64,000 bases of DNA. Origin: Leisingera aquaemixtae. Lineage in GTDB: Bacteria; Pseudomonadota; Alphaproteobacteria; Rhodobacterales; Rhodobacteraceae. The stretch spans positions 62,001-126,000 of the forward strand of contig NZ_CYSR01000031.1 in NCBI RefSeq assembly GCF_001458395.1, written 5' to 3'. A program made the translations under genes and the position numbers. This document shows, in pieces, positions 1 through 64,000 of this stretch (the first letter of the stretch is position 1; each line of letters starts with the position of its first letter). Below the pieces are notes generated by a model. It was given only the letters and a program-made list of their open reading frames with translations. It made no database searches and was not told the origin of the DNA.

Positions 1-832
1 ACTGGCAGCCTATGCGCTGAACCCCGACATCAAGGTGATCGCCCCCTGGCGCGAGTGGGACCTGACCTCGCGCACCAAGCTCTTGGAATTTGCCGAGGCG
101 CACCAGATCCCCGTTGCCAAGGACAAGCGCGGCGAGGCCCCCTTCTCGGTCGATGCAAACCTCCTGCATACTTCATCCGAGGGCAAGGTACTGGAAGACC
201 CGGCGCAGGAAGCGCCCGATTACGTCTATCAGCGCACCGTGCATCCGGAAGAGGCACCCGACACCCCCGAGTACATTGAGATCGGGTTCGAGAAGGGCGA
301 CGCGGTCAGCATCAACGGCGAGGCGATGTCGCCCGCGACCATCCTCACCGAGCTCAATGAATACGGCCGCAAGCACGGCATCGGCCGGCTCGATCTGGTT
401 GAGGGCCGATTTGTCGGCATGAAGTCCCGCGGCATCTACGAGACACCGGGCGGCACCATCCTGCTGGAAGCCCACCGCGGTATCGAATCCATCACCATGG
501 ACCGCGGCGCGATGCACCTGAAAGATCAGCTGATGCCGCAGTACGCAGAGCTGATCTACAACGGCTTCTGGTACAGCCCTGAGCGTGAAATGCTGCAGGC
601 CGCCATCGACAAGAGCCAGGAATTCGTCTTCGGCACCGTGCGCGTGAAGCTTTATAAGGGCTTGGCCTCTACCGTTGGCCGCTGGTCGGAAAATTCGCTC
701 TACTCCGAAGCGCATGTGACCTTTGAGGAAGACGCCGGTGCCTACGACCAGAAAGACGCCGCAGGCTTCATTCAGCTGAACGCCCTGCGCCTCAAACTGC
801 TGGCCGCCCGTGAGCGCCGGATCAAAAAGTGA
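1..832 (+). CDS. argG: argininosuccinate synthase, C-terminal part (5' end outside window)
   Basis: Argininosuccinate synthase joins citrulline and aspartate with ATP in the cytoplasm, the penultimate step of arginine synthesis. The frame runs in from the left edge (from base 2) with no start, leaving 276 residues of a protein that is usually about 400, so roughly a third is missing. The visible part starts near the conserved APWREWDL stretch and passes through the [12 protein letters not shown] segment to the C-terminal tail. Its TGA shares four bases with the GTG of the next gene, which suggests one transcript. The family is recognised with confidence; only the start is unknown. Confidence 0.95.
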
Positions 833-1293
833 GTGATCACGACGGCATAGACAGCGATTTCGAGGATGATTTCGCGGAAGAGCTGGACATGTTCGTCGAA
901 GCTCAGGACACCGTCTGGGCGGCTGTCCTGAACGAACTCTCTGCAGGACAGAAGACGAGCCACTGGATGTGGTTCGTCTTCCCCCAACTGGCCGAGCTTG
1001 GCCGGTCCCACATGGCGCAGCTTTACGGGATCGAGGATCTGGTTGAGGCCACAGCTTATCTGAACCACGAAAAACTGCGCGCCCGCTTGGTCGAGGTCAG
1101 CCAGCTGATGCTGCAGCACCGCAGTAAAAAGCCTGAGCAGATCCTCGGCGGCATCGACGCCAAGAAGCTACGCTCCTCGATGACGCTGTTTGCTGCTGTG
1201 CCCGGCGCGCCGGCAGAATTTCAGCAAGTGCTAGATGCCTTCTACGACGGTCAGCCCTGCCCGCTGACCCGGGACGCGCTTGCCGGCGGGTAA
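829..1293 (+). CDS. DUF1810 family protein
   Basis: A 154-residue soluble protein of the DUF1810 family, whose biochemical role is not established. The family signature is clear: an FVEAQD segment near residue 25, the [10 protein letters not shown] motif near residue 45, and a C-terminal LFAAV segment followed by an acidic and proline-rich end. An acidic leader of about 20 residues precedes the domain. It starts at a GTG inside the argG stop (GTGA overlap), so translation is probably coupled to argG. Nothing in the sequence ties it to arginine metabolism, and the linkage may only reflect shared transcription. Confidence 0.85.
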
Positions 1294-1331
1294 TCCACCC
1301 GCTTCCCCCTTGGTCAATGTTGCCCGGACCG

Positions 1332-1363
1332 CCTTGCCTGCCTAACGCTCAAGTCAGGCAAGG
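1332..1363 (+). promoter_or_regulatory. inverted repeat overlapping the leader of the SCP2 gene
   Basis: CCTTGCCTG at 1332-1340 is repeated as its exact reverse complement at 1355-1363, with a 14-base loop. The right arm runs into the AGGGAGG ribosome-binding site (1361-1367) of the SCP2 gene that starts at 1373. In RNA this would be a stem partly covering the SD. It could also be the end signal of the argG/DUF1810 transcript, although no T-run follows. Confidence 0.45.
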
Positions 1364-1372
1364 GAGGAAAAC

Positions 1373-1657
1373 ATGGCACTTGAAGACATCGCAGCAGGCA
1401 TTCGCGACGGCCTGACCGGAAAAACCTTCGATGGCTCTCTGAAATTCGATTGCGGCGACGAGGGTGTGATTGTGCTCTCACAGGGGGATGCCACAACGCT
1501 GGACCGGGACACCGACTGCACGCTGCGCCTGTCCGCAGACAACCTGCAAAAGCTGCTCGCCGGCAAGCTGAACCCGATGACCGCGGTGATGATGGGCAAG
1601 ATCAAGGTGTCCGGCGACATGGGCGTCGCCATGAAACTGAGCAAGCTGATCGACTGA
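1373..1657 (+). CDS. SCP2 sterol-binding domain protein
   Basis: A 94-residue stand-alone SCP2 (sterol carrier protein 2) domain, a small fold with a hydrophobic tunnel for lipids or fatty acyl-CoA. Visible family features are the FDGSLKF strand, the D-CTL-LSADNL segment near residues 48-56, and the C-terminal KIKVSGDMGVAMKLSKL motif that closes the tunnel. No signal peptide or membrane segment is present, so it is cytoplasmic. The ATG follows a strong AGGGAGG site. Its ligand in this organism cannot be read from sequence. It is transcribed toward the convergent sulfotransferase gene. Confidence 0.9.
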   Translation: MALEDIAAGIRDGLTGKTFDGSLKFDCGDEGVIVLSQGDATTLDRDTDCTLRLSADNLQKLLAGKLNPMTAVMMGKIKVSGDMGVAMKLSKLID

Positions 1658-1707
1658 ACCTCTTCCTCTCGCCCTAAATTCTCTGAAAGTGAGCGCCGCG
1701 GGAGCAA

Positions 1708-1722
1708 GGGGGCAAAGCCCCC
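1708..1722. repeat. short GC hairpin between convergent genes
   Basis: GGGGGC-AAA-GCCCCC forms a perfect 6-bp hairpin between the ends of the SCP2 gene and the sulfotransferase gene. There is no T-run on either side, so it is a weak terminator at best. Similar G-rich/C-rich hairpins are, from memory, common between genes in roseobacters, and a related GGGGC-TCC-GCCCC hairpin lies at 48538-48550 in this window. Confidence 0.4.
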
Positions 1723-1731
1723 CTCCGCACA

Positions 1732-2445
1732 TCAGATCTTCACGGCTTTCATCTGCTCATAATAGGGCATTGCCGCCTGCAGCACGGGCTGCAGCGCGTC
1801 CGGCACGTCTGGCAGCGGCCCTTCGGCGCCGGCAAATCCGGTGGAACTCCAGACCGCGCCATACCAATGTTCAGCCCACACGCCGTCATCCTTGTGCCCG
1901 CCTTTGGGCCAGCTCAGCATCTTCGGGGAATAGGGGATGCCGATTGCGTCGCACAGCTGCTCCAGTTTTGCCGCCGAGTTCTCGCGGATATCGTGGCTGT
2001 CCACCACCACCGGCGTTTGCCCCCAGCTGCGCACCAGGTCAAACAGCTCTGCCTGCTGGCGGAAGCCGATATCCTCCAGCGTGGGATTTTCCCGTTTTGC
2101 CGCATAAGAGGCAATCACCCGCGCCGGGTGACGGATCAGAAAGACATTGACCGCCTCGCGCATCCAGTCACGCGGCACGCCCGGGATCATGTGCTGGGTC
2201 ATGTGTTTTTGATAATAGTAGGGCTTCGCCCCCGGGACCGGCCCAAGCAGCGCCTTGGCCACAGCTTCGGGGTCCTGCGGCTGGCTGTCCAGAATCTCAC
2301 TCCGCATCGGATGGTCGAGACCGGTCATCGCCAGATAGGCAGCATAAAACGGTTCATCCACCACTGCGCAATCGCCGCGGTTGCCAAAGGCATACATCAT
2401 CGCGGTCGACAGGTTCCGCGGTCCTGACCACATGGCAATCCGCAT
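1732..2445 (-). CDS. sulfotransferase-like family protein
   Basis: A 237-residue protein resembling the P-loop sulfotransferase superfamily. The N-terminus has the phosphosulfate-binding-like WSGPRNLSTAMM loop, and the middle has FLIRHPARVIASY, which resembles the 3'-phosphate-binding R...S motif. Catalysis is not proven by these motifs and the substrate is unknown. The ATG at 2445 overlaps the stop of the aminotransferase gene (TGATG) and has an AAGGAG site eight bases upstream. A GTG three codons earlier is a less likely start. The tight coupling suggests the two proteins act in one pathway. Confidence 0.75.
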   Translation of the reverse strand: MRIAMWSGPRNLSTAMMYAFGNRGDCAVVDEPFYAAYLAMTGLDHPMRSEILDSQPQDPEAVAKALLGPVPGAKPYYYQKHMTQHMIPGVPRDWMREAVNVFLIRHPARVIASYAAKRENPTLEDIGFRQQAELFDLVRSWGQTPVVVDSHDIRENSAAKLEQLCDAIGIPYSPKMLSWPKGGHKDDGVWAEHWYGAVWSSTGFAGAEGPLPDVPDALQPVLQAAMPYYEQMKAVKI

Positions 2446-3353
2446 CACGCACACTCCTTCTCAATCAGGTTCTTGTAGAGGCTCCTGATACGCTCGGTCA
2501 TGGGACCCATCTGCCCGCTGCCGATCTGCCGCCCGTCGATCTCCCCCACCGGGGTCTGCGCGCCGAATGTGCCGGTGAGGAAGGCTTCATCCGCGCCATA
2601 TGTGTCGACCAGTGAATAGTTCCGCTCATGCACCGGAATGCCGTTCTCTCGGCACAGATCAATCACTTTCTGGCGGGTGATGCCGTTCATGCAATAGTCC
2701 CCAGTAGAGGTCCAAACCTCCCCCTTGCGCACGATGAAGAAATTGCACGCGTTGGTGGTGTTTACAAAGCCACTCACGTCCAGCATCAGCGCCTCATCCG
2801 CGCCCGCTTTTTCTGCCGCGATGCAGGCGATGATGCAATTCAGCTTGGAATGCGAATTGAGCTTGGGGTCCTGTGTCATCGGCAGGCCCCGGATATGCGG
2901 CACCGTGGCCAGTTTGATCGGGCGCGGCAGGTTCGGGCGCGAGTGTTCCATGATGATCGTCATGGTCGGACCCTGTTGCGACAAGGACGGATGCTGGAAA
3001 GGCCGGGTTTTCACCCCCCGCGTGACCATCAGCCGGGCATGGGCATCCGTTGTCATGCCATTGGCTTTTTGCGTCTCTAACAGGGCATTTTCGACCCCTT
3101 TCCGGTCCAGGCCGATGTCCAGATCAATGGCCTTGGCGGCCTCGAACAGGCGGTCCAAGTGCTCATCCATGAAGGCCCAGGTGCCGTTGTACAGGCGCAG
3201 CCCCTCCCAGACGCCATCGCCCAGCATGAAGCCGCTGTCATAAACGCTCACCTTGGCCTCGGCCTTGGGAACGATTTCGCCGTTCAGGTAGATCAGGATC
3301 TCGTCGTTGCGCCGGTCTTCTTCGGCCTGATGGGTGCTCATCTTTTTGGTCAT
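2445..3353 (-). CDS. class IV PLP-dependent aminotransferase (branched-chain or D-amino acid type)
   Basis: A 302-residue fold-type IV aminotransferase. It contains the family opening YLNGEIVPKAEAKVSVYDSG, a GDGVWEGLRLYNG segment, the SHSKLNC stretch carrying the PLP lysine near residue 190, and a C-terminal TGTFG cofactor-binding loop. Branched-chain, D-alanine and aminodeoxychorismate enzymes share this fold, and residues visible here do not separate them. The ATG at 3353 is chosen because a perfect AGGAGG lies eight bases upstream; the open frame extends 14 codons further with no such site. It is the first gene of a two-gene operon with the sulfotransferase-like gene. Confidence 0.85.
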   Translation of the reverse strand: MTKKMSTHQAEEDRRNDEILIYLNGEIVPKAEAKVSVYDSGFMLGDGVWEGLRLYNGTWAFMDEHLDRLFEAAKAIDLDIGLDRKGVENALLETQKANGMTTDAHARLMVTRGVKTRPFQHPSLSQQGPTMTIIMEHSRPNLPRPIKLATVPHIRGLPMTQDPKLNSHSKLNCIIACIAAEKAGADEALMLDVSGFVNTTNACNFFIVRKGEVWTSTGDYCMNGITRQKVIDLCRENGIPVHERNYSLVDTYGADEAFLTGTFGAQTPVGEIDGRQIGSGQMGPMTERIRSLYKNLIEKECA

Positions 3354-3384
3354 GGAATCCTCCTGCTGGCGGCACGTTAGTAAG

Positions 3385-3396
3385 ATTGGATCCAAT
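3385..3396. promoter_or_regulatory. 12-bp perfect palindrome, possible operator
   Basis: ATTGGATCCAAT is a perfect palindrome 32-43 bases upstream of the aminotransferase start, where a repressor or activator could act. Palindromes of this size with TGG/CCA half-sites are common for GntR-type regulators, but no regulator gene is adjacent and the match is by eye. It could equally serve the divergent msrA gene. Confidence 0.4.
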
Positions 3397-3501
3397 TTCC
3401 AAGCGGTAACTTGATGTCACCTGTTTGTGAAAAACCCGTCTGCCGGGTTGAGCGGCGCGAATACTGCCGGCAGTGTGGCATCATACAGGATGGAGGCAGC
3501 G

Positions 3502-4167
3502 ATGCGTGTTTTGGAGAGAGTGAAGCCGTTGGCTCTGGCGGGTCTGATTGCCATTGGCACCCTGGCGCAAAGCAACCCGTTGCAGGCCCAGTCCACTGAA
3601 GTTCTGACCGTTGCCGGAGGATGCTTCTGGTGCGTGGAAAGCGATTTCGAGAGTGTTCCCGGCGTGATAGAAGCCGTGTCCGGCTACACCGGCGGCACCA
3701 TGAAAAACCCGACCTACAAGGATGTGACGCGCGGCGGCAGCGGCCATTACGAGGCGGTGCAGATCATCTTTGACCCGGCCAAGGTGTCCCGGGAACGGCT
3801 GCTGGAGATGTTCTTCCGCTCGGTCGATCCAACCGATGCAGGCGGCCAGTTCTGCGACCGCGGCGAAAGCTACCGCACAGCTGTTTTTGTCTCTAACAAA
3901 GCGGAATCGGCTCTGGCAGACAGGGTTAAAGCCGAGGCGCAGAAGGCCCTGGGGCAAAAGATCGTGACGCCGGTTCTGGCGGCGATGACCTTTTACAAAG
4001 CCGAGGACTACCACCAGGACTACTACAAGGGGGATAGCCTGGTGTTCACCCGGTTTGGACCCAAGCGTCAGGCGGCAGCCTATGAGCGGTACCGCCAGGC
4101 CTGCGGCCGGGACGCAAGGGTCGGGCAGCTGTGGGGCACCGCGGCGCCTTTTGCCAAGGGGCATTAA
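3502..4167 (+). CDS. msrA: peptide-methionine (S)-S-oxide reductase, exported form
   Basis: MsrA reduces the S-epimer of methionine sulfoxide in proteins. The catalytic GCFWC motif is at residues 40-44, with the active cysteine at 41, followed by the GYTGG, GHYEAV and YHQDYY motifs of the family. The N-terminus (about 30 residues, two basic residues then LALAGLIAIGTLAQ and an AQA-like cleavage region) looks like a signal peptide, so the 221-residue product is probably periplasmic and repairs envelope proteins. The ATG at 3502 has GGAGG five bases upstream; an ATG at 3490 and longer extensions are less likely. A C-terminal cysteine (about residue 202) could be the resolving residue. Confidence 0.92.
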   Translation: MRVLERVKPLALAGLIAIGTLAQSNPLQAQSTEVLTVAGGCFWCVESDFESVPGVIEAVSGYTGGTMKNPTYKDVTRGGSGHYEAVQIIFDPAKVSRERLLEMFFRSVDPTDAGGQFCDRGESYRTAVFVSNKAESALADRVKAEAQKALGQKIVTPVLAAMTFYKAEDYHQDYYKGDSLVFTRFGPKRQAAAYERYRQACGRDARVGQLWGTAAPFAKGH

Positions 4168-4221
4168 TGCGCGGCCCTGCCCCCTTGGCGGTTGCAGCCG
4201 GAACGCGGCAGGCGACCCGGA

Positions 4222-5094
4222 TCAAAAACGGGCGGCTTGAACCTCTGCCAGCTCGGGGATCACATCCGCTGTGCCGTGGCGGGTGACCATGAGTGCCGCG
4301 GCACGGCTGGCCTGATCCATCGCCTCTGCCATCGCCAGCCCCCGGTCCAGGCCGGACAGGACGTAGCCGGTGAAGGTGTCGCCGGCCCCGGTTGTGTCGA
4401 CCGCAGTGACCGGCAGCGCGGGCACATCCAGCACGGCGCCTGTTTCACCGTCGATATGGCGGGCACCTTTGGAGCCAAGGGTGACGATCACGTCCTTGAT
4501 GCCAATTTGCCCGGGCGACTTGCCGATGGCCTGCTGCAGCTGCTGGGCCTCGACCTCATTCAGGATCAGGAAATCCAGATACGGCAGCACCGCCTGAACC
4601 GCATCCGCATCAAACGGAGCCGCGGCATAACACACCCGCAAACCCATCTGCCGGCCCAGCTGCGCCGCTTCTGTCTGCATATTGGTTTCATTCTGCATCA
4701 CCAGAATGTCGCCGGCGTTTGCCTTGTCCAGCGCCTGGTTCAGCTGGTCTTTGCTGATCAACCGGTTGGCACCAGGGAACAGAATGATCTGGTTCTCTCC
4801 CCCCGGTTCCACCGCAATGATGGCGTGGCCGGTTGGTGCTTCCACCCGGACAATGTGCTCCGTGCCGGCTCCGTAGGCCTTCAGCCGCTCAATCGCCCAA
4901 TCGCCGTCAGATCCCACCGCGCCGATGTGGTGAACCTCACTGCCGGCCCGGGTGGCGGCGACGGACATATTGGCGCCCTTGCCGCCCAGAAACCGGTCAA
5001 GGCGCAGGGCGGCCAGGGTTTCCCCCGCCGCCGGCAGATGCGGCATGGAGTAAACCATGTCCGCGTTGATCGAGCCGAGGTTCCAAATCGCCAT
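4222..5094 (-). CDS. PfkB-family carbohydrate kinase, ribokinase-like
   Basis: A 290-residue cytoplasmic sugar kinase. The N-terminal GSINAD opening and FLGGKGANMSVAATR motif bind the sugar, and DTTGAGDTF at residues 233-241 is the C-terminal PfkB signature with catalytic Asp239 and the anion hole. Overall it reads most like a ribokinase, but other pentose or nucleoside substrates are possible. It starts six bases after the stop of maeB, so the two are probably co-transcribed. No sugar transporter or regulator is nearby to suggest the substrate. Confidence 0.85.
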   Translation of the reverse strand: MAIWNLGSINADMVYSMPHLPAAGETLAALRLDRFLGGKGANMSVAATRAGSEVHHIGAVGSDGDWAIERLKAYGAGTEHIVRVEAPTGHAIIAVEPGGENQIILFPGANRLISKDQLNQALDKANAGDILVMQNETNMQTEAAQLGRQMGLRVCYAAAPFDADAVQAVLPYLDFLILNEVEAQQLQQAIGKSPGQIGIKDVIVTLGSKGARHIDGETGAVLDVPALPVTAVDTTGAGDTFTGYVLSGLDRGLAMAEAMDQASRAAALMVTRHGTADVIPELAEVQAARF

Positions 5095-5100
5095 ATCAGA

Positions 5101-7356
5101 TCACCCGATATTGCAGGCTGCCAGCACCGCCATGTTCAGAATGTCATTGGTGGTGGAGGTGGTAGAACAAATCTGAATCGGCTTGTCGATGCCTGACAGG
5201 ATCGGGCCGATCACCGTGGCGCCGCCCATCTCCTGCATCAGCTTGACCGAGATTGAGGCCGAGTGGCGCGCCGGCACGATCAGGATATTGGCCGGGCCGG
5301 TCAGCCTCTGGAACGGGTAGTACCGCTGCGCGCGCTGGTTCAGAGCCACGTCGACGGTCATCTCGCCTTCGTATTCGAAGTCGACGCCCCGCTTGTCCAA
5401 GACGGTTGGCGCGACATGCATCTTTTCCGCGCGTTCCGACACCGGATAGCCGAAGGTTGAGAAGCTGACAAAAGCCACCCGCGGCTCAAGACCCATATGG
5501 CGGGCCACCACGGCTGCACGCTCCGCGATGTTGGCCAGGTGGTTTTCATCAGGCCATTCATGCACCAGAGTATCGCCGATCAGCACGATCCGCCCCTTGT
5601 GCAGCAGCGCGGTGACACCTGCCACACCGTGATCGGCATCGGCATCGAACACATGGTTGATCCGGTCCAGCACATGCGCGGATTTGCGGGTCGCACCGGT
5701 CACCAGACCGTCACCATGCCCATGCGCCAGCATCAGGCTGGAGAACACATGTCGGTCGCGGCCCACCAGCCGGTGGATGTCCTTGCGGTCGAAGCCCTTG
5801 CGCTGCAGGCGGCTGTACAGGAAATCCTTGTACATTTCGAAATGGGGTGTGTTGGCGGCGTTGATAATCTCCAGCTCGCGCACTGCATCGCCAAGGCCGG
5901 CTGCCTCCAGTTTGACCCGCACGTCCTCCTGCCGGCCGACAACCAGCGATTTACCAAAGCCGGAACGCTGGTACATCACCGCCGCGCGCAGCGCGCGGGG
6001 ATCGTCGCCCTCGGCAAAGATCATCCGCGACTGGGCAGAACGGGCCCGGGCGTTCAACCCGCGCAGGATTGAGGCGGTCGGATCCATGCGGGACTTCAGG
6101 CCAACCTCATAGGCGTCCATGTCCACGATCGGGCGGCGTGCGGCACCGGTATCCATGCCAGCCCTGGCAACCGCCGGGGGAATCCTATGGATCAGCCGCG
6201 GATCAAATGGGGTCGGGATGATGTAATCACGGCCAAAGGTCAGCGACTTGCCATAGGCCAGCGCCACCTCATCCGGCACATCTTCGCGCGCCAGCGCGGC
6301 AAGCGCATGGGCGCAGGCGATCTTCATCTCGTCATTGATCGCACGGGCGTGAATGTCCAGCGCACCACGGAACAGATAGGGAAAGCCCAGAACGTTGTTG
6401 ACCTGGTTCGGATAATCCGAGCGTCCAGTGGCGACGATGGCATCCACACGCACCTCATGCGCTTCTTCCGGGGTGATTTCCGGATCCGGGTTTGCCATGG
6501 CAAAGATCACCGGGTTGTCAGCCATCGAGGCCACCATGTCCTGTGTCACGGCACCCTTGACCGAGACCCCCAGAAACACATCGGCCCCGCGCATCGCCTC
6601 TTCCAGGGTCCGCAGATCGGTGCTGACAGCGTGCGCCGATTTCCACTGGTTCATGCCCTCGGTACGGCCCTGATAGATCACGCCCTTGGTATCGCATGCG
6701 ATGCAGTTTTCATGCCGCGCGCCCATGGATTTCAGCAGCTCGATACAGGCAATACCGGCAGCGCCGGCGCCGTTGAGGACGATCTTCACCTCCTCGATCT
6801 TCTTGCCCGACAGATGCAGCGCGTTGATCAGTCCCGCCGCACAGATCACCGCGGTGCCGTGCTGGTCATCGTGGAAGACGGGAATGTCCATTTCTTCCTT
6901 CAGGCGCTGCTCGATGATAAAGCATTCCGGCGCCTTAATGTCTTCCAGGTTGATGCCGCCAAAGGTCGGGCCCATCAGCTTGACCGCCTCGATGAACTTG
7001 TCCGGGTCTTCGGTGTCCAGCTCGATGTCGATCGAGTTCACATCGGCAAAGCGTTTGAAGAGGACCGACTTGCCTTCCATCACCGGCTTGGAGCCCAGCG
7101 CGCCCAGATTGCCCAGGCCCAGCACCGCAGTGCCGTTGGAGATCACTGCAACCAGGTTGCCCTTGTTGGTATAGTCATAGGCTGTTTCGGGATTCTCAGC
7201 GATTGCCTCGCAAGGCACCGCAACGCCCGGAGAATACGCCAGCGACAGGTCCCGCTGGGTGGTCATCGGGACGGTCGCGTTGATCTCCCATTTGCCCGGA
7301 GACGGCTCCAGGTGAAACGCCAGGGCTTCCGCGTCGGTGATCTTGTTCTTGGGCAT
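5101..7356 (-). CDS. maeB: NADP-dependent malic enzyme with C-terminal phosphotransacetylase-like domain
   Basis: This 751-residue protein converts malate to pyruvate and CO2 with NADP+, supplying NADPH and pyruvate. Residues to about 430 form the malic enzyme: the LAYSPGVAVPCEAI segment with the catalytic tyrosine, the metal-binding FHDDQHGTA motif, and the Rossmann loop LNGAGAAGIAC. From about residue 430 it continues into a phosphate acetyl/butyryl-transferase-like domain, a fusion typical of alphaproteobacterial and enteric MaeB. In known MaeB proteins this domain is regulatory and responds to acetyl-CoA. It heads a two-gene unit with the PfkB kinase. Confidence 0.95.
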   Translation of the reverse strand: MPKNKITDAEALAFHLEPSPGKWEINATVPMTTQRDLSLAYSPGVAVPCEAIAENPETAYDYTNKGNLVAVISNGTAVLGLGNLGALGSKPVMEGKSVLFKRFADVNSIDIELDTEDPDKFIEAVKLMGPTFGGINLEDIKAPECFIIEQRLKEEMDIPVFHDDQHGTAVICAAGLINALHLSGKKIEEVKIVLNGAGAAGIACIELLKSMGARHENCIACDTKGVIYQGRTEGMNQWKSAHAVSTDLRTLEEAMRGADVFLGVSVKGAVTQDMVASMADNPVIFAMANPDPEITPEEAHEVRVDAIVATGRSDYPNQVNNVLGFPYLFRGALDIHARAINDEMKIACAHALAALAREDVPDEVALAYGKSLTFGRDYIIPTPFDPRLIHRIPPAVARAGMDTGAARRPIVDMDAYEVGLKSRMDPTASILRGLNARARSAQSRMIFAEGDDPRALRAAVMYQRSGFGKSLVVGRQEDVRVKLEAAGLGDAVRELEIINAANTPHFEMYKDFLYSRLQRKGFDRKDIHRLVGRDRHVFSSLMLAHGHGDGLVTGATRKSAHVLDRINHVFDADADHGVAGVTALLHKGRIVLIGDTLVHEWPDENHLANIAERAAVVARHMGLEPRVAFVSFSTFGYPVSERAEKMHVAPTVLDKRGVDFEYEGEMTVDVALNQRAQRYYPFQRLTGPANILIVPARHSASISVKLMQEMGGATVIGPILSGIDKPIQICSTTSTTNDILNMAVLAACNIG

Positions 7357-7523
7357 TTAATCTCTTGTCCTCTCCTCGTCGCCGACCGTCTTATCCCAGC
7401 CCACCGCGCCCCTCAATCCGGGGTTTCAAGAATCTGTATCGCCAGATTTTAGAAAAAAGCGGCTAAAAGACGATAGATTCCGTCAGGATTTCGCCTCAAA
7501 GCAGACCGCGGAATGCTGTAATT

Positions 7524-7541
7524 CCTTAATAGGTCTTAAGG
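7524..7541. promoter_or_regulatory. CCTTAA-N6-TTAAGG dyad in the maeB/flagellin intergenic region
   Basis: The 296-bp gap between maeB and the divergent flagellin gene holds this perfect 6-bp inverted repeat about 110 bases upstream of the flagellin start. It resembles a CtrA box (TTAA-N7-TTAA) but its spacer is one base short. A second, imperfect stem-loop (GCGCACCTG...CAGGTGGCGC, 7541-7564) follows directly. No convincing sigma-28 or sigma-54 promoter was found in the rest of the gap. Confidence 0.35.
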
Positions 7542-7652
7542 CGCACCTGTCTTCCAGGTGGCGCTGAGGCCGGGAAGTCTGGGCCAGAAAGCAACGGTCA
7601 GAACGGCGTTTGTCCGCCCGCCAAGGGCATAGGATCAAAGGAAAAGTGAGGA

Positions 7653-8486
7653 ATGATAAGTTTCCACAACAATTCCGGGGCGATGGTGGCCTTGCAGACA
7701 TTGGGCGGAGTCAATTCTCAGCTCAACCAAACGCAAGACAGCATTTCCACCGGTCAGACCATTAATTCCGCACAGGATAATGCGGCCCTCTGGGCGATCT
7801 CCGAACTGATGAACTCGGATATTTCCGGCTTGCGATCGGTGTCGGACTCTTTGTCGCTGGGCGAGGCTACCGTGGCGGTTGCCTCAGCCGGCGCAGAGCA
7901 GATCACCGAAACCCTGACCGAAATGCGGTCACTGGCCATCATGGCCAGCAGCGGCATGGGCGACTTCAGCAAGTATGAGGCCGCCATGGCAAAGAAGACC
8001 GAGCAGATCAATTCGATCATCTCGTCTTCCGGCTTTAACGGGGTGAACCTCCTGAAGACCGATGTCGACGGTGCCGGCGGCACCGGACTGACAGTTCCGT
8101 CTGCGATCTCCAGCGACGGCAGCCTGACCACCCTCAGCGTTGACGGTGTGGATTTTGAAGGCAGCCCGCAGTTCGATCTTGGCAACCGGACCGCAATCAC
8201 CGACAGCGCCAGCGCCCTGACCGCCTTGGGAGAAATCGAAGGCTTTCTTGCCTACGCAGTCGAAGGTTCGGCGGCTCTGGGATCCAGCGCCAATCAGCTC
8301 GCTGGTCAGGGCGATTACGTCAGCAAGCAGTCGGATGCGCTCACCCGGGGCGTCAGCTCGATGATCGACACCAGCATCGAAGAGGCCGCAACCAAGCTGC
8401 TGGCATTGCAGTCGCAGCAGCAGCTCAGCACGCTGTCGCTCTCCATCGTGAACACGATGCCTGACACGCTGCGCAACCTCTACTGA
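7653..8486 (+). CDS. flagellin
   Basis: A 277-residue flagellin that would polymerise into the flagellar filament after export by the flagellar type III system. The N-terminal D0/D1 helices are clear (LGGVNSQLNQTQDSISTGQ and INSAQDNAALWAISELM), and the C-terminal D1/D0 part from about residue 195 ends in QQQLSTLSLSIVNTMPDTL. The central variable region is short, as in other alphaproteobacterial flagellins. No other flagellar gene is in the window, so it is a stand-alone locus and could be a secondary flagellin. The ATG follows an AAAGGA site about ten bases upstream. Confidence 0.9.
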   Translation: MISFHNNSGAMVALQTLGGVNSQLNQTQDSISTGQTINSAQDNAALWAISELMNSDISGLRSVSDSLSLGEATVAVASAGAEQITETLTEMRSLAIMASSGMGDFSKYEAAMAKKTEQINSIISSSGFNGVNLLKTDVDGAGGTGLTVPSAISSDGSLTTLSVDGVDFEGSPQFDLGNRTAITDSASALTALGEIEGFLAYAVEGSAALGSSANQLAGQGDYVSKQSDALTRGVSSMIDTSIEEAATKLLALQSQQQLSTLSLSIVNTMPDTLRNLY

Positions 8487-8491
8487 CAGCA

Positions 8492-8520
8492 GGCTGCCGC
8501 CGGGTCCCCTGGCGGCAGCC
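8492..8520 (+). terminator. stem-loop downstream of flagellin
   Basis: GGCTGCCGCC (8492-8501) and GGCGGCAGCC (8511-8520) form a perfect 10-bp stem with a 9-base loop six bases after the flagellin stop. The T-run begins only about ten bases later (GGGTTTTCC), so it may act as an mRNA-stabilising hairpin or a weak terminator before mutS. Confidence 0.55.
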
Positions 8521-8588
8521 ATATCCGGGTTTTCCTCGCTCCGCCCCCATTGTAGATGTCTTGCAAAGACGACCCCGGGGGACTTTTC

Positions 8589-11219
8589 ATGACCGTAACG
8601 CCCATGATGGCGCAGTATCTGGAAATCAAAGCAGCGCATCCCGACGCGCTGCTCTTCTACCGGATGGGCGACTTCTACGAGATGTTCTTTGAGGATGCCG
8701 TGAACGCGGCTGAGGCGCTGGACATCGCTCTCACCAAACGCGGTAAGCACAACGGTGACGATATTCCGATGTGCGGCGTGCCGGTTCATGCCGCCGAAGG
8801 TTACCTGCTGACCCTGATCCGCAAAGGCTTCCGCGTCGCTGTTGGGGAGCAGCTGGAAAGCCCGGCCGAGGCCAAGAAACGCGGCTCGAAATCGGTGGTG
8901 AAACGCGATGTTGTGCGGCTGGTCACCCCCGGCACACTAACCGAGGACTCCCTGCTGGAGGCGCGGCGCCACAATTTCCTGGTGTCTTATTCCGAACTGC
9001 GGGATGAGGCCGCGCTGGCCTGGGCTGATATTTCCACCGGCGCGTTTCACGTGATGCCGGTTGCCCGGGTGCGCCTGTCTCCGGAGCTGGCCCGCCTGGC
9101 GCCTTCGGAACTGATCGTTGCGGATGGGCCAGCCTATGATGCCGCCCGCCCGCTGACCGATGAATACAAAATTCCGCTTACCCCACTGGGCAAGGCCAGC
9201 TTTGACAGCACCGCAGCGGAAAAGCGGATCTGCTCCCTATTCAACGTGAGCGCACTGGACGGCTTCGGCACCTTCACCCGGGCCGAAGTCTCTGCGATGG
9301 GCGCGCTGATCGACTATTTGGAGATCACCCAAAAAGGTAAACTGCCGCTGCTGCAGCCGCCGCAGCAGGAAGCCCAGGACCGGGTCGTGCAGATCGACGC
9401 CGCCACCCGCCGCAATCTGGAGCTGACCCGTTCCCTGTCCGGCGGCCGTGCAGGCTCGCTGCTGTCAGTAGTTGACCGGACGGTTACACCCGGCGGCGCC
9501 CGGCTGCTAGAACAGCGCCTGTCCAGCCCCTCACGCAACCTCGACACCATCCATCAGCGTCTCGCAGCCTTGGATTTCGCGGTTGAGCACACGCGGACTG
9601 CCGAAGATCTGCGCGCTGCCTTGCGAAAGACGCCGGACCTTGATCGTGCGCTTTCCCGCCTGGCCTTGGAGCGCGGCGGCCCGCGCGACCTGGCCGCTAT
9701 CCGCAACGGGCTGTCGCAGGCAGAAGTGATCGCAGGCCTCTGCAGCGGGATGGAGCTTCCCGCACTTGTGGCCGGAGCAGTCTCGGATCTGCAGGGGTTC
9801 GATGACCTGCTGTCGCTGCTGGACGCCGCCCTGGTCGCCGAACCGCCCCTGCTGGCCCGCGATGGCGGTTTCATCGCGTCTGGCCATGACCCGGACCTGG
9901 ACGAAGCCCGCACCCTGCGCGACGAGGGCCGCTCGGTCATCGCCTCCATGCAGCGGAAATACGCGGAGCACACCGGCGTCTCCTCCTTGAAGATCAAACA
10001 CAACAACGTGCTGGGCTACTTCATCGAAACGACTGCGACCCACGCGGACAAGATGATGTCGCCGCCGCTGAACGAGACCTACATCCACCGACAGACCACC
10101 GCCAACCAGGTGCGGTTCACCACGGTGGAGCTGAGCGAGATAGAGACCCGCATCCTGAACGCCGGGAACCTGGCGCTGGAAATCGAAAAGCGGCTCTATA
10201 CAAGGCTTTCCAGCGCCATTCTGGACACTGCTGCCCGCCTCAACACCGCCGCCCGCGGGCTGGCGGAACTGGACCTTCTGACGGCGCTGGCCGATCTGGC
10301 CCGCGGCGAGAACTGGACCCGCCCCAAGGTCGACAACAGCCGCGCGTTTCACGTCGAGGGCGGCCGCCACCCGGTGGTGGAACAGGCCTTGCGCCAGCAA
10401 GGCGGCGAGACCTTCGTGGCCAATGATTGCGACCTCACCGCCCAGGACGGCGCAGCCGTCTGGCTGCTGACCGGCCCGAATATGGCCGGTAAATCGACCT
10501 TTCTGCGGCAAAACGCACTGATCGCCCTGATCGCCCAGATGGGCAGCTACGTCCCCGCAGACAGCGCTCATATCGGCATTGTCAGCCAGCTGTTCAGCCG
10601 TGTTGGGGCATCGGATGACCTGGCGCGCGGCCGCTCCACCTTCATGGTGGAGATGGTCGAAACCGCCGCCATCCTGAATCAAGCAGACGACCGCGCGTTA
10701 GTCATTCTCGATGAAATCGGCCGCGGCACCGCCACGTATGACGGCCTCTCCATCGCCTGGGCCACGCTGGAGCACTTGCATGAAGTCAACCGGTCCCGGG
10801 CGCTGTTCGCCACCCATTACCACGAATTGACCCAGCTCGCGGCCAAGCTGGAAGGCGTCGACAACGCCACCGTGGCTGTCAAGGAATGGGAAGGTGAGGT
10901 GATCTTCCTGCATGAGGTGCGAAAGGGCGCCGCTGACCGTTCTTACGGCGTCCAGGTCGCGCAGCTCGCCGGTCTCCCCGCGTCCGTGGTCGCACGTGCA
11001 CGGGATGTTCTCGACATGCTGGAACAGGGCAGCCGGGAAGGCGGGTCAAAGATCCAGATTGACGACCTGCCCCTTTTTGCGGCCGCCCCGCCGCCGCAGC
11101 CCAAGGCGCCGGCCGGTCCTTCTCCTGCCGAAGAAATGCTTGCAGCCATTCACCCGGATGAACTGTCGCCACGGGAAGCGCTGGAGATGCTCTACAAGCT
11201 GAAAGAAGCTGCTAGCTGA
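8589..11219 (+). CDS. mutS: DNA mismatch repair ATPase MutS
   Basis: MutS recognises mispaired bases and starts methyl-independent or MutL-dependent repair. The mismatch-contacting F-Y-E triad is at residues 29-31. Connector, lever and clamp domains follow, and the ATPase has Walker A GPNMAGKST near residue 628, Walker B LDEIGRGT near 708, and the FATHYHEL motif. At 876 residues it is full length, with a helix-turn-helix end and a proline-rich linker before the dimerising tail. The ATG at 8589 is preferred because it begins the family-typical N-terminus and follows GGGGGA; an ATG at 8556 adds 11 unconserved residues. Confidence 0.97.
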   Translation: MTVTPMMAQYLEIKAAHPDALLFYRMGDFYEMFFEDAVNAAEALDIALTKRGKHNGDDIPMCGVPVHAAEGYLLTLIRKGFRVAVGEQLESPAEAKKRGSKSVVKRDVVRLVTPGTLTEDSLLEARRHNFLVSYSELRDEAALAWADISTGAFHVMPVARVRLSPELARLAPSELIVADGPAYDAARPLTDEYKIPLTPLGKASFDSTAAEKRICSLFNVSALDGFGTFTRAEVSAMGALIDYLEITQKGKLPLLQPPQQEAQDRVVQIDAATRRNLELTRSLSGGRAGSLLSVVDRTVTPGGARLLEQRLSSPSRNLDTIHQRLAALDFAVEHTRTAEDLRAALRKTPDLDRALSRLALERGGPRDLAAIRNGLSQAEVIAGLCSGMELPALVAGAVSDLQGFDDLLSLLDAALVAEPPLLARDGGFIASGHDPDLDEARTLRDEGRSVIASMQRKYAEHTGVSSLKIKHNNVLGYFIETTATHADKMMSPPLNETYIHRQTTANQVRFTTVELSEIETRILNAGNLALEIEKRLYTRLSSAILDTAARLNTAARGLAELDLLTALADLARGENWTRPKVDNSRAFHVEGGRHPVVEQALRQQGGETFVANDCDLTAQDGAAVWLLTGPNMAGKSTFLRQNALIALIAQMGSYVPADSAHIGIVSQLFSRVGASDDLARGRSTFMVEMVETAAILNQADDRALVILDEIGRGTATYDGLSIAWATLEHLHEVNRSRALFATHYHELTQLAAKLEGVDNATVAVKEWEGEVIFLHEVRKGAADRSYGVQVAQLAGLPASVVARARDVLDMLEQGSREGGSKIQIDDLPLFAAAPPPQPKAPAGPSPAEEMLAAIHPDELSPREALEMLYKLKEAAS

Positions 11220-11227
11220 AACGAAAA

Positions 11228-11253
11228 AGCGGCCCCAGCCGGGACCGCTCTTT
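11228..11253 (+). terminator. probable mutS terminator
   Basis: AGCGG-C-CCC...GGG-A-CCGCT makes an eight-pair stem with one mismatch and an AGCC loop, just after the mutS stop. AAAAA precedes it and CTTTC follows. Between here and the grpE stop there is also a perfect 8-bp hairpin, ACAGGCCC-GTCA-GGGCCTGT (11284-11303), that would follow grpE on the minus strand. Confidence 0.5.
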
Positions 11254-11306
11254 CATCTTTCCTGAAATACTCCCGCCGGAGGCACAGGCCCGTCAGGGCC
11301 TGTTCA

Positions 11307-11870
11307 TCAGCTGGCCGGAGTCGACGACACGCCAACCTGCGCCGCACGCAGCAGACGGTCGTGCAGCATGAAGCCTTCTGCCGAGACCTGGATGATGTCG
11401 CCGGCCTTGGTGCCCGGCACCGGAGCCTCGAACATCGCCTCATGCACCTGCGGATCGAACTTGTCGCCAACCTCCGGCGAAACGACCCGGATACCGTGTT
11501 TCTCGAACACACCCAGCAGCGAGCGCATGGTCAGTTCGACACCTTCGATCAGGGCCGCGGACACCTCGCGCTGTTCGTCAGTTGCGGCTTCGATCGCGCG
11601 CTTCATGTTGTCATAGACCGGCAGCATGTCGCGGGCCAGCTTCGAGCCGCCATACTGCTCCGCCTCGCGGCGTGCCTTGTCGCCGCGCTTGCGGGCGTTT
11701 TCCGCATCCGCCAGCGCCCGCATAAAGCGGTCCTTCAGCTCATCCCGTTCTGCCCGGAGCGCATCAAGTTCCAGCGAGGCGTCGTCAAACTCCTCAGTTT
11801 GCGCTGCCATCTCCTCCGCCTCGGCGGCGGCGATGTCATCCAGAAAGTCTTCGTCCTTGAGCTCTGCCAT
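11307..11870 (-). CDS. grpE: nucleotide exchange factor GrpE
   Basis: GrpE releases ADP from DnaK and so drives the Hsp70 folding cycle. The 187-residue protein has an acidic N-terminus, a long helical coiled-coil region (about residues 30-85, LDALRAERDELKDRFMRALA and the ARKRGDKARREAEQ signature), and the C-terminal beta domain with the GVELTMRSLLGVFEKHGI and FDPQVHEAM motifs. It starts nine bases after the hrcA stop and is co-transcribed with it. dnaK and dnaJ are not in the window. Confidence 0.96.
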   Translation of the reverse strand: MAELKDEDFLDDIAAAEAEEMAAQTEEFDDASLELDALRAERDELKDRFMRALADAENARKRGDKARREAEQYGGSKLARDMLPVYDNMKRAIEAATDEQREVSAALIEGVELTMRSLLGVFEKHGIRVVSPEVGDKFDPQVHEAMFEAPVPGTKAGDIIQVSAEGFMLHDRLLRAAQVGVSSTPAS

Positions 11871-11879
11871 TTTTCACCT

Positions 11880-12944
11880 CTAACTCCGGTCCGACAACAG
11901 CTTGCCGACCAGTTGTGCCGTATAGTCCACAATCGGCACGATCCGTCCGTAGTTAAGGCGCGTCGGGCCGATCACCCCCACCGCGCCGATTATCTTTCGA
12001 TCCGCGTTCATATAGGGAGACACCACCAAAGAGGAACCCGAAAGTGAAAAAAGTTTGTTCTCCGAACCGATAAAAATACGCACGCCCTCGCCGTCTTCCG
12101 TCAGTTCCAGGAATTCAGCGATATCACGCTTGCGCTCCAGGTCGTCAAACAAGGTCCGGATCCGCTCCAGCTCCTCCGCCGCACCCGGCTCCGCCAAAAG
12201 ATTCGCCCGGCCACGCACGATCAGACGGGCCTGCTCGCTACCGTCATCCTCCCAAACTGCCAGGCCGCTTTCGATCATTGCGTGTGCAAGGCTGTCGATT
12301 TCCTGACGCCGCGCCGTGATCTCCTTTTGAATTTCCCGCTGCACTTGGCTCAGGGTCTTACCCTCAATCAGCGCATTCAGAAAATTCGCTGCCTCCCGCA
12401 TAGAGCTGGGGGTCTGCCCCGGCGGCGGAGTGAACAGCCGGTTTTCCACATGACCATCGGAGAACACCAGCACCACCAGTGCCCGGTCATGCGCCAGCGA
12501 GACGAACTCGATATGGCGGATCTCGGCCTCATGCTTGGGTGTCAGCACTAGCGACGCGCCCTGTGTCACCCCTGACAGCGCCGCCCCCACCCGGTCCAGC
12601 ATCCCGCCCACATCGCCGGCATTGCGGCCCAGCGTCGCGTCGATTTTCTCGCGGTCCTGCACATTCAGATCGCCGACTTCCAGCAGCCCATCGACAAACA
12701 TCCGCAATCCCAGCTGCGTCGGCACCCTGCCAGCGCTGACATGCGGGCTGTTCAGCAGACCCAGAAACTCCAGATCCTGCATCACGTTGCGCACCGTCGC
12801 TGCGCTGACTTTCTCACTCAGCGACCGCGTCAGGGTTCGGCTGCCCACCGGATCGCCGCTTTCCAGATAGCTTTCCACCACAGCCCGGAACACCTCCCGG
12901 GAGCGATCGTTCAGGTCCTCCAGAATGTTGCTCGGATTGCTCAT
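11880..12944 (-). CDS. hrcA: heat-inducible transcription repressor HrcA
   Basis: HrcA represses chaperone operons by binding CIRCE elements, with its activity tuned by GroEL. The 354-residue protein has an N-terminal winged helix (SREVFRAVVESYLESGDPVGSRTL and VSAATVRNVMQDLE), followed by a GAF-like domain and the C-terminal dimerisation part ending in IGVIGPTRLNYGRI. It is the first gene of an hrcA-grpE operon. No CIRCE sequence is seen upstream, so the operon does not appear to be under direct HrcA autoregulation. Confidence 0.96.
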   Translation of the reverse strand: MSNPSNILEDLNDRSREVFRAVVESYLESGDPVGSRTLTRSLSEKVSAATVRNVMQDLEFLGLLNSPHVSAGRVPTQLGLRMFVDGLLEVGDLNVQDREKIDATLGRNAGDVGGMLDRVGAALSGVTQGASLVLTPKHEAEIRHIEFVSLAHDRALVVLVFSDGHVENRLFTPPPGQTPSSMREAANFLNALIEGKTLSQVQREIQKEITARRQEIDSLAHAMIESGLAVWEDDGSEQARLIVRGRANLLAEPGAAEELERIRTLFDDLERKRDIAEFLELTEDGEGVRIFIGSENKLFSLSGSSLVVSPYMNADRKIIGAVGVIGPTRLNYGRIVPIVDYTAQLVGKLLSDRS

Positions 12945-12997
12945 TGTTCGTCCAGTATTTCTTACGGTTTAAACATAGGAACCCGCTACCCGGATGT

Positions 12998-13026
12998 CAT
13001 TAAAGAGCAGAGCGGCAAAAGGTCAA
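12998..13026 (-). promoter_or_regulatory. candidate hrcA-grpE promoter
   Basis: On the minus strand TTGACC (13026-13021) is separated by 17 bases from TTAATG (13003-12998), about 54 bases upstream of the hrcA start. The -35 box is good and the -10 box is partial. This is a vegetative-type promoter. The 143-bp divergent region with rph holds no clear heat-shock sigma site on this strand. Confidence 0.4.
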
Positions 13027-13087
13027 TCGGGCTTGCATAGCCCCGCGTCCGGGGGATATCCCCAAGCCAGCTAACAAAGGATGTGCC

Positions 13088-13801
13088 ATGCGACCCTCAG
13101 GACGACAACTGAACGAAATGCGCCCCGTGTCGATCGAGACCGGCTTTACCAAACACGCAGAGGGCTCCTGCCTGATCAAGGTTGGCGACACCCACGTCCT
13201 GTGCACCGCCACCATCGAGGACCGCGTGCCGCCCTTCATCAAGGGCACCGGACTGGGCTGGGTCACTGCCGAATACGGCATGCTGCCCCGCGCCACCAAC
13301 ACCCGGATGCGCCGCGAGGCTTCGTCGGGCAAGCAGGGCGGACGCACCGTGGAAATCCAGCGCCTGATCGGCCGTGCCCTGCGGGCCGGTGTCGACCGCG
13401 TTGCCCTGGGTGAACGCCAGATCACCGTCGACTGCGACGTGCTGCAGGCCGATGGCGGCACCCGCTGCGCCTCGATCACCGGCGGCTGGGTCGCACTGCG
13501 GCTGGCGGTCAACAAGCTGATGAAAGCCGGCGATGTTCACATCGACCCGCTGCTGGACCCGGTCTCCGCTGTATCCTGCGGCATCTATGCCGGCCAGCCG
13601 GTTCTGGACCTGGATTATCCTGAAGACTCCGAAGCTGGCGTCGACGGCAATTTTATCATGACCGGCTCCGGCAAGCTGATCGAAGTGCAGATGTCGGCTG
13701 AAGGCTCTGTCTTCTCCCGCGATCAGATGAATGAGCTGATGGACCTGGCCGCCAAAGGCGCTGTCGAGCTTGCAGAGATGCAGAAGGCCGCGTCCAAATG
13801 A
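13088..13801 (+). CDS. rph: ribonuclease PH
   Basis: RNase PH trims tRNA 3' ends phosphorolytically. The 237-residue protein matches the family over its length: an N-terminal [12 protein letters not shown] opening, the [14 protein letters not shown] segment, the RRE and [16 protein letters not shown] region that binds phosphate and RNA, and the [12 protein letters not shown] motif. It is divergent from hrcA and heads an rph-rdgB-hemW run, a gene order common in alphaproteobacteria. Its stop shares four bases with the rdgB start. Confidence 0.97.
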
Positions 13802-14412
13802 CCCGCAAACTGGAAGGCGGCAAGCTGCTTGTCGCCACCCACAACAAGGGCAAGCTGAACGAAATCGCGGAGATCCTCGCCCCTTACGGTGTGACGGTTA
13901 TCGGCGCCGGCGAGATGGACCTGCCGGAACCGGAAGAGACCGAAGACACCTTTGTCGGCAATGCCCGGATTAAGGCCCATGCCGCCTCCAGGGCAACCGG
14001 TCTCCCTGCCCTCTCCGATGACTCCGGCATCACCATCGACGCGCTGAACGGCGCCCCCGGCGTTTACACCGCCGACTGGGCTGAGACCCCGAAGGGCCGC
14101 GACTTCAAGATGGCGATGACCCGTGCCAATGATGAGCTGACCGCAGCAGGCGCCAGCGCGCCCCGCACTGCCCAGTTCCGCTGCACCTTGGTCGTTGCCT
14201 GGCCCGATGGTCATGACGAAGTGTTTGAAGGCGTGATGCCGGGCCAACTGGTCTGGCCGGTCCGCGGCGAGCATGGCTTTGGCTATGACCCGATGTTCCA
14301 GCCGGACGGTTACGAGATCACCTGCGCCGAGATGGACCCCGCGGAAAAGAACAAGATCAGCCACCGCGGCAAGGCGCTGGCCCAGTTCGTGCAGGGCTGT
14401 TTCAGTGGATGA
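13798..14412 (+). CDS. rdgB: dITP/XTP pyrophosphatase (non-canonical purine NTP hydrolase)
   Basis: This 204-residue house-cleaning enzyme hydrolyses dITP, XTP and related deaminated purine nucleotides, keeping them out of DNA and RNA. Typical Ham1/RdgB motifs are visible: [14 protein letters not shown] near the N-terminus with the substrate-binding THN, the [10 protein letters not shown] segment, LSDDSGI with acidic metal ligands, and [11 protein letters not shown] near residue 157. The ATG overlaps the rph stop as ATGA. Its 3' end overlaps the hemW start by eight bases, so the three genes look translationally coupled. Confidence 0.97.
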
Positions 14413-15559
14413 CTGGCGCAATGGGGGCTTTGGCCTTTACGTGCATTGGCCCTTCTGCCAGGCCAAATGCCCCTATTGCGACTTCAACAGTCATGTCTCC
14501 GCAAGAATAGACCAGAAGCTTTGGGTTAGAGCCTATTTGGCTGAACTCGACAGACTCTCCGAGCAGCTCCCCGGCCGCGTTCTTAACACGATTTTCTTTG
14601 GCGGCGGCACCCCGTCCCTGATGCAGCCGGAAACCGTTGCCGCCGTCATCGAGCGGGCACGTGAAATCTGGCCTTTCGCCAACGACATGGAGATTTCTCT
14701 GGAGGCAAACCCGGGCTCCGTCGAGGCAGGCCGCTTTGTCGGCTACCGGGACGCCGGCGTCAACAGGGTCTCCATGGGCATTCAGGCCCTGAACGACGAA
14801 GACCTGCGCAGGCTCGGCCGCATTCACAGTGTCGCAGAAGCAAGGGCGGCCTTCGACATCGCCCGGGAGTGCTTTGACCGGGTCAGCTTCGATCTGATCT
14901 ACGCGCGTCAGGGGCAGACTCTGGAGGCCTGGAAAGCAGAGCTGAAAGAGGCCCTGTCGATGGCCATCGACCACCTTTCTCTCTATCAGCTCACCATCGA
15001 GGATGGCACAGCCTTCGGCGACCGTTACGCCAGAGGCAAGCTGCGCGGCCTGCCAGAGGATGACACCGCCGCTGACATGTACCTGGCCACCCAAGACCTA
15101 ACCGCGGCGCACGGCATGGCATGTTACGAGATTTCCAACCACTCCAGGCCAGGGGCTGAGTCCCGCCATAACCTTATATACTGGCGTTACGGAGACTATG
15201 CCGGTATCGGCCCCGGCGCCCACGGGAGACTGACGTTGGGCGGCGTTCGTTATGCCACAGAAACCCACCTTGCCCCGGGCGCATGGCTGCAAGCGGCAAA
15301 CGCCGGCAACGGGGAATCCCTGCGAGTCCCCCTGACCAGAGAAGATGCTGCGGCAGAATACCTGATGATGGGGATGCGCCTGACTGAGGGGCTGGATATG
15401 GTGCGTTTTACTGAACTTTCTGGCCGGCGTCTCCCGGAAAGCAAGCTTAACGACCTTGTAGATCTGGGTATGGTAACTATCTCTGAAAAGCGGCTTCGCG
15501 CGACCGGTCAAGGGCGCGCCGTATTGAACGCGGTGCTCCGCGACTTGTTGATGGATTGA
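14405..15559 (+). CDS. hemW: HemW-type radical SAM protein (heme chaperone / HemN-like)
   Basis: A 384-residue HemW/HemN-like radical SAM protein. The N-terminal CQAKCPYC motif provides the CX3CX2C [4Fe-4S] cluster, and the FFGGGTPSL and EANPGS segments are typical. The extra cysteine that distinguishes true HemN is not obvious, so heme chaperone (HemW) is favoured over oxygen-independent coproporphyrinogen oxidase. The open frame extends upstream inside rdgB, but GTG at 14405 gives a sensible N-terminus ([17 protein letters not shown]) and overlaps the rdgB stop by eight bases. Earlier starts would add sequence antiframed within rdgB. Confidence 0.9.
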   Translation: MDDWRNGGFGLYVHWPFCQAKCPYCDFNSHVSARIDQKLWVRAYLAELDRLSEQLPGRVLNTIFFGGGTPSLMQPETVAAVIERAREIWPFANDMEISLEANPGSVEAGRFVGYRDAGVNRVSMGIQALNDEDLRRLGRIHSVAEARAAFDIARECFDRVSFDLIYARQGQTLEAWKAELKEALSMAIDHLSLYQLTIEDGTAFGDRYARGKLRGLPEDDTAADMYLATQDLTAAHGMACYEISNHSRPGAESRHNLIYWRYGDYAGIGPGAHGRLTLGGVRYATETHLAPGAWLQAANAGNGESLRVPLTREDAAAEYLMMGMRLTEGLDMVRFTELSGRRLPESKLNDLVDLGMVTISEKRLRATGQGRAVLNAVLRDLLMD

Positions 15560-15563
15560 GGCA

Positions 15564-15917
15564 ATGCGTTTTCTTTATGCCGGCTTAGGACTCTGCTGCG
15601 TGGCCTTAGCGGTTATTGGGATTGTTCTGCCTCTTCTGCCAACCGTGCCTTTCCTCCTGCTCGCCGCATTCTTCTTTGCCAATTCCTCCGACCGTTTGCA
15701 CAACTGGATCGTTGCCCATAATGTTTTTGGCCCGATGATCTTGGATTGGCGGGAACGCGGCGCTATCCGGCCGGGCGCGAAAAAGGCGGCAACCGTTTCG
15801 ATTGCCGCCGTCTTTGGGCTATCTCTTCTGCTTGGCGCACCCGGTCATATATTGGGCATCCAAGCGGTGGTTCTCACGGCTGTACTGACCTTTATCTGGT
15901 CCCGCCCTAACGGCTGA
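15564..15917 (+). CDS. DUF454 (YbaN-like) small membrane protein
   Basis: A 117-residue inner-membrane protein with two N-terminal transmembrane segments (about residues 5-25 and 28-42, around the LPLLPTVPFLLLAAFFFA motif that defines DUF454), a short cytoplasmic loop containing DWRERGAI, and two C-terminal hydrophobic stretches. The function is not established. It starts four bases after hemW and is probably the last gene of the rph operon. Its 3' end overlaps the convergent parB stop by 11 bases. Confidence 0.85.
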   Translation: MRFLYAGLGLCCVALAVIGIVLPLLPTVPFLLLAAFFFANSSDRLHNWIVAHNVFGPMILDWRERGAIRPGAKKAATVSIAAVFGLSLLLGAPGHILGIQAVVLTAVLTFIWSRPNG

Positions 15918-16800
15918 GCATATTGCACAGCTCATCCAGCTGATCCAAGTTTTCATAACTGATCGTCACGGACCCGGCCTCTCCACCAGGCTTGTGGTCA
16001 ATCGAGACCTTCATCTTCAGCATCGCAGACAGGTCCCCTTCCAGAGCCCGGGTATCCGCATCTTTCTCTGCTGCAGCCTTTTGCTTTTTGGCTGGCGCCG
16101 TCCGGATTCCGGCAGCGTCTTTCTTGACCAAAGCTTCGGTTGCCCGGACCGACAATCCACCCTTAACGATCTTCCGCGCCAGGTCAGATGCGTTATCAGA
16201 GGTTATCAGCGCACGCGCATGCCCGGCCGACAGCTTGCGTTCCTGAACCAGGATCTGAACGTCTTCCGGCAAATGGAGCAGCCGCACCAGGTTAGCGATG
16301 TGGCTGCGGCTCTTTCCAAGCGCCTCGGCCATCTTTTCTTGGGTATGACCGAATTTCTCCATCAACTGCTTATAGCTCTGCGCTTCTTCCATCGCGTTCA
16401 GATCAGAACGCTGTATGTTTTCGATGATGGCAACTTCCATCATCTCCAGATCGGAGTATTCGCGGATCAAGACCGGAACTTCATGCAGCTGCGCCGCTTG
16501 AGAGGCACGCCAACGGCGTTCGCCGGCCACGATCTCGTAAACACCGCCCGCCTTCGGCCGCACGATCAGCGGCTGCAGGACGCCCTTTTCCTTGATGGAC
16601 GCCGTCAGGTCATCCAGATCCGCCTGCAGGAACTGGCGGCGCGGCTGGTTCGGGTTGGCAACAATATTTTCGATCGGCACCAGCACTTCTGCATTCCGCG
16701 GCGCCTCTGCCTGGGTGCTCACCGGTGCAGGGTTCACATCTGCCATCAACGCCGACAATCCCCGGCCCAGCCCGCGCGGTTTCGTCTTTTTGTCTGCCAT
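15907..16800 (-). CDS. parB: chromosome partitioning protein ParB
   Basis: ParB is the CTP-dependent clamp that loads at parS sites and spreads over the origin region. The 297-residue protein has the GERRWRAS nucleotide-binding motif at 93-100, the ENIQRSDLN box at about 127-135, the helix-turn-helix ALGKSRSHIANLVRLL, and a C-terminal dimerisation end. A basic N-terminal segment (KKTKPRGLGRGLSALM) matches the ParA-stimulating peptide of the family. The ATG follows CCGGAGG. It lies 26 bases after parA in the same operon, within 7.5 kb of the origin, and its cognate parS sites are in rsmG and mnmG. Confidence 0.97.
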   Translation of the reverse strand: MADKKTKPRGLGRGLSALMADVNPAPVSTQAEAPRNAEVLVPIENIVANPNQPRRQFLQADLDDLTASIKEKGVLQPLIVRPKAGGVYEIVAGERRWRASQAAQLHEVPVLIREYSDLEMMEVAIIENIQRSDLNAMEEAQSYKQLMEKFGHTQEKMAEALGKSRSHIANLVRLLHLPEDVQILVQERKLSAGHARALITSDNASDLARKIVKGGLSVRATEALVKKDAAGIRTAPAKKQKAAAEKDADTRALEGDLSAMLKMKVSIDHKPGGEAGSVTISYENLDQLDELCNMLSR

Positions 16801-16826
16801 GGTTGCCTCCGGTTCTTTTTCTGCAT

Positions 16827-17636
16827 TTAGGCCGCTATCTTGTGATGTTTATTCAGGAGTTCTTCCGCCAGGGCGCGGTAGGCCCGCGCTCCCAGAGAGT
16901 TGGTATCGTAGTTCAAAACAGGGAGCGCGTAGGAAGGCGCTTCGCTCACCCGCACGTTTCGAGGGATTTTTGTCTGAAACACCAAATCGCCCAAGTTATC
17001 ACGCGCATCCTGCTCGACCTGCTGCGACAGGTTGTTACGCCGGTCGAACATCGTCAAAACGATTCCCTCAATGCGCAAATTGGGATTCGCAGATTGGCGC
17101 ACCTCTCGAATCGTCAGCATCAGCTGCGTGACCCCTTCCAGCGCAAAGAATTCGCTTTGCAGAGGGATCAGAACGGAATGTGCCGCTACCATCGCGTTTA
17201 CGGTCAGAAGGTTCAGAGACGGCGGGCAGTCAATCAGGACATAATCCCAATCGTAGTCATCCATAGCCGTCTGACGCAGGGCGTCATGCAGCAGGAAGCT
17301 GCGCTTTTCATTGGTGAAAAGTTCGATATCCGCGGAGCTGAGATCCACCGTCGCCGGGATGATGCACAGGTCTTCGATTTCAGTCTGACGAATCACATCC
17401 GTCAGAGAGGCATCTTCCACCAGAAGATCGTAAGTTGTCAGATCCCGGTCGGCGGGATCAATCCCGAGCCCGGTCGAAGCATTCCCTTGCGGATCAAGAT
17501 CGACAACCAGGACCCGCAGCCCGCACTCGACCAGGGCGGCAGCAAGGTTTATCGCCGTTGTTGTCTTTCCTACCCCGCCTTTCTGATTTGCGACCGCGAT
17601 AATACGAGGCCCCTCCGGGCGGGAATAATCAGACAC
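16827..17636 (-). CDS. parA: chromosome partitioning ATPase ParA
   Basis: ParA is a Walker-type ATPase that moves ParB-parS complexes toward the cell poles. The 269-residue protein has the deviant Walker A motif KGGVGKTT at 19-26 with signature lysines, the DLDPQGNAS switch near residue 46, and the DCPPSLNLLT Walker B region. It starts at a GTG that overlaps the rsmG stop by eight bases, so the order mnmG-rsmG-parA-parB is one coupled unit. It lacks the N-terminal HTH found in plasmid type Ia ParA, fitting a chromosomal role. Confidence 0.97.
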   Translation of the reverse strand: MSDYSRPEGPRIIAVANQKGGVGKTTTAINLAAALVECGLRVLVVDLDPQGNASTGLGIDPADRDLTTYDLLVEDASLTDVIRQTEIEDLCIIPATVDLSSADIELFTNEKRSFLLHDALRQTAMDDYDWDYVLIDCPPSLNLLTVNAMVAAHSVLIPLQSEFFALEGVTQLMLTIREVRQSANPNLRIEGIVLTMFDRRNNLSQQVEQDARDNLGDLVFQTKIPRNVRVSEAPSYALPVLNYDTNSLGARAYRALAEELLNKHHKIAA

Positions 17637-18246
17637 GGGCCACTCCCTTTATCTTTAGGATTAATGCTTCTTGTTCCGTCAAACTTTTAACTGGTTCCGC
17701 ATCAAACCGCCATCGCTGCCGCGCGTTATCCACTTCTTTTTTCCAGCTTTCCCCCTTGGGGAACAGGGCGGTTCCTCCGGCGGCAAGATGCCTCTCAGCG
17801 AACTCCAGAAGGAGGGACAGGTCCGCCAGCGCGCGCGCCGACAGAACCTCCGCGTTCTGCGGATCAGCTTGCTCAATACGTTTGGAAATCACCGTGACCT
17901 TCGCACCGCACTCCCGTGCAGCAGTACGAAGGAACGCTGACTTGCGTTGATCGCTCTCAATCAAAGTGGTCATCATTTCCGGAGCTTCGTCTGCAGCCAG
18001 AATCGCAACAATCAAACCCGGAAATCCACCCCCGCTTCCGATATCGACCCAGTGATCAGGGGCATCAACGCAGCGGAAAACCTGAACGGAATCCGCAATA
18101 TGCCGCGACCACAGGAGCTCCAAGCTGGATTTGGAAACTAAGTTGATCTTGGGATTCCATTTCTTTATGACCTGCTCGAAGATCTCCAGCCTCGCCAATG
18201 TTTCACGTGAAACATTCAATTCCTCGAGGATTCGTTTCTCGTTCAT
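17629..18246 (-). CDS. rsmG: 16S rRNA (guanine527-N7)-methyltransferase
   Basis: RsmG (GidB) methylates G527 of 16S rRNA in the 530 loop. The 205-residue protein has the SAM-binding [10 protein letters not shown] motif at residues 68-77, preceded by [11 protein letters not shown] and followed by the acidic ESD segment, in the order usual for the family. The ATG overlaps the mnmG stop (ATGA). A perfect parS sequence is embedded in codons 10-15 and encodes NVSRET. Loss of this enzyme is known in other bacteria to give low-level streptomycin resistance. Confidence 0.96.
18199..18214. promoter_or_regulatory. parS centromere site 1
   Basis: A perfect 16-bp match to the bacterial parS consensus TGTTTCACGTGAAACA, including the core CACGTG palindrome. 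It lies inside the start of rsmG and is about 5.4 kb from the centre of the proposed origin. ParB encoded 1.4 kb away is expected to bind here. Confidence 0.95.
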
Positions 18247-20117
18247 GCAGATTTATCCTGCCGCGATTGGTCCCGGCGAAGACGAGCCAAAAGGAGCGCC
18301 AGAGCTGCCGGCGTCATCCCATCAATCCTCGCAGCTTGCGCCAGGGTTTCCGGGCGTGCTACTGACAGTTTTTGCTGCAGTTCTTTCGAAAGCCCCTCAA
18401 TACCATCATAGGCATAATCCGCTGGGATTACATACCCTTCGTCCCGCTTCATCGCGGATATTTCCCGCTCCTGCCGCGCAATGTAATTCGCATAAAGCGC
18501 ATCACGTTCGACCTGCCGGCGGATATCCGGATCTACACTTTCCAGATCAGGCATGAGGGGCACGATATCCTCAAATGCCACATCAGGAAAAGCAAGAACC
18601 TCCATCCCGGAGCGCCGGTTTCCGTCCTGATTCACCCGAATCCCTGCTGCGGCAACCTGTTTCGGGGTGAAGCTCTGCGCTTCCAGAACGGAACACGCTT
18701 TCCCCAACCGGTCGCTCTTTTCCAGAAAGGCCGCCTGGCGTTGTTTGCCGGCGCAGCCGATCTCGATGGCCAAGGGGGTCAATCTCTGATCAGCGTTATC
18801 AGCCCGCAGGGACAGCCTGAATTCCGCGCGGGACGTAAACATCCTATAGGGTTCGGTCACTCCGTTCGTGGTCAGGTCATCGATCATGACACCGATATAG
18901 CTGTTTGATCTGCTAAAGCTGACGGGGCCCTCCCCCAAGCTGGCGCGTGCGGCGTTCAGTCCGGCAACCATCCCCTGGGCTGCGGCCTCCTCGTACCCGG
19001 TGGTGCCATTGATCTGGCCGGCAAGATACAGCCCGGGCACGTCTTTCAGCCGCAGCTCCAGAGTCAGAGCCCGAGGATCAACGTAGTCATACTCAATGGC
19101 GTATCCCGGTTGAAGGATGACCGCTTGTTCTAATCCACGGATCGAATGAACATACTCCTCCTGAACATCCTGCGGCAGGCTGGTGGAGATGCCGTTCGGG
19201 TAGACAGTGTGGTCTGTCACGCCCTCAGGCTCCAGGAAGATCTGGTGCGAGTCTTTATCTGCGAAACGGACAACCTTATCTTCGATCGACGGGCAGTAGC
19301 GCGGGCCAACCCCTTCGATGTGCCCGCCGTACATTGCAGACCGTTCCAAATTCTTCTGTATGATCTCGTGGGTCTTCGCGTTGGTGTGGGTGATCCCGCA
19401 AGACACCTGCTTTGCGCTGGTCGACTTTGTCAGGAAGGAAAAGAAAACAGGGTCTTCGTCCCCTGGCTGCGCTTCCAGAATATCCCAGTTGATGGTCCGT
19501 CCATCCAGCCGCGGCGGTGTCCCAGTCTTCAGGCGGCCCAATGGAAGAGCAAAGTTATCCAGACGTTCCGCCAGCTTGACCGACGGCTTGTCCCCCATGC
19601 GGCCGCCCGGTTTAGAAACGTCACCTATGTGAATAACGCCGCGCAAGAAGGTTCCCGACGTCAGAATGACCGACTTACTCGGAATTTCGCTGCCGTCAGC
19701 GAGGATCACGCCGGCGACGGCAATCCCCTGCAGGAGAAAGTCAGTGACCTCTCCTTCAACGATATCCAGATTCTCCTGCGCCACCGTCAGCCGCAGCATT
19801 TCCCTCCGGTAGATCGCCCGGTCCGATTGCGCGCGCGGCCCCTGCACTGCGGGGCCCTTGCGGCGGTTCAGCAAGCGGAACTGAATTCCGGCGAGGTCGG
19901 CCACCCGCCCCATCACACCGTCTAGCGCGTCAATCTCCCGAACCAGATGCCCTTTTCCCAGCCCGCCAATCGCTGGGTTGCAGGACATGACGCCGATACC
20001 ATTGCGGTCCAGCGTCACCAGTGCTGTGCGAACACCCATCCGTGCTGCTGCATGGGCGGCTTCGGTGCCGGCGTGGCCGCCGCCTACTACGATCACGTCA
20101 TAAGCTGAATGTTTCAC
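18243..20117 (-). CDS. mnmG: tRNA uridine-5-carboxymethylaminomethyl modification enzyme MnmG
   Basis: MnmG (GidA) is the FAD-binding half of the MnmE-MnmG complex that modifies the wobble uridine of several tRNAs. The N-terminal dinucleotide-binding [10 protein letters not shown] motif, the conserved [17 protein letters not shown] segment, and the GTSFLRG-type second motif ([14 protein letters not shown]) are present. GTG at 20117 is preferred as start, since AAGGAG lies eight bases upstream; a GTG at 20126 has almost no spacing to its SD. The 624-residue size is normal. The start region overlaps a parS site. It follows mnmE by only a few bases. Confidence 0.96.
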
Positions 20118-20125
20118 GTGAAACA
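20110..20125. promoter_or_regulatory. parS centromere site 2 at the mnmG start
   Basis: A second perfect 16-bp TGTTTCACGTGAAACA, about 3.4 kb from the proposed origin. It covers the spacer between the mnmG SD and its preferred GTG start, so ParB binding and mnmG translation initiation signals share the same bases. Confidence 0.95.
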
Positions 20126-20130
20126 CTCCT

Positions 20131-21417
20131 TCATTTCCCCAGGCAAAAACTCGAGAAAATCTCGTCCAGGAGATTCTCTACGCCAATCCGCCCAACCAGC
20201 ATTTCCAGTGCCCGAATGGCCGATCGCATTTCCTCGGCCGCTATATCATAGAACTCGGGGCCGCGTTGCAGGATTTCTTGCGCTTCAGACAAGCTGACCA
20301 GCGCCGAAAGCATCGCATCCCGATGCCGTGCACGCGTTGCGATACCGGCTTGGGCTGACCGGTTTTGCAACACTTTGGAGATATGATCAACCAGGCGGTC
20401 AATTCCCTGCCCTGACTGGCCGGAAATTGCATCGCCGGCATCGTCGCGCAGATCGGCCTTGGGCAGCAGCCGGATATCCCCCTGCTGCAACTCGACATCC
20501 AGGACTTCGTCCCTTTCCGCCAGAAACACGCGTAGATCAGCATCCTGCGCCCGTTTGCGGGCCAAGGCGATACCGATCCCTTCAACGTGATCATCGGTGT
20601 CGCGCAGCCCGGCAGTATCAAGAAGAGTCACGGGCAGACCGGCAAGGTCCATGCGGACTTCGATAATATCCCGGGTGGTGCCGGCATATTCAGATGTGAT
20701 TGCAGCCTCCCGGCCGGCCAGCGCGTTCAGCAGCGTGGACTTACCGACATTCGGAGCGCCGACGATTGCCACCTCAAAACCGCTGCGGATTCGTTCGGCA
20801 ATTCTGACACCGGCAGTCTCCTTTTCGAGGCCGGCTTGAACATCCGCCAGCAGTTCTGAAACCTCGGGGGTAACATCTACCGGCACGTCCTCGTCTGCGA
20901 AGTCGATGGTCACTTCGATCAAAGACGCAGCGCGGATCAGTTTGACCCGCCAAGCTTCCGCCAGCTTCCCCAGCCCGCCGGCGAGGATCACCTGAGCTTG
21001 CTTGCGCTGTGCTTCGGTTTCCGCGTCAATCAGATCGGCAAGACCCTCGACCTGAGCCAGGTCCAGATTACCGTTTTCCAGCGCGCGGCGCGTGAACTCA
21101 CCCGGATCGGCCATTCGGAGGCCCTCGATTCGTCCCAACGAATCGAGGACAGCCGAGACTACTGCTGTACTTCCATGTGTTTGAAATTCAACGGTATTTT
21201 CGCCAGTAAAGCTATGCGGAGCAGTAAAGCTCAGGACCAGCGCTTCATCGAGGCGCTTTCCTGATTCGTCCTGCAGAATTCGCAGGCTGGTGCCCCGCGC
21301 CGGCAAATCCCCGCCGCAAAGCTGCGCGCCGGCGGCAAGCGCCAAAGGGCCGGAGACGCGGATCACCGCGACCCCGGCCTTCCCCTGAGCGGAGGCCAGC
21401 GCAAAGATCGTGTCCAT
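20131..21417 (-). CDS. mnmE: tRNA modification GTPase MnmE
   Basis: MnmE (TrmE) is the GTPase partner of MnmG in wobble-uridine modification. The 428-residue protein has an N-terminal tetrahydrofolate-binding domain (IFALASA and PHSFTGEN motifs), a helical domain interrupted by the G domain with GAPNVGKS at 220-227, the DTAGLRD G3 motif, and the C-terminal F-C-L-G-K motif whose cysteine is typical of the family. The gene lies between rho and mnmG on the leading strand away from the origin. Confidence 0.97.
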
Positions 21418-21447
21418 TGGGTGGCCTTTCTCTCTCGCCGGCCCGGA

Positions 21448-22719
21448 TCAGGTATTCATCGAGTCGAAAAATTCGGAGTTGCTCTTGGTCTGCTTCAGCT
21501 TGGACAGCAGGAACTCAATCGCGTCTGTCGTGCCCATCGGGTTCAGGATCCGGCGCAGCACAAAGGTCTTGGCCAGATCGCCCTTGTCAACCAACAGATC
21601 CTCTTTCCGGGTGCCGGACTTGAGGATGTCGATGGCCGGAAACACGCGCTTGTCCGCAATCTTGCGATCCAGGACGAGTTCAGAGTTACCGGTGCCCTTG
21701 AATTCTTCGAAGATCACCTCGTCCATGCGCGAGCCGGTGTCGATCAGCGCGGTGGCGATGATGGTGAGCGAGCCGCCTTCTTCGATATTCCGGGCGGCAC
21801 CAAAGAAGCGTTTCGGCCGCTGCAGAGCGTTTGCATCGACACCACCGGTCAAAACTTTACCCGAGGACGGCACAACAGTGTTGAAGGCCCTACCAAGTCT
21901 TGTGATCGAGTCGAGAAGAATCACAACATCTCGTTTATGTTCAACAAGACGCTTGGCCTTTTCGATGACCATTTCAGACACAGCAACGTGGCGGGTCGCC
22001 GGCTCGTCGAAGGTGGAGGAAACCACCTCGCCCTTCACCGAGCGTTGCATGTCGGTCACCTCTTCCGGGCGTTCGTCGATCAGCAGAACGATCAGGTAGC
22101 ACTCCGGATGGTTCTTCTCGATCGAATGCGCGATGTTCTGCAGAATTACCGTTTTACCGGTGCGCGGCGGCGCCACGATCAGCGAACGCTGGCCCTTGCC
22201 GATCGGCGCAACCAGGTCGATCACCCGGGCGGAACGGTCCTTGATGGTGGGATCCTCGATCTCCATCTTCAGGCGCTCATCCGGGTAAAGCGGGGTCAGG
22301 TTGTCAAAGGCGATCTTGTGGCGGGCCTTTTCAGGCTCCTCAAAGTTGATCATGGTGACGTTGGTCAGCGCGAAGTAACGCTCTGTCTCCAGCGGCGCCT
22401 TGATCTGGCCTTCCACGGTGTCGCCGGTGCGCAGCGAATACTGGCGGATCATGTCAGGGGAGACATAGATATCGTCCGGACCGGGCAGGTAGTTTGCCTC
22501 GGGCGAGCGCAAGAAGCCAAAGCCGTCCTGCAGCACTTCCAGCACCCCGTCGCCGCCAATGTCCCAGCCTTCATCCGCGCGTTCCCGCAGGATCTGGAAC
22601 ATCATCTCGCCCTTACGCATGGTCGAAGCGTTTTCGATCTCCAGCTCCTCAGCCATTGCCAGCAGCGATTTGGGGCTTTTTGCCTTGAGGTCAGCCAGAT
22701 TCAGGGATTGCACGGTCAT
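21448..22719 (-). CDS. rho: transcription termination factor Rho
   Basis: Rho is the hexameric RNA translocase that ends transcription at rut sites and suppresses antisense RNA. The 423-residue protein has the N-terminal helical cap and cold-shock-like RNA-binding domain ([15 protein letters not shown]), the ATPase P-loop APPRTGKT near residue 190, Walker B LLDSITRL, and the Q- and R-loops ([20 protein letters not shown] region). It lies 30 bases upstream of mnmE in the same direction. The 173-bp region between rho and hemJ contains no gene and presumably holds its promoter. Confidence 0.97.
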
Positions 22720-22892
22720 ATAGATACGGCCTCTACTCCCCGCTCATCCGGGGGTCGGTCACACGACAGGTTTGGAAAACGCGGCTGCCCGGACGGGCCC
22801 GCTGGAAGCCATACATAGGGACTCGTTTCAGATGAGTCAAACGCCGGCTGCAAGCGTTCCGGCGCTGCTGGGCCTGTTTCAGCGCCTCTGCG

Positions 22893-23348
22893 CTAGAATT
22901 TGAAGATGACGGAAACCACGATCACCAGCATCAGCACAGTGGGCACCTCATTCATCATTCTAAACTGCCGGCCCGTCAGCGTGTTCCGTTCTTCTTTGAA
23001 GTCGCGGTAGCGCAGAAGCAGCCAATGATGGAACCAGGTCATGGCGATGACCGACACGCCCTTGGTCCAGGGCCAGACATAGCTCCAGTCGACCATGCCG
23101 GGGGTCAGAACGATAAACAGCCCTGCCGCCCAGGACACATACATGGCAGGGCGCATGATGATCCTGAGGAGCTTCTCTTCCATGGTGAGGAAGATTGGAA
23201 TGGCGTCCTGCACATTCTCAGCCTGCTCCACGTGATACACGAACAGACGGGGGAGATAGAAAAGACCGGCCATCCAGCTCAGCACGGCCATGATGTGCAG
23301 CGATTTGGCATATGGGTAGAGCGTGAACATCACGTCGCTCGGGTCCAT
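22893..23348 (-). CDS. hemJ: protoporphyrinogen IX oxidase HemJ
   Basis: HemJ is a membrane-embedded heme-binding oxidase that converts protoporphyrinogen IX to protoporphyrin IX. The 151-residue protein has four hydrophobic spans, with the AKSLHIMAVLSWMAGLFYLP segment carrying the conserved histidine and the RPAMYVSWAAGL and TWFHHWLL helices later. The ATG at 23348 is taken over a start ten codons upstream because it follows a GGGGAG site and gives the usual N-terminus. It is the closest gene on the left side of the proposed origin. Confidence 0.92.
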   Translation of the reverse strand: MDPSDVMFTLYPYAKSLHIMAVLSWMAGLFYLPRLFVYHVEQAENVQDAIPIFLTMEEKLLRIIMRPAMYVSWAAGLFIVLTPGMVDWSYVWPWTKGVSVIAMTWFHHWLLLRYRDFKEERNTLTGRQFRMMNEVPTVLMLVIVVSVIFKF

Positions 23349-23378
23349 GGGCAGTTCTCCCCGGTCAGGTCTGATCAC

Positions 23379-23760
23379 CCTAATAAATAAATGAATATTT
23401 AAAGGATGATGTTTTTGTAGTGTGCGTGGATTCCAGTGGATAAGTGAATCCTCCCCCGCTTATCCCCAGCAAGGATAAGATTCCAGCGCGGAAGGGACAG
23501 GAGTCCTGGTTTTGCCGCCGGCGCCAGGAAAATAAGGCGCGTTAAGGATGTCTTTACCTTCGCGTGCTTGGGGATAACAACGGGATGAACCGGGGAGTGC
23601 CGGCATATCCACGGATTCAAAGTTATCCTGACTCACAAAGGACGACTCAGCGGGTTGAATCCCGGGATTTGCGTCAACCCCTGGAGTCTTTACTTGAGCG
23701 TGGAAAACCATACAAAACGTCCTGAAACCGTCTGCTTCTTTCCCACGGGGTTTTCCACAT
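23379..23760. other. probable chromosomal replication origin (oriC)
   Basis: A 410-bp gap between hemJ and maf, transcribed away on both sides, with origin-like content. An AT-rich stretch spans about 23380-23418. DnaA-box-like 9-mers (consensus TTATCCACA) include TTATCCACT (23443-23435, minus), TTATCCCCA (23460-23468, plus), TTATCCCCA (23577-23569, minus), TTTTCCACG (23707-23699, minus) and TTTTCCACA (23751-23759, plus), each one base from the consensus. Nine GANTC sites begin at 23429, 23446, 23479, 23501, 23614, 23630, 23644, 23657 and 23684. The rho-hemJ-origin-maf-aroE-coaE-dnaQ order and nearby parAB/parS agree. Confidence 0.85.
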
Positions 23761-24358
23761 GACTGCCCACATTGTGCTGGCTTCTGGTTCCGAAATCCGG
23801 GCGCATCTGCTGCGTCAGGCCGGGATCGAATTTGAAACCGATGTGCCGAGACTGGATGAGCAGGCGATCAAGGCCGCGCTGCTGGCAGAGCAAGCGCCGC
23901 CGCGGGACATTGCCGATGCGCTGGCAGAAGCTAAGGCGCGCAAAATCAGTGCCAAGCATCCGGGCAGGCTGGTATTGGGGTGCGACCAGGTCCTGGATTT
24001 CGAAGGGCAACTTCTTTCCAAGCCGGCGAGTGCAGAGGCCGCGTTGTCCCAGCTGAAAGAAATGCGCGGCAAGCGGCACATGCTGTTGTCGGCCGCCGTG
24101 ATCTATCGGGATGGTGAGCCGATCTGGCGCCATGTCGGACAGGTCCGGCTGGTGATGCGCAACTGCTCTGACGCTTATCTGGAGAATTATGTCAGCCGCA
24201 ACTGGGACAGCATCCGCCACGCGGTGGGGGCATACAAGCTGGAGGAAGAAGGCGTGCGGCTGTTCGCTTCTATCGAGGGCAGTTACTTTAATGTCTTGGG
24301 ATTGCCGCTGATGGAGCTTATCAGTTACCTGGGTTTGCAAGGGGTAATCGAGCAATGA
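23759..24358 (+). CDS. maf: Maf-family nucleotide pyrophosphatase
   Basis: Maf proteins hydrolyse non-canonical or modified nucleoside triphosphates such as dTTP, UTP or methylated forms. The 199-residue protein has the N-terminal LASGSEIRAHLLRQAG motif, the GCDQVLDF segment with catalytic acid, and a C-terminal GSYFNVLGLPL motif. The subfamily specificity is not resolved here. Its start codon overlaps the last DnaA-like box of the origin, and it leads a maf-aroE-coaE-dnaQ operon with overlapping ends. Confidence 0.94.
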   Translation: MTAHIVLASGSEIRAHLLRQAGIEFETDVPRLDEQAIKAALLAEQAPPRDIADALAEAKARKISAKHPGRLVLGCDQVLDFEGQLLSKPASAEAALSQLKEMRGKRHMLLSAAVIYRDGEPIWRHVGQVRLVMRNCSDAYLENYVSRNWDSIRHAVGAYKLEEEGVRLFASIEGSYFNVLGLPLMELISYLGLQGVIEQ

Positions 24359-25188
24359 CAGAAGCAAAAATCCCGCTCGCCGGCGTGATCGGCTGTCCGG
24401 TTTCACATTCCAAATCCCCGCAGCTGCATGGCCACTGGCTGAAAACGCACGGCATCGCCGGGCATTATGTGCCGATGCATGTGGAACCCGCGGACCTGGC
24501 AGAGGCCATCCGGGCAATGCCGAAAATGGGGTTCGTCGGGGCCAATGTCACCATCCCGCACAAAGAAGCGGTGATGGAGATAGCCGACAAGGTCACCGAC
24601 CGGGCGAAACTGATCGGCGCGGCCAACACCCTGATTTTCCGGGAAGACGGCACCATCCTAGCCGACAACACAGACGGGTACGGCTTTATCACCAACCTGC
24701 ATCAAGGCGCCCCGGATTGGGATCCTCAGTCCGGGCCGGCCATTGTGCTTGGGGCCGGCGGCGCCTGCCGTGCAGTGGTTGCCTCGCTGATAGAGGCCGG
24801 GGTCCCGGAGATCCTTCTGAGCAACCGCACGCGCGAGCGGGCGGAACAGTTGCAAAAGGATTTCGGCAACCGGATCCGCGTGGTGGAATGGCTCCAGGCC
24901 GGCAACGCCATCGAGGAAGGCAAGCTGATTGTGAACACAACCTCTCTGGGTATGGCGGGCAAACCGCGGCTGCGTGTGCCTCTGGACGGTTTGCGGTCCG
25001 ATTCCGTCGTGACGGACCTGATATATGCACCGCTGAAAACCGGCCTGCTGGAAACGGCAGAGGAAGCCGGCTGCACTGTGGTCGACGGGCTGGGCATGCT
25101 GCTGCACCAGGCGGTTCCGGGGTTCGAACGCTGGTTTGGCCACCGCCCTGAAGTTGACGCTGCCACCCGGGCGGCGGTGCTCGGATGA
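24355..25188 (+). CDS. aroE: shikimate dehydrogenase
   Basis: AroE reduces 3-dehydroshikimate to shikimate with NADPH in aromatic amino acid synthesis. The 277-residue protein has the substrate-binding SHSKSPQLHG motif, the NVTIPHKEAVM segment with the catalytic lysine, DNTDGYGF, and the NADP-binding VLGAGGACRAVV loop. The C-terminal DGLGMLLHQA matches the family. It overlaps maf (ATGA) and coaE (four bases). Confidence 0.97.
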   Translation: MTEAKIPLAGVIGCPVSHSKSPQLHGHWLKTHGIAGHYVPMHVEPADLAEAIRAMPKMGFVGANVTIPHKEAVMEIADKVTDRAKLIGAANTLIFREDGTILADNTDGYGFITNLHQGAPDWDPQSGPAIVLGAGGACRAVVASLIEAGVPEILLSNRTRERAEQLQKDFGNRIRVVEWLQAGNAIEEGKLIVNTTSLGMAGKPRLRVPLDGLRSDSVVTDLIYAPLKTGLLETAEEAGCTVVDGLGMLLHQAVPGFERWFGHRPEVDAATRAAVLG

Positions 25189-25778
25189 GCTTCAGCCTCG
25201 GCCTTACCGGGTCCATCGGAATGGGAAAAAGCACCACCGCCCAGCTGTTTGCAGCGCAGGGCTGCGCGGTCTGGGACGCGGATGCCGCGGTTCACCGGCT
25301 GTATGGTAAAGGCGGTGCGGCCGTTCAGCCGATGTCGGAAGCATATCCTGACGCTATTGAGGGCGGGGAAGTCAGCCGCGCTGCGCTGAAACGCATCATT
25401 GGTGCAGATCCGCAGGCTTTGACGCGGATTGAAGCCATCGTGCATCCGCTGATCGCGCAGGACAGCGCGTCCTTCCGGGCTGACGCGAAAAGCGACGTTC
25501 TGGTCTTTGACATCCCGCTGCTGTTTGAAACAGGTGGCAACGCGGAAATGGATGCGGTGGCCTGCGTGACGGTGGACGCGGAAACCCAGCAAGAGCGGGT
25601 TCTTGCCCGCGGCACAATGACGGTTGAGCAGTTCCGGCAGATCCTGCAAAAACAGATGCCAATTGAGGAGAAGATGGCCCGCGCCGACTATGTGATTGAG
25701 ACGGACACGCTCGAACATGCCGAGGCGCAGGTGGCGGAGATCCTCGCAGATATCAGGAGCAAACTGACCCATGCGTGA
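25185..25778 (+). CDS. coaE: dephospho-CoA kinase
   Basis: CoaE phosphorylates dephospho-CoA at the 3' position, the last step of coenzyme A synthesis. The 197-residue P-loop kinase has GSIGMGKST near residues 10-18, the conserved WDADAAVHRLY segment, the HP-like VHPLIAQD motif, and the DIPLLFETG sequence near residue 108. It is overlapped at its 3' end by the dnaQ start. The length matches the family. Confidence 0.97.
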   Translation: MSFSLGLTGSIGMGKSTTAQLFAAQGCAVWDADAAVHRLYGKGGAAVQPMSEAYPDAIEGGEVSRAALKRIIGADPQALTRIEAIVHPLIAQDSASFRADAKSDVLVFDIPLLFETGGNAEMDAVACVTVDAETQQERVLARGTMTVEQFRQILQKQMPIEEKMARADYVIETDTLEHAEAQVAEILADIRSKLTHA

Positions 25779-26496
25779 AATCGTTCTTGATACCGAGACC
25801 ACCGGGTTTGATCCGTTCTCCGGCGACCGGATTGTCGAGATCGGTGCCGTGGAACTGTACAACCACATGCCCACCGGCAAGACATTCCACGAGTACATCA
25901 ACCCGGAACGCTCAATGCCGGCAGAGGCGTTTTCGGTCCACGGTATCGGCCCCGACCTGCTGGAGCCGCCGCAGAAGCCGGAACCCGGTGCGGTGACGCT
26001 GCGGGACAAGCCGGTCTTTGCCAAGGTCGGGCGGAAGTTCCTGGATTTCGTGCAGGACTCCAGGCTGGTCATTCACAATGCCAGCTTTGATATGAAGTTC
26101 CTGAACGCGGAACTGGACTGGATCGGGCTGCCGAAACTGCCGATGGATCAGGCTCTTGATACGCTGGCCATGGCCCGCAAGCGGTTCCCAGGCTCGCCGG
26201 CGACGCTGGATGCGCTGTGCCGCCGCTTCAACATCGACAACACCAATCGGACCTTGCACGGGGCGCTGCTCGACTCCGAGATCCTGGCCGATGTCTATCT
26301 GGAGCTGATTGGCGGGCGGCAACCTGATTTCGGTTTGTCCGCCCAATCCTCTTCCAGTTCGGCCCAGGTCGAGGATGACTGGCGCCCGATGCCGCGTCCA
26401 GCCTCCCTGCCCGCACGGATCACCGCGGAGGAGTTGGCCGCGCATGAGGCATTTGTGGACAAGCTGGGAGATGACGCTTTGTGGAAAGCCTCCTGA
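25771..26496 (+). CDS. dnaQ: DNA polymerase III epsilon subunit, 3'-5' proofreading exonuclease
   Basis: DnaQ is the DEDD-type proofreading exonuclease of the replicative polymerase. The 241-residue protein has ExoI DTETTGFDP, ExoII HNASFDMKFL near residue 92 and the late H-G-A-L-L-D-S motif with catalytic aspartate (HGALLDSEILADVYLEL). Its C-terminus after about residue 185 is serine-rich and lower in complexity, as for the polymerase-binding tail. It is the last gene of the maf operon and is followed by a strong bidirectional terminator. Confidence 0.96.
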   Translation: MREIVLDTETTGFDPFSGDRIVEIGAVELYNHMPTGKTFHEYINPERSMPAEAFSVHGIGPDLLEPPQKPEPGAVTLRDKPVFAKVGRKFLDFVQDSRLVIHNASFDMKFLNAELDWIGLPKLPMDQALDTLAMARKRFPGSPATLDALCRRFNIDNTNRTLHGALLDSEILADVYLELIGGRQPDFGLSAQSSSSSAQVEDDWRPMPRPASLPARITAEELAAHEAFVDKLGDDALWKAS

Positions 26497-26520
26497 TCCC
26501 GCGAAGGCCCGCAAAAGAAA

Positions 26521-26549
26521 AACGCCGCTGAATCCCAGCGGCGTTTTCC
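26521..26549. terminator. bidirectional terminator between dnaQ and secB
   Basis: AACGCCGCTG and CAGCGGCGTT form a perfect 10-bp stem around AATCC. The + strand is followed by TTCCGTTT and the minus strand by TTTTTCTTTTGC, so it can end both the dnaQ and the secB transcripts. Confidence 0.85.
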
Positions 26550-26568
26550 GTTTCAAAGGTCTGAAACC

Positions 26569-27057
26569 TTACTGCGTGGGTGCCGCTGCTGCAGCTTCGG
26601 ACTGGCGGCGGGCCAGTTCGTTGCGGTAGATCGCCACAAAGTCGATGTTGTCCAGGTTCAGCGGCGGGAAGCCGCCATCGCGGGTCACATCGGACACGAT
26701 GCGGCGCAGGAACGGGAAGGTCATGCGCGGGCATTCGATCAGCAGGAACGGGTGCAGCTGGTCTTCCGGCACACCGACGATGTTGAACACGCCGACATAT
26801 TCCAGTTCCAGCACGAACAGGACGTTGCCGGCTTCCTTGTTCTTGGACTCGACGGTCAGCTTGGTGACAACCTCATACTGGTTCTCGGCCGAGCGCTTCT
26901 TCGCATCCAGGTTCACCTGCACGCTGACGTCGGGCTGAACCTCGCCGCCGGTGCCTTTCTGCGCCATCACGTTTTCAAACGACATGTCGCGGATGAACTG
27001 GCCCAGAATGTTCATCTGGACTTGCGGCTGCTGCTGGGCTTCGCCGTTTTCGGCCAT
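26569..27057 (-). CDS. secB: protein-export chaperone SecB
   Basis: SecB keeps preproteins unfolded and delivers them to SecA. The 162-residue protein has the family core QPDVSVQVNLDAKK, the GVFNIVGVPEDQ segment, the conserved LLIECPRMTFPFLRRIVSD stretch, and a DGGFPPL loop. The open frame extends 20 codons upstream, but ATG at 27057 has an AGGAG site and gives the usual acidic N-terminus MAENGE. It lies downstream of fxsA by 56 bases and may be co-transcribed with it. Confidence 0.95.
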   Translation of the reverse strand: MAENGEAQQQPQVQMNILGQFIRDMSFENVMAQKGTGGEVQPDVSVQVNLDAKKRSAENQYEVVTKLTVESKNKEAGNVLFVLELEYVGVFNIVGVPEDQLHPFLLIECPRMTFPFLRRIVSDVTRDGGFPPLNLDNIDFVAIYRNELARRQSEAAAAAPTQ

Positions 27058-27113
27058 GTAGATACTCCTGAAAATATGCTTTGGACCGTGCTTACCAGCT
27101 TGGTCCGGGTTCC

Positions 27114-27614
27114 TCAACGGGGACCGTCAACCCAGCCGGAGGGGCCGCCGCGCCGGTCAGACGGCGTCACATCTTCATAGTCGCCGTCGATGACGTCATC
27201 GGGCCGGCCGGCCGTTCCGGGATAGTGGCGGCCCTGCATGCTGCCGGGGCCCATCTGGAACTGCGCGACTGTGACACGGGCGCGCAGGTGGCGGTAAACC
27301 GCCAGCCGCACCGGCGGCATCAGCAGCGCAAATCCGACGGCGTCGGTAAAGAAACCCGGTGTGAGAAGCAGCGCACCGGCCACCAGGATCATGGCGCCAT
27401 GGGCCAAAGGCTCTGCCGGGTCGGACAGTTGCTGGAACGAAGATCTCAGCTGTCCCATGGCCATACGCCCCTGGGTTTTCACCAGCCAAGTGCCCAGAAC
27501 AGCGGTCAGAACCACAATGGCCAAGGTCGGCCACATGCCGATGGCGCCGCCAACTTGAATAAACAAAGCGATTTCAATGATGGGAACCATCAGAAAGGCC
27601 AGGAAGAGATACAT
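27114..27614 (-). CDS. fxsA: FxsA family membrane protein
   Basis: FxsA is an inner-membrane protein originally identified in E. coli for suppressing phage T7 F-exclusion; its normal role is not clear. The 166-residue protein has four hydrophobic stretches in the first 100 residues, including the PIIEIALFIQVGGAIG motif, the GTWLVKTQG turn and the LLTPGFFTDAVGFALLMPP segment that define the family. A hydrophilic tail ends with an acidic DDVIDGDYEDV region. ATG at 27614 has AAGGAA upstream. It diverges from the Tim44-like gene across 116 bp. Confidence 0.9.
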   Translation of the reverse strand: MYLFLAFLMVPIIEIALFIQVGGAIGMWPTLAIVVLTAVLGTWLVKTQGRMAMGQLRSSFQQLSDPAEPLAHGAMILVAGALLLTPGFFTDAVGFALLMPPVRLAVYRHLRARVTVAQFQMGPGSMQGRHYPGTAGRPDDVIDGDYEDVTPSDRRGGPSGWVDGPR

Positions 27615-27730
27615 CGGGGGTTTCCTTGCGATCATACACCCGGGCGGTAGACTTGCCCCCGCCCGTCACCTACATAAGACGTGACCGCTTTGGTTTCAAA
27701 CAAAGCACGAACGCCTAGCATGAGGTTTCC

Positions 27731-28387
27731 ATGGAGTCGCCTGTGATTCAGCTTTTGGTTCTGGCCGGTATCGCTGTGTTTCTGATCCTGCGCTTGAGAA
27801 GCGTTCTGGGAACACGCGAAGGCTTTGAAAAGCCGCCGCTGCCGCAATCCGAAGCCCGGGGCCGCCGCCCGGATCTGGAGGTGATCGAGGGCGGCCCGGA
27901 CCGCGATATCACGGATTATGTGGCGGAAGGCAGTGAGCAGGCCCAGGCACTGGCGGCAATGAAACGGGCTGAGCCTTCCTTCCAGGTCCAGGAATTCGTG
28001 CAGGGCGCGCGCGGTGCCTATGAGATGATCCTCATGGGGTTCGAACACGGCAATCTGGACGACATTCAGCCCTTCCTGGCGGAAGATGTCTTTGACAGCT
28101 TCGTGGATGCCGTCGCGCAGCGCGAGGACAAGGGCTACAAGATCGAGGCCGACTTCATCGGCGTGCGGGAAACCACTCTGCAGGACGCGCAGTTCGACCC
28201 GCAGACCGGCCGCGCCGAAATCACTATGCGCTTCGTCGGCGAGATGACCTCAGTGGTCCGCGACCGCGGCGGCGACATTGTCGAGGGCGACCCCAAGGCG
28301 ATCAAACGCCAGAAGGATACTTGGATCTTTGCCCGCAACATGGGCAGCGACGATCCCAACTGGCAGCTGGTTGCGACGGACGCATGA
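27731..28387 (+). CDS. Tim44-like domain protein
   Basis: A 218-residue protein with one N-terminal membrane anchor (about residues 4-21), a disordered linker, and a C-terminal Tim44/MBA1-like domain from about residue 75 onward (GARGAYEMILMGFEHGNLDDI and the TLQDAQFD and TAEITMRFV segments). In mitochondria Tim44 links the translocon to Hsp70; in alphaproteobacteria homologues sit in the inner membrane and their role is not settled. It overlaps mltA through ATGA, so a link to envelope maintenance is plausible but inferred. Confidence 0.85.
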   Translation: MESPVIQLLVLAGIAVFLILRLRSVLGTREGFEKPPLPQSEARGRRPDLEVIEGGPDRDITDYVAEGSEQAQALAAMKRAEPSFQVQEFVQGARGAYEMILMGFEHGNLDDIQPFLAEDVFDSFVDAVAQREDKGYKIEADFIGVRETTLQDAQFDPQTGRAEITMRFVGEMTSVVRDRGGDIVEGDPKAIKRQKDTWIFARNMGSDDPNWQLVATDA

Positions 28388-29436
28388 TTGCGGCGCTTCG
28401 GGGGGCACTTGGGGCGGCTGCACTTGCAGGCGCCGCGATGACCGCCTCCGGGGCGCACTCAGAGACCGTGTCCAGCATTCTGGAATTTGAACAGCTTGAT
28501 GGCTGGGCGGAAGATGACCACGCCCAGGCGCTGCAAGTGTTTCTGGGCACTTGCAGGGATCTGAAGGACCCCGACTGGGCCGCCCTGTGCAAGGCCGCCA
28601 GGTCGCAGCCGCCGGGCGGGGCGCGGGCGTTTTTTGAGCTGTTTTTCCGCCCGGTGCTTATCGAGGACGGTAACCCGGCTCTCTTCACCGGCTATTTCGA
28701 GCCGGAACTGACCGGCTCCCGCTATCCCACCAGCCGCTTCCGCTACCCGGTCTACAAGATGCCGCCAGAGGCACGCGGAGCGGATCTGTGGCTGCCGCGC
28801 CGTGAAATCCTGACCGGTGACGTGATGCAGGGCCGCGGGCTGGAAATCGCCTGGGTGGATGACCCGGTTGAGCTGTTCTTTCTGCAGATCCAGGGTTCGG
28901 GCCGGATCCGCCTTCCAGACGGCTCGACCATCCGGGTCGGCTATGGCGGCGCCAACGGCCACCCCTATAAATCCATCGGCAAGGAGCTGGTGCGCCGCGG
29001 TGTCTACAACGCCCATCAGGTCAGCGCCCAGGTCATCAAGTCCTGGGTCCGGCGCAATCCCGCGGACGGCAAGGAACTGCTGTTTCACAACCCGTCTTAC
29101 GTGTTCTTCCGCGAGGTGCGCAAAGTGGCGGCCTCCAAGGGGCCGCTTGGCGCCATGAACCGCTCAGTCACGCCGATGCGCACCATTGCCGCCGATCCCG
29201 CCTATACTCCGCTTGGCGCGCCGGTTTGGGTGGAAAAGGACGGCCATTTGCCGCTGCGCCGGCTGATGGTGGCGCAGGACACCGGATCCGCGATCAAGGG
29301 GGCTCAGCGGGCCGACATTTTTGTCGGCACCGGTGATCAGGCCGGCGAGACCGCCGGCACGATGAAAGACCCGGGCCGGATGGTGGTGCTGCTGCCGATC
29401 CAGCGGGCCTATGCGATGCTGCCGGAAGACCTTTGA
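28384..29436 (+). CDS. mltA: membrane-bound lytic murein transglycosylase A
   Basis: MltA cleaves peptidoglycan glycan strands between MurNAc and GlcNAc, forming 1,6-anhydro ends. The 350-residue product starts with a cleavable signal (about 26 residues, no lipobox cysteine), followed by the MltA domain with FTGYFEPELTGS and IQGSGRIRL, and ends in the 3D domain whose conserved aspartates appear in AQDTGSAIKGAQRADIF. ATG at 28384 overlaps the Tim44-like stop. Turnover products made by it could feed the AmgK-MurU recycling genes 13 kb away. Confidence 0.93.
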   Translation: MIAALRGALGAAALAGAAMTASGAHSETVSSILEFEQLDGWAEDDHAQALQVFLGTCRDLKDPDWAALCKAARSQPPGGARAFFELFFRPVLIEDGNPALFTGYFEPELTGSRYPTSRFRYPVYKMPPEARGADLWLPRREILTGDVMQGRGLEIAWVDDPVELFFLQIQGSGRIRLPDGSTIRVGYGGANGHPYKSIGKELVRRGVYNAHQVSAQVIKSWVRRNPADGKELLFHNPSYVFFREVRKVAASKGPLGAMNRSVTPMRTIAADPAYTPLGAPVWVEKDGHLPLRRLMVAQDTGSAIKGAQRADIFVGTGDQAGETAGTMKDPGRMVVLLPIQRAYAMLPEDL

Positions 29437-30024
29437 ATGACACGGCGGAAATTGACAGGCGATGAGATCGACCTCTGGCACAAGGTCGTAAAGCACACGG
29501 AGCGTTTGCATCCGGGCACCCATTCGTCGCCCCCTGCCCCGCCGATGCCCAAACCCAAACCGGTGAAGCAACCCGAACCGCGCCTGGACCCGTTCGAGGT
29601 CGGCAGCCGGGCCAAACCCAAGCCGGTGAAACACGACCTAAGGCCTTCGATTGCCCGCAGCCTGGCCAGTGATCCGCTGCAGATGGACGAAAAGGCCTTT
29701 CGCCGCATGAAGCGCGGCAAGCTGAAGCCGGAAGGAAAGCTGGACTTGCACGGGATGCGCATCGACACCGCGCACCCTGCTCTCACACGGTTCATCCTGT
29801 CGGCGCAGGCCTCCGGCAAACGGCTGGTGCTGATAGTAACTGGCAAGGGCAAGGACCGCGACGAGCCGGGCCCGATGCCGGTGCCGCGCGGGGTGTTGCG
29901 CCACAAGGTGCCGCAGTGGCTCTCGCTGCCGCCCTTGGCGCAGGCGGTCCTGCAGATCACCCCGGCGCACGTCAGTCACGGCGGCGCGGGCGCCTATTAC
30001 GTTTATCTGCGGCGCAACCGCTGA
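29437..30024 (+). CDS. Smr-domain protein
   Basis: A 195-residue basic protein that ends in a Smr domain: LDLHGMRIDTAHPAL near residue 103 and the TGKGKDRDEPG loop near residue 133 are the two signature motifs. Stand-alone bacterial Smr proteins bind or cut nucleic acids at branched or structured sites, but activity varies. The first 70 residues are proline- and lysine-rich with a KPKPVK repeat at two places. It starts directly after the mltA stop and ends 12 bases from the convergent lipoprotein gene. Confidence 0.9.
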   Translation: MTRRKLTGDEIDLWHKVVKHTERLHPGTHSSPPAPPMPKPKPVKQPEPRLDPFEVGSRAKPKPVKHDLRPSIARSLASDPLQMDEKAFRRMKRGKLKPEGKLDLHGMRIDTAHPALTRFILSAQASGKRLVLIVTGKGKDRDEPGPMPVPRGVLRHKVPQWLSLPPLAQAVLQITPAHVSHGGAGAYYVYLRRNR

Positions 30025-30035
30025 CGGCAGGGCCG

Positions 30036-31157
30036 TTACCTGTTGTCCGCAGGCGTCCCGGTCAGCGCGACCTTGACGGCATTTTCGCGAATGACAATCT
30101 GGCCCGGCAGTATGTTCTGAAGCCGGTTTCGCGCCCGGTCGCGTGCAAACGTGTCCGCGGTTTGCCGGGCGCCGTTCAGCAGCGCCACCAGCGCCGGCGA
30201 GGAAGCCGCCACGAAATGCTGTGACTCCGCCTCGCCGGCAAAGGCGGTGGTGTCGATGATTTCCACCGGCAGGCTGCTCAGCTCTTCGATATTGTCCAGA
30301 TTGCCGAGCCGCTCTTGCCCGTCCAGCCCGCGCAGGCGCTGGGAAAGCGTCAGAATGTTGTCCTTTCGCGAGACAAAGATCAGGAAAGGCTGCGGCACCT
30401 TGCGGAACCGCCGCATCTGGGTCTTGAACACATCAATGTCCAGATCCGGCGACATCAGCACCACGCCGCCCAGGTTCCGGGCGGTCCACCCGGGGGTCTG
30501 GATTTCAATCTGGCGCAGCGTCTCCATCGTCAGCAGCCCGCCCATGGAATGCGCGACGACCACCACCCGGCCGGCGCCGGCGACACGCAGCTTGCGCAGC
30601 AGCTGCTCCAGTCCGTCGCGGGCGAACAGAACGCTGTCGCCGTCATAGGCATAGCCAAGCGGTTGTCCCTTGCTGGGCCATGAATAGATGACCGTGGCGC
30701 CGGGAACGTTGATATCATGGGTCAGTTGGGCGGCCCGGAACGCAGTTTCGGCCTGGGTCGAGTTGAAGCCATGCACGAACACCGTGATGTCGCGTTCCTT
30801 TGGCGGAAACTTGGCCAGTTCCTGCTGCAACCGTGCCCCGAAGGCTGCGTCACTTTCGAATTTCTTCCGCCCTGCCATGGTGAACTCAGTGACGGGATCC
30901 GGGTTCCTGTAGCCGAATTTCAGGGAACCCGGAGTATGTTCCGGCGGAATTGAAACGGTCAGTTCAAGCAGGCTGTATCCCTCTGCCCGCTCCACGCCAA
31001 AGGTGCCATCGGGCAGCTGGTCGCGATTGGTGGCGGCAAACACGGTCTTGGGGGTGCCCACGTTCAGGGCTGCGGGATAGGTGGGGGAAAAGGACCTGTC
31101 AGTGCAAGCTGTCAGTAACACCAGCGTCACACCGCAAATCAGGCGCAGCCTTTGCAT
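30036..31157 (-). CDS. alpha/beta-hydrolase lipoprotein (DUF900-like)
   Basis: A 373-residue predicted lipoprotein. The signal peptide ends in the lipobox LTAC with Cys18, and the mature part has a DUF900 alpha/beta-hydrolase fold: VFVHGFNSTQAETAFRAAQ near residue 120, the nucleophile elbow AHSMGG, and a following MSPDLDIDVF. The anchoring membrane and the substrate are unknown. ATG at 31157 follows GAGGTGG and is preferred to a TTG five codons upstream. It is convergent with the Smr gene. Confidence 0.83.
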   Translation of the reverse strand: MQRLRLICGVTLVLLTACTDRSFSPTYPAALNVGTPKTVFAATNRDQLPDGTFGVERAEGYSLLELTVSIPPEHTPGSLKFGYRNPDPVTEFTMAGRKKFESDAAFGARLQQELAKFPPKERDITVFVHGFNSTQAETAFRAAQLTHDINVPGATVIYSWPSKGQPLGYAYDGDSVLFARDGLEQLLRKLRVAGAGRVVVVAHSMGGLLTMETLRQIEIQTPGWTARNLGGVVLMSPDLDIDVFKTQMRRFRKVPQPFLIFVSRKDNILTLSQRLRGLDGQERLGNLDNIEELSSLPVEIIDTTAFAGEAESQHFVAASSPALVALLNGARQTADTFARDRARNRLQNILPGQIVIRENAVKVALTGTPADNR

Positions 31158-31236
31158 GTCATCCCACCTCAATGAACTGGCGGCAGGCTACTGCACCTGC
31201 CGCCAATGTCCAGCGGCCGCAACCCGTGCGGGCGGG

Positions 31237-32544
31237 TTACAGCACGTAACGGCTGAGATCAGCTGAGCGGCCAAGCTCACCCAGGTTCTTTGTGACAAAG
31301 GCCGCGTCCACGGTTACCGCCTCACCCGAACGGTCCGGTGCGGTAAAGGACAGTTCCTCAAACACCCGCTCCATCACCGTGTACAGCCGCCGGGCGCCGA
31401 TGTTTTCCACGCTCCGGTTCACCTCGGCTGCGATCTTGGCCAGGGCCGCGATCCCGTCTTTGGTGAAGGCGACCTCAACTTCTTCGGTGCCCATCAGCGC
31501 AGTGTACTGGCGGGTCAGCGCATTGTCGGTCTCGGTCAGGATTCGGACGAAGTCCTCCTCCGTCAGGGCCCGCAGGTTGACCCGGATCGGCAAGCGGCCC
31601 TGCAGTTCGGGCAGCAGGTCTGATGGCTTGGCGATGTGGAAGGCGCCGGAGGCGATGAACAGGATGTGGTCGGTTTTGACCGGCCCGTGCTTGGTGCTGA
31701 CGGTGGTGCCTTCGATCAGCGGCAGCAGGTCGCGCTGCACGCCTTCGCGGCTGACATCGCCGCCCCGGGTTTCCTGGCGCGCGCAGACCTTGTCGATCTC
31801 GTCCAGGAAGACGATGCCGTTCTGTTCCACCGACTCCAGGGCGCTGCGGGTGACGGTCTCGTCATCCAGCAGCTTGTCGGCCTCCTCGCCGATCAGCACC
31901 TCATAGCTTTCGGCGACGGTCATCTTCTTGCGGGTGGTGCGGCCGCCCATCGCCTTGCCGAACAGATCGCCGAGGTTCAGCATCCCCATGTTGCCGCCGG
32001 GCTGGCCGGGAATTTCGAACATGCCCATCGGGTTGGAGGTGTCGGCCACATCCAGTTCAATCACGGTATCGTCCAGCTCACCGGCCTTGAGCTTCTTACG
32101 GAACATGTCGCGGGTGGATTCGCGGGCATCACTGCCGGCGATGGCTTCCACAACCCGGTCCTCCGCCGCTTGGCGTGCGTTTGCCTTCACGTCTTCGCGC
32201 ATGTACTCGCGGGTCTGGGCAATGGCGCTGTCAACCAGGTCACGGATGATCTGCTCAACATCCCGGCCGACATAGCCGACTTCGGTGAACTTTGTGGCTT
32301 CCACCTTGATGAAGGGCGCGCGTGCCAGCTTGGCCAGGCGGCGGGAAATCTCGGTCTTGCCGACCCCGGTGGGGCCGATCATCAGAATGTTCTTGGGATA
32401 GACCTCGTCGCGCAGATCGTCGGCAAGCTGCTTGCGCCGCCAGCGGCTGCGCAGCGCCACGGCCACGGCGCGCTTGGCTTCCTTTTGGCCGATGATGAAG
32501 CGGTCCAGTTCCGAGACGATTTCGCGGGGGGTGAGATCGGTCAT
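31237..32544 (-). CDS. hslU: ATP-dependent protease ATPase subunit HslU
   Basis: HslU is the AAA+ unfoldase that feeds substrates into HslV. The 435-residue protein has Walker A GPTGVGKT at 57-64, the pore loop GYVGRD near residue 90, an inserted I domain, Walker [10 protein letters not shown], and the C-terminal SADLSRYVL tail that docks into HslV. It follows hslV by 62 bases that contain two hairpins. Both are downstream of a heat-shock-type promoter. Confidence 0.97.
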
Positions 32545-32559
32545 GTCAGTCCTTTCCGG

Positions 32560-32609
32560 GCAAAACTCTTGAGGAAAAGTTTTGCTAAGAATTTCGAGGA
32601 AATTTCTTA
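32560..32609. repeat. two adjacent inverted repeats between hslV and hslU
   Basis: GCAAAACT (32560-32567) pairs with AGTTTTGC (32578-32585), and TAAGAATTTC (32586-32595) pairs with GAAA-T-TTCTTA (32599-32609) with one bulge. The loops share a GAGGAAA core, so the two hairpins look like related units. The second one includes the hslV stop codon. Similar AT-rich palindromes are, from memory, dispersed in roseobacter genomes, and this may be a repeat-element copy or an mRNA-stability element. Confidence 0.6.
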
Positions 32610-33164
32610 GCCGCCGATGGTTTCGACGGTCAGGTTTCCATTGGTGTAGACACAGATATCGGCGGCGATGGCCATGGCGTCCCGCGCTACCGTTTCGGCG
32701 GACCTGTCGCTGTCCATCAGGCCGCGGGCGGCCGCCAGTGCGTAATTTCCGCCGGAGCCGATTGCCGCCACATCATGTTCCGGTTCTAGCACGTCGCCGG
32801 CGCCGGTAATCACGAACATGTCCTTGCCGTCGGTGACAATCAGCATCGCCTCCAGCTTCTGCAGGTATTTGTCGGTGCGCCAGTCCTTGGCCAGCTCGAC
32901 ACTGGCACGGGCCAGCTGGCCCGGGGTCGCTTCCAGCTTGGCTTCCAGCCGTTCAAGCAGAGTGAACGCGTCAGCGGTCGAGCCGGCAAAACCCGCCACC
33001 ACGTCAAACCCGCCAGGCGACAGGCGGCGCACCTTGCGGGCGGTGCCCTTGATCACCGTTTGCCCCAGCGAAACCTGGCCGTCGCCGGCGATGACGACCT
33101 GGCCATTCTTTTTCACACCGATGATCGTGGTGCCGTGCCAGCCAGGAAATTTATCGTCTGCCAT
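32607..33164 (-). CDS. hslV: ATP-dependent protease proteolytic subunit HslV
   Basis: HslV forms the double-hexamer N-terminal-nucleophile protease of the HslUV complex. The 185-residue protein carries a short propeptide before the HGTTIIGV segment, whose threonine becomes the nucleophile. Other family marks are the [11 protein letters not shown] segment, [18 protein letters not shown] and [17 protein letters not shown] at 33164 has a CGGAG site and gives the normal length; the longer open frame upstream is not conserved-looking. Confidence 0.96.
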
Positions 33165-33189
33165 GTAAGTCTCCGTTTGGTTGCCCCCT

Positions 33190-33218
33190 ATATGGAACCA
33201 ACCCCCCGCCGGCACAAG
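33190..33218 (-). promoter_or_regulatory. candidate RpoH (heat-shock) promoter for hslVU
   Basis: On the minus strand CTTGTG (33218-33213) is followed after 15 bases by TTCCATAT (33197-33190), about 26-54 bases upstream of hslV. The consensus for sigma-32-type factors is CTTGAA with 13-17 bases then CCCCATWT. Six of eight -10 positions match. Confidence 0.45.
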
Positions 33219-33385
33219 AGATCGGCTAGGATCCGCGCTGATCCCAGGCTTGCGCCGGTGTTCGCTGCTATGCAGCATTTGCAGATCGGGGCTGTTTAAC
33301 CGGCAATTGTGGAACCCGGAACCGCATCCTAAATGAAGCTCGCAACCGGCACAGCGTCGGCTGTTTCTCAGAAGGATATGCGCAA

Positions 33386-33577
33386 ATGACGACCGCAAAC
33401 ATTCATGCGCCGCTCGGAGCAGTCACCGTTCTCCGCGTGGTCGACGCAGTGGCCAATGTGAAAACCGCCATCGTGGAATGGTATGTTGCCCGCGAAACCC
33501 GCAAGGTTCTGGCGCAGCTGACCGATGCCCAGCTGCGAGACATCGGCCTCGACCGTTCCGACATCGCCAAGTTCTGA
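33386..33577 (+). CDS. DUF1127 small protein
   Basis: A 63-residue protein whose last 40 residues are a DUF1127 domain: [26 protein letters not shown] matches the short helical family signature. DUF1127 proteins in alphaproteobacteria have been tied to phosphate, RNA and stress physiology, but this member lacks the arginine-rich tract of some relatives. It has AGAAGGA about ten bases upstream of the ATG and its own terminator just after the stop. The 221 bp upstream show no gene. Confidence 0.85.
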
Positions 33578-33604
33578 TCCCCGATGACCAGAAACCCTGA
33601 ATGA

Positions 33605-33630
33605 GCCGCCCTGCCACGGGCGGCTTTGTT
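33605..33630 (+). terminator. terminator of the DUF1127 gene
   Basis: GCCGCCC-TGCCAC-GGGCGGC is a perfect 7-bp stem followed by TTTGTT. It lies 28 bases after the stop codon and just before the convergent Lin0512 gene end. Confidence 0.75.
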
Positions 33631-34001
33631 CATTCCGGGGTTCTGATTTTGTATTTACCGGCCTGATCCGGCAGCCAGGCTTCGACCGCTGCGGTGGCCA
33701 CCACATGACGGCTGCCTTCCGCGGCATCCTCCACATCCAGACCGCCTTTGACCGCCCGCACCCTGGCCCGTCCGCGCGGCAGGTCCTGTGCCACCAGTTC
33801 GCAATCCACCGCGTCCGGCTGCTGCACGCCGATGATTACCTCCACCCGCATTTCGCTGTGGTCTACTCCCAGCTTGGAAAACAGCGTGATGGAGGAGTGA
33901 TGCAGCGCGTCCTGCACCGCACGGCGGGCGGCTTTGGTATAGTCCTGGCCGTAAAGATCGTTGCCGGTGCCCATTTCCAGGATGATGCGCTTTTCGCTCA
34001 T
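33630..34001 (-). CDS. Lin0512 family protein, second copy
   Basis: A 123-residue protein of the Lin0512 family, whose function is not established. The ILEMGTGNDLYGQDYTKAA opening, AVQDALHHSS, the IGVQQPDAVD segment and VKGGLDV near residue 86 align along the whole length with the gene just upstream, so these are tandem paralogues. Its ATG overlaps that gene's stop as ATGA. The two may form a hetero-oligomer, which is inference from pairing only. Confidence 0.82.
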   Translation of the reverse strand: MSEKRIILEMGTGNDLYGQDYTKAARRAVQDALHHSSITLFSKLGVDHSEMRVEVIIGVQQPDAVDCELVAQDLPRGRARVRAVKGGLDVEDAAEGSRHVVATAAVEAWLPDQAGKYKIRTPE

Positions 34002-34345
34002 TCTGCGGCCTCCATGTCAAAGGACACAACCACGGCTGCATTGGCGATCACCGTGCGTCCGCCCTGGGGCTTGTCTATGTCGAGCCCGCCTTTCACCACC
34101 GTGATGCTGGGCCGGCCGTAGGGGAAGATCTCCAGAAGCGCGTCCTTGTCCACCGCTTCCGGTTCCTGCACACCGATCTCGGCATCGATGATCATGTCTT
34201 CTTTCGAGAAATCAAACAGTTCCGCCATGTTGACGGAGTTGTGCCACAGCGCGTCCCTGATCGCGCGGCGGGCGGCTTCGGTGTAATCTTCGCGCCTGAG
34301 AGATGTGCCCATGCCGAATTCCACCAGGACCCGTGTCTTGGCCAT
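33998..34345 (-). CDS. Lin0512 family protein, first copy
   Basis: The 115-residue upstream member of the Lin0512 pair. VEFGMGTSLRREDYTEAARRA, ALWHNSVN, IGVQEPEAVD and VKGGLDID match its neighbour position by position, with a shorter C-terminus. ATG at 34345 follows AGGAGGCAGC; the open frame continues 28 codons further without an SD. The pair is separated from trxA by a strong terminator, so it is transcribed from its own promoter in the 95 bp upstream. Confidence 0.82.
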   Translation of the reverse strand: MAKTRVLVEFGMGTSLRREDYTEAARRAIRDALWHNSVNMAELFDFSKEDMIIDAEIGVQEPEAVDKDALLEIFPYGRPSITVVKGGLDIDKPQGGRTVIANAAVVVSFDMEAAE

Positions 34346-34440
34346 GCTGCCTCCTGTATCTGCCTTGTGTGCGACCCTTGCAGGGCAGCCGGGCAAAGGA
34401 AAGAGCCAGTTTGGCGATTGCCGCAGCACCAGAGCTTGCC

Positions 34441-34475
34441 AAAAAAAAGAGCTGTCCCCGCCGGGACAGCTCTTT
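34441..34475 (-). terminator. strong intrinsic terminator after trxA
   Basis: A perfect 13-bp stem (AAAGAGCTGTCCC, loop of four, GGGACAGCTCTTT) is followed on the minus strand by a run of eight T. It lies 24 bases past the trxA stop and ends the tsaE-to-trxA leftward unit or a trxA-only transcript. Confidence 0.9.
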
Positions 34476-34498
34476 GAAATGCGGCAGCTGGTTCAGGC

Positions 34499-34819
34499 TC
34501 AGATCGACTCTTCGATCCAGCTCTGCAGCGCGGCCTTGGGGGCGGCGCCTGCGCGGTTCGAGATCACCTGGCCGTCCTTGAAGATGAACAGCGCCGGGAT
34601 ACCGCGCACGCCCATGGCAGCGGCGGCGTTCGGGTTGCTGTCCACGTCGACCTTGGCAATTTTCACCTTGCCGTCGAATTCCACGGCCAGCTCTTCCAGA
34701 GCCGGGCCAATCTGCTTACAGGGACCGCACCACTCAGCCCAGAAATCCACCACAACGGGGATGTCGGAGTTCTTGACTTCGGCGTCAAAAGTGGCGTCGG
34801 TGACGGCAACGGTGGACAT
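34499..34819 (-). CDS. trxA: thioredoxin
   Basis: Thioredoxin reduces protein disulfides in the cytoplasm. The 106-residue protein has the active site WCGPC at residues 30-34, the preceding VVVDFWAEW strand, the [20 protein letters not shown] segment with the cis-proline, and [16 protein letters not shown] at 34819 with a GGAG site gives the usual N-terminus; an upstream start adds nine residues. It follows addA by 62 bases in the same direction, a gene order shared with other alphaproteobacteria. Confidence 0.97.
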
Positions 34820-34881
34820 ATGAATGTCTCCATGAGTGTGTGGCAACTGGAGTCGGAACCTAGGTACGGCTTAACCGATCG

Positions 34882-37800
34882 TCAAGGTTCCAACTGCCGC
34901 TTCAATGCCGCAGTCACAAGGTCGTGCGGCAGCGGCATCAGGGTTGCGGTACGGGTCCAGAGCAGTGCGGTTTCGATAGTGCGGCCCGGATAGATCAGAG
35001 CCAGCGCATGGGCATAGGCCCCCATCTGCCGCAACAGGCCTTCGGGGCATTGTTCAGGCGTTGCGGGCACGGTGGCGTTCGATTTGAAATCCACCGCGAG
35101 GACCGTTTCCGGTGTGACGATCAGCCGGTCGATGACGCCATGCAGGCGGGCGCCGTTCAGGTCAGCGGTGACAGGAACCTCGGCCAGTGTATCCGGGTGA
35201 AAAACATCTGCCAGAGCGGCATTCCGCAGTACTGCGGAGGCCTCGGCCAGCAGTTCCGCACAGTCGCCTGCCCCTTGCAGCAAGTTTTGCGCCAGCTGCG
35301 GCCAGTCTGCGCCAGCCCGTCCCGGCAGATGCTCCAGAAGCAGGTGCAGCCGGCTGCCGCGGGCCTTTGCTGCCTTCTCATCAAGCCCCTGATCGCCCGG
35401 CAGCGCTTTGGCTCCGCCCAGGTCGGACGGGCTGAGCGCTGGCGCCGGCGCTGCATAGGCTCTGGCAGAGCGGGTGAAGACCTCCGGCAGATCATGTTTC
35501 ACAACTTCCTGTGCTTCGGGCACGACCAGCGGCGGGCCGTCCCAATCGCCATGCTGCAGCCGCAGGCCGGTGCCGCCTTCCGCGTCGAATTCCACCGCGC
35601 CGCCGTCGCGCATCGCACGCTCGGTCAGCCGGTACCAGCTGTCGCCCTGCTCACCGACCTCGCCGGCAGCAGCGACGATCAGCCACTTCTCCGCCCGGGT
35701 CAGGGCCACATACAACAGCCTCAGCCGTTCGTTCTGCAGCTTCTCCTGCGCGGTTTCGCGGGCCGCCAGCATGGCGGGCGGCATCTGGTCCTTGGGCAGC
35801 TTCCAGACCGGGGTGCCATCGGCCAGCATGATCTCTGCATCCCGCGGAGCCTGCCGTTTGGCAGTGTCAGGCAAAATCACGATCGGCGCTTCCAGCCCCT
35901 TGGAGCCATGCACCGACATCACCCGGATCATGTTGCCTGCCGCGCCCATCTGGCGTTTGATCTCCAGATCATCGGTCTGCATCCAGACCAGAAAGCCGGT
36001 GAGGCTGGGGACATCGGTGCGCTCATAGGCCAGCGCCTGCGACAGCAGCGCGTTGATGCCGTCCTCAGCCTCCGGTCCCAGCCGGCCCAGCAGTTTTTGC
36101 CGGCCGCCATGACGGGTCAGAATGCGTTCGATCAGGTCGTAGGGGCGCAGGAAGTCGGCGTTGGCGCGCAGGTCGTTCAGCACGGCCATGGTTTCGGGGA
36201 ACTCCCCTGCCCGGTCGCGCAATGCCGACCACAGGTACATCGCCTCCCGCCGGTGCGCGAGGTCGAACAGCGCCTGCTCCGTCCAGCCAAAGAGGGGCGA
36301 TTTCAGCGCCTCCGCGAGCGACAGAGAATCTTCGGGCAAAGCAAGGAACCGCAGCAGCGCCGCGATATCCTTGACGGCCAGTTCTGCGCCCACCTTCAGC
36401 CGGTCGGCGCCGGCGATGGGCAGTTCGGCTTTCTTGCAGGCACGGATGATTTCCGAGAACAGATCGGACCGGCGCTGCACCAGGATCAGGAAGTCGCCGG
36501 CCTGCACCGGGCGGCGCTGAAAGGTGCCCCGTTCCGGGCCGTCCTCGGGGATGGTGACGCCGGTGCCGATCATCCGTTTGATCGAACGCGCAATGCGCTC
36601 CGCCAGGATCACAGTGTGGTGGCGGCTGCTGGGGCGGTCCACCGGGCTGGTCCAGTCGGGGTCCTCGTCATCCTCGACCTTGCCGACCACCGGCCACAGA
36701 TCCACCCGGCCCGGCAGGTCGGATTTAAACGCTTGGTGCAGCGCGTCCTTGCGGAATCCTGCCCGCGGGCTGTCGCGAAACACCAGATCCACCAGTTTCA
36801 GGATCGCGGCGGAGGAGCGGAAGGAAAAGTCGAGCGAAGCATCCTGCAGCCCTGCTCCGGTTTCCGCCAGCCGGTTGCCGAACTCCTGCTGCATCCGGTC
36901 GAACGCATCCGGGTCGGCGCCCTGAAAAGAATAGATCGACTGCTTCTTGTCGCCGACCACAAAGATCGTGCGCTCCACGTCGGACCGCGCGCCTTCGCCG
37001 GCGGTGAATTCCTGCGCCAGCTTTTCGATCACGTCCCATTGCACCGGGCTGGTATCCTGCGCCTCGTCCACCAGGATGTGGTCGATGCCGCCATCCAGGC
37101 GGTAGAGCACCCAAGCGGCAACGCCCGGATCGTTCAGCAGCTGGCGCGCCTTCAGGATCAGGTCGTCGAAGTCGAGCCAGCCGCGCAGCTGCTTGCGGCG
37201 CTCGTATTCCGGCAGGAAGGCGGCGGCAAAACGGTGCAGGTCGTGACTCTTGCGCGCTGCCGTCAGCGCCAGGCGTTTTGCCCGCGCATCCTCAACCCGC
37301 CGCATCAGCGGTTCCAGTTGATCCATCAGGGACAGGTGGGATTCGCGCAGTTTCTTGGTCGGGAACTTGTCTATTTTGGCTGTGAAAGGCTCCTTGGCGC
37401 TGGCGCCAGTCAGAAACACGCTTTCAAATGTCCCCAGGTCGGCAAGCGCGGGTTTGGTGATGCCAGCCAGCTTGGCCGCGGCCTTTAGGTCGGTCGAACC
37501 GCCCTGCCCCAGCATCTCGCGGGTGCGCTGCAGCAGCTCTTCCTCGCCGCCCAGAAACACCAGCGCTTCCAGTGCAGTCTCGTCAAAACCTTCGGGGAGC
37601 CCGAACAGCTCCAGAAGCTGGGCCCAGTCCAGTGGGTCACCGAAATCAGCGCGGCGCTGGCAGATGGCAGAGGTGAGCGTCTCAAAATCACTGTCGCTGA
37701 CTTGCCGTGCCAGGGCATCGAGCTGAGGCGCTTGCGGGCCCTGGGCAAAGTCCTCCATGATCTCCGCCCGCAGCAGCTGGCCTGCGCGGTCGTCCATCTC

Positions 37801-38235
37801 GGCAAACTGGGGGCTGACGCCGGCCTCCAGCGGGAACCGGCGCAGCAGTGAGGAACAGAAGGAATGGATGGTTTGAATCTTCAACCCGCCCGGTGTCTCG
37901 ATCGCACGGGCGAACAGGGTGCGCGCCTGCGCCAAATCCTCAGCCGTGGTGCTGACTTCTCCCAGTTCGGTCAGCGCGGCGGTCAGCGCCGCATCCCCAA
38001 GCATCGCCCATTCCCCCAGCCGTTTGAACAGCCGGTTTTGCATCTCGCTGGCGGCGGCCTTGGTGTAGGTGAGGCACAGGATGTGCTGCGGCTGCACGCC
38101 CTTCAGCAACAGCCGTGCCACCCGGTCGGTCAGCACTTTGGTCTTGCCAGAGCCTGCATTGGCGGCCAGCCAAGTAGAAGCATCAGGGCGCGCAGCCCTG
38201 AACTGCGCCTCAGAGGCGGCATCGCGGATGGTCAT
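34882..38235 (-). CDS. addA: double-strand break repair helicase AddA
   Basis: AddA is the UvrD-like helicase and nuclease subunit of AddAB, which resects DNA ends for RecA loading. The 1117-residue protein has Walker A ANAGSGKT at 25-32, LTYTKAAA, the Walker B DEAQDTSPVQW near residue 390, helicase motifs such as VGDKKQSIYSFQGAD, and the C-terminal RecB-like nuclease with AVDFKSNA near residue 1060. The ATG overlaps the addB stop (ATGA) and has GGAGGATC upstream. The open frame extends 13 codons further without an SD. Confidence 0.96.
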   Translation of the reverse strand: MTIRDAASEAQFRAARPDASTWLAANAGSGKTKVLTDRVARLLLKGVQPQHILCLTYTKAAASEMQNRLFKRLGEWAMLGDAALTAALTELGEVSTTAEDLAQARTLFARAIETPGGLKIQTIHSFCSSLLRRFPLEAGVSPQFAEMDDRAGQLLRAEIMEDFAQGPQAPQLDALARQVSDSDFETLTSAICQRRADFGDPLDWAQLLELFGLPEGFDETALEALVFLGGEEELLQRTREMLGQGGSTDLKAAAKLAGITKPALADLGTFESVFLTGASAKEPFTAKIDKFPTKKLRESHLSLMDQLEPLMRRVEDARAKRLALTAARKSHDLHRFAAAFLPEYERRKQLRGWLDFDDLILKARQLLNDPGVAAWVLYRLDGGIDHILVDEAQDTSPVQWDVIEKLAQEFTAGEGARSDVERTIFVVGDKKQSIYSFQGADPDAFDRMQQEFGNRLAETGAGLQDASLDFSFRSSAAILKLVDLVFRDSPRAGFRKDALHQAFKSDLPGRVDLWPVVGKVEDDEDPDWTSPVDRPSSRHHTVILAERIARSIKRMIGTGVTIPEDGPERGTFQRRPVQAGDFLILVQRRSDLFSEIIRACKKAELPIAGADRLKVGAELAVKDIAALLRFLALPEDSLSLAEALKSPLFGWTEQALFDLAHRREAMYLWSALRDRAGEFPETMAVLNDLRANADFLRPYDLIERILTRHGGRQKLLGRLGPEAEDGINALLSQALAYERTDVPSLTGFLVWMQTDDLEIKRQMGAAGNMIRVMSVHGSKGLEAPIVILPDTAKRQAPRDAEIMLADGTPVWKLPKDQMPPAMLAARETAQEKLQNERLRLLYVALTRAEKWLIVAAAGEVGEQGDSWYRLTERAMRDGGAVEFDAEGGTGLRLQHGDWDGPPLVVPEAQEVVKHDLPEVFTRSARAYAAPAPALSPSDLGGAKALPGDQGLDEKAAKARGSRLHLLLEHLPGRAGADWPQLAQNLLQGAGDCAELLAEASAVLRNAALADVFHPDTLAEVPVTADLNGARLHGVIDRLIVTPETVLAVDFKSNATVPATPEQCPEGLLRQMGAYAHALALIYPGRTIETALLWTRTATLMPLPHDLVTAALKRQLEP

Positions 38236-41165
38236 GCCAGATCCTCCGGCTGCGGGGTGGCGCTGCGGTCCCATTCGCCGTAGCGCGCCAGGTGGTCGTA
38301 ATCGCCGGCGATGTCGTCCCGGTGCACCATGCGCCGGCTCGAATAGCCTTGGTCAGGCTCAAAATAGGCCGCGATAAGCGTGCGCAGCTCATCCCAGACC
38401 TTGGCTGGCGGCTCTGCCTCCAGCGGCGCCGGCACTTCGCTCAGTTTGCTGCCCAATCCTATGAACAAGGCACGCGCGACCTCCGCAGGGCCGAGGTCGT
38501 CGAAAGCGCCCTCTTCGGCCATGGCCGCTTCGATCAGCAGCTGTTTTTCGAATTTCTTCTGCTGTGCCTCGCTGGGCGGCGTGCCCGTCTTGTAGTCATA
38601 GAGGTGCAGAAATCCGCGGTCGTCCATGTCAATCCGGTCGGCGCGGCAGGCGATCGTGAAATCGAGCGGATCCAGCCGGGCGCTGCCCTTGGCCTCAAAG
38701 GCGACCGGTTTGGCGCGGGCCTGGCGCTCCTGCTCGGCCAGGACAAAGTCGCCGGCAATCTTGCGGATGCGGCTGTGCCACAGGATGCGGGCCACGGGCC
38801 AAGGCACGTGCGTCTCCAGCAGCTCCCGGGTTTTGCCGACCAGATGACCGGCGGTCAGCAGCGAGGGGTCGGCCTGCGTTTCCTTGATGAAATGCTCAAA
38901 CACCTCATGCACAACGATGCCGCGCAGCAGGGCGTCGGGTTCCTGCACCAGCGGGTTCAGCGGCCTCAAGCGCAGCACATGTTTAGCATAGATCGCATAA
39001 GGATCGCGGATCAGCCGCGGAATTTCGGTGATCGTCAGCCGCCGCGGGCGGGCGGCCACAGGCGGGCACGGGGACGGGCGGCGATATTGCGGAATCGGCG
39101 CCGGTTCTTCCAGCGCCTCCGCCCAGCCAAGCCACTGGCGGCCCTTGGCGCGCATGGTGTCCAGTGCCGCATGGCCGCCCTGATCCGGCAAGCCCGACAG
39201 CAGGTTGGTCAGCCTGTTCAGCCAGCGCGAGGGCACGGTATCGGCTTCCTCTGACCGTTCGGCGCGGGTCAGCCAGACCTCCGGCGCGGCGATGGCCTGC
39301 TGGAAATCATGCGCCGACAACCCGATGCGGCGTTCGGGCAGCAAGAGCCCGGCCTGATTTCGAAGCTGGCGGTTCAGCCAGGGATCGGGGGAAGCAGCCT
39401 CGGGCCAGCTGCCTTCGTTGAGGCCGCCAAGGATCACCAGATCAGCACCCTGCACACGCGCCTCCAGTGTGCCCCAGATCATAATCGAGCCATAAGGCGC
39501 ATCGCGGTCACGGACCTCACCCTGGCTCAGCAGCGCGCCCAGAAGATCGGCAAAGTCGCGGGCGGTCATATCGCCGCCATAAGGCGCCTCGGCCTCCAGG
39601 TTTTCGATGCAGGCGAGGGCGGCTTGACCGGCTTTCTTGTCCCACAGCGTGCCGGCGCCATCGGCCTGGCTGCCGGCGGCGATGTCTTCGGCCAGGCCGC
39701 GCAGACGCTGGACCCAGTTCGTCAGGGGAAGCGTGCCGGCAACCTCTTGATCCGCGAAACAGGATGACAGCCAACCGGTCCATCCCGGCGTCAGCTCACG
39801 GCCCTTTTCAAAGGCGGCAAAGGCGGCGGCATCCGGGAAAGGCGGGCCGTTGCGGCGCAGGGACAGTTCCAGCTCGCGCGTCTGGCGCAGATGGTTGCCG
39901 CGGTCCGCGCCGTCATGGGTGAGCGGGTGTTTCAGCAAAGTCAGCAGGCTGTCGCAGGCCAGCGGCTTGCAGAACAGCCCCGCCACATGGCGCAGGAAGC
40001 GGCCCGGCGGCGACAGCTGCAAGGGCTGGCCGGCGGAGTCATCGGGCAGAATGTCCCAGCGGTCCAGCGCCGCGGAGACCTGGCGGGTCAGCATCCGGTC
40101 CGGGGTGATCAGCGCCGCGGTCTGCCCGTCTTCGGCCGCCTGGCGCAGGCGCAATGCAATGGCGAGCGCCTCGGCACGGGGGCTGGGCGCCTCCACCAGG
40201 GTGAGGTTTTCGGTGGCCTCGCTCAACCCGGTCAGCAAGGGGCCTTCCCTCATCCAGGCATCGGTGACAGGGGCAGGGCGCAAGGCCAGCGAAACCAGCC
40301 GGTTGCGTTCGGGCGAGGCCGGCAGCGTTTCCGTCCAGGGCTGCACGTCGCCGGGTGTCAGCTCCAGATCCTTCATCAGCTTGTGGAAGCGGTACTGCGG
40401 GTGATCTTCCGAGATCATCGGATCATCCAGCCCGGCCCAGACATGATCCGGCTGGTCAAAGTCGAAGCCGGGCAGCACCACGGCCCCTTGCGGCAGCCGC
40501 GCGATGGCCTGCATCAGCATCAGCGTTGTGCCGCGCGATCCGGTGGAGCCGGCCAGGATCACCGGATGCTGCGGGGGCTTGTCCTGCCACTGTTCAATCA
40601 GATTCAGGACCACCTGCCGCTGCCGGGCCTGTGCATCCATCGCGCCCTCATGCAGGCCGGTGAATTCGTCGGCGATGCCGATAAAGGCCTGCGCGCGGGC
40701 CCAATGGCCCGACATGTCTGAGACATCCAGCGCGCGGATCGTATCGGTGCTGACGCCTTCGCCCTGCATCTCATCGATCAGCGCAGCCAGGCTGTCGGAC
40801 AGGTCATAAAGCGAGGCGCGGGAGGCGAGATCGGGTTGTGCGTCCAGAAGTTTCGCAATCAGCTGCGACAGTTCCAGACGGCGCCGCAGCGGGGGCAGGG
40901 CGGGCGGCAGGCCGTCCAGCGTGGCGCGTTGGGCCAGGTCGGTCAGCAGCATCATCCGCGGCAGCAGCATGGCCGGGCCGGTATCAAACAGGCCACGCAC
41001 CCGGCGCGCCATGCGGGAGGTGTTGACGATCAATTCAGCCCGCGCCAGCGCCTCCGGTGGCAGGCCCTGGCTGCGGCTGCGCAAGCCCTCAACCAGCGCA
41101 CGCGGGAAATCGGCGCCGCAGGGCACGGCAAACAGGCGCGGTTTGGCGGATGGTTCAAACATCAT
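38232..41165 (-). CDS. addB: double-strand break repair protein AddB
   Basis: AddB is the partner subunit that scans for Chi-like sequences and carries a second nuclease. The 977-residue protein has an inactivated helicase-like N-terminus (degenerate P-loop region), an ILAGSTGSRGTT segment near residue 205, and a C-terminal nuclease with LYDYKTGTPP near residue 880. The cysteines of the iron-sulfur version of AddB are not apparent, so this is the alphaproteobacterial type. Its ATG lies 11 bases inside the end of the nucleotidyltransferase gene; the second codon is also ATG. Confidence 0.93.
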   Translation of the reverse strand: MMFEPSAKPRLFAVPCGADFPRALVEGLRSRSQGLPPEALARAELIVNTSRMARRVRGLFDTGPAMLLPRMMLLTDLAQRATLDGLPPALPPLRRRLELSQLIAKLLDAQPDLASRASLYDLSDSLAALIDEMQGEGVSTDTIRALDVSDMSGHWARAQAFIGIADEFTGLHEGAMDAQARQRQVVLNLIEQWQDKPPQHPVILAGSTGSRGTTLMLMQAIARLPQGAVVLPGFDFDQPDHVWAGLDDPMISEDHPQYRFHKLMKDLELTPGDVQPWTETLPASPERNRLVSLALRPAPVTDAWMREGPLLTGLSEATENLTLVEAPSPRAEALAIALRLRQAAEDGQTAALITPDRMLTRQVSAALDRWDILPDDSAGQPLQLSPPGRFLRHVAGLFCKPLACDSLLTLLKHPLTHDGADRGNHLRQTRELELSLRRNGPPFPDAAAFAAFEKGRELTPGWTGWLSSCFADQEVAGTLPLTNWVQRLRGLAEDIAAGSQADGAGTLWDKKAGQAALACIENLEAEAPYGGDMTARDFADLLGALLSQGEVRDRDAPYGSIMIWGTLEARVQGADLVILGGLNEGSWPEAASPDPWLNRQLRNQAGLLLPERRIGLSAHDFQQAIAAPEVWLTRAERSEEADTVPSRWLNRLTNLLSGLPDQGGHAALDTMRAKGRQWLGWAEALEEPAPIPQYRRPSPCPPVAARPRRLTITEIPRLIRDPYAIYAKHVLRLRPLNPLVQEPDALLRGIVVHEVFEHFIKETQADPSLLTAGHLVGKTRELLETHVPWPVARILWHSRIRKIAGDFVLAEQERQARAKPVAFEAKGSARLDPLDFTIACRADRIDMDDRGFLHLYDYKTGTPPSEAQQKKFEKQLLIEAAMAEEGAFDDLGPAEVARALFIGLGSKLSEVPAPLEAEPPAKVWDELRTLIAAYFEPDQGYSSRRMVHRDDIAGDYDHLARYGEWDRSATPQPEDLA

Positions 41166-41847
41166 CAGCGGTTATCAGGTCCTCGGCCAGTGTGACCCCT
41201 TCGGGGCGCCCCACATCGCACCAGCGGCCGGGATATTCCAGCGCAAACAGCCGGCCTGCCGCGGCCATCTGATTCCAGAGTATGTTGAGCGAGAAAACCT
41301 TGTCCTCAACCTGGTGAAGCCTTTCCGTTTTCAGAATCTGCACTCCGCCATAGACCAGATCGCCGCCGCGGCTGATGCGCCCATCGGCATCCGTCGAGAA
41401 ATCGCCGCCGCCGGTGCGGCCGACGGCCCTGTCCAGTGGCACGCAGACCAACAGTGCATCCATGCGCGCCGGGTCCCAGGCCTCCTGCGCCAGATGCAGC
41501 GGGTTCGGGCCTTTCCAGATGGCGTCGGTGTTCATCGTGAAAACCGGGCCGTCCCCCAGCAGCGGCAGGGCCTGGCGCAGGCCGCCGCCGGTGTCGAGAA
41601 TGTCAGGTGTCTCCAGACTGAGGAGCACGTTTTCAGGCTCTAACAAGGCCTTCAGCGGTTCCGGCTTGTAATGCAGGTTGGCGGCGATCCGGGCCGGCTG
41701 GACCGCTTGGGCCAACTCTAGCGCGTGGGAGATCAGCGGCCTGCCTGCCACCTCGATCATCGGTTTCGGCTTGTCGCTGGTCAACTCCCGCATCCGGGTG
41801 CCAAACCCGGCGGCAAACAGCATGACAGCATCGGGGGAGCGCTGCAT
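41155..41847 (-). CDS. murU: nucleotidyltransferase, probable N-acetylmuramate-1-phosphate uridylyltransferase MurU
   Basis: A 230-residue NTP-transferase. The opening FAAGFGTRMRELTSDKPKPM is the sugar-phosphate nucleotidyltransferase signature, and the internal FTMNTDAIWKG holds the metal-binding aspartate. Its pairing with an aminoglycoside-phosphotransferase-like kinase is the arrangement of murU and amgK, which convert free MurNAc to UDP-MurNAc in peptidoglycan recycling. That assignment rests on family plus context; other sugars cannot be excluded. The start abuts the kinase stop directly. Confidence 0.78.
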   Translation of the reverse strand: MQRSPDAVMLFAAGFGTRMRELTSDKPKPMIEVAGRPLISHALELAQAVQPARIAANLHYKPEPLKALLEPENVLLSLETPDILDTGGGLRQALPLLGDGPVFTMNTDAIWKGPNPLHLAQEAWDPARMDALLVCVPLDRAVGRTGGGDFSTDADGRISRGGDLVYGGVQILKTERLHQVEDKVFSLNILWNQMAAAGRLFALEYPGRWCDVGRPEGVTLAEDLITADDV

Positions 41848-42845
41848 CAGGGCCTCAGCTTGTCCAGGTTTTCCGGGGTGGGGGCAGGCAGGCTCTCGCG
41901 CAGCAAAGCGCCGATCCGGGCCAGTGCCGGGTGCTCCAGCCCGCGGATGAAATGGTCCCAGACCCGCGGGATCAGATCCACGTAATGGGGTTTGCCGTAA
42001 TCCATGCTGAGCCGGGCAAAGACGCCGAGAATGCGCAGGTTCCGCTGCACGCCAAGCACGGTATAGGCGGTACGGAAGCCGGACTCATCAACGCCAGCCG
42101 CTGCGACGTAGCGGTCGATCATCTGCATTTCGATGCCGGCGGGCACGTCCCGGCGGGCATCCTGCAGCAGCGATACCAGATCATAGGCCGGATGGCCGGC
42201 GCGGGCGTCCTGAAAATCCAGAAGGCCGACACGGGCAACGCCCTTGCGGTCCGGCAGCCACAGAAGGTTTTCGGCGTGATAGTCGCGCTGTACCAGAACC
42301 GGATCGCCTTTCACGGTGGCGCGCAGGATGTCTTCGAACAGATCCTCGAACCGGGCCTGCAGGTCTGGATCCTGGCTGCCGGTGATGCCGGCGCGGTACT
42401 TCGACAACGCCAGCGCGGACATTTCCGCCATCATCCGCGGGCCGTAAGGTTCCAGATCCGGCATTGGTGCCTGGTGCAGTGTCACCAGCGCATCCGTCGC
42501 CGCCTCATACAGCTGCTTTTCCAAGGCCGGTTCGCGCCGGATAACCCGGGCATAAAGATCGTCGCCCAGATCCTCCAGCAGCAGGAAGCCGTGTTCGGCA
42601 TCCTGTTCCAGAATCTCCGGCGCGCTAAGGCCCTGCTTCCGCAGATATTCGGCAACGCGGATGAACGGACGGATGTCTTCGCCCTTTTCCGGCGGCGCGT
42701 CCATCAGCACCACTGTTTTGCCATCGGCACCTGTCAGCCGCTCATAGCGGCGGTTGGAGGCGTCGCCGGCGAGCGGGCCGCGCCGCCAGCAGGCATAAGG
42801 TGTTGCGGACAGGAAAGAGTCGCAAAGTTGATTGCGGTCGGTCAT
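41847..42845 (-). CDS. amgK: phosphotransferase, probable N-acetylmuramate/N-acetylglucosamine kinase AmgK
   Basis: A 332-residue APH-family kinase. The catalytic loop VQRDYHAENLLWLPD near residue 195 and the metal-binding LLDFQDARAG near 220 are clear. AmgK phosphorylates MurNAc and GlcNAc at the anomeric position, bypassing de novo synthesis and the fosfomycin-sensitive step. Next to murU this is the most likely role. ATG at 42845 overlaps the tsaE stop; a start ten codons upstream is less likely. Confidence 0.78.
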   Translation of the reverse strand: MTDRNQLCDSFLSATPYACWRRGPLAGDASNRRYERLTGADGKTVVLMDAPPEKGEDIRPFIRVAEYLRKQGLSAPEILEQDAEHGFLLLEDLGDDLYARVIRREPALEKQLYEAATDALVTLHQAPMPDLEPYGPRMMAEMSALALSKYRAGITGSQDPDLQARFEDLFEDILRATVKGDPVLVQRDYHAENLLWLPDRKGVARVGLLDFQDARAGHPAYDLVSLLQDARRDVPAGIEMQMIDRYVAAAGVDESGFRTAYTVLGVQRNLRILGVFARLSMDYGKPHYVDLIPRVWDHFIRGLEHPALARIGALLRESLPAPTPENLDKLRP

Positions 42846-43318
42846 GCGCTGATGCGCTCCATCAGGGGCTGCCATTTCTCATCGCTCCAGCGGAGCGTCA
42901 GATGGCGGCGGTCTTCGTGTTCGGGGTCCAGCGCCAGCGTCAGATGCAGGGCGTGGGCAGGCGTCAGCTCAGCCAGCCGGTCGGGCCATTCCACCAGGCA
43001 GATCGCGGAGTCAAACGCCTCGGTCAGGCCCAGCTCCTCCAGTTCGTCCAGTGAGGACAACCGGTAGAGATCGGTGTGCCACAGCTCGCCGGCGGGCACG
43101 TCATAGGTCTGCACCAGCGTGAAGGTGGGGGAGGGCACGTCTTCGGGCACCTCCATCAGCGATTGGATCAGGTGGCGGGCGAAATGGGTCTTGCCGGCGC
43201 CGACCACCCCCTCCAGCAGCAGGCAATCGCCGGGGCGCAGGGCCCCGGCGATTTGTGCGGCCAAGCGGGCCGTATCTTCCGGTGAGTTCAGCGTGCAGGC
43301 CGCGGTATGCGTGGTCAT
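42842..43318 (-). CDS. tsaE: tRNA threonylcarbamoyladenosine biosynthesis ATPase TsaE
   Basis: TsaE is the ATPase of the TsaBDE complex that makes t6A at position 37 of ANN-decoding tRNAs. The 158-residue protein has Walker A GVVGAGKT at 37-44, the PSPTFTLVQTYD motif, HTDLYRL near residue 80 and the LVEWPDRL segment. The open frame extends upstream, but ATG at 43318 gives the normal length. TsaD, its complex partner, is encoded at 53.8 kb. It starts 50 bases after the PAS protein gene and heads a tight run to addA. Confidence 0.94.
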   Translation of the reverse strand: MTTHTAACTLNSPEDTARLAAQIAGALRPGDCLLLEGVVGAGKTHFARHLIQSLMEVPEDVPSPTFTLVQTYDVPAGELWHTDLYRLSSLDELEELGLTEAFDSAICLVEWPDRLAELTPAHALHLTLALDPEHEDRRHLTLRWSDEKWQPLMERISA

Positions 43319-43367
43319 GGCGGTACAATGCCGCCGCCGCCGGCCTGCTGCAAGCCGGTTTCCCGGT

Positions 43368-44915
43368 TCAACCCTGGGTGATGGCGGGGAAACGCTCCTG
43401 GCTCGCCGGCAGGGCGGCGGTTTCCGGCGGGCGGAAGCTGACCATGCTGGCACCGTTCTGGATCGCCGATACCTTGCAGATCAGCGGCGTGCCATCGCGC
43501 AACTGGACGCGGGACCACCAGGCCTCCCGCCCTTTGTAACCGGCAACAAAATCGCGGATCTCACCCCAGACGGGGGTCGGGGCGGCGGTATTCTGCCAGA
43601 CCCGGCTGGCATCCATAATTGATACTTTGGCAAAGCTCGCCTCAGGGTCCATCTGCCACAGGCTGCCATAGGCGGTGTTGCAGAAAGTCATGGTGCCGTC
43701 GCTGGCAAAGACTGCGATCGCCTCGTCCATCTGGTCCAGGATCGACTGCCCCATTTCCAGCTCTGAGCGGAACTGGCGGGTGAGGGTCACTTCGGCGGTG
43801 ATGTCCTCGAACAGGAAGGCGATGGCACCGTCCGGATGAGGGCGGCCAGACACCTTGTAGACGGAGCCCGACGGCAGCGACCAGGTTTCCTGGTACCGGC
43901 CTTCGGCAGCGGCTTCCAGCAGGTCGGCCATCTGGTGGCGCCAGCTGGAATAGCTTTTCGGTTCCGGCATCATCCGCTGATCGCGCAGGCGATCAAAGAA
44001 GGTCAGCAGGTTGGGCCGCGAGCTGAGGAAGTTGGCGGGCAGGGCGGTCAGGTCGATCAGAACCGGGTTGAACAGAACCAGCTGCCGGTTGCGGTCAAAG
44101 ATCGCGAGGCCAATCGACAGCTGCGCAAAGGTCTTGGCCAGCGTCTGGACAAAATTGCGCTGGGCCACCTCAGCATCGACCACAGCGTTCACGTCGACCG
44201 CATGGCACAGCCAGCCGGCCTCGGTTTCGGTGGTCGAGACGTTATACCACAGCTTTTTCTTGCTTTCCGGCAGCGGGATGGAGATCCGCTCAGGCTTGCC
44301 GCTGGTCATCGGGTCGTGCAGATCGGTGAACAGGGGGTCGGCAAAATCCGCGTTCCGGCCGCGGATTTTCTGGCTGAGGTTGTCATAGGCAAGGTTGGAC
44401 CAGGTGACGTTGCCCTCTTCCGATTGTAGCCAGACCGGGTAGGGCGCCTGATGCACCGCGGCGCGCAGGGTGGTCAGTTCCTGATCAAGGGATTTGTTCT
44501 GCTCCTCCAGGGCGCTGCGGCGCAGCTGCACCCGGGTCACCCCGTCAATCCATTCGCAATGCGCCTCGCGGCTTTCGGCAGCGGCAGTGCCGGACAGGAC
44601 CAGCGGGCCGACGTCCTTGAGGAAACCCGGCGATTGCGGCAGGCCCGGATAGCTGCGGGCCAGCTGATCGCGCAACATGCTCCAGTCAAAGTTTTCGGCC
44701 TGATCGCCAATGAACTTGCGCGCGCCGGAGGACCAGCCGATCAGGCTGTTGTCGTCAAACAGGAACACGGCATCGGTACGGCCATCGGTGGCCAGCAGGT
44801 CGTGCGCCATGCCGCGGCGGCGGGGCGTTGGCGACAGCCACCAAACCGCGGCGGCAGCCGTTGCAGCGCACAGCGCCGCCAGTACAAACCATTCGATCGA
44901 AGCGAAGTCCTGCAT
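43368..44915 (-). CDS. membrane-anchored PAS protein, DivL-like but lacking a kinase domain
   Basis: A 515-residue protein with one N-terminal membrane segment (about residues 9-27), a coiled-coil stretch near 135-150 (LEEQNKSLDQELTTLRAAV), and at least three PAS-type regions: near 155-230, 270-380 and 395-480. The last, ILDQMDEAIAVFASDGTMTFCN, is the clearest. After it the protein ends in about 25 unstructured residues; no dimerisation, histidine or ATPase domain follows, and tsaE begins 50 bases later. In Caulobacter, divL precedes tsaE, the APH kinase, the nucleotidyltransferase, addB and addA, so position suggests a DivL relative. It was probably a scaffold or sensor, not a kinase. Orthology is inference. 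Confidence 0.7.
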   Translation of the reverse strand: MQDFASIEWFVLAALCAATAAAAVWWLSPTPRRRGMAHDLLATDGRTDAVFLFDDNSLIGWSSGARKFIGDQAENFDWSMLRDQLARSYPGLPQSPGFLKDVGPLVLSGTAAAESREAHCEWIDGVTRVQLRRSALEEQNKSLDQELTTLRAAVHQAPYPVWLQSEEGNVTWSNLAYDNLSQKIRGRNADFADPLFTDLHDPMTSGKPERISIPLPESKKKLWYNVSTTETEAGWLCHAVDVNAVVDAEVAQRNFVQTLAKTFAQLSIGLAIFDRNRQLVLFNPVLIDLTALPANFLSSRPNLLTFFDRLRDQRMMPEPKSYSSWRHQMADLLEAAAEGRYQETWSLPSGSVYKVSGRPHPDGAIAFLFEDITAEVTLTRQFRSELEMGQSILDQMDEAIAVFASDGTMTFCNTAYGSLWQMDPEASFAKVSIMDASRVWQNTAAPTPVWGEIRDFVAGYKGREAWWSRVQLRDGTPLICKVSAIQNGASMVSFRPPETAALPASQERFPAITQG

Positions 44916-44967
44916 CTCGTCCTGCCCAGTTCAGCTCTCGTTTACCCGCATGGTTCCCCAATAATGG

Positions 44968-44982
44968 TTAAATGAAGTTTAA
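44968..44982. promoter_or_regulatory. perfect CtrA box upstream of the PAS/DivL-like gene
   Basis: TTAA-ATGAAGT-TTAA matches the CtrA consensus TTAA-N7-TTAA exactly. It lies 53-67 bases upstream of the PAS-protein start, a usual place for CtrA control, within an AT-rich 89-bp gap to regB. CtrA is known to be present and to control motility and related traits in Rhodobacterales. Confidence 0.6.
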
Positions 44983-45004
44983 TTGGTTGCCCAAAAGTGA
45001 ATAG

Positions 45005-46444
45005 TTAAATTTCTAAAGGTATATTTTTCCCAATGACAGGGCCGCCGTCCTCCATTGCGTCGATTTTTTTGCGCGGCCAGGCCACCTCGACAATGGCGCC
45101 GCGGCGTTCGCGGAAGGGGCTGAGGGTCTGGAACGGGTCAGTGCCATTCGCAAACCTCAGCTGGGCGCCGGTGCGCTGAAGCAGGGTTTTGGCGATGAAC
45201 AGCCCCAGCCCCATGCCTTCGTATTCCGGTCTCTGCTTCAATTCGCTTTCCCCGCGGCGTCTGCGCACGAAGGGGTCGCCGATCCGGCCCAGCAGCTGCG
45301 GCGGGAAGCCCTGGCCGTCATCGCAAATGCGCAGGATGATCCGGTCGTCGTTCCAGGCTGCATCAATCCAGACGGTGGACCGGGCAAAATCGACGGCGTT
45401 TTGCACCAGGTTGCGCAGACCGTGAATGATCTCGGGCTTTCGCAGCACGGTTGGCTGCTGGAAATCGCCGCCTTCCAGCGGTTCCTCATGATAGATGACC
45501 GTCTTGCCCCGGTTCATATGCGGCTCTGCGGCCTCGGTCACAAGGGTGGAAAACGGCGCTTGGCGCAAGTGCAGGTCGTCCTTGCCGGCCCGGCCCATGC
45601 TGCGCAGGATATCGCGGCAGCGGTCGGCCTGCTCGCGGATCAGGGCGGCGTCCTCGCGCAGGTCGGGGCGGTCGTCCAGTTCCTCGATCAGCTCGGCGCT
45701 GGCGAGCTTGATGGTGGCCAGGGGGGTGCCCAGCTCATGCGCCGCGGCCGCCACAACACCACCCAGATCGGTTAGTTTCTGTTCGCGCGACAGCGCCAGC
45801 TGGGTCGCGCTCAGCGCATCCGACATAGACCGCATCTCGTTACTGACACGGAAGGAGTAGGCGCCGATGAACAGGATGGCGATCACAATGGCGATCCAGT
45901 TGCCGAAAATAAACACATCAGGGATACGCAGGATAAAACCCTGTTCGGTCCGCAGCGGCAGGTGAAATTCGGCCATCAGCGTGACCAGGATAATAGCCGT
46001 GGCACCGATGATAAGGGTGGAGCGCAGACCCATCACCGCAGCGGAGATGGTGACCGGGCCCAGCACCAGCAGCGCAAAGGGGTTGTTCAGTCCGCCTGTC
46101 AGATACAGCAGGAAGGCCAGCTGCAGCAGGTCGAACAGGACCATCAGGAAATTCTCGAACTCTGTCAGGCGCTTGTTTTCCGGGAAGGCAAAGATGGCGA
46201 TCAGGTTGCCCGCCGCCGAAATGCCGATGGCCAGGTAGCACAATGCCAGCTCCAGCTGCAGGTTGAAGCGGTGCTGCGCCACCGCGATGGCGGTGATCTG
46301 CCCGGCAATCGCCACCCAGCGCAGCAGAATCAAGGTCCGCAGCCGGATCCAGTGGCTGTGCTCATGGCCGCTCATCAGCCTGAAAATGCGATCGCTCATA
46401 AGGTCCGCTGCTCCCGCAGATGTGACGCCGTGCGCCAGTTGCAT
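45005..46444 (-). CDS. regB: redox-sensing histidine kinase RegB (PrrB/ActS)
   Basis: RegB senses redox state and quinone pool and phosphorylates RegA, controlling photosynthesis, respiration, carbon and nitrogen fixation genes. The 479-residue protein has six hydrophobic spans, the quinone-binding GGLNNPF motif at 117-123, the H-box HELGTPLA with His236, and Cys276 exactly 40 residues later, the same spacing as the redox cysteine in Rhodobacter capsulatus RegB. The C-terminal ATPase has N, G1 (DDGQGFP) and G2 (GMGLGLFI) boxes. ATG at 46444 is used although no strong SD precedes it; starts at 46477 or 46399 are possible. Confidence 0.95.
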   Translation of the reverse strand: MQLAHGVTSAGAADLMSDRIFRLMSGHEHSHWIRLRTLILLRWVAIAGQITAIAVAQHRFNLQLELALCYLAIGISAAGNLIAIFAFPENKRLTEFENFLMVLFDLLQLAFLLYLTGGLNNPFALLVLGPVTISAAVMGLRSTLIIGATAIILVTLMAEFHLPLRTEQGFILRIPDVFIFGNWIAIVIAILFIGAYSFRVSNEMRSMSDALSATQLALSREQKLTDLGGVVAAAAHELGTPLATIKLASAELIEELDDRPDLREDAALIREQADRCRDILRSMGRAGKDDLHLRQAPFSTLVTEAAEPHMNRGKTVIYHEEPLEGGDFQQPTVLRKPEIIHGLRNLVQNAVDFARSTVWIDAAWNDDRIILRICDDGQGFPPQLLGRIGDPFVRRRRGESELKQRPEYEGMGLGLFIAKTLLQRTGAQLRFANGTDPFQTLSPFRERRGAIVEVAWPRKKIDAMEDGGPVIGKNIPLEI

Positions 46445-46515
46445 CGGCTGTATTTCTTGATAGGTCTGGCGCCGCAAACGTTCAACAATCCTTCCTTACC
46501 GAAAAGTGCAATCTC

Positions 46516-47136
46516 ATGACCCGCGTGTATGCTCTTCTTGCCGTTGCTTTTGTTGCTGCCCTTGTGGGCGGCGCCTGGTTTCTGACACGCGGAGGCAACG
46601 GGGGTGACAAATTCGCACAGTGCCGCAGCAGCCAGATCGCCGGCGGGACGGATACCATCGGCGGGGCGTTTGAGCTGATCAATTCCCGGGGCGAGACGGT
46701 GACCGACAAGGATGTGATCACCGAACCATCGATCGTCTACTTCGGATATACCTTTTGCCCGGACGTCTGCCCGATGGATGCAGCCCGCAATGCGGATGCC
46801 GTCGATCTGCTGGCGGAGCGCGGCATCAGCGTGACGCCGGTGTTCATTTCGATCGACCCCGACCGCGATACACCTGAAGCGGTTGGCGATTTCGCCGCAA
46901 ACCTGCATGAGAAAATGATCGGGCTGACCGGCTCGCTGGAGCAGGTCAGGGCGGCCAGCAAGGCCTATAAGACCTATTTCAAGAAGAATGAGGGCGACGA
47001 GGATTACTACCTGGTCGACCATTCCACATTCTCGTATCTGGTGCTGCCTGAGGAAGGCTTTGTCGAGTTTTTCCGCCGCGACGAAACGGCAGAGCAGATG
47101 GCCGGCAAGGCTGCCTGTTTCATAGAAAAAATCTGA
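46516..47136 (+). CDS. senC: SCO1/SenC copper chaperone (PrrC)
   Basis: SenC/PrrC helps insert copper into the CuA or CuB site of cytochrome oxidases and influences RegB signalling. The 206-residue protein has an N-terminal membrane anchor (about residues 4-23), the copper-binding CPDVC motif with Cys81 and Cys85, and the conserved His169 in LVDHST. It diverges from regB across 71 bp and is followed by regA, reproducing the known regB-senC-regA cluster of Rhodobacter. Confidence 0.93.
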   Translation: MTRVYALLAVAFVAALVGGAWFLTRGGNGGDKFAQCRSSQIAGGTDTIGGAFELINSRGETVTDKDVITEPSIVYFGYTFCPDVCPMDAARNADAVDLLAERGISVTPVFISIDPDRDTPEAVGDFAANLHEKMIGLTGSLEQVRAASKAYKTYFKKNEGDEDYYLVDHSTFSYLVLPEEGFVEFFRRDETAEQMAGKAACFIEKI

Positions 47137-47214
47137 ACCGCGATAGCTGTTTGACCTTTCCCCTTGCCCGGACATATTCTTGCGTGAACTGAAAAACTTC
47201 GCGGAGGACCGGGC

Positions 47215-47769
47215 ATGGCCGAAACTGCTCTGCAGGACATTGGACCCGATAAATCGCTGCTGCTGGTCGATGATGACGAGCCGTTCCTGCGGCGTCTGGC
47301 CAAGGCAATGGAGAAACGCGGCTTCGAGGTGGAAACCGCGGGCTCTGTTGCGGCTGGCAGCGCCATTGCAACCGCCCGCCCGCCGGCCTATGCGGTTGTC
47401 GACCTGCGGCTGGAAGACGGTAATGGCCTGGATGTGGTCGAGGTTCTGCGCGAAAAACGTCCCGACAGCCGGGTGGTGGTGCTGACCGGTTACGGCGCCA
47501 TTGCGACGGCGGTGGCCGCGGTGAAGATCGGCGCAACCGATTACCTGTCCAAGCCGGCCGATGCCACCGACATCATGAATGCGCTCTTGGCCACAGAGGA
47601 TGAGCTTCCGCCGCCGCCGGACAACCCGATGAGCGCGGACCGGGTGCGCTGGGAGCATATCCAGCGGATCTATGAGCTGTGCGACCGCAACGTGTCAGAA
47701 ACCGCCCGGCGGCTGAACATGCACCGGCGCACGCTGCAGCGGATCCTGGCCAAGCGCAGCCCGCGCTGA
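47215..47769 (+). CDS. regA: redox response regulator RegA (PrrA/ActR)
   Basis: RegA is the DNA-binding partner of RegB. The 184-residue protein has a receiver domain with acidic pocket VDDDEP at about 18-23, phosphoacceptor Asp63 (the same number as in Rhodobacter), the conserved threonine in VVLTGYG, and Lys in YLSKPAD. A proline linker (PPPPDNP) leads to a Fis-type helix-turn-helix, NVSETARRLNMHRRTLQRIL, that ends the protein. It follows senC by 78 bases. Confidence 0.96.
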   Translation: MAETALQDIGPDKSLLLVDDDEPFLRRLAKAMEKRGFEVETAGSVAAGSAIATARPPAYAVVDLRLEDGNGLDVVEVLREKRPDSRVVVLTGYGAIATAVAAVKIGATDYLSKPADATDIMNALLATEDELPPPPDNPMSADRVRWEHIQRIYELCDRNVSETARRLNMHRRTLQRILAKRSPR

Positions 47770-47772
47770 GCC

Positions 47773-48369
47773 TTACAGCTGTATCATCAGTTCCGCATGG
47801 CGCCCCAAGAATGCCATGCGGGTTTCGACCGGCGGACGCAGCACGATTTCCAGCCCGTCCACGATCTCCGGTTTCGGCGTGCCGAAGAACCGGCTGGCTT
47901 CCTTCTCCTGAAATCCGGCGATCTGCACCGCCTCCATCCAGGCGCTTACCTTGTCCGCGCGCTTGATCTGCGCTTTGACCGTCTTGGGCAGCGCCGCGGG
48001 CAGCCCGAACCGCAGATGAATGGCCGTGGTCAGCCTCTGGTCCAATTCGCCATAACCCGCTCCCACTGCGGCTTTGACCGGAGAGATCATGTCACCGATC
48101 ACATATTCGGGGGCATCGTGCAGCAGCGCCGCCAGCCGCCATTTAACCGGCGCCTTGGGGTACATCCGGGAAAAGATGTCTTCGACCAGCAGCGAGTGCT
48201 CTGCGACCGAATAGGCAAAATCCCCGCGGGTCTGACCGTTCCATCGCGCCACAAAGGCCAGCCCGTGGGCGATGTCCTCGATCTCTATGTCCACCGGCGT
48301 CGGGTCCAGCAGATCCAGCCGGCGGCCGGAGAGCATGCGCTGCCAGGCGCGGGCGGGTTTGGCGGGCAT
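47773..48369 (-). CDS. HD-domain phosphohydrolase, YfbR-like
   Basis: A 198-residue HD-superfamily protein. His58 in AEHSLL, the HD doublet His84-Asp85 in LLHDAPEY, and a later aspartate near residue 146 (RADKVSAW) are consistent with the metal-binding set of YfbR-like 5'-deoxynucleotidases. Substrates such as dNMPs are inferred from the family. It is convergent with regA, three bases apart, and no terminator is visible between them. Confidence 0.8.
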   Translation of the reverse strand: MPAKPARAWQRMLSGRRLDLLDPTPVDIEIEDIAHGLAFVARWNGQTRGDFAYSVAEHSLLVEDIFSRMYPKAPVKWRLAALLHDAPEYVIGDMISPVKAAVGAGYGELDQRLTTAIHLRFGLPAALPKTVKAQIKRADKVSAWMEAVQIAGFQEKEASRFFGTPKPEIVDGLEIVLRPPVETRMAFLGRHAELMIQL

Positions 48370-48432
48370 GGGGTGTGTCCTGTCGCTGCGGTTCCTCTTT
48401 GACTACCTCCTGAACAGGCTTCGGGCAATGCT

Positions 48433-48452
48433 GTGAACCATGTCCTGTTCAC
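48433..48452. promoter_or_regulatory. GTGAAC-N8-GTTCAC dyad in a 235-bp intergenic region
   Basis: A perfect 6-bp inverted repeat with an 8-base spacer lies about 63 bases upstream of the HD gene and 152 bases upstream of the small exported protein gene. It could be an operator. A nested pair, TGAACAGG (48411-48418) and CCTGTTCA (48444-48451), uses the right half again. The remainder of the gap shows only a GGGGC-TCC-GCCCC hairpin. Confidence 0.35.
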
Positions 48453-48604
48453 GGCCGGGACACGGGTGAAAACCCAGTGTTTATAAGCTGTGAATTTGAA
48501 ACCGCCCCATTCAGACCCAATATTATAAGGGTATAAGGGGCTCCGCCCCCTCGCGCGGCAAACCCCTTTTGTGACGTGACTCACATAACGGAAAGGAGTT
48601 TGTC

Positions 48605-48919
48605 ATGTTCAAACGTCTGCTTGGTGTTTCTTTGCTTTTCGGCATGGCCGCGACCGCGCCGCCTGCGCTGGCTGCCAGCTGCGGCGACCGCGAGGTGATG
48701 ACCGAGAAGCTGGCAAGCGGGTATTCCGAGCGGCTGACCGCCGGCGGTTTGCAGAAAGGCCGGACCGAGGCCACTGTGATCGAGGTCTGGGCGTCGGATG
48801 AAACCGGGACGTTCACCGTTCTGGTTACCCATGCAAACGGGATCAGCTGCGTCGTCGCAACCGGATCCTCGTTCTTCCACATTGCGGACAAAGCGCCGGA
48901 CCCGGGCACGCCAAGCTGA
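48605..48919 (+). CDS. small exported protein with one disulfide, function unknown
   Basis: A 104-residue protein with a clear signal peptide (LLGVSLLFGMAATAPPALA), giving a mature domain of about 80 residues. Two cysteines (about residues 26 and 82) would form a disulfide in the periplasm. The mature part resembles small alphaproteobacterial hypothetical proteins with a C-G-D-R start, an EVWASDETGTFTV middle and a C-V-V-A end. The ATG follows GGAAAGGAG. No function is claimed. It is transcribed toward ahcY but may have its own unit. Confidence 0.75.
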   Translation: MFKRLLGVSLLFGMAATAPPALAASCGDREVMTEKLASGYSERLTAGGLQKGRTEATVIEVWASDETGTFTVLVTHANGISCVVATGSSFFHIADKAPDPGTPS

Positions 48920-49071
48920 CACAGCCAGCGTGACAGGCTATCCCCCCACAGCCTGACCGACCACAAAAAGCCAGAGCCTTCGGCTCCGGTTGCGGGTATC
49001 TTCGTTGAATATCAACACATGCAGTGTTAGGCCCTGCAGCAAGTGTACTCGTAACCGGAATGGAGCAGACT
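48920..49071 (+). promoter_or_regulatory. ahcY leader with two hairpins
   Basis: The 152 bases before ahcY hold CAGGCT (48934-48939) pairing with AGCCTG (48950-48955), and GAGCC-TTC-GGCTC (48974-48986) with outer CC/GG pairs. Neither has a proper T-run, so they could be the end of the preceding gene or a structured leader. The pattern does not match a SAH riboswitch consensus I can recall. Confidence 0.35.
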
Positions 49072-50460
<1,389 letters not shown>

Positions 50461-50482
50461 GCATTCAGTTTCCGATGCAATG

Positions 50483-50511
50483 AAAAGCCCCGCCATTTGG
50501 CGGGGCTTTTT
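50483..50511 (+). terminator. strong terminator after ahcY
   Basis: AAAAGCCCCGCC-ATTT-GGCGGGGCTTTT is a perfect 12-bp stem followed by further T. The 163 bp between here and the PRC-barrel gene hold no gene and probably that gene's promoter. Confidence 0.9.
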
Positions 50512-50674
50512 CGTTATACCGAGTGGTCCGGTCTGTTTTGGTAACGGCAAAACAGAAGGCGGCAAAAGGTTCCATGCGGGTGGCTGATTGAGGGTATCTT
50601 TTTCGTGATGGAACAGCTTGAGGCGGTGCTGCGTTGTCTCAGCATCAACAACTTCAGGCTGAGGAGAATCTGTC

Positions 50675-51382
50675 ATGAAAATCGAAATGAAATCAAACGC
50701 CCGTATGCTGGTAACCGCTGCCGCCGCCGCGCTGGTGGCTGGTGCCGGGATTGCAGCTGAAAACGGTTCCTTCGCGACTGCCGAAGCCGAACTCATTCTC
50801 GCGTCCAGTGACGACGGCGTTGGCGCATCGGCCGGTGTCGAAACGTCTCCGTCGCGCGGCAACGAAGGCGAGGGCACCGTTCTGGACGAAGCCGGCGCTG
50901 CTGACTCCGTTACCGAAACCACTGACAGCGATCCTGCCGGCGCCTCCGCTGGCGTCGACCGCTCCCCCTCGCGCGATGGTACCGAGGGCACTGAGCCGGT
51001 TGCGGGCGCGGACATCAGCGAAACCGCAGAATCGACCAATTCCCCCGCGCTTCCCAACACTGAAGGCGCAATGGACATCCGCGCCATGACAGTTGGAGAA
51101 CTGGTCGGCAAGAACGTGCTGAGCGCCTCTGATGCCGATGTCGGCGAAATCGATTATGTGATCATGCACGACGATAAACTGTCCGGTGTCGTTGGGGTCG
51201 GCGGCTTCCTGGGTATGGGCGAACACTCGGTCGCAATCCCCCTGACCGACTTCGAGGTGACCAAGAACGGGCAGCTGCGGCTGACCGCACAGTCCGAAGC
51301 AGAGCTGAAGGCGATGCCGGAAATTGACGAAAACGCAATTGAACCGGTGAAAAGCGAGGTCATTCTCGGCGACTATATGTAA
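50675..51382 (+). CDS. secreted or envelope PRC-barrel protein
   Basis: A 235-residue protein with an N-terminal signal-like segment (MLVTAAAAALVAGAGIAA), a low-complexity Ser/Gly/Glu/Asp region, and a PRC-barrel domain from about 135 (MTVGELVGKNVLSASDADVGEID...VVGVGGFLGMGE). Two near-identical segments, GASAGVETSPSR and GASAGVDRSPSR (residues 50-61 and 89-100), show internal duplication of the linker. PRC-barrel proteins bind diverse partners, and the role here is unknown. The ATG follows GAGGAGA. Confidence 0.85.
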   Translation: MKIEMKSNARMLVTAAAAALVAGAGIAAENGSFATAEAELILASSDDGVGASAGVETSPSRGNEGEGTVLDEAGAADSVTETTDSDPAGASAGVDRSPSRDGTEGTEPVAGADISETAESTNSPALPNTEGAMDIRAMTVGELVGKNVLSASDADVGEIDYVIMHDDKLSGVVGVGGFLGMGEHSVAIPLTDFEVTKNGQLRLTAQSEAELKAMPEIDENAIEPVKSEVILGDYM

Positions 51383-51392
51383 ATTTCCCGGC

Positions 51393-51420
51393 GGGGCGTC
51401 TCAGCTAGAGACGCCCCATT
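51393..51420 (+). terminator. terminator after the PRC-barrel gene
   Basis: GGGGCGTCTC-AGCTA-GAGACGCCCC is a perfect 10-bp stem followed by ATTTCT, ten bases after the stop codon. Confidence 0.7.
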
Positions 51421-51581
51421 TCTCAGTTGCAGGCCGGTCTGCAGCACTCAGCGCAGCTTCCCGCCAGTTGCATACTTCCGGTTGAACCTCTGGGCACTCA
51501 TTCGCGGGTGCTTTTGTTTTAGCTCACATTGTCCGGGTTATTGCTTTGCGGAATCGTACTGCCGGCCGCTATACAGGAGTC

Positions 51582-51685
51582 ACCGGCCAGGACGGCCAGG
51601 AACCAGATTTTCATACGCGTGTGGTGGATTGGAGCACGCGGGGTGGAAGGGAAGGTCCTGCTTGTCCGCAGGTCCTTCCCTTTTT
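51582..51685 (+). ncRNA. candidate small RNA of about 100 bases
   Basis: The 307-bp gap between the PRC-barrel gene and the DUF1761 gene has no convincing coding frame, but it has a promoter-like TTGCGG (51546-51551), 18 bases, TATACA (51570-51575), and a good terminator at 51649-51685 on the same strand. Transcription between them would give about 104 bases, starting with a repeated GGCCAGGA. This rests on two signals only. Confidence 0.25.
51649..51685 (+). terminator. orphan terminator on the + strand
   Basis: GGGAAGGTCCTGC pairs with GCAGGTCCTTCCC with a single T-T mismatch and a 6-base loop, and is followed by TTTTT. No + strand gene ends just before it. On the minus strand it follows the DUF1761 stop but without a T-run, so it may be shared. 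Confidence 0.6.
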
Positions 51686-51689
51686 GGTT

Positions 51690-52085
51690 TCAGAACAAGG
51701 TCAGAACCAGACCGGCCGCCGCGCAGGCCAGCGTGGCATACCCGCCATCAATCAGCGTCAGCTTCACCGGCCGCATTCCATACATATTGTTCAGGGCAAT
51801 CCATGGGCTGATGAAAAACAGGCCGATGCCTGCTCCGCCGATCAGACCGGCACCCAGTGTTTCGATGCCGGACAGGCTGAAAACATGCCGCATCATGCCC
51901 GCCACAATCAGTTGCAGGACAAAAGCCATGGCAAAGATCATCGGGCTTTGGCCGCCTTTTGGCTTACCGGTCTCGTCGCATTCCACGCCAGAGGCTTCGA
52001 CCCAGGGCTTGGCCAAAGCGCCGTAGTAAACTGCCCCCAGCACAAAGGCCGCAGCCGCCGCCGCGATCACACTCAGAAATTCCAT
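51690..52085 (-). CDS. DUF1761 membrane protein
   Basis: A 131-residue inner-membrane protein with about four hydrophobic spans. The first carries FVLGAVYYGALAKPWVEA, matching DUF1761, a family of small membrane proteins without an established function. The loop after the first span is hydrophilic (GVECDETGKPKGG). It is transcribed leftward from near the EVE gene and is separated from it by 46 bases. Confidence 0.82.
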   Translation of the reverse strand: MEFLSVIAAAAAAFVLGAVYYGALAKPWVEASGVECDETGKPKGGQSPMIFAMAFVLQLIVAGMMRHVFSLSGIETLGAGLIGGAGIGLFFISPWIALNNMYGMRPVKLTLIDGGYATLACAAAGLVLTLF

Positions 52086-52131
52086 GATGCTCCCTTCAAT
52101 GGTTCCCGCCGCTTGAGAGCAGAGTGGCAGA

Positions 52132-52553
<422 letters not shown>

Positions 52554-52554
<1 letters not shown>

Positions 52555-52826
52555 CAGCCGATAACTTTCTTCCAGGTGATCAATTCGACAGCTTCAAAGA
52601 GGCCGGCCTTGTTGTAAGGGTCATTTGCCGCCCAAGCCTCACCTGCCGCCATGTCTTCAACGTCCAGAATAACCAAGGAGCCGGCCATATTACCATCCTG
52701 ATCCAGCAGCGGGCCTGCCTGCGCCACTGCGCCAGTGTCATTGATATAGGCCAGATGGGCGTCACGGTTATCCAGCCGGGTCTGCAGATGGCCGGGTTTG
52801 TCGCGGGCGATCAATGCAATAAGCAT
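52554..52826 (-). CDS. YciI family protein
   Basis: A 90-residue ferredoxin-like protein of the YciI family. The LIALIARDKPG opening, the HLAYIND segment with conserved histidine, and GSLVILDVEDM near residue 45 fit the family, which includes dehydrochlorinase-like and degradation enzymes. The catalytic role here is unknown. It starts one base after the gpsA stop and forms a gpsA-yciI-EVE run. Confidence 0.85.
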
Positions 52827-52827
52827 T

Positions 52828-53790
52828 TTATTCCTCTTTTAACGGTCTTTTAAGTAAAAGAGCCGCCGCCTCGGAAATGGTCAAGCGCTGATCGAGCAAA
52901 TTGGTTACCGTCTGCGTGATCGGCATCTCCAGCTGCATCTTCCGGGCGTGTTCCGCCACCGCATGCGCAGTTGCGGCGCCTTCGACCGTGATAGAGGAAT
53001 CAAAGGCCTCGCCGCGCCCGATCGACAGGCCCAGCCGGTAGTTGCGGGACAGGTCTGATGTACAGGTCAGCGTCAGATCGCCAAACCCGGACAGCCCTGC
53101 CATCGTTTCGGCCTTGGCGCCGCAGGCCAGTGCCATGCGCTGCATCTCGGCATAACCCCGGGTCATCAGCGCGGCGCGGGCGCTGTCGCCCAGCCCGGCA
53201 CCAATCACCGCACCGCAGGCAATCGCCATAACATTTTTCAACGCCCCGCCCAGCTCTGCGCCGATGGTATCGGTGGTGCGGTAGAGGCGCAGGTTGGCAG
53301 TGGACAGCTGCTGCTGCAGCGCTTTGCCCAGGTCCGCGCCGCCGCAGGCCAGCGTTAGCGCGGTTGGCAGGCCGCGCGCGATATCCGCCGCAAAGCTCGG
53401 CCCGGTCAGCAGCGCCGCCGGGGATTCTGGCAGAACTTCCTGAATAACCGAGACCGGACCAAGCCCGGTGTGCAGCTCAATACCCTTGCAGCAGGCGACC
53501 AGGGTTTTCCCTGACAGATGCGCCTTGTGCTGTCGCAGGACGCTGCGCAGCTTTTGCATGGGCATCGCCAGCAGAAGAACCTCAGAGCTGCAGGCCTGCG
53601 CAATATCAGCAGTGGCGGTGAGGGTTTCCGGCAGGTCAGCACCGGGCAGCCGGACCTCATTCCGGCGGCTGTCCTGCATGGCTTTGGCGTGGTCTGTATC
53701 GCGCGCCCACAGCGTCACCGGCCCGTTGCCGGCCAGTGAAATCGCGAGCGCAGTGCCAAAGGCGCCGGACCCCAGAACAGAAACGCTCAT
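52828..53790 (-). CDS. gpsA: glycerol-3-phosphate dehydrogenase [NAD(P)+]
   Basis: GpsA makes sn-glycerol 3-phosphate from dihydroxyacetone phosphate for phospholipid synthesis. The 320-residue protein has the NAD-binding [14 protein letters not shown] loop at the N-terminus, the LVACCKGIE segment, the [11 protein letters not shown] motif, the catalytic lysine region [12 protein letters not shown], and GYAEM. The open frame extends far upstream inside tsaD, but ATG at 53790 overlaps the tsaD stop and gives the family N-terminus. Confidence 0.96.
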
Positions 53791-54884
53791 GCCTTGGCTC
53801 CTTTGCGGCCCGACCCGATCAGCGCCGGGCTGCTCTGGTCCAGCGGCCAGCGGGGGCGGGCGGTCAGGTCCAGACCATCGCGCGCACCGGATTTGAAACG
53901 CTCCAGCCCGGCATAGGCGATCATAGCAGCATTGTCGGTGCACAGGCGCAGCGGCGGCGCGGTGAAGGCGGCGCCAGCCTCGTCGCAAACAGTCTCTAAC
54001 GCGGCGCGAATGGCGGTATTTGCTGCAACACCGCCTGCAACGGCGACGGTCGGCGTCCCGGGCTGTTCTTCCAGATACAGGCGGAGGGCGCGGCGGGTTT
54101 TCTCTGCCAGCGTATCCACAACGGCAGCCTGAAATCCGGCACACAGATCGGCCCTGTCCTGGCGGGTCAGACCGCCTTTTTCCGCCACGATCTGATCGCG
54201 CATCCGCATCAGGGCGGTTTTCAGACCGGAGAACGACAGGTTGCAATCCGGCCGGTCCAGCAAAGGCCGCGGGAAGCGGAACCGCTTGGGATCACCGGTT
54301 TCGGCTTCGGCCTGCACCGACGGCCCGCCTGGCTGCGGCAGGCCCAGCAGGCGGGCGGTCTTGTCAAAGGCCTCGCCGGGGGCGTCGTCGATGGTGCCGC
54401 CCAGGCGGGTGAAATCCTCCGGCCCGCGCACCAGCAGGTACTGGCAATGCCCGCCGGAGACCAGCAGCATCAGATAAGGATAGGCAATCCCGTCGGTCAG
54501 CCGCGGAGTCAGCGCGTGGCCCGCCAGATGGTTGACCCCAATCAGCGGCAGGCCCGTCGCGGCGGCGATCCCCTTGGCGCACATCACGCCCGACATCACC
54601 CCGCCGATCAGCCCCGGGCCGGCGGTTACGGCGACAGCATCAATGTCCTTCAAACTTAATCCGGCCTCCGCCAGTGCATCGCGCACGCAGATGTCCAGCT
54701 TCTCGGCATGGGCGCGCGCGGCGATCTCCGGCACCACGCCGCCAAAGGCGCAGTGCAGCTCTGTCTGGCCGAATACGACTGAAGACAGAACCTCGGGCTG
54801 CGCGCCCCCGGCCTGCCGCACCACTGCGGCGGCAGTGTCGTCACAGCTGCTTTCCAGCCCCAGAATGGTCAGGGTCTTTGTCAT
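53787..54884 (-). CDS. tsaD: tRNA N6-threonylcarbamoyladenosine transferase TsaD
   Basis: TsaD is the catalytic subunit that transfers threonylcarbamoyl to A37 of tRNA. The 365-residue ASKHA-fold protein has the [13 protein letters not shown] opening, the metal-binding HLAGHAL motif near residue 112 with both histidines, VSGGHCQYL, and a C-terminal CTDNAAMIA motif. ATG at 54884 is preferred over a start 13 codons upstream. It is divergent from hemD across 74 bp, and the orientation is typical of Rhodobacteraceae. Confidence 0.96.
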
Positions 54885-54958
54885 GGTCTTACCGTTGCAT
54901 CGAATTGCCGCCGGGGCTACCACCTATGAGGCCTGCAAACAATCCCGGGAGCCCCGCG

Positions 54959-55684
54959 ATGGTGCCTTTGCTGATGACACGCCCGCTGGCAGCGGCAGAG
55001 CGGTTTGTGGCCGGCCTGCCCGAAGCGGCGCGTGCCGGACTGAAAGTCGTCTATGCGCCGCTGATGGAGATCCAGGCAGCGCAGGCGCCGGTCCGGCTGG
55101 AGGGTGTGAAGGGCGTGATCTTCACCTCCGCCAACGGGGTGGAGGCCGCTTCACGTGAAACTGCCGCGCGCTTGCCCGCCTACTGCGTGGGCGAACGCAC
55201 CGCCCAGGCCGCAGCGGAGTCGGGCTGGACGGCATCCTGCCTGGGCCATTGCGCCGGGGAACTGGTTGCGGCGCTGCTCAGCCGGCGCCCTGAGGCACCG
55301 CTGCTGCATCTGCGCGGCGCCCATGCCCGGGGCGGTATCTCTGGGAGGCTCACAGACGGGGGGATCCCCTGCCGCGAGCAAATCCTGTATGATCAGGTGC
55401 TTCTGCCGCTGACCAGCGAGGCCAGGGCGTTGCTTGCTGCGCAAACGGATGTAATCGTGCCGCTGTTCTCTCCTAGAACGGCGCATCATTTTGCTGACCT
55501 GTGCGGGGAAGCGGCGCATTTGCATCTGATTGCTCTGAGCCCTGCGGTCGCAGAACCGCTGAAAGGCTTGAATTGCAAGACGTTGCGGGTCAGTAAGTCG
55601 CCGGATGCTGCGGCTGTGGCAGCTGCTGTCCTTGATGCCGCAGCGCAACTGTCGCAGCTTGAGGGGGAGCGGCGCGCAGAGTAG
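54959..55684 (+). CDS. hemD: uroporphyrinogen-III synthase
   Basis: HemD closes hydroxymethylbilane into uroporphyrinogen III in tetrapyrrole synthesis. The 241-residue protein is weakly conserved, as usual for the family, but the opening LMTRPLAAAERF, the IFTSANGVEA motif near residue 60, the CVGERTAQAA segment and the FSPRTAHHF motif near residue 172 are recognisable. ATG at 54959 has GGGAG upstream. It leads the hemD-mic60-hemY set. Confidence 0.88.
   Translation: MVPLLMTRPLAAAERFVAGLPEAARAGLKVVYAPLMEIQAAQAPVRLEGVKGVIFTSANGVEAASRETAARLPAYCVGERTAQAAAESGWTASCLGHCAGELVAALLSRRPEAPLLHLRGAHARGGISGRLTDGGIPCREQILYDQVLLPLTSEARALLAAQTDVIVPLFSPRTAHHFADLCGEAAHLHLIALSPAVAEPLKGLNCKTLRVSKSPDAAAVAAAVLDAAAQLSQLEGERRAE
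55147..55162. promoter_or_regulatory. degenerate parS-like site in hemD
   Basis: This 16-bp stretch has the full TTCACGTGAA core and matches 13 of 16 parS positions. It is 31 kb from the origin. Whether ParB binds such a weak site is unknown; a chance match within coding sequence is quite possible. Confidence 0.25.
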
Positions 55685-55736
55685 TGTCCAGCGTGTTCGC
55701 AGGAATGAATTTTTAGGAATCGAGGGGGAGGCCGGC

Positions 55737-57035
<1,299 letters not shown>

Positions 57036-57045
57036 GGAAGCCGCC

Positions 57046-58542
57046 ATGCTCTGGTCGTTGTTGAAGATCCTCGTATTTGTCGCGATTGTCGCGCTTCTGG
57101 CATTTGGCGCGGGCCTTTTGATGGAAACCGCCGGCGGGGTGCAGATCACCGTTGCCGGCACCGAATACACCCTCAGCGCTCTGCAATCGGTCATCGCGCT
57201 GGGCGTGCTTGTTGTTGCGCTTTGGCTGTTTCTCAAGCTGCTGTCGCTGCTGGTGGCCACGCTGCGGTTCCTGAACGGGGATGAGACCGCCCTGTCGCGC
57301 TATTGGGACAAGGGGCGCGAGCGCAAGGGCTACCGGGCGCTGTCGGAAGGTCTGATGGCGCTGGCTTCCGGTGAGGGGCGGCTGGCCCTGGCCAAGGCGG
57401 CGCGGGCGGAGAAATACCTTCAGAACCCTGAGCTGACGGATCTGCTGGTGGCGCAGGCCGCGGAGATGAGCGGCGACACCCACAAGGCGGCGGATGCGTA
57501 CAAACGCCTGCTGTCGAACCAGCAGACCCGGTTTGTCGGCGTGCGCGGGATCATGAAGCAGAAGCTGTCCCAAGGCGACACCGACACTGCCCGCCAGCTG
57601 GCCGAGAAGGCGCTGGCGCTGCGACCCAAGCATGAGGAAGTGCAGGACACTCTCCTGCGTCTCCAGGCGCAGGCCGAGGATTGGGCCGGTGCCCGCAAGA
57701 CGCTGTCGACCAAGCTCAAGACCGGCACTCTGCCGCGTGATGTCTACAAGCGGCGCGATGCGGTTCTGGCGCTGTCGGCCTCCAAGGGTGTCATTGACGA
57801 AAACGCCACGATCGAGCAGCGCGAGCAAGCGATCGAAGCCAACCGGCTGTCGCCCGATCTGGTGCCTGCCGCGGCGATGGCGGCCCGTGCCTATCTCGCC
57901 AAGGGTAAGAAGCGCCCGGCGGTGCGGCTGCTGAAAAAGACTTGGCAAAGCCAGCCGCATCCCGACTTGGCCCATGCCTTTGCCGAGGTCGAGCCGGACG
58001 AAAGCGCCGCCGAGCGCGTCGCGCGCTTTGACCAGCTGGCCCGGCTCAACCCGCAGGATGATGAAACACGCCTGGTGATGGCGGAGCTGAATATCGTGGC
58101 CGAGGACTTCCCCGAGGCCCGCCGCTGGCTGAGCGACCTGACGGAACGCGCACCGGACGCCCGGGCGCTGACGCTGATGGCGGCGATTGAGCGCGGCGAA
58201 GGCGCGGATGATAAGGTCGTGCAGGGCTGGCTGGCCAGGGCGCTGACCGCTCCGCGGGGGCCGCAATGGGTTTGCAGCAACTGCAACCACATCCATGCCG
58301 AATGGGAGCCGGTTTGCGAGCATTGCACCAGCTTTGATACCCTGTCCTGGAAGCGTCCGGAAACGCCAGAAGTGGCAAGCCACGCAGCGGCCTACATGCT
58401 TCCGCTGATCACTGGCGTGCTGGGCAGCAAGCAGGCTGACACGGCGGATGATGCGGAAGAAGCAGACTTCGCGGAACCCGTCCCGGACGCTGATGGGGAC
58501 GTGGAACCGGAGCAGCAGGACGCGGTAAAAGAACCGAACTGA
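57046..58542 (+). CDS. HemY-type TPR membrane protein with C-terminal zinc ribbon
   Basis: A 498-residue protein with two N-terminal membrane segments (about residues 6-26 and 45-68), a HemY_N domain, tetratricopeptide-like helices up to about 390, and a C-terminal CSNC...CEHC zinc-ribbon near 409-428 (WVCSNCNHIHAEWEPVCEHC). This resembles LapB-like metal-binding ends. HemY is named from heme gene linkage; its activity is not established. The ATG is ten bases after the Mic60 stop. Confidence 0.87.
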   Translation: MLWSLLKILVFVAIVALLAFGAGLLMETAGGVQITVAGTEYTLSALQSVIALGVLVVALWLFLKLLSLLVATLRFLNGDETALSRYWDKGRERKGYRALSEGLMALASGEGRLALAKAARAEKYLQNPELTDLLVAQAAEMSGDTHKAADAYKRLLSNQQTRFVGVRGIMKQKLSQGDTDTARQLAEKALALRPKHEEVQDTLLRLQAQAEDWAGARKTLSTKLKTGTLPRDVYKRRDAVLALSASKGVIDENATIEQREQAIEANRLSPDLVPAAAMAARAYLAKGKKRPAVRLLKKTWQSQPHPDLAHAFAEVEPDESAAERVARFDQLARLNPQDDETRLVMAELNIVAEDFPEARRWLSDLTERAPDARALTLMAAIERGEGADDKVVQGWLARALTAPRGPQWVCSNCNHIHAEWEPVCEHCTSFDTLSWKRPETPEVASHAAAYMLPLITGVLGSKQADTADDAEEADFAEPVPDADGDVEPEQQDAVKEPN

Positions 58543-58561
58543 TACTTCAGGAAAGAACTGC

Positions 58562-58598
58562 GAACGGCGGGGGGGCTTCCCTGCCGTTCTGCCGTTTT
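58562..58598 (+). terminator. probable terminator after hemY
   Basis: GAACGGC (58562-58568) pairs with GCCGTTC (58583-58589), extended by G-rich/CCC pairing across the loop, and TTTT follows within ten bases. The tRNA gene lies 90 bases further on the other strand. Confidence 0.5.
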
Positions 58599-58689
58599 CT
58601 GGCGCAGGCCATAGAGCGTCGCGCACAGCATTACCGGGCCGGAAAGGCCGCAGTGCCGTTCTGTAGACTGTTTAGATAGTGCAGGGGAA

Positions 58690-58776
58690 TGGTGCCCAGG
58701 AGAGGACTCGAACCTCCACGTCCATACGGACACTAGCACCTGAAGCTAGCGCGTCTACCAATTCCGCCACCTGGGC
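58690..58776 (-). tRNA. tRNA-Leu (anticodon CAG)
   Basis: Minus-strand GCCCAGG...CCTGGGC forms the acceptor stem with A as discriminator and an encoded CCA. The body has TGGCGGAATTGG (D arm), the anticodon stem-loop with TTCAGGT and CAG at 58742-58740, a long variable arm as in class II tRNAs, and GTTCGAGTC in the T arm. The long variable arm and A73 fit tRNA-Leu. It reads CUG codons. Confidence 0.97.
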
Positions 58777-58874
58777 AGGTGTCGTGAAACCGGCGTATAA
58801 GCTGGTTCGCAAGGGGCGTCAAATGGAAAACGGCGGGGTGGCCGGTTATCCGCGCGGGGCCTGATTGAAGCCGC

Positions 58875-59285
58875 CTAGCGCTGCACCGAGAAATTCATTT
58901 TCCCGGCTACAAATGTCAGAAACCTGGTCCAGGCCAGCTCTGCTTCGGTACTCCAGTCCGGACCAAGCGTTTCCGACAGGGCGCCGGTGAAACTGGTGAT
59001 GAAGCCCCTGAAATGCGCATCCCGCACCTCCCGCTTGCGGTGCTTCTCCCCCTGCTGCCTGAGGATCTCATCCAGCCGTGCGGAATCGTCCAGCGCCTCG
59101 GCCACATGGGTCAGGATGGCCAGCAGCTTTTCCTCCTGCCGGGTCATGTCGCGGGAAAACAGGGGGCGGACTTCGGGGCAGGCGGCAAAGAACTTGGCGT
59201 AAAAGGCGGCGGCGAAAGCGTCAAGATCCATCCGCTCGCTCTCGAAGCTTTTGCGGACCAGGGACTTATCCTGTGCGCTGACCAT
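58875..59285 (-). CDS. single-domain globin
   Basis: A 136-residue globin-fold protein. The AFYAKFFAACPEVRPLF segment is helix B/C with the conserved Phe, and the proximal histidine is His82 in GEKHRKREV; position E7 (near residue 50) appears to be Gln. There is no reductase domain, so it resembles single-domain bacterial hemoglobins and not flavohemoglobins. Oxygen or nitric oxide binding is inferred from the fold. It lies next to the tRNA-Leu gene and is transcribed towards it. Confidence 0.85.
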   Translation of the reverse strand: MVSAQDKSLVRKSFESERMDLDAFAAAFYAKFFAACPEVRPLFSRDMTRQEEKLLAILTHVAEALDDSARLDEILRQQGEKHRKREVRDAHFRGFITSFTGALSETLGPDWSTEAELAWTRFLTFVAGKMNFSVQR

Positions 59286-59459
59286 TGGAACCTACCTCCT
59301 CAGCAACCGCCGAAACGCGTGTTTCGGGTACATCAATTTCCCTTAACAGGGCGAGGCTGAAGGCCGGGTTAACCAAACTGGCCAATTTCACGGAAGTTGT
59401 TAACGCTGCTTGCGGATTCAGCGCCCATTGTGGCGGCAATCCCAAGTTTTGCGCCTTGT

Positions 59460-59489
59460 TTGACGCCCGTTGCGGCGCTAAGGCATAAG
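59460..59489 (+). promoter_or_regulatory. candidate promoter of the NDUFA9-like gene
   Basis: TTGACG (59460-59465) and CATAAG (59484-59489) are separated by 18 bases and sit 26 bases upstream of the start codon. The -35 box is strong and the -10 box weak. The rest of the 229-bp gap to the globin gene shows no gene. Confidence 0.4.
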
Positions 59490-59514
59490 GGCAGCTAAGT
59501 TCAGGAGCCAAAAG

Positions 59515-60504
59515 ATGTCCAAACTGGTCACGATCTATGGCGGATCCGGTTTCGTGGGCCGCTATATTGCGCGGCGCATGGCCAAGGAAGGCTGGCGTGT
59601 ACGTGTGGCAGTGCGCCGTCCCAATGAAGCCATGCATGTGAAGCCCTACGGTGTTCCGGGCCAGGTGGAGCCGGTGTTCTGCAATGTCCGCGACGACATG
59701 TCCGTGGCCGCGGTCATGCGGGGTGCGGATGCAGTGGTGAATTGCGTGGGCGTGCTGAACGAGCTGGGCAAGAACACATTTGGCGCCGTTCATGCCGAAG
59801 GCGCGGGCCGCATTGCCCGCATCGCGGCGCAGGAGGGCGTTGCCAGCCTGGTGCAAATCTCGGCAATCGGTGCTGATGCGGACGCGAACAGCGCATATTC
59901 CCGCACCAAGGCTGCAGGCGAAGCGGCAGTGCTGGAGCATTTCCCGGGTGCTGTTATCTTGCGTCCTTCGGTGATCTTCGGGGCCGAGGACGAGTTCTTT
60001 AACCGCTTTGCCGGCATGACCCGCCTGTCGCCGGTTCTGCCGATTGCCAGCGGGGACACCCGGTTTCAGCCGGTCTACGTCGATGATGTGGCCAAGGCTG
60101 CTGTCATGGGGGCCACGGGCGCGTCAGAGGGCGGTATTTATGAGCTGGGCGGCCCCGAGGTGAAAAGCTTCCGCGAGTTGATGGAGCAGATGCTGGCGGT
60201 GATCCACCGCCGCCGCCTGATCCTGTCGCTGCCGCGGTTTGCTGCCTGGCTGGTGGCCTTTGGTTTCGACATGCTGCAGGCCGCAAGCTTCCAGCTGATC
60301 TCAAACAAGGTGCTGACCCGCGATCAGCTGCGGAGCTTGAAATCGGACAACGTTGTGTCCGAGGGCGCCAAGGGATTCAGCGATCTGGGCATCAGCCCGG
60401 TCAGCCTTGAAGCGGTTCTGCCGGACTACCTGTGGAAATTCCGCCCCTCCGGCCAATATGACGAGATGACCAACTCGGCCCGCAACCTGCGCAACGGCGC
60501 CTGA
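59515..60504 (+). CDS. NAD-dependent epimerase/dehydratase-like protein, NDUFA9-like
   Basis: A 329-residue atypical short-chain dehydrogenase of the NDUFA9 type, the accessory subunit of mitochondrial complex I; bacterial relatives are soluble or membrane-associated. The Rossmann motif YGGSGFVGRYIARR is at the N-terminus, with VRRPNEAM following, a GADAVVNCVG segment, and an S-A-Y-S-R-T-K-A stretch where the SDR catalytic Tyr-x3-Lys lies. The C-terminus (DNVVSEGAKGF) continues past the core fold. The ATG follows AGGAG. A role in complex I stability is inferred. Confidence 0.82.
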   Translation: MSKLVTIYGGSGFVGRYIARRMAKEGWRVRVAVRRPNEAMHVKPYGVPGQVEPVFCNVRDDMSVAAVMRGADAVVNCVGVLNELGKNTFGAVHAEGAGRIARIAAQEGVASLVQISAIGADADANSAYSRTKAAGEAAVLEHFPGAVILRPSVIFGAEDEFFNRFAGMTRLSPVLPIASGDTRFQPVYVDDVAKAAVMGATGASEGGIYELGGPEVKSFRELMEQMLAVIHRRRLILSLPRFAAWLVAFGFDMLQAASFQLISNKVLTRDQLRSLKSDNVVSEGAKGFSDLGISPVSLEAVLPDYLWKFRPSGQYDEMTNSARNLRNGA

Positions 60505-60528
60505 TCGGCCAATCGCCACAAGAACTTG

Positions 60529-60557
60529 AAAGCGCGGGGATTTTCCCGCGCTTTTTT
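60529..60557 (+). terminator. terminator of the NDUFA9-like gene
   Basis: AAAGCGCGGG-GATTTT-CCCGCGCTTT is a perfect 10-bp stem followed by TTT. It sits between convergent genes and may also help stop uppP transcription. Confidence 0.85.
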
Positions 60558-60566
60558 GTTTCCGGC

Positions 60567-61373
60567 TCAGCTGCTGTAGGCGATGGCGAGCAGGATGCTC
60601 CCCAGGATCACCCGATAGATGACATAAGGCGTGAAACTGACAGAACGCAGCAGCCGCATCATCAGGCTGAGCGCGGCCAGCGCCGACAGCATGGCAAGGG
60701 CTGCTGCAATCGCTGCGTCGCGCATCAGGGCGGTATCGGCCTCCAGCGCCACCTCGGTTCCCAGGAGCACCCCGGAGGCGATGATCGTGGGGATCGACAT
60801 CAGCATGGCGATGCGGGCGCCGTCTTCGCGGGTATAGCCCAGCTGGCGCGCGCCGGTGATGGTGATGCCGGAGCGCGAGGTGCCGGGGATCAGCGCCAGC
60901 ATCTGCCATAGCCCCATGATCAGGGCATCACGCAGGCCCCAGTCGCCGGCCTGTTTCACCTCGGCGCCCTTCTGGTCGGCCCAGTACAAGACCAGCCCGA
61001 AGCCCAGCATGGTCCAGCCGATCACCGTGATCGACCGCAGCGCATCGCTGAGGCCGGTGAAATGCAGCACCGCACCGAACAGAACCGTCGGGATGGTGGC
61101 GATGATCAGCCCCATGGCGAGGCGTGATCCCGGCGTGTCCGTGCGGCCGGTCAGGGCGCGGGGCAAGCCCGCAAGGCCCTCGCGCACGTCGCTCCAGAAA
61201 TAGATCATCACGGCGGCCAGGGTGCCGATATGAACCGCGACGTCGATCACCTGGCCCTGGTCGTCCAGCCCGGTCAGCCCGGGCAGCAGAATCAGGTGGC
61301 CAGAGGAGGAAATGGGCAGGAATTCGGTAATGCCCTGGATCAGTGCAACCAGGATCAATTGGAAAAGCGGCAT
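60567..61373 (-). CDS. uppP: undecaprenyl-diphosphatase
   Basis: UppP (BacA) dephosphorylates undecaprenyl diphosphate to recycle the lipid carrier for peptidoglycan. The 268-residue membrane protein has about eight hydrophobic spans, the catalytic GITEFLPISSSGHL motif near residue 14-27, and the PGTSRSG motif near residue 167. High expression is known to confer bacitracin tolerance. It diverges from gltD across 241 bp. Confidence 0.96.
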   Translation of the reverse strand: MPLFQLILVALIQGITEFLPISSSGHLILLPGLTGLDDQGQVIDVAVHIGTLAAVMIYFWSDVREGLAGLPRALTGRTDTPGSRLAMGLIIATIPTVLFGAVLHFTGLSDALRSITVIGWTMLGFGLVLYWADQKGAEVKQAGDWGLRDALIMGLWQMLALIPGTSRSGITITGARQLGYTREDGARIAMLMSIPTIIASGVLLGTEVALEADTALMRDAAIAAALAMLSALAALSLMMRLLRSVSFTPYVIYRVILGSILLAIAYSS

Positions 61374-61462
61374 CCTGAAATCATCCTTTGCTGGCCGCGA
61401 ATGGGCCGAAATCAGTCGTGACTCTGTATAAATCCCGCCTCCGGATTGGGAAGCGCATATTA

Positions 61463-61479
61463 AGGTCCGTTGCGGACCT
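61463..61479. promoter_or_regulatory. AGGTCCG-TTG-CGGACCT hairpin in the uppP/gltD intergenic region
   Basis: A perfect 7-bp stem with a 3-base loop in the 241-bp gap, about 135-152 bases upstream of gltD. No T-run follows. It may be an operator or part of the gltD leader. A possible -35 box TTGACA (61548-61553) lies downstream but its -10 partner is unclear. Confidence 0.35.
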
Positions 61480-61614
61480 AAAATTTCTGTACATTTCCGT
61501 TGAACACGGTATCAGAAGTAAAGCGCTGGCAAAATAGGTCAGCACAGTTGACATAAAGCGTGCCAGTACCTGAAAAGGTGCTTCCGCAGCCAGACAAACG
61601 ATGGAGTCCAGCCC

Positions 61615-63054
61615 GTGGCCAAGCAACCGATGCTGAAATTTGTGCAAATCGAACGCGACATGCCTCAAAAGCGTGACGCGAGTGTACGCAAGGAAGACTT
61701 CAATGAGATTTACGCGGAGTACGCTGCTGCCAAGGCCGAAGAACAGGCCAGCCGTTGCAGCCAGTGCGGCGTGCCGTATTGCCAAAGCCACTGCCCGCTG
61801 CACAACAACATTCCCGACTGGCTGCGCCTGACCGCAACCGGCCGTCTGGAAGAGGCCTATGAGGTCAGCCAGTCCACCAACACCTTCCCGGAGATCTGCG
61901 GCCGCATCTGCCCGCAGGACCGCCTGTGCGAAGGCAACTGCGTGATCGAGCAGTCGGGCCACGGCACCGTGACCATCGGCTCGGTCGAGAAATACATCAC
62001 CGACACCGCCTGGGAAAACGGCTGGGTCAAACCCGCCGCGCCGCTGGCCGAGCGCAGCGAGAGCGTTGGCATCATCGGCGCCGGCCCCGGCGGCCTGGCG
62101 GCGGCGGATATGCTGCGCCAGGCTGGTATCCAGGTTACCGTCTATGATCGCTATGACCGGGCCGGCGGGCTGCTGATGTACGGCATCCCCAGCTTCAAGC
62201 TGGAAAAGGACGTGGTCGAGCGCCGCAACAAGCTACTGGCCGACGGCGGCGTGACCTTCAAGCTGAACTGCAACGTGGGCGAGGACATCTCGTTTGACGA
62301 AATCCGCAGCCAGCATGACGCAGTAATCATTGCCACTGGCGTCTATAAATCGCGCGATCTGGCGATGCCGGGCAGCGGCTCGGAAGGGATCGTCAAGGCG
62401 ATCGACTTCCTGTGTGCGTCGAACAAGAAAAGCTTTGGCGACGATGTTGAGGAGTTCGACAACGGCAGCCTGAACGCACAAGGCAAAAAGGTTGTCGTGA
62501 TTGGCGGCGGCGATACCGCGATGGACTGCGTGCGGACCTCGATCCGCCAGGGTGCGACCAGCGTCAAATGTCTCTACCGCCGCGACCGCGCCAATATGCC
62601 GGGCTCGCAGCGCGAGACCCAGAACGCCGAGGAGGAAGGCGTGGTCTTTGAATGGCTGTCGGCGCCCAAGGGCTTCACCGATGACGGCGGCAAGGTTGCC
62701 GGCGTGATGGTGCAGAAGATGCGCCTGGGTCAGCCGGATGCTTCGGGCCGTCAGGCGCCGGAAGTGATCGAAGGCGCGGACTACGTGGAAGAGGCCGATC
62801 TGGTGATCAAGGCTCTGGGCTTTGAGCCGGAAGAGCTGCCTGCCCTGTGGAACCAGCCGGAACTGCCGGTGACCCGCTGGGGCACCATCAAGGCGGCGTT
62901 CCAGACCGGCGCCACCGAGTTGGACGGCGTCTATGCGGTGGGTGACATCGTGCGCGGCGCGTCGCTGGTGGTCTGGGCGATCAAGGACGGCCGCGACTGT
63001 GCCGAAGCGATCATCGGGAAGTTCAACAGCAAGGCCGCGGTGGCCGCGGAATAA
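61615..63054 (+). CDS. gltD: glutamate synthase small subunit
   Basis: GltD carries FAD and iron-sulfur clusters and passes electrons from NADPH to GltB, making glutamate from glutamine and 2-oxoglutarate. The 479-residue protein has the N-terminal Cys motifs at 48, 51, 56, 60 and 95, 99, 105, 109, the FAD-binding GAGPGGLAAA loop near residue 145, and the NADPH-binding GGGDTAMDCVR near residue 297. GTG at 61615 follows GGAG. The large subunit is not upstream and may lie beyond the right edge. Confidence 0.95.
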   Translation: MAKQPMLKFVQIERDMPQKRDASVRKEDFNEIYAEYAAAKAEEQASRCSQCGVPYCQSHCPLHNNIPDWLRLTATGRLEEAYEVSQSTNTFPEICGRICPQDRLCEGNCVIEQSGHGTVTIGSVEKYITDTAWENGWVKPAAPLAERSESVGIIGAGPGGLAAADMLRQAGIQVTVYDRYDRAGGLLMYGIPSFKLEKDVVERRNKLLADGGVTFKLNCNVGEDISFDEIRSQHDAVIIATGVYKSRDLAMPGSGSEGIVKAIDFLCASNKKSFGDDVEEFDNGSLNAQGKKVVVIGGGDTAMDCVRTSIRQGATSVKCLYRRDRANMPGSQRETQNAEEEGVVFEWLSAPKGFTDDGGKVAGVMVQKMRLGQPDASGRQAPEVIEGADYVEEADLVIKALGFEPEELPALWNQPELPVTRWGTIKAAFQTGATELDGVYAVGDIVRGASLVVWAIKDGRDCAEAIIGKFNSKAAVAAE

Positions 63055-63155
63055 CCCGGCACCCACCGTACACCGCCTGTGCACCCCCTGTGCACCGGCG
63101 GGCAGCTAAACAGCAGCGCCAAGGTCAGCCTTGCTGACCCAGCCAGCAAAGGACA

Positions 63156-63596
63156 ATGGACATGAGCGAATTGCAGGGACAGTGCATGTGCGGCGCAGTG
63201 AGCGTGACCGCAACGCCGGTTCAGGCGTCCGTGACCGCCTGCCATTGCAGCATGTGCCAGCGCTGGGCCAGCGGCCCGTTCCTCAGCTTCCAGGCCGACA
63301 CCGGCTATGCGGCGCTGGGCCCGGTGCGGACCTATCAGTCCTCGCAGTGGGCGGAGCGCGCGTTTTGCGGCGAGTGCGGATCGGTGCTGTGGTACCGGAT
63401 GACCGCGCCGGGCAAGATGCACGGTCAGACGCAGATGTCGGCGGGCCTGTTTGAGAACGCGGGCGGCACCGAGCTGAAGCTGGAATTCTTCATTGACGAC
63501 AAGCCCGCAGGCTATGCCTTTGCCGGCGCCCACCGGCGGATGACCGGCGAGGAATGCCGCGCCATGTTTGCCGAAACCGCTGAAGGAGAGGCCTGA
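63156..63596 (+). CDS. GFA family protein
   Basis: A 146-residue protein of the GFA family, a zinc-binding fold named for glutathione-dependent formaldehyde-activating enzymes. The metal ligands are visible in CMCGAVSV near residue 10, CHCSMC near residue 31, and CGECGS near residue 71. Most members have no confirmed formaldehyde role, so the function is open. The start at 63156 has little space after AAAGGA, so the ATG at 63162 is a good alternative. It is followed by the alpha/beta-hydrolase gene. Confidence 0.85.
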   Translation: MDMSELQGQCMCGAVSVTATPVQASVTACHCSMCQRWASGPFLSFQADTGYAALGPVRTYQSSQWAERAFCGECGSVLWYRMTAPGKMHGQTQMSAGLFENAGGTELKLEFFIDDKPAGYAFAGAHRRMTGEECRAMFAETAEGEA

Positions 63597-63623
63597 GGCC
63601 CGCCCGGCCCCCTGCTGACTGCC

Positions 63624-64000
63624 ATGCCGCTGATGATCCGCAAATCCCTCCGTCAGGCGATGTTCCGCCTGAGATCCCGCCGCCTCCACGCGGATGCGGC
63701 GGTGGAGATCCGTGCGCTGGAAGGGCGCGGCGAGGGCGGCATGATCGTGTTCACCAGCTATCACGCCAATGCCGCCAAACGCGGGTTGCTGGAGTTTGCC
63801 GCCAGCGCCTCGGACGGCCGTGCGCGGCACTGCATCTTTGTCACCGACCGCCGCCAGGGCTGGTTCCAGGGCGAGGGGGTTGCGGCGGCGATCCTGCGGG
63901 TTGTGTCTGGCTATGTCCGGCGCCACGGTCTGCGCCGCCTGATGACGGTTGGGGTGTCGATGGGCGGATACGGGGCGCTGTCTTTTGCCGCGGAGCTGGG
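63624..64000 (+). CDS. alpha/beta-hydrolase-like protein, N-terminal part (3' end outside window)
   Basis: An open frame from ATG at 63624 runs to the right edge with 125 codons and no stop. It has a basic amphipathic start (IRKSLRQAMFRLRSRR), a hydrophobic strand IVFTSYHANAA near residue 47, and the nucleophile elbow GVSMGGYGAL near residue 115, typical of the alpha/beta-hydrolase fold with Ser as nucleophile. No SD is obvious; an ATG three codons later is possible. The substrate and full length cannot be judged. Confidence 0.65.
   Translation, partial: MPLMIRKSLRQAMFRLRSRRLHADAAVEIRALEGRGEGGMIVFTSYHANAAKRGLLEFAASASDGRARHCIFVTDRRQGWFQGEGVAAAILRVVSGYVRRHGLRRLMTVGVSMGGYGALSFAAEL

Follow-up and report, generated by a model that had tools for sequence, protein, structure and literature searches.

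Kinase-less forms of DivL have been described from bacteria in which DivK is missing, as reported in excerpts of PMC2877005 (2010) and PMC4211667 (2014), and the portion of PMC9430884 (Vega-Baray 2022) that bears on the subject presents a short DivL, together with the missing DivK, as a common trait in Rhodobacterales. The same portion describes degenerate long DivL proteins in Oceanicella and Albimonas, and an excerpt of PMC4211667 gives a tyrosine at the phospho-acceptor position throughout DivL homologues, with one alanine exception. Among individual short forms, Dshi_3433 of D. shibae is assigned two PAS domains and R. capsulatus rcc00042 a single one in a section of PMC6473078 (2019), where a different protein, the PAS-kinase-receiver hybrid Dshi_3346, is also named DivL. 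According to a passage of PMC9143464 (2022), which cites a 2018 paper, R. capsulatus DivL promotes CtrA phosphorylation via CckA. A CtrA site at divL has been predicted for D. shibae.

The gene analysed here belongs with these proteins. As they are described in parts of PMC2877005, PMC9430884 and PMC6473078, the short DivL proteins of Rhodobacterales (R. capsulatus rcc00042, D. shibae Dshi_3433) share with it a PAS-only DivL orthologue that has no DHp-CA part, the missing DivK, a CckA-ChpT-CtrA pathway and a CtrA site at divL (predicted, in D. shibae). Comparing with R. capsulatus and D. shibae by description, we see no difference of substance and regard the window gene as the Leisingera-like member of this group. 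A pseudo-kinase that sheds its kinase fold yet keeps its signalling role provides a clean natural experiment, but one that has in outline been published; the architecture is already in print, as is the proposed mechanism, and the find is an ordinary one. What we add are modest refinements (a regB-linked ladder of forms, a nearly constant CtrA-type promoter box among near relatives and a histidine in eroded long forms), which would make the order of events easier to test.

The window, by which we mean the whole stretch of 64,000 nucleotides analysed, comes from a genome of 40 contigs rated 100% complete. It contains an intact reading frame with an ATG start for the 515-aa protein, in the following setting:

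34499 to 34846, minus strand: trxA (thioredoxin, WCGPC motif), from an open reading frame and the motif by eye
34882 to 38274, minus strand: addA-like gene (UvrD-type helicase-nuclease)
38232 to 41165, minus strand: addB-like gene (PD-(D/E)XK nuclease)
41155 to 41847, minus strand: murU-like nucleotidyltransferase gene; the best NCBIfam model is MurU, below its cut-off
41847 to 42875, minus strand: amgK-like kinase gene, whose true start may be internal; Pfam APH, the best NCBIfam model being AmgK, below its cut-off
42842 to 43318, minus strand: tsaE (Pfam TsaE, E 2.4e-36)
43368 to 44915, stop codon included, minus strand: short (kinase-less) divL, 515 aa
43431 to 43730, minus strand: PAS 4, residues about 396-495, complete and followed by a 20-residue tail and the stop (Pfam PAS_8/PAS at 387-425; AlphaFold)
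43803 to 44120, minus strand: PAS 3, residues about 266-371, where conservation by pairwise identity is highest (Pfam PAS_7 at 264-376)
44193 to 44447, minus strand: PAS-like module 2, residues about 157-241, by fold only (AlphaFold), outside the best Pfam stretch
44517 to 44771, minus strand: PAS-like module 1, residues about 49-133, by fold only (AlphaFold secondary structure), with no Pfam match
44835 to 44909, minus strand: predicted N-terminal membrane helix, residues 3-27 (AlphaFold helix, hydrophobic by eye)
44968 to 44982, no strand assigned: CtrA-type box TTAA-N7-TTAA in the 89 bases between regB and divL; it starts 53 bases before the divL ATG
45005 to 46477, minus strand: regB, a sensor kinase gene and the immediate upstream neighbour of divL (NCBIfam HisKinRegBRhodob, 788.7 bits, cut-off 570)

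The preliminary description had read the gene order as PAS protein-tsaE-amgK-murU-addB-addA-trxA, which is correct within the window (trxA judged by its motif alone); on the far side of divL from tsaE are regB, senC and regA. It had also placed about 50 bases between the PAS gene and tsaE and held the kinase part to be absent, not frameshifted. Both statements stand. The divL stop codon is separated from the tsaE ATG at 43318 by 49 bases, which leaves no room for a decayed kinase, and the 515-aa protein contains neither HisKA nor HATPase_c by Pfam and no DHp helix in its predicted structure.

The same arrangement recurs among the relatives, for which we used the best 80 of 417 found by contig scan. 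The nearest of these are from Leisingera (92-94% identity), which makes this genus, or a very close one, the probable source of the window, and Phaeobacter italicus DivL is 83% identical to that of the window. A stop falls at codon 469-524 from the start of the match in 79 of the 80, and the remaining one (L205) runs off its contig. Upstream regB on the same strand and downstream tsaE are each present in 79/80, and amgK in 77/80; of the four loci that miss a neighbour, three are short cut loci and L209 is not. Because the short form and its neighbours are repeated across relatives, they are not an assembly artefact. A frameshifted or misassembled kinase was likewise rejected as a candidate, given the 49 bases to tsaE and the like ending of 79/80 relatives. 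L218, considered as a possible broken gene, has its stop at codon 502 of the 503 of its match and thus a natural end. One record in the set, titled Nocardioides marinus DP1N28-1 (L165), has a divL 90% identical to that of the window with regB, tsaE and amgK adjoining, and its organism name looks wrong.

Pfam recognises two PAS regions above its cut-off in the protein, PAS_7 with its best stretch at E 1.4e-18 and PAS_8/PAS. The AlphaFold model, computed from a 38-sequence alignment (mean pLDDT 75.3, pTM 0.36), has the N-terminal helix followed by four PAS-like modules linked by helices, the two N-terminal modules being predictions from structure. PAS 4 closes with strands at 466-472, 477-484 and 490-495, after which the last 20 residues are mostly unstructured. 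Structure prediction, proposed earlier as a check on the PAS boundaries and on any residual DHp helix, therefore bounds four modules and places no DHp helix after the last of them. It also agrees with the earlier statements that the protein keeps a membrane anchor and several PAS regions and stops right after the last. Ranked by E-value, the Foldseek matches in the PDB are led by proteins with tandem PAS domains, PpsR, DosP and FixL among them; their TM-scores over the whole model are low (0.15-0.33 among the matches listed), as expected if the PAS modules are hinged.

Compared with the full-length DivL pseudo-kinase of Caulobacter (PDB 4Q20), the window protein is alike in its N-terminal helix and PAS array but lacks the DHp-CA part, and hence Tyr550 and the docking surface for DivK-phosphate. 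At 22 of the 356 positions in residues 140-495, short and long forms share a residue that is conserved to 85% or more in each, and 15 of these 22 lie in PAS 3. When the short protein or its alignment was searched against PDB sequences, no DivL was returned, probably because the PDB has only the DHp-CA part of it.

The distribution of long and short forms was followed in two surveys. Among the 292 genomes of the order survey, all from the window's own family, the frames are mostly 500-560 aa (range 424-706 among the matches listed). In the class survey, 202 of 385 genomes match at E 1e-15 or better, and the matches outside the family, which may include other PAS kinases, have frames mostly of about 570-1100 aa among those listed, with a few shorter ones (330 with an internal stop, 453 and 556). 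From these genomes we assembled 18 long genes, 4 of the window's family and 14 of other families, eight of which were scanned with Pfam. The scanned genes from outside the family carry HisKA and HATPase_c above cut-off in four cases of four. The phospho-acceptor is a tyrosine in 13 of the 14 other-family proteins and a phenylalanine in the other, and in the fetched stretches around these 14 genes a strong tsaE match occurs in seven and an amgK match in seven.

Long forms within the family were found in 4 of 25 re-searched genomes (25 of the 292), namely G110, G227, G141 and G198, and there may be further ones beyond these. In all four, regB comes before divL and tsaE, amgK and murU come after it, so that the slot regB-divL-tsaE-amgK-murU is common to the window gene and the long DivLs of its family. 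The proteins of G110 and G227 (789 and 804 aa) and of G141 (740 aa) keep HisKA, with HATPase_c below the Pfam cut-off. In that of G198 (749 aa) Pfam recognises neither domain, and more than 200 residues remain after the last PAS. These four are perhaps of the same group as the Oceanicella and Albimonas forms which, as far as an excerpt of PMC9430884 describes them, have the same PAS part as the window protein but still carry a C-terminal kinase or its remnant. Intact, eroded, unrecognised and absent kinase forms thus all exist, and a single family has the last three of these in the same gene slot.

The long DivLs of G110, G227 and G141 (L119, L120, L122) have a histidine, not a tyrosine, as phospho-acceptor residue (SHRLRTPL, SHQMRTPL). 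Given the tyrosine reported throughout DivL homologues in the excerpt of PMC4211667, this is slightly unusual, and the sequences may reflect either a reversal to histidine or a different history.

A phylogeny with DivL PAS regions had been proposed as a check on the identity of the window protein. In our tree of the PAS part, which has 45 rows and is drawn without non-DivL PAS proteins, the in-family long forms fall between the long forms of other families and most of the short forms, in keeping with the claim. The G198 protein stands beside four short forms with weak support (88/61). On this tree, kinase loss needs two changes of state, and one is also possible.

The promoter of the window gene carries the motif TTAA-N7-TTAA, which we take to be the CtrA consensus and which agrees with the CtrA site predicted for D. 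shibae divL. Two copies are observed in the window against 0.06 expected. For 74 of 79 relatives, the 80th not having enough sequence, the exact box lies no more than 150 bases upstream of divL, and none of 1545 control stretches drawn at random from these loci contains it. Five relatives lack the exact box: two carry a version with a single mismatch, and for three the match started 38-48 codons into the gene and did not extend to the promoter. The bases that follow the box are conserved too, as TTAACC(A/T)TT. The second copy in the window (52839-52853) lies inside the 3' end of a minus-strand open reading frame (52828-54246), not at its promoter.

In a wider gene set, from which repeats of one gene and two split genes were removed, the box occurs at 45 of 49 short genes versus 2 of 18 long ones, with the rows in each class related to one another and most short rows near relatives of the window. 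Before this removal, the counts were 45/55 short rows and 3/22 long rows. Among the 45, the box of L096 lies 40 bases inside the longest reading of its gene and that of L101 lies 168 bases upstream. Since kinase loss amounts to one or two events on the tree, its association with the box is backed by that number of events and not by 67 independent observations. The G198 gene, whose kinase is unrecognised, is one of the two long genes that have the box. With its unrecognised C-terminal part and its CtrA-type box, this gene (L121) has the appearance of a last step before the short form.

The rest of the circuit is present in the window's genome. We find CckA at G000:C30 (L012; PDB 5idj at E 2.7e-67 and 5idm, 'Cell cycle histidine kinase CckA', at E 3.8e-38), ChpT at C30:309113 and CtrA at C30:95226 (433.7 bits, cut-off 350). 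A query sequence for DivK, confirmed as DivK against the PDB, found no close DivK in the genome: it gave 21 matches at E 1e-6 or better, the best of them 34% identical in a 230-aa frame, and two small frames, one of 149 aa and one of 129 aa, are 27% and 24% identical to it.

The reading that we consider very probable is that this is the short DivL of Rhodobacterales, a DivL orthologue in its usual slot that has kept a membrane helix and four PAS modules, has wholly lost the DHp-CA pseudo-kinase and presumably acts on CckA. The membrane-bound PAS array would contact CckA and favour its kinase state, which would raise the level of CtrA phosphate. Input from DivK-phosphate, received in Caulobacter by the DHp-CA part, would be gone here, and CtrA probably sets the amount of DivL, which would close a loop. 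Control of CckA by the PAS domains alone, suggested in the preliminary description, would depend on the R. capsulatus work cited in PMC9143464.

An account that goes further, and that we hold to be unlikely, would tie the loss of the kinase fold to a change of input, with CtrA-driven divL transcription replacing DivK-phosphate. In some members of the family, the DHp part would then have passed through a stage with a histidine phospho-acceptor and an eroded ATPase, perhaps taking phosphate from another kinase, before it was lost.

It seems quite improbable that the protein, though descended from DivL, no longer works in the CckA pathway and has become a PAS scaffold or sensor for some other partner, such as RegB. 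Such a role would suit the regB gene found upstream on the same strand in nearly all relatives, but regB also adjoins the long DivLs of the family, and its linkage therefore does not follow from kinase loss. A screen of 13,000 transposon mutants of Phaeobacter inhibens for motility points in the same direction and also weighs against the favoured reading, in that it found cckA, chpT and ctrA, and the eight genes that it identified beyond the flagellar cluster do not include divL (PMC12363192); from this absence, DivL may contribute little to motility in that organism or be redundant for it. Against another partner, the CtrA-type box ties divL to the CtrA circuit, and the passage of PMC9143464 has R. 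capsulatus DivL work by way of CckA on CtrA phosphorylation. Also weighed against the favoured reading is the statement in PMC12363192 that, in P. inhibens mutants of ctrA and cckA, repression was seen only for 'divL1', a name that may or may not denote the counterpart of the window gene.

Very improbable, in our judgement, is a decaying relic, in which the whole DivL became dispensable after the loss of DivK and is drifting. Three of the 292 order genomes (G138, G232 and G251, rated 99-100% complete) gave no DivL match, and none again when re-searched; in G039 and G270 (L138, L137) the usual slot holds divL as two overlapping frames, through a frame change or a sequencing error. Yet a match to the DivL PAS part is kept in 289 of the 292, and the promoter box is conserved. 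The PAS modules themselves speak on both sides. PAS 3 has a mean pairwise identity of 0.506 in 27 short forms versus 0.426 in 18 long forms, which argues against drift, whereas PAS 4 stands at 0.296 versus 0.359 in the same sets and PAS 1 and PAS 2 are slightly less identical in short than in long forms, as a relic would lead one to expect. Within the 27 short forms, the modules other than PAS 3 have mean identities of 0.237-0.296. These values give a hint that constraint may have shifted to PAS 3 and relaxed elsewhere after kinase loss, in a comparison between short and long sets that differ in divergence.

Returning to the short DivL reading, its identity was approached from both directions. 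The window protein finds no counterpart in its own genome, the next match having an E-value of only 0.307. As a full-length query we used L127, a long DivL homologue of another family whose best PDB match is 4Q20, 'Sensor protein DivL' (181 bits versus 117 for the next). In the window's genome L127 gives 30 matches, of which the window gene is the first (E 5.7e-35), over residues 185-555, that is, the PAS part only. Of the other 29, 27 begin no earlier than residue 527, either in the kinase part or where the last PAS ends, and two begin earlier, L004 (451-797) and L011 (373-789). Judged by sequence, the window gene is a DivL orthologue without the kinase-like half. Two findings that could have overturned the preliminary description, a closer relationship to unrelated PAS proteins and a full-length DivL elsewhere in the genome, did not appear: among the proteins compared, the full-length query, the own-genome search and the slot shared with the in-family long DivLs all point to DivL, and L004 and L011 read as ordinary hybrid kinases.

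That an unrelated PAS protein sits in the divL slot by chance, or that an assembly artefact hides the kinase part, is extremely improbable: the low identity of the window protein to long DivLs (21-36% over matched stretches) and the likeness to DivL, over PAS and kinase, of hybrid kinases with PAS_7 such as L011 in the same genome would allow it, but the intermediate place of the in-family long forms in the PAS-part tree (which has no non-DivL PAS proteins) and the first rank of the window gene for a full-length DivL query count against the former, and the same short form in 79/80 relatives, the 80th being cut off, refutes the latter.

Both hybrid kinases were rejected as a second DivL. The nearest thing to one is L011 (G000:C22, 734 aa), which has two PAS_7 domains, HisKA, HATPase_c and a receiver and is 23-27% identical to long DivLs over PAS and kinase. 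It has a histidine at the phospho-acceptor site (SHDLLQPL), and 4Q20 is not its best PDB match but the 17th, at 64 bits versus 77 for the first. L004 (G000:C40, 839 aa) combines PAS, HisKA, HATPase_c and a receiver, also with a histidine at the site, and matches DivL only from residue 451; its layout is the one that one paper gives for Dshi_3346.
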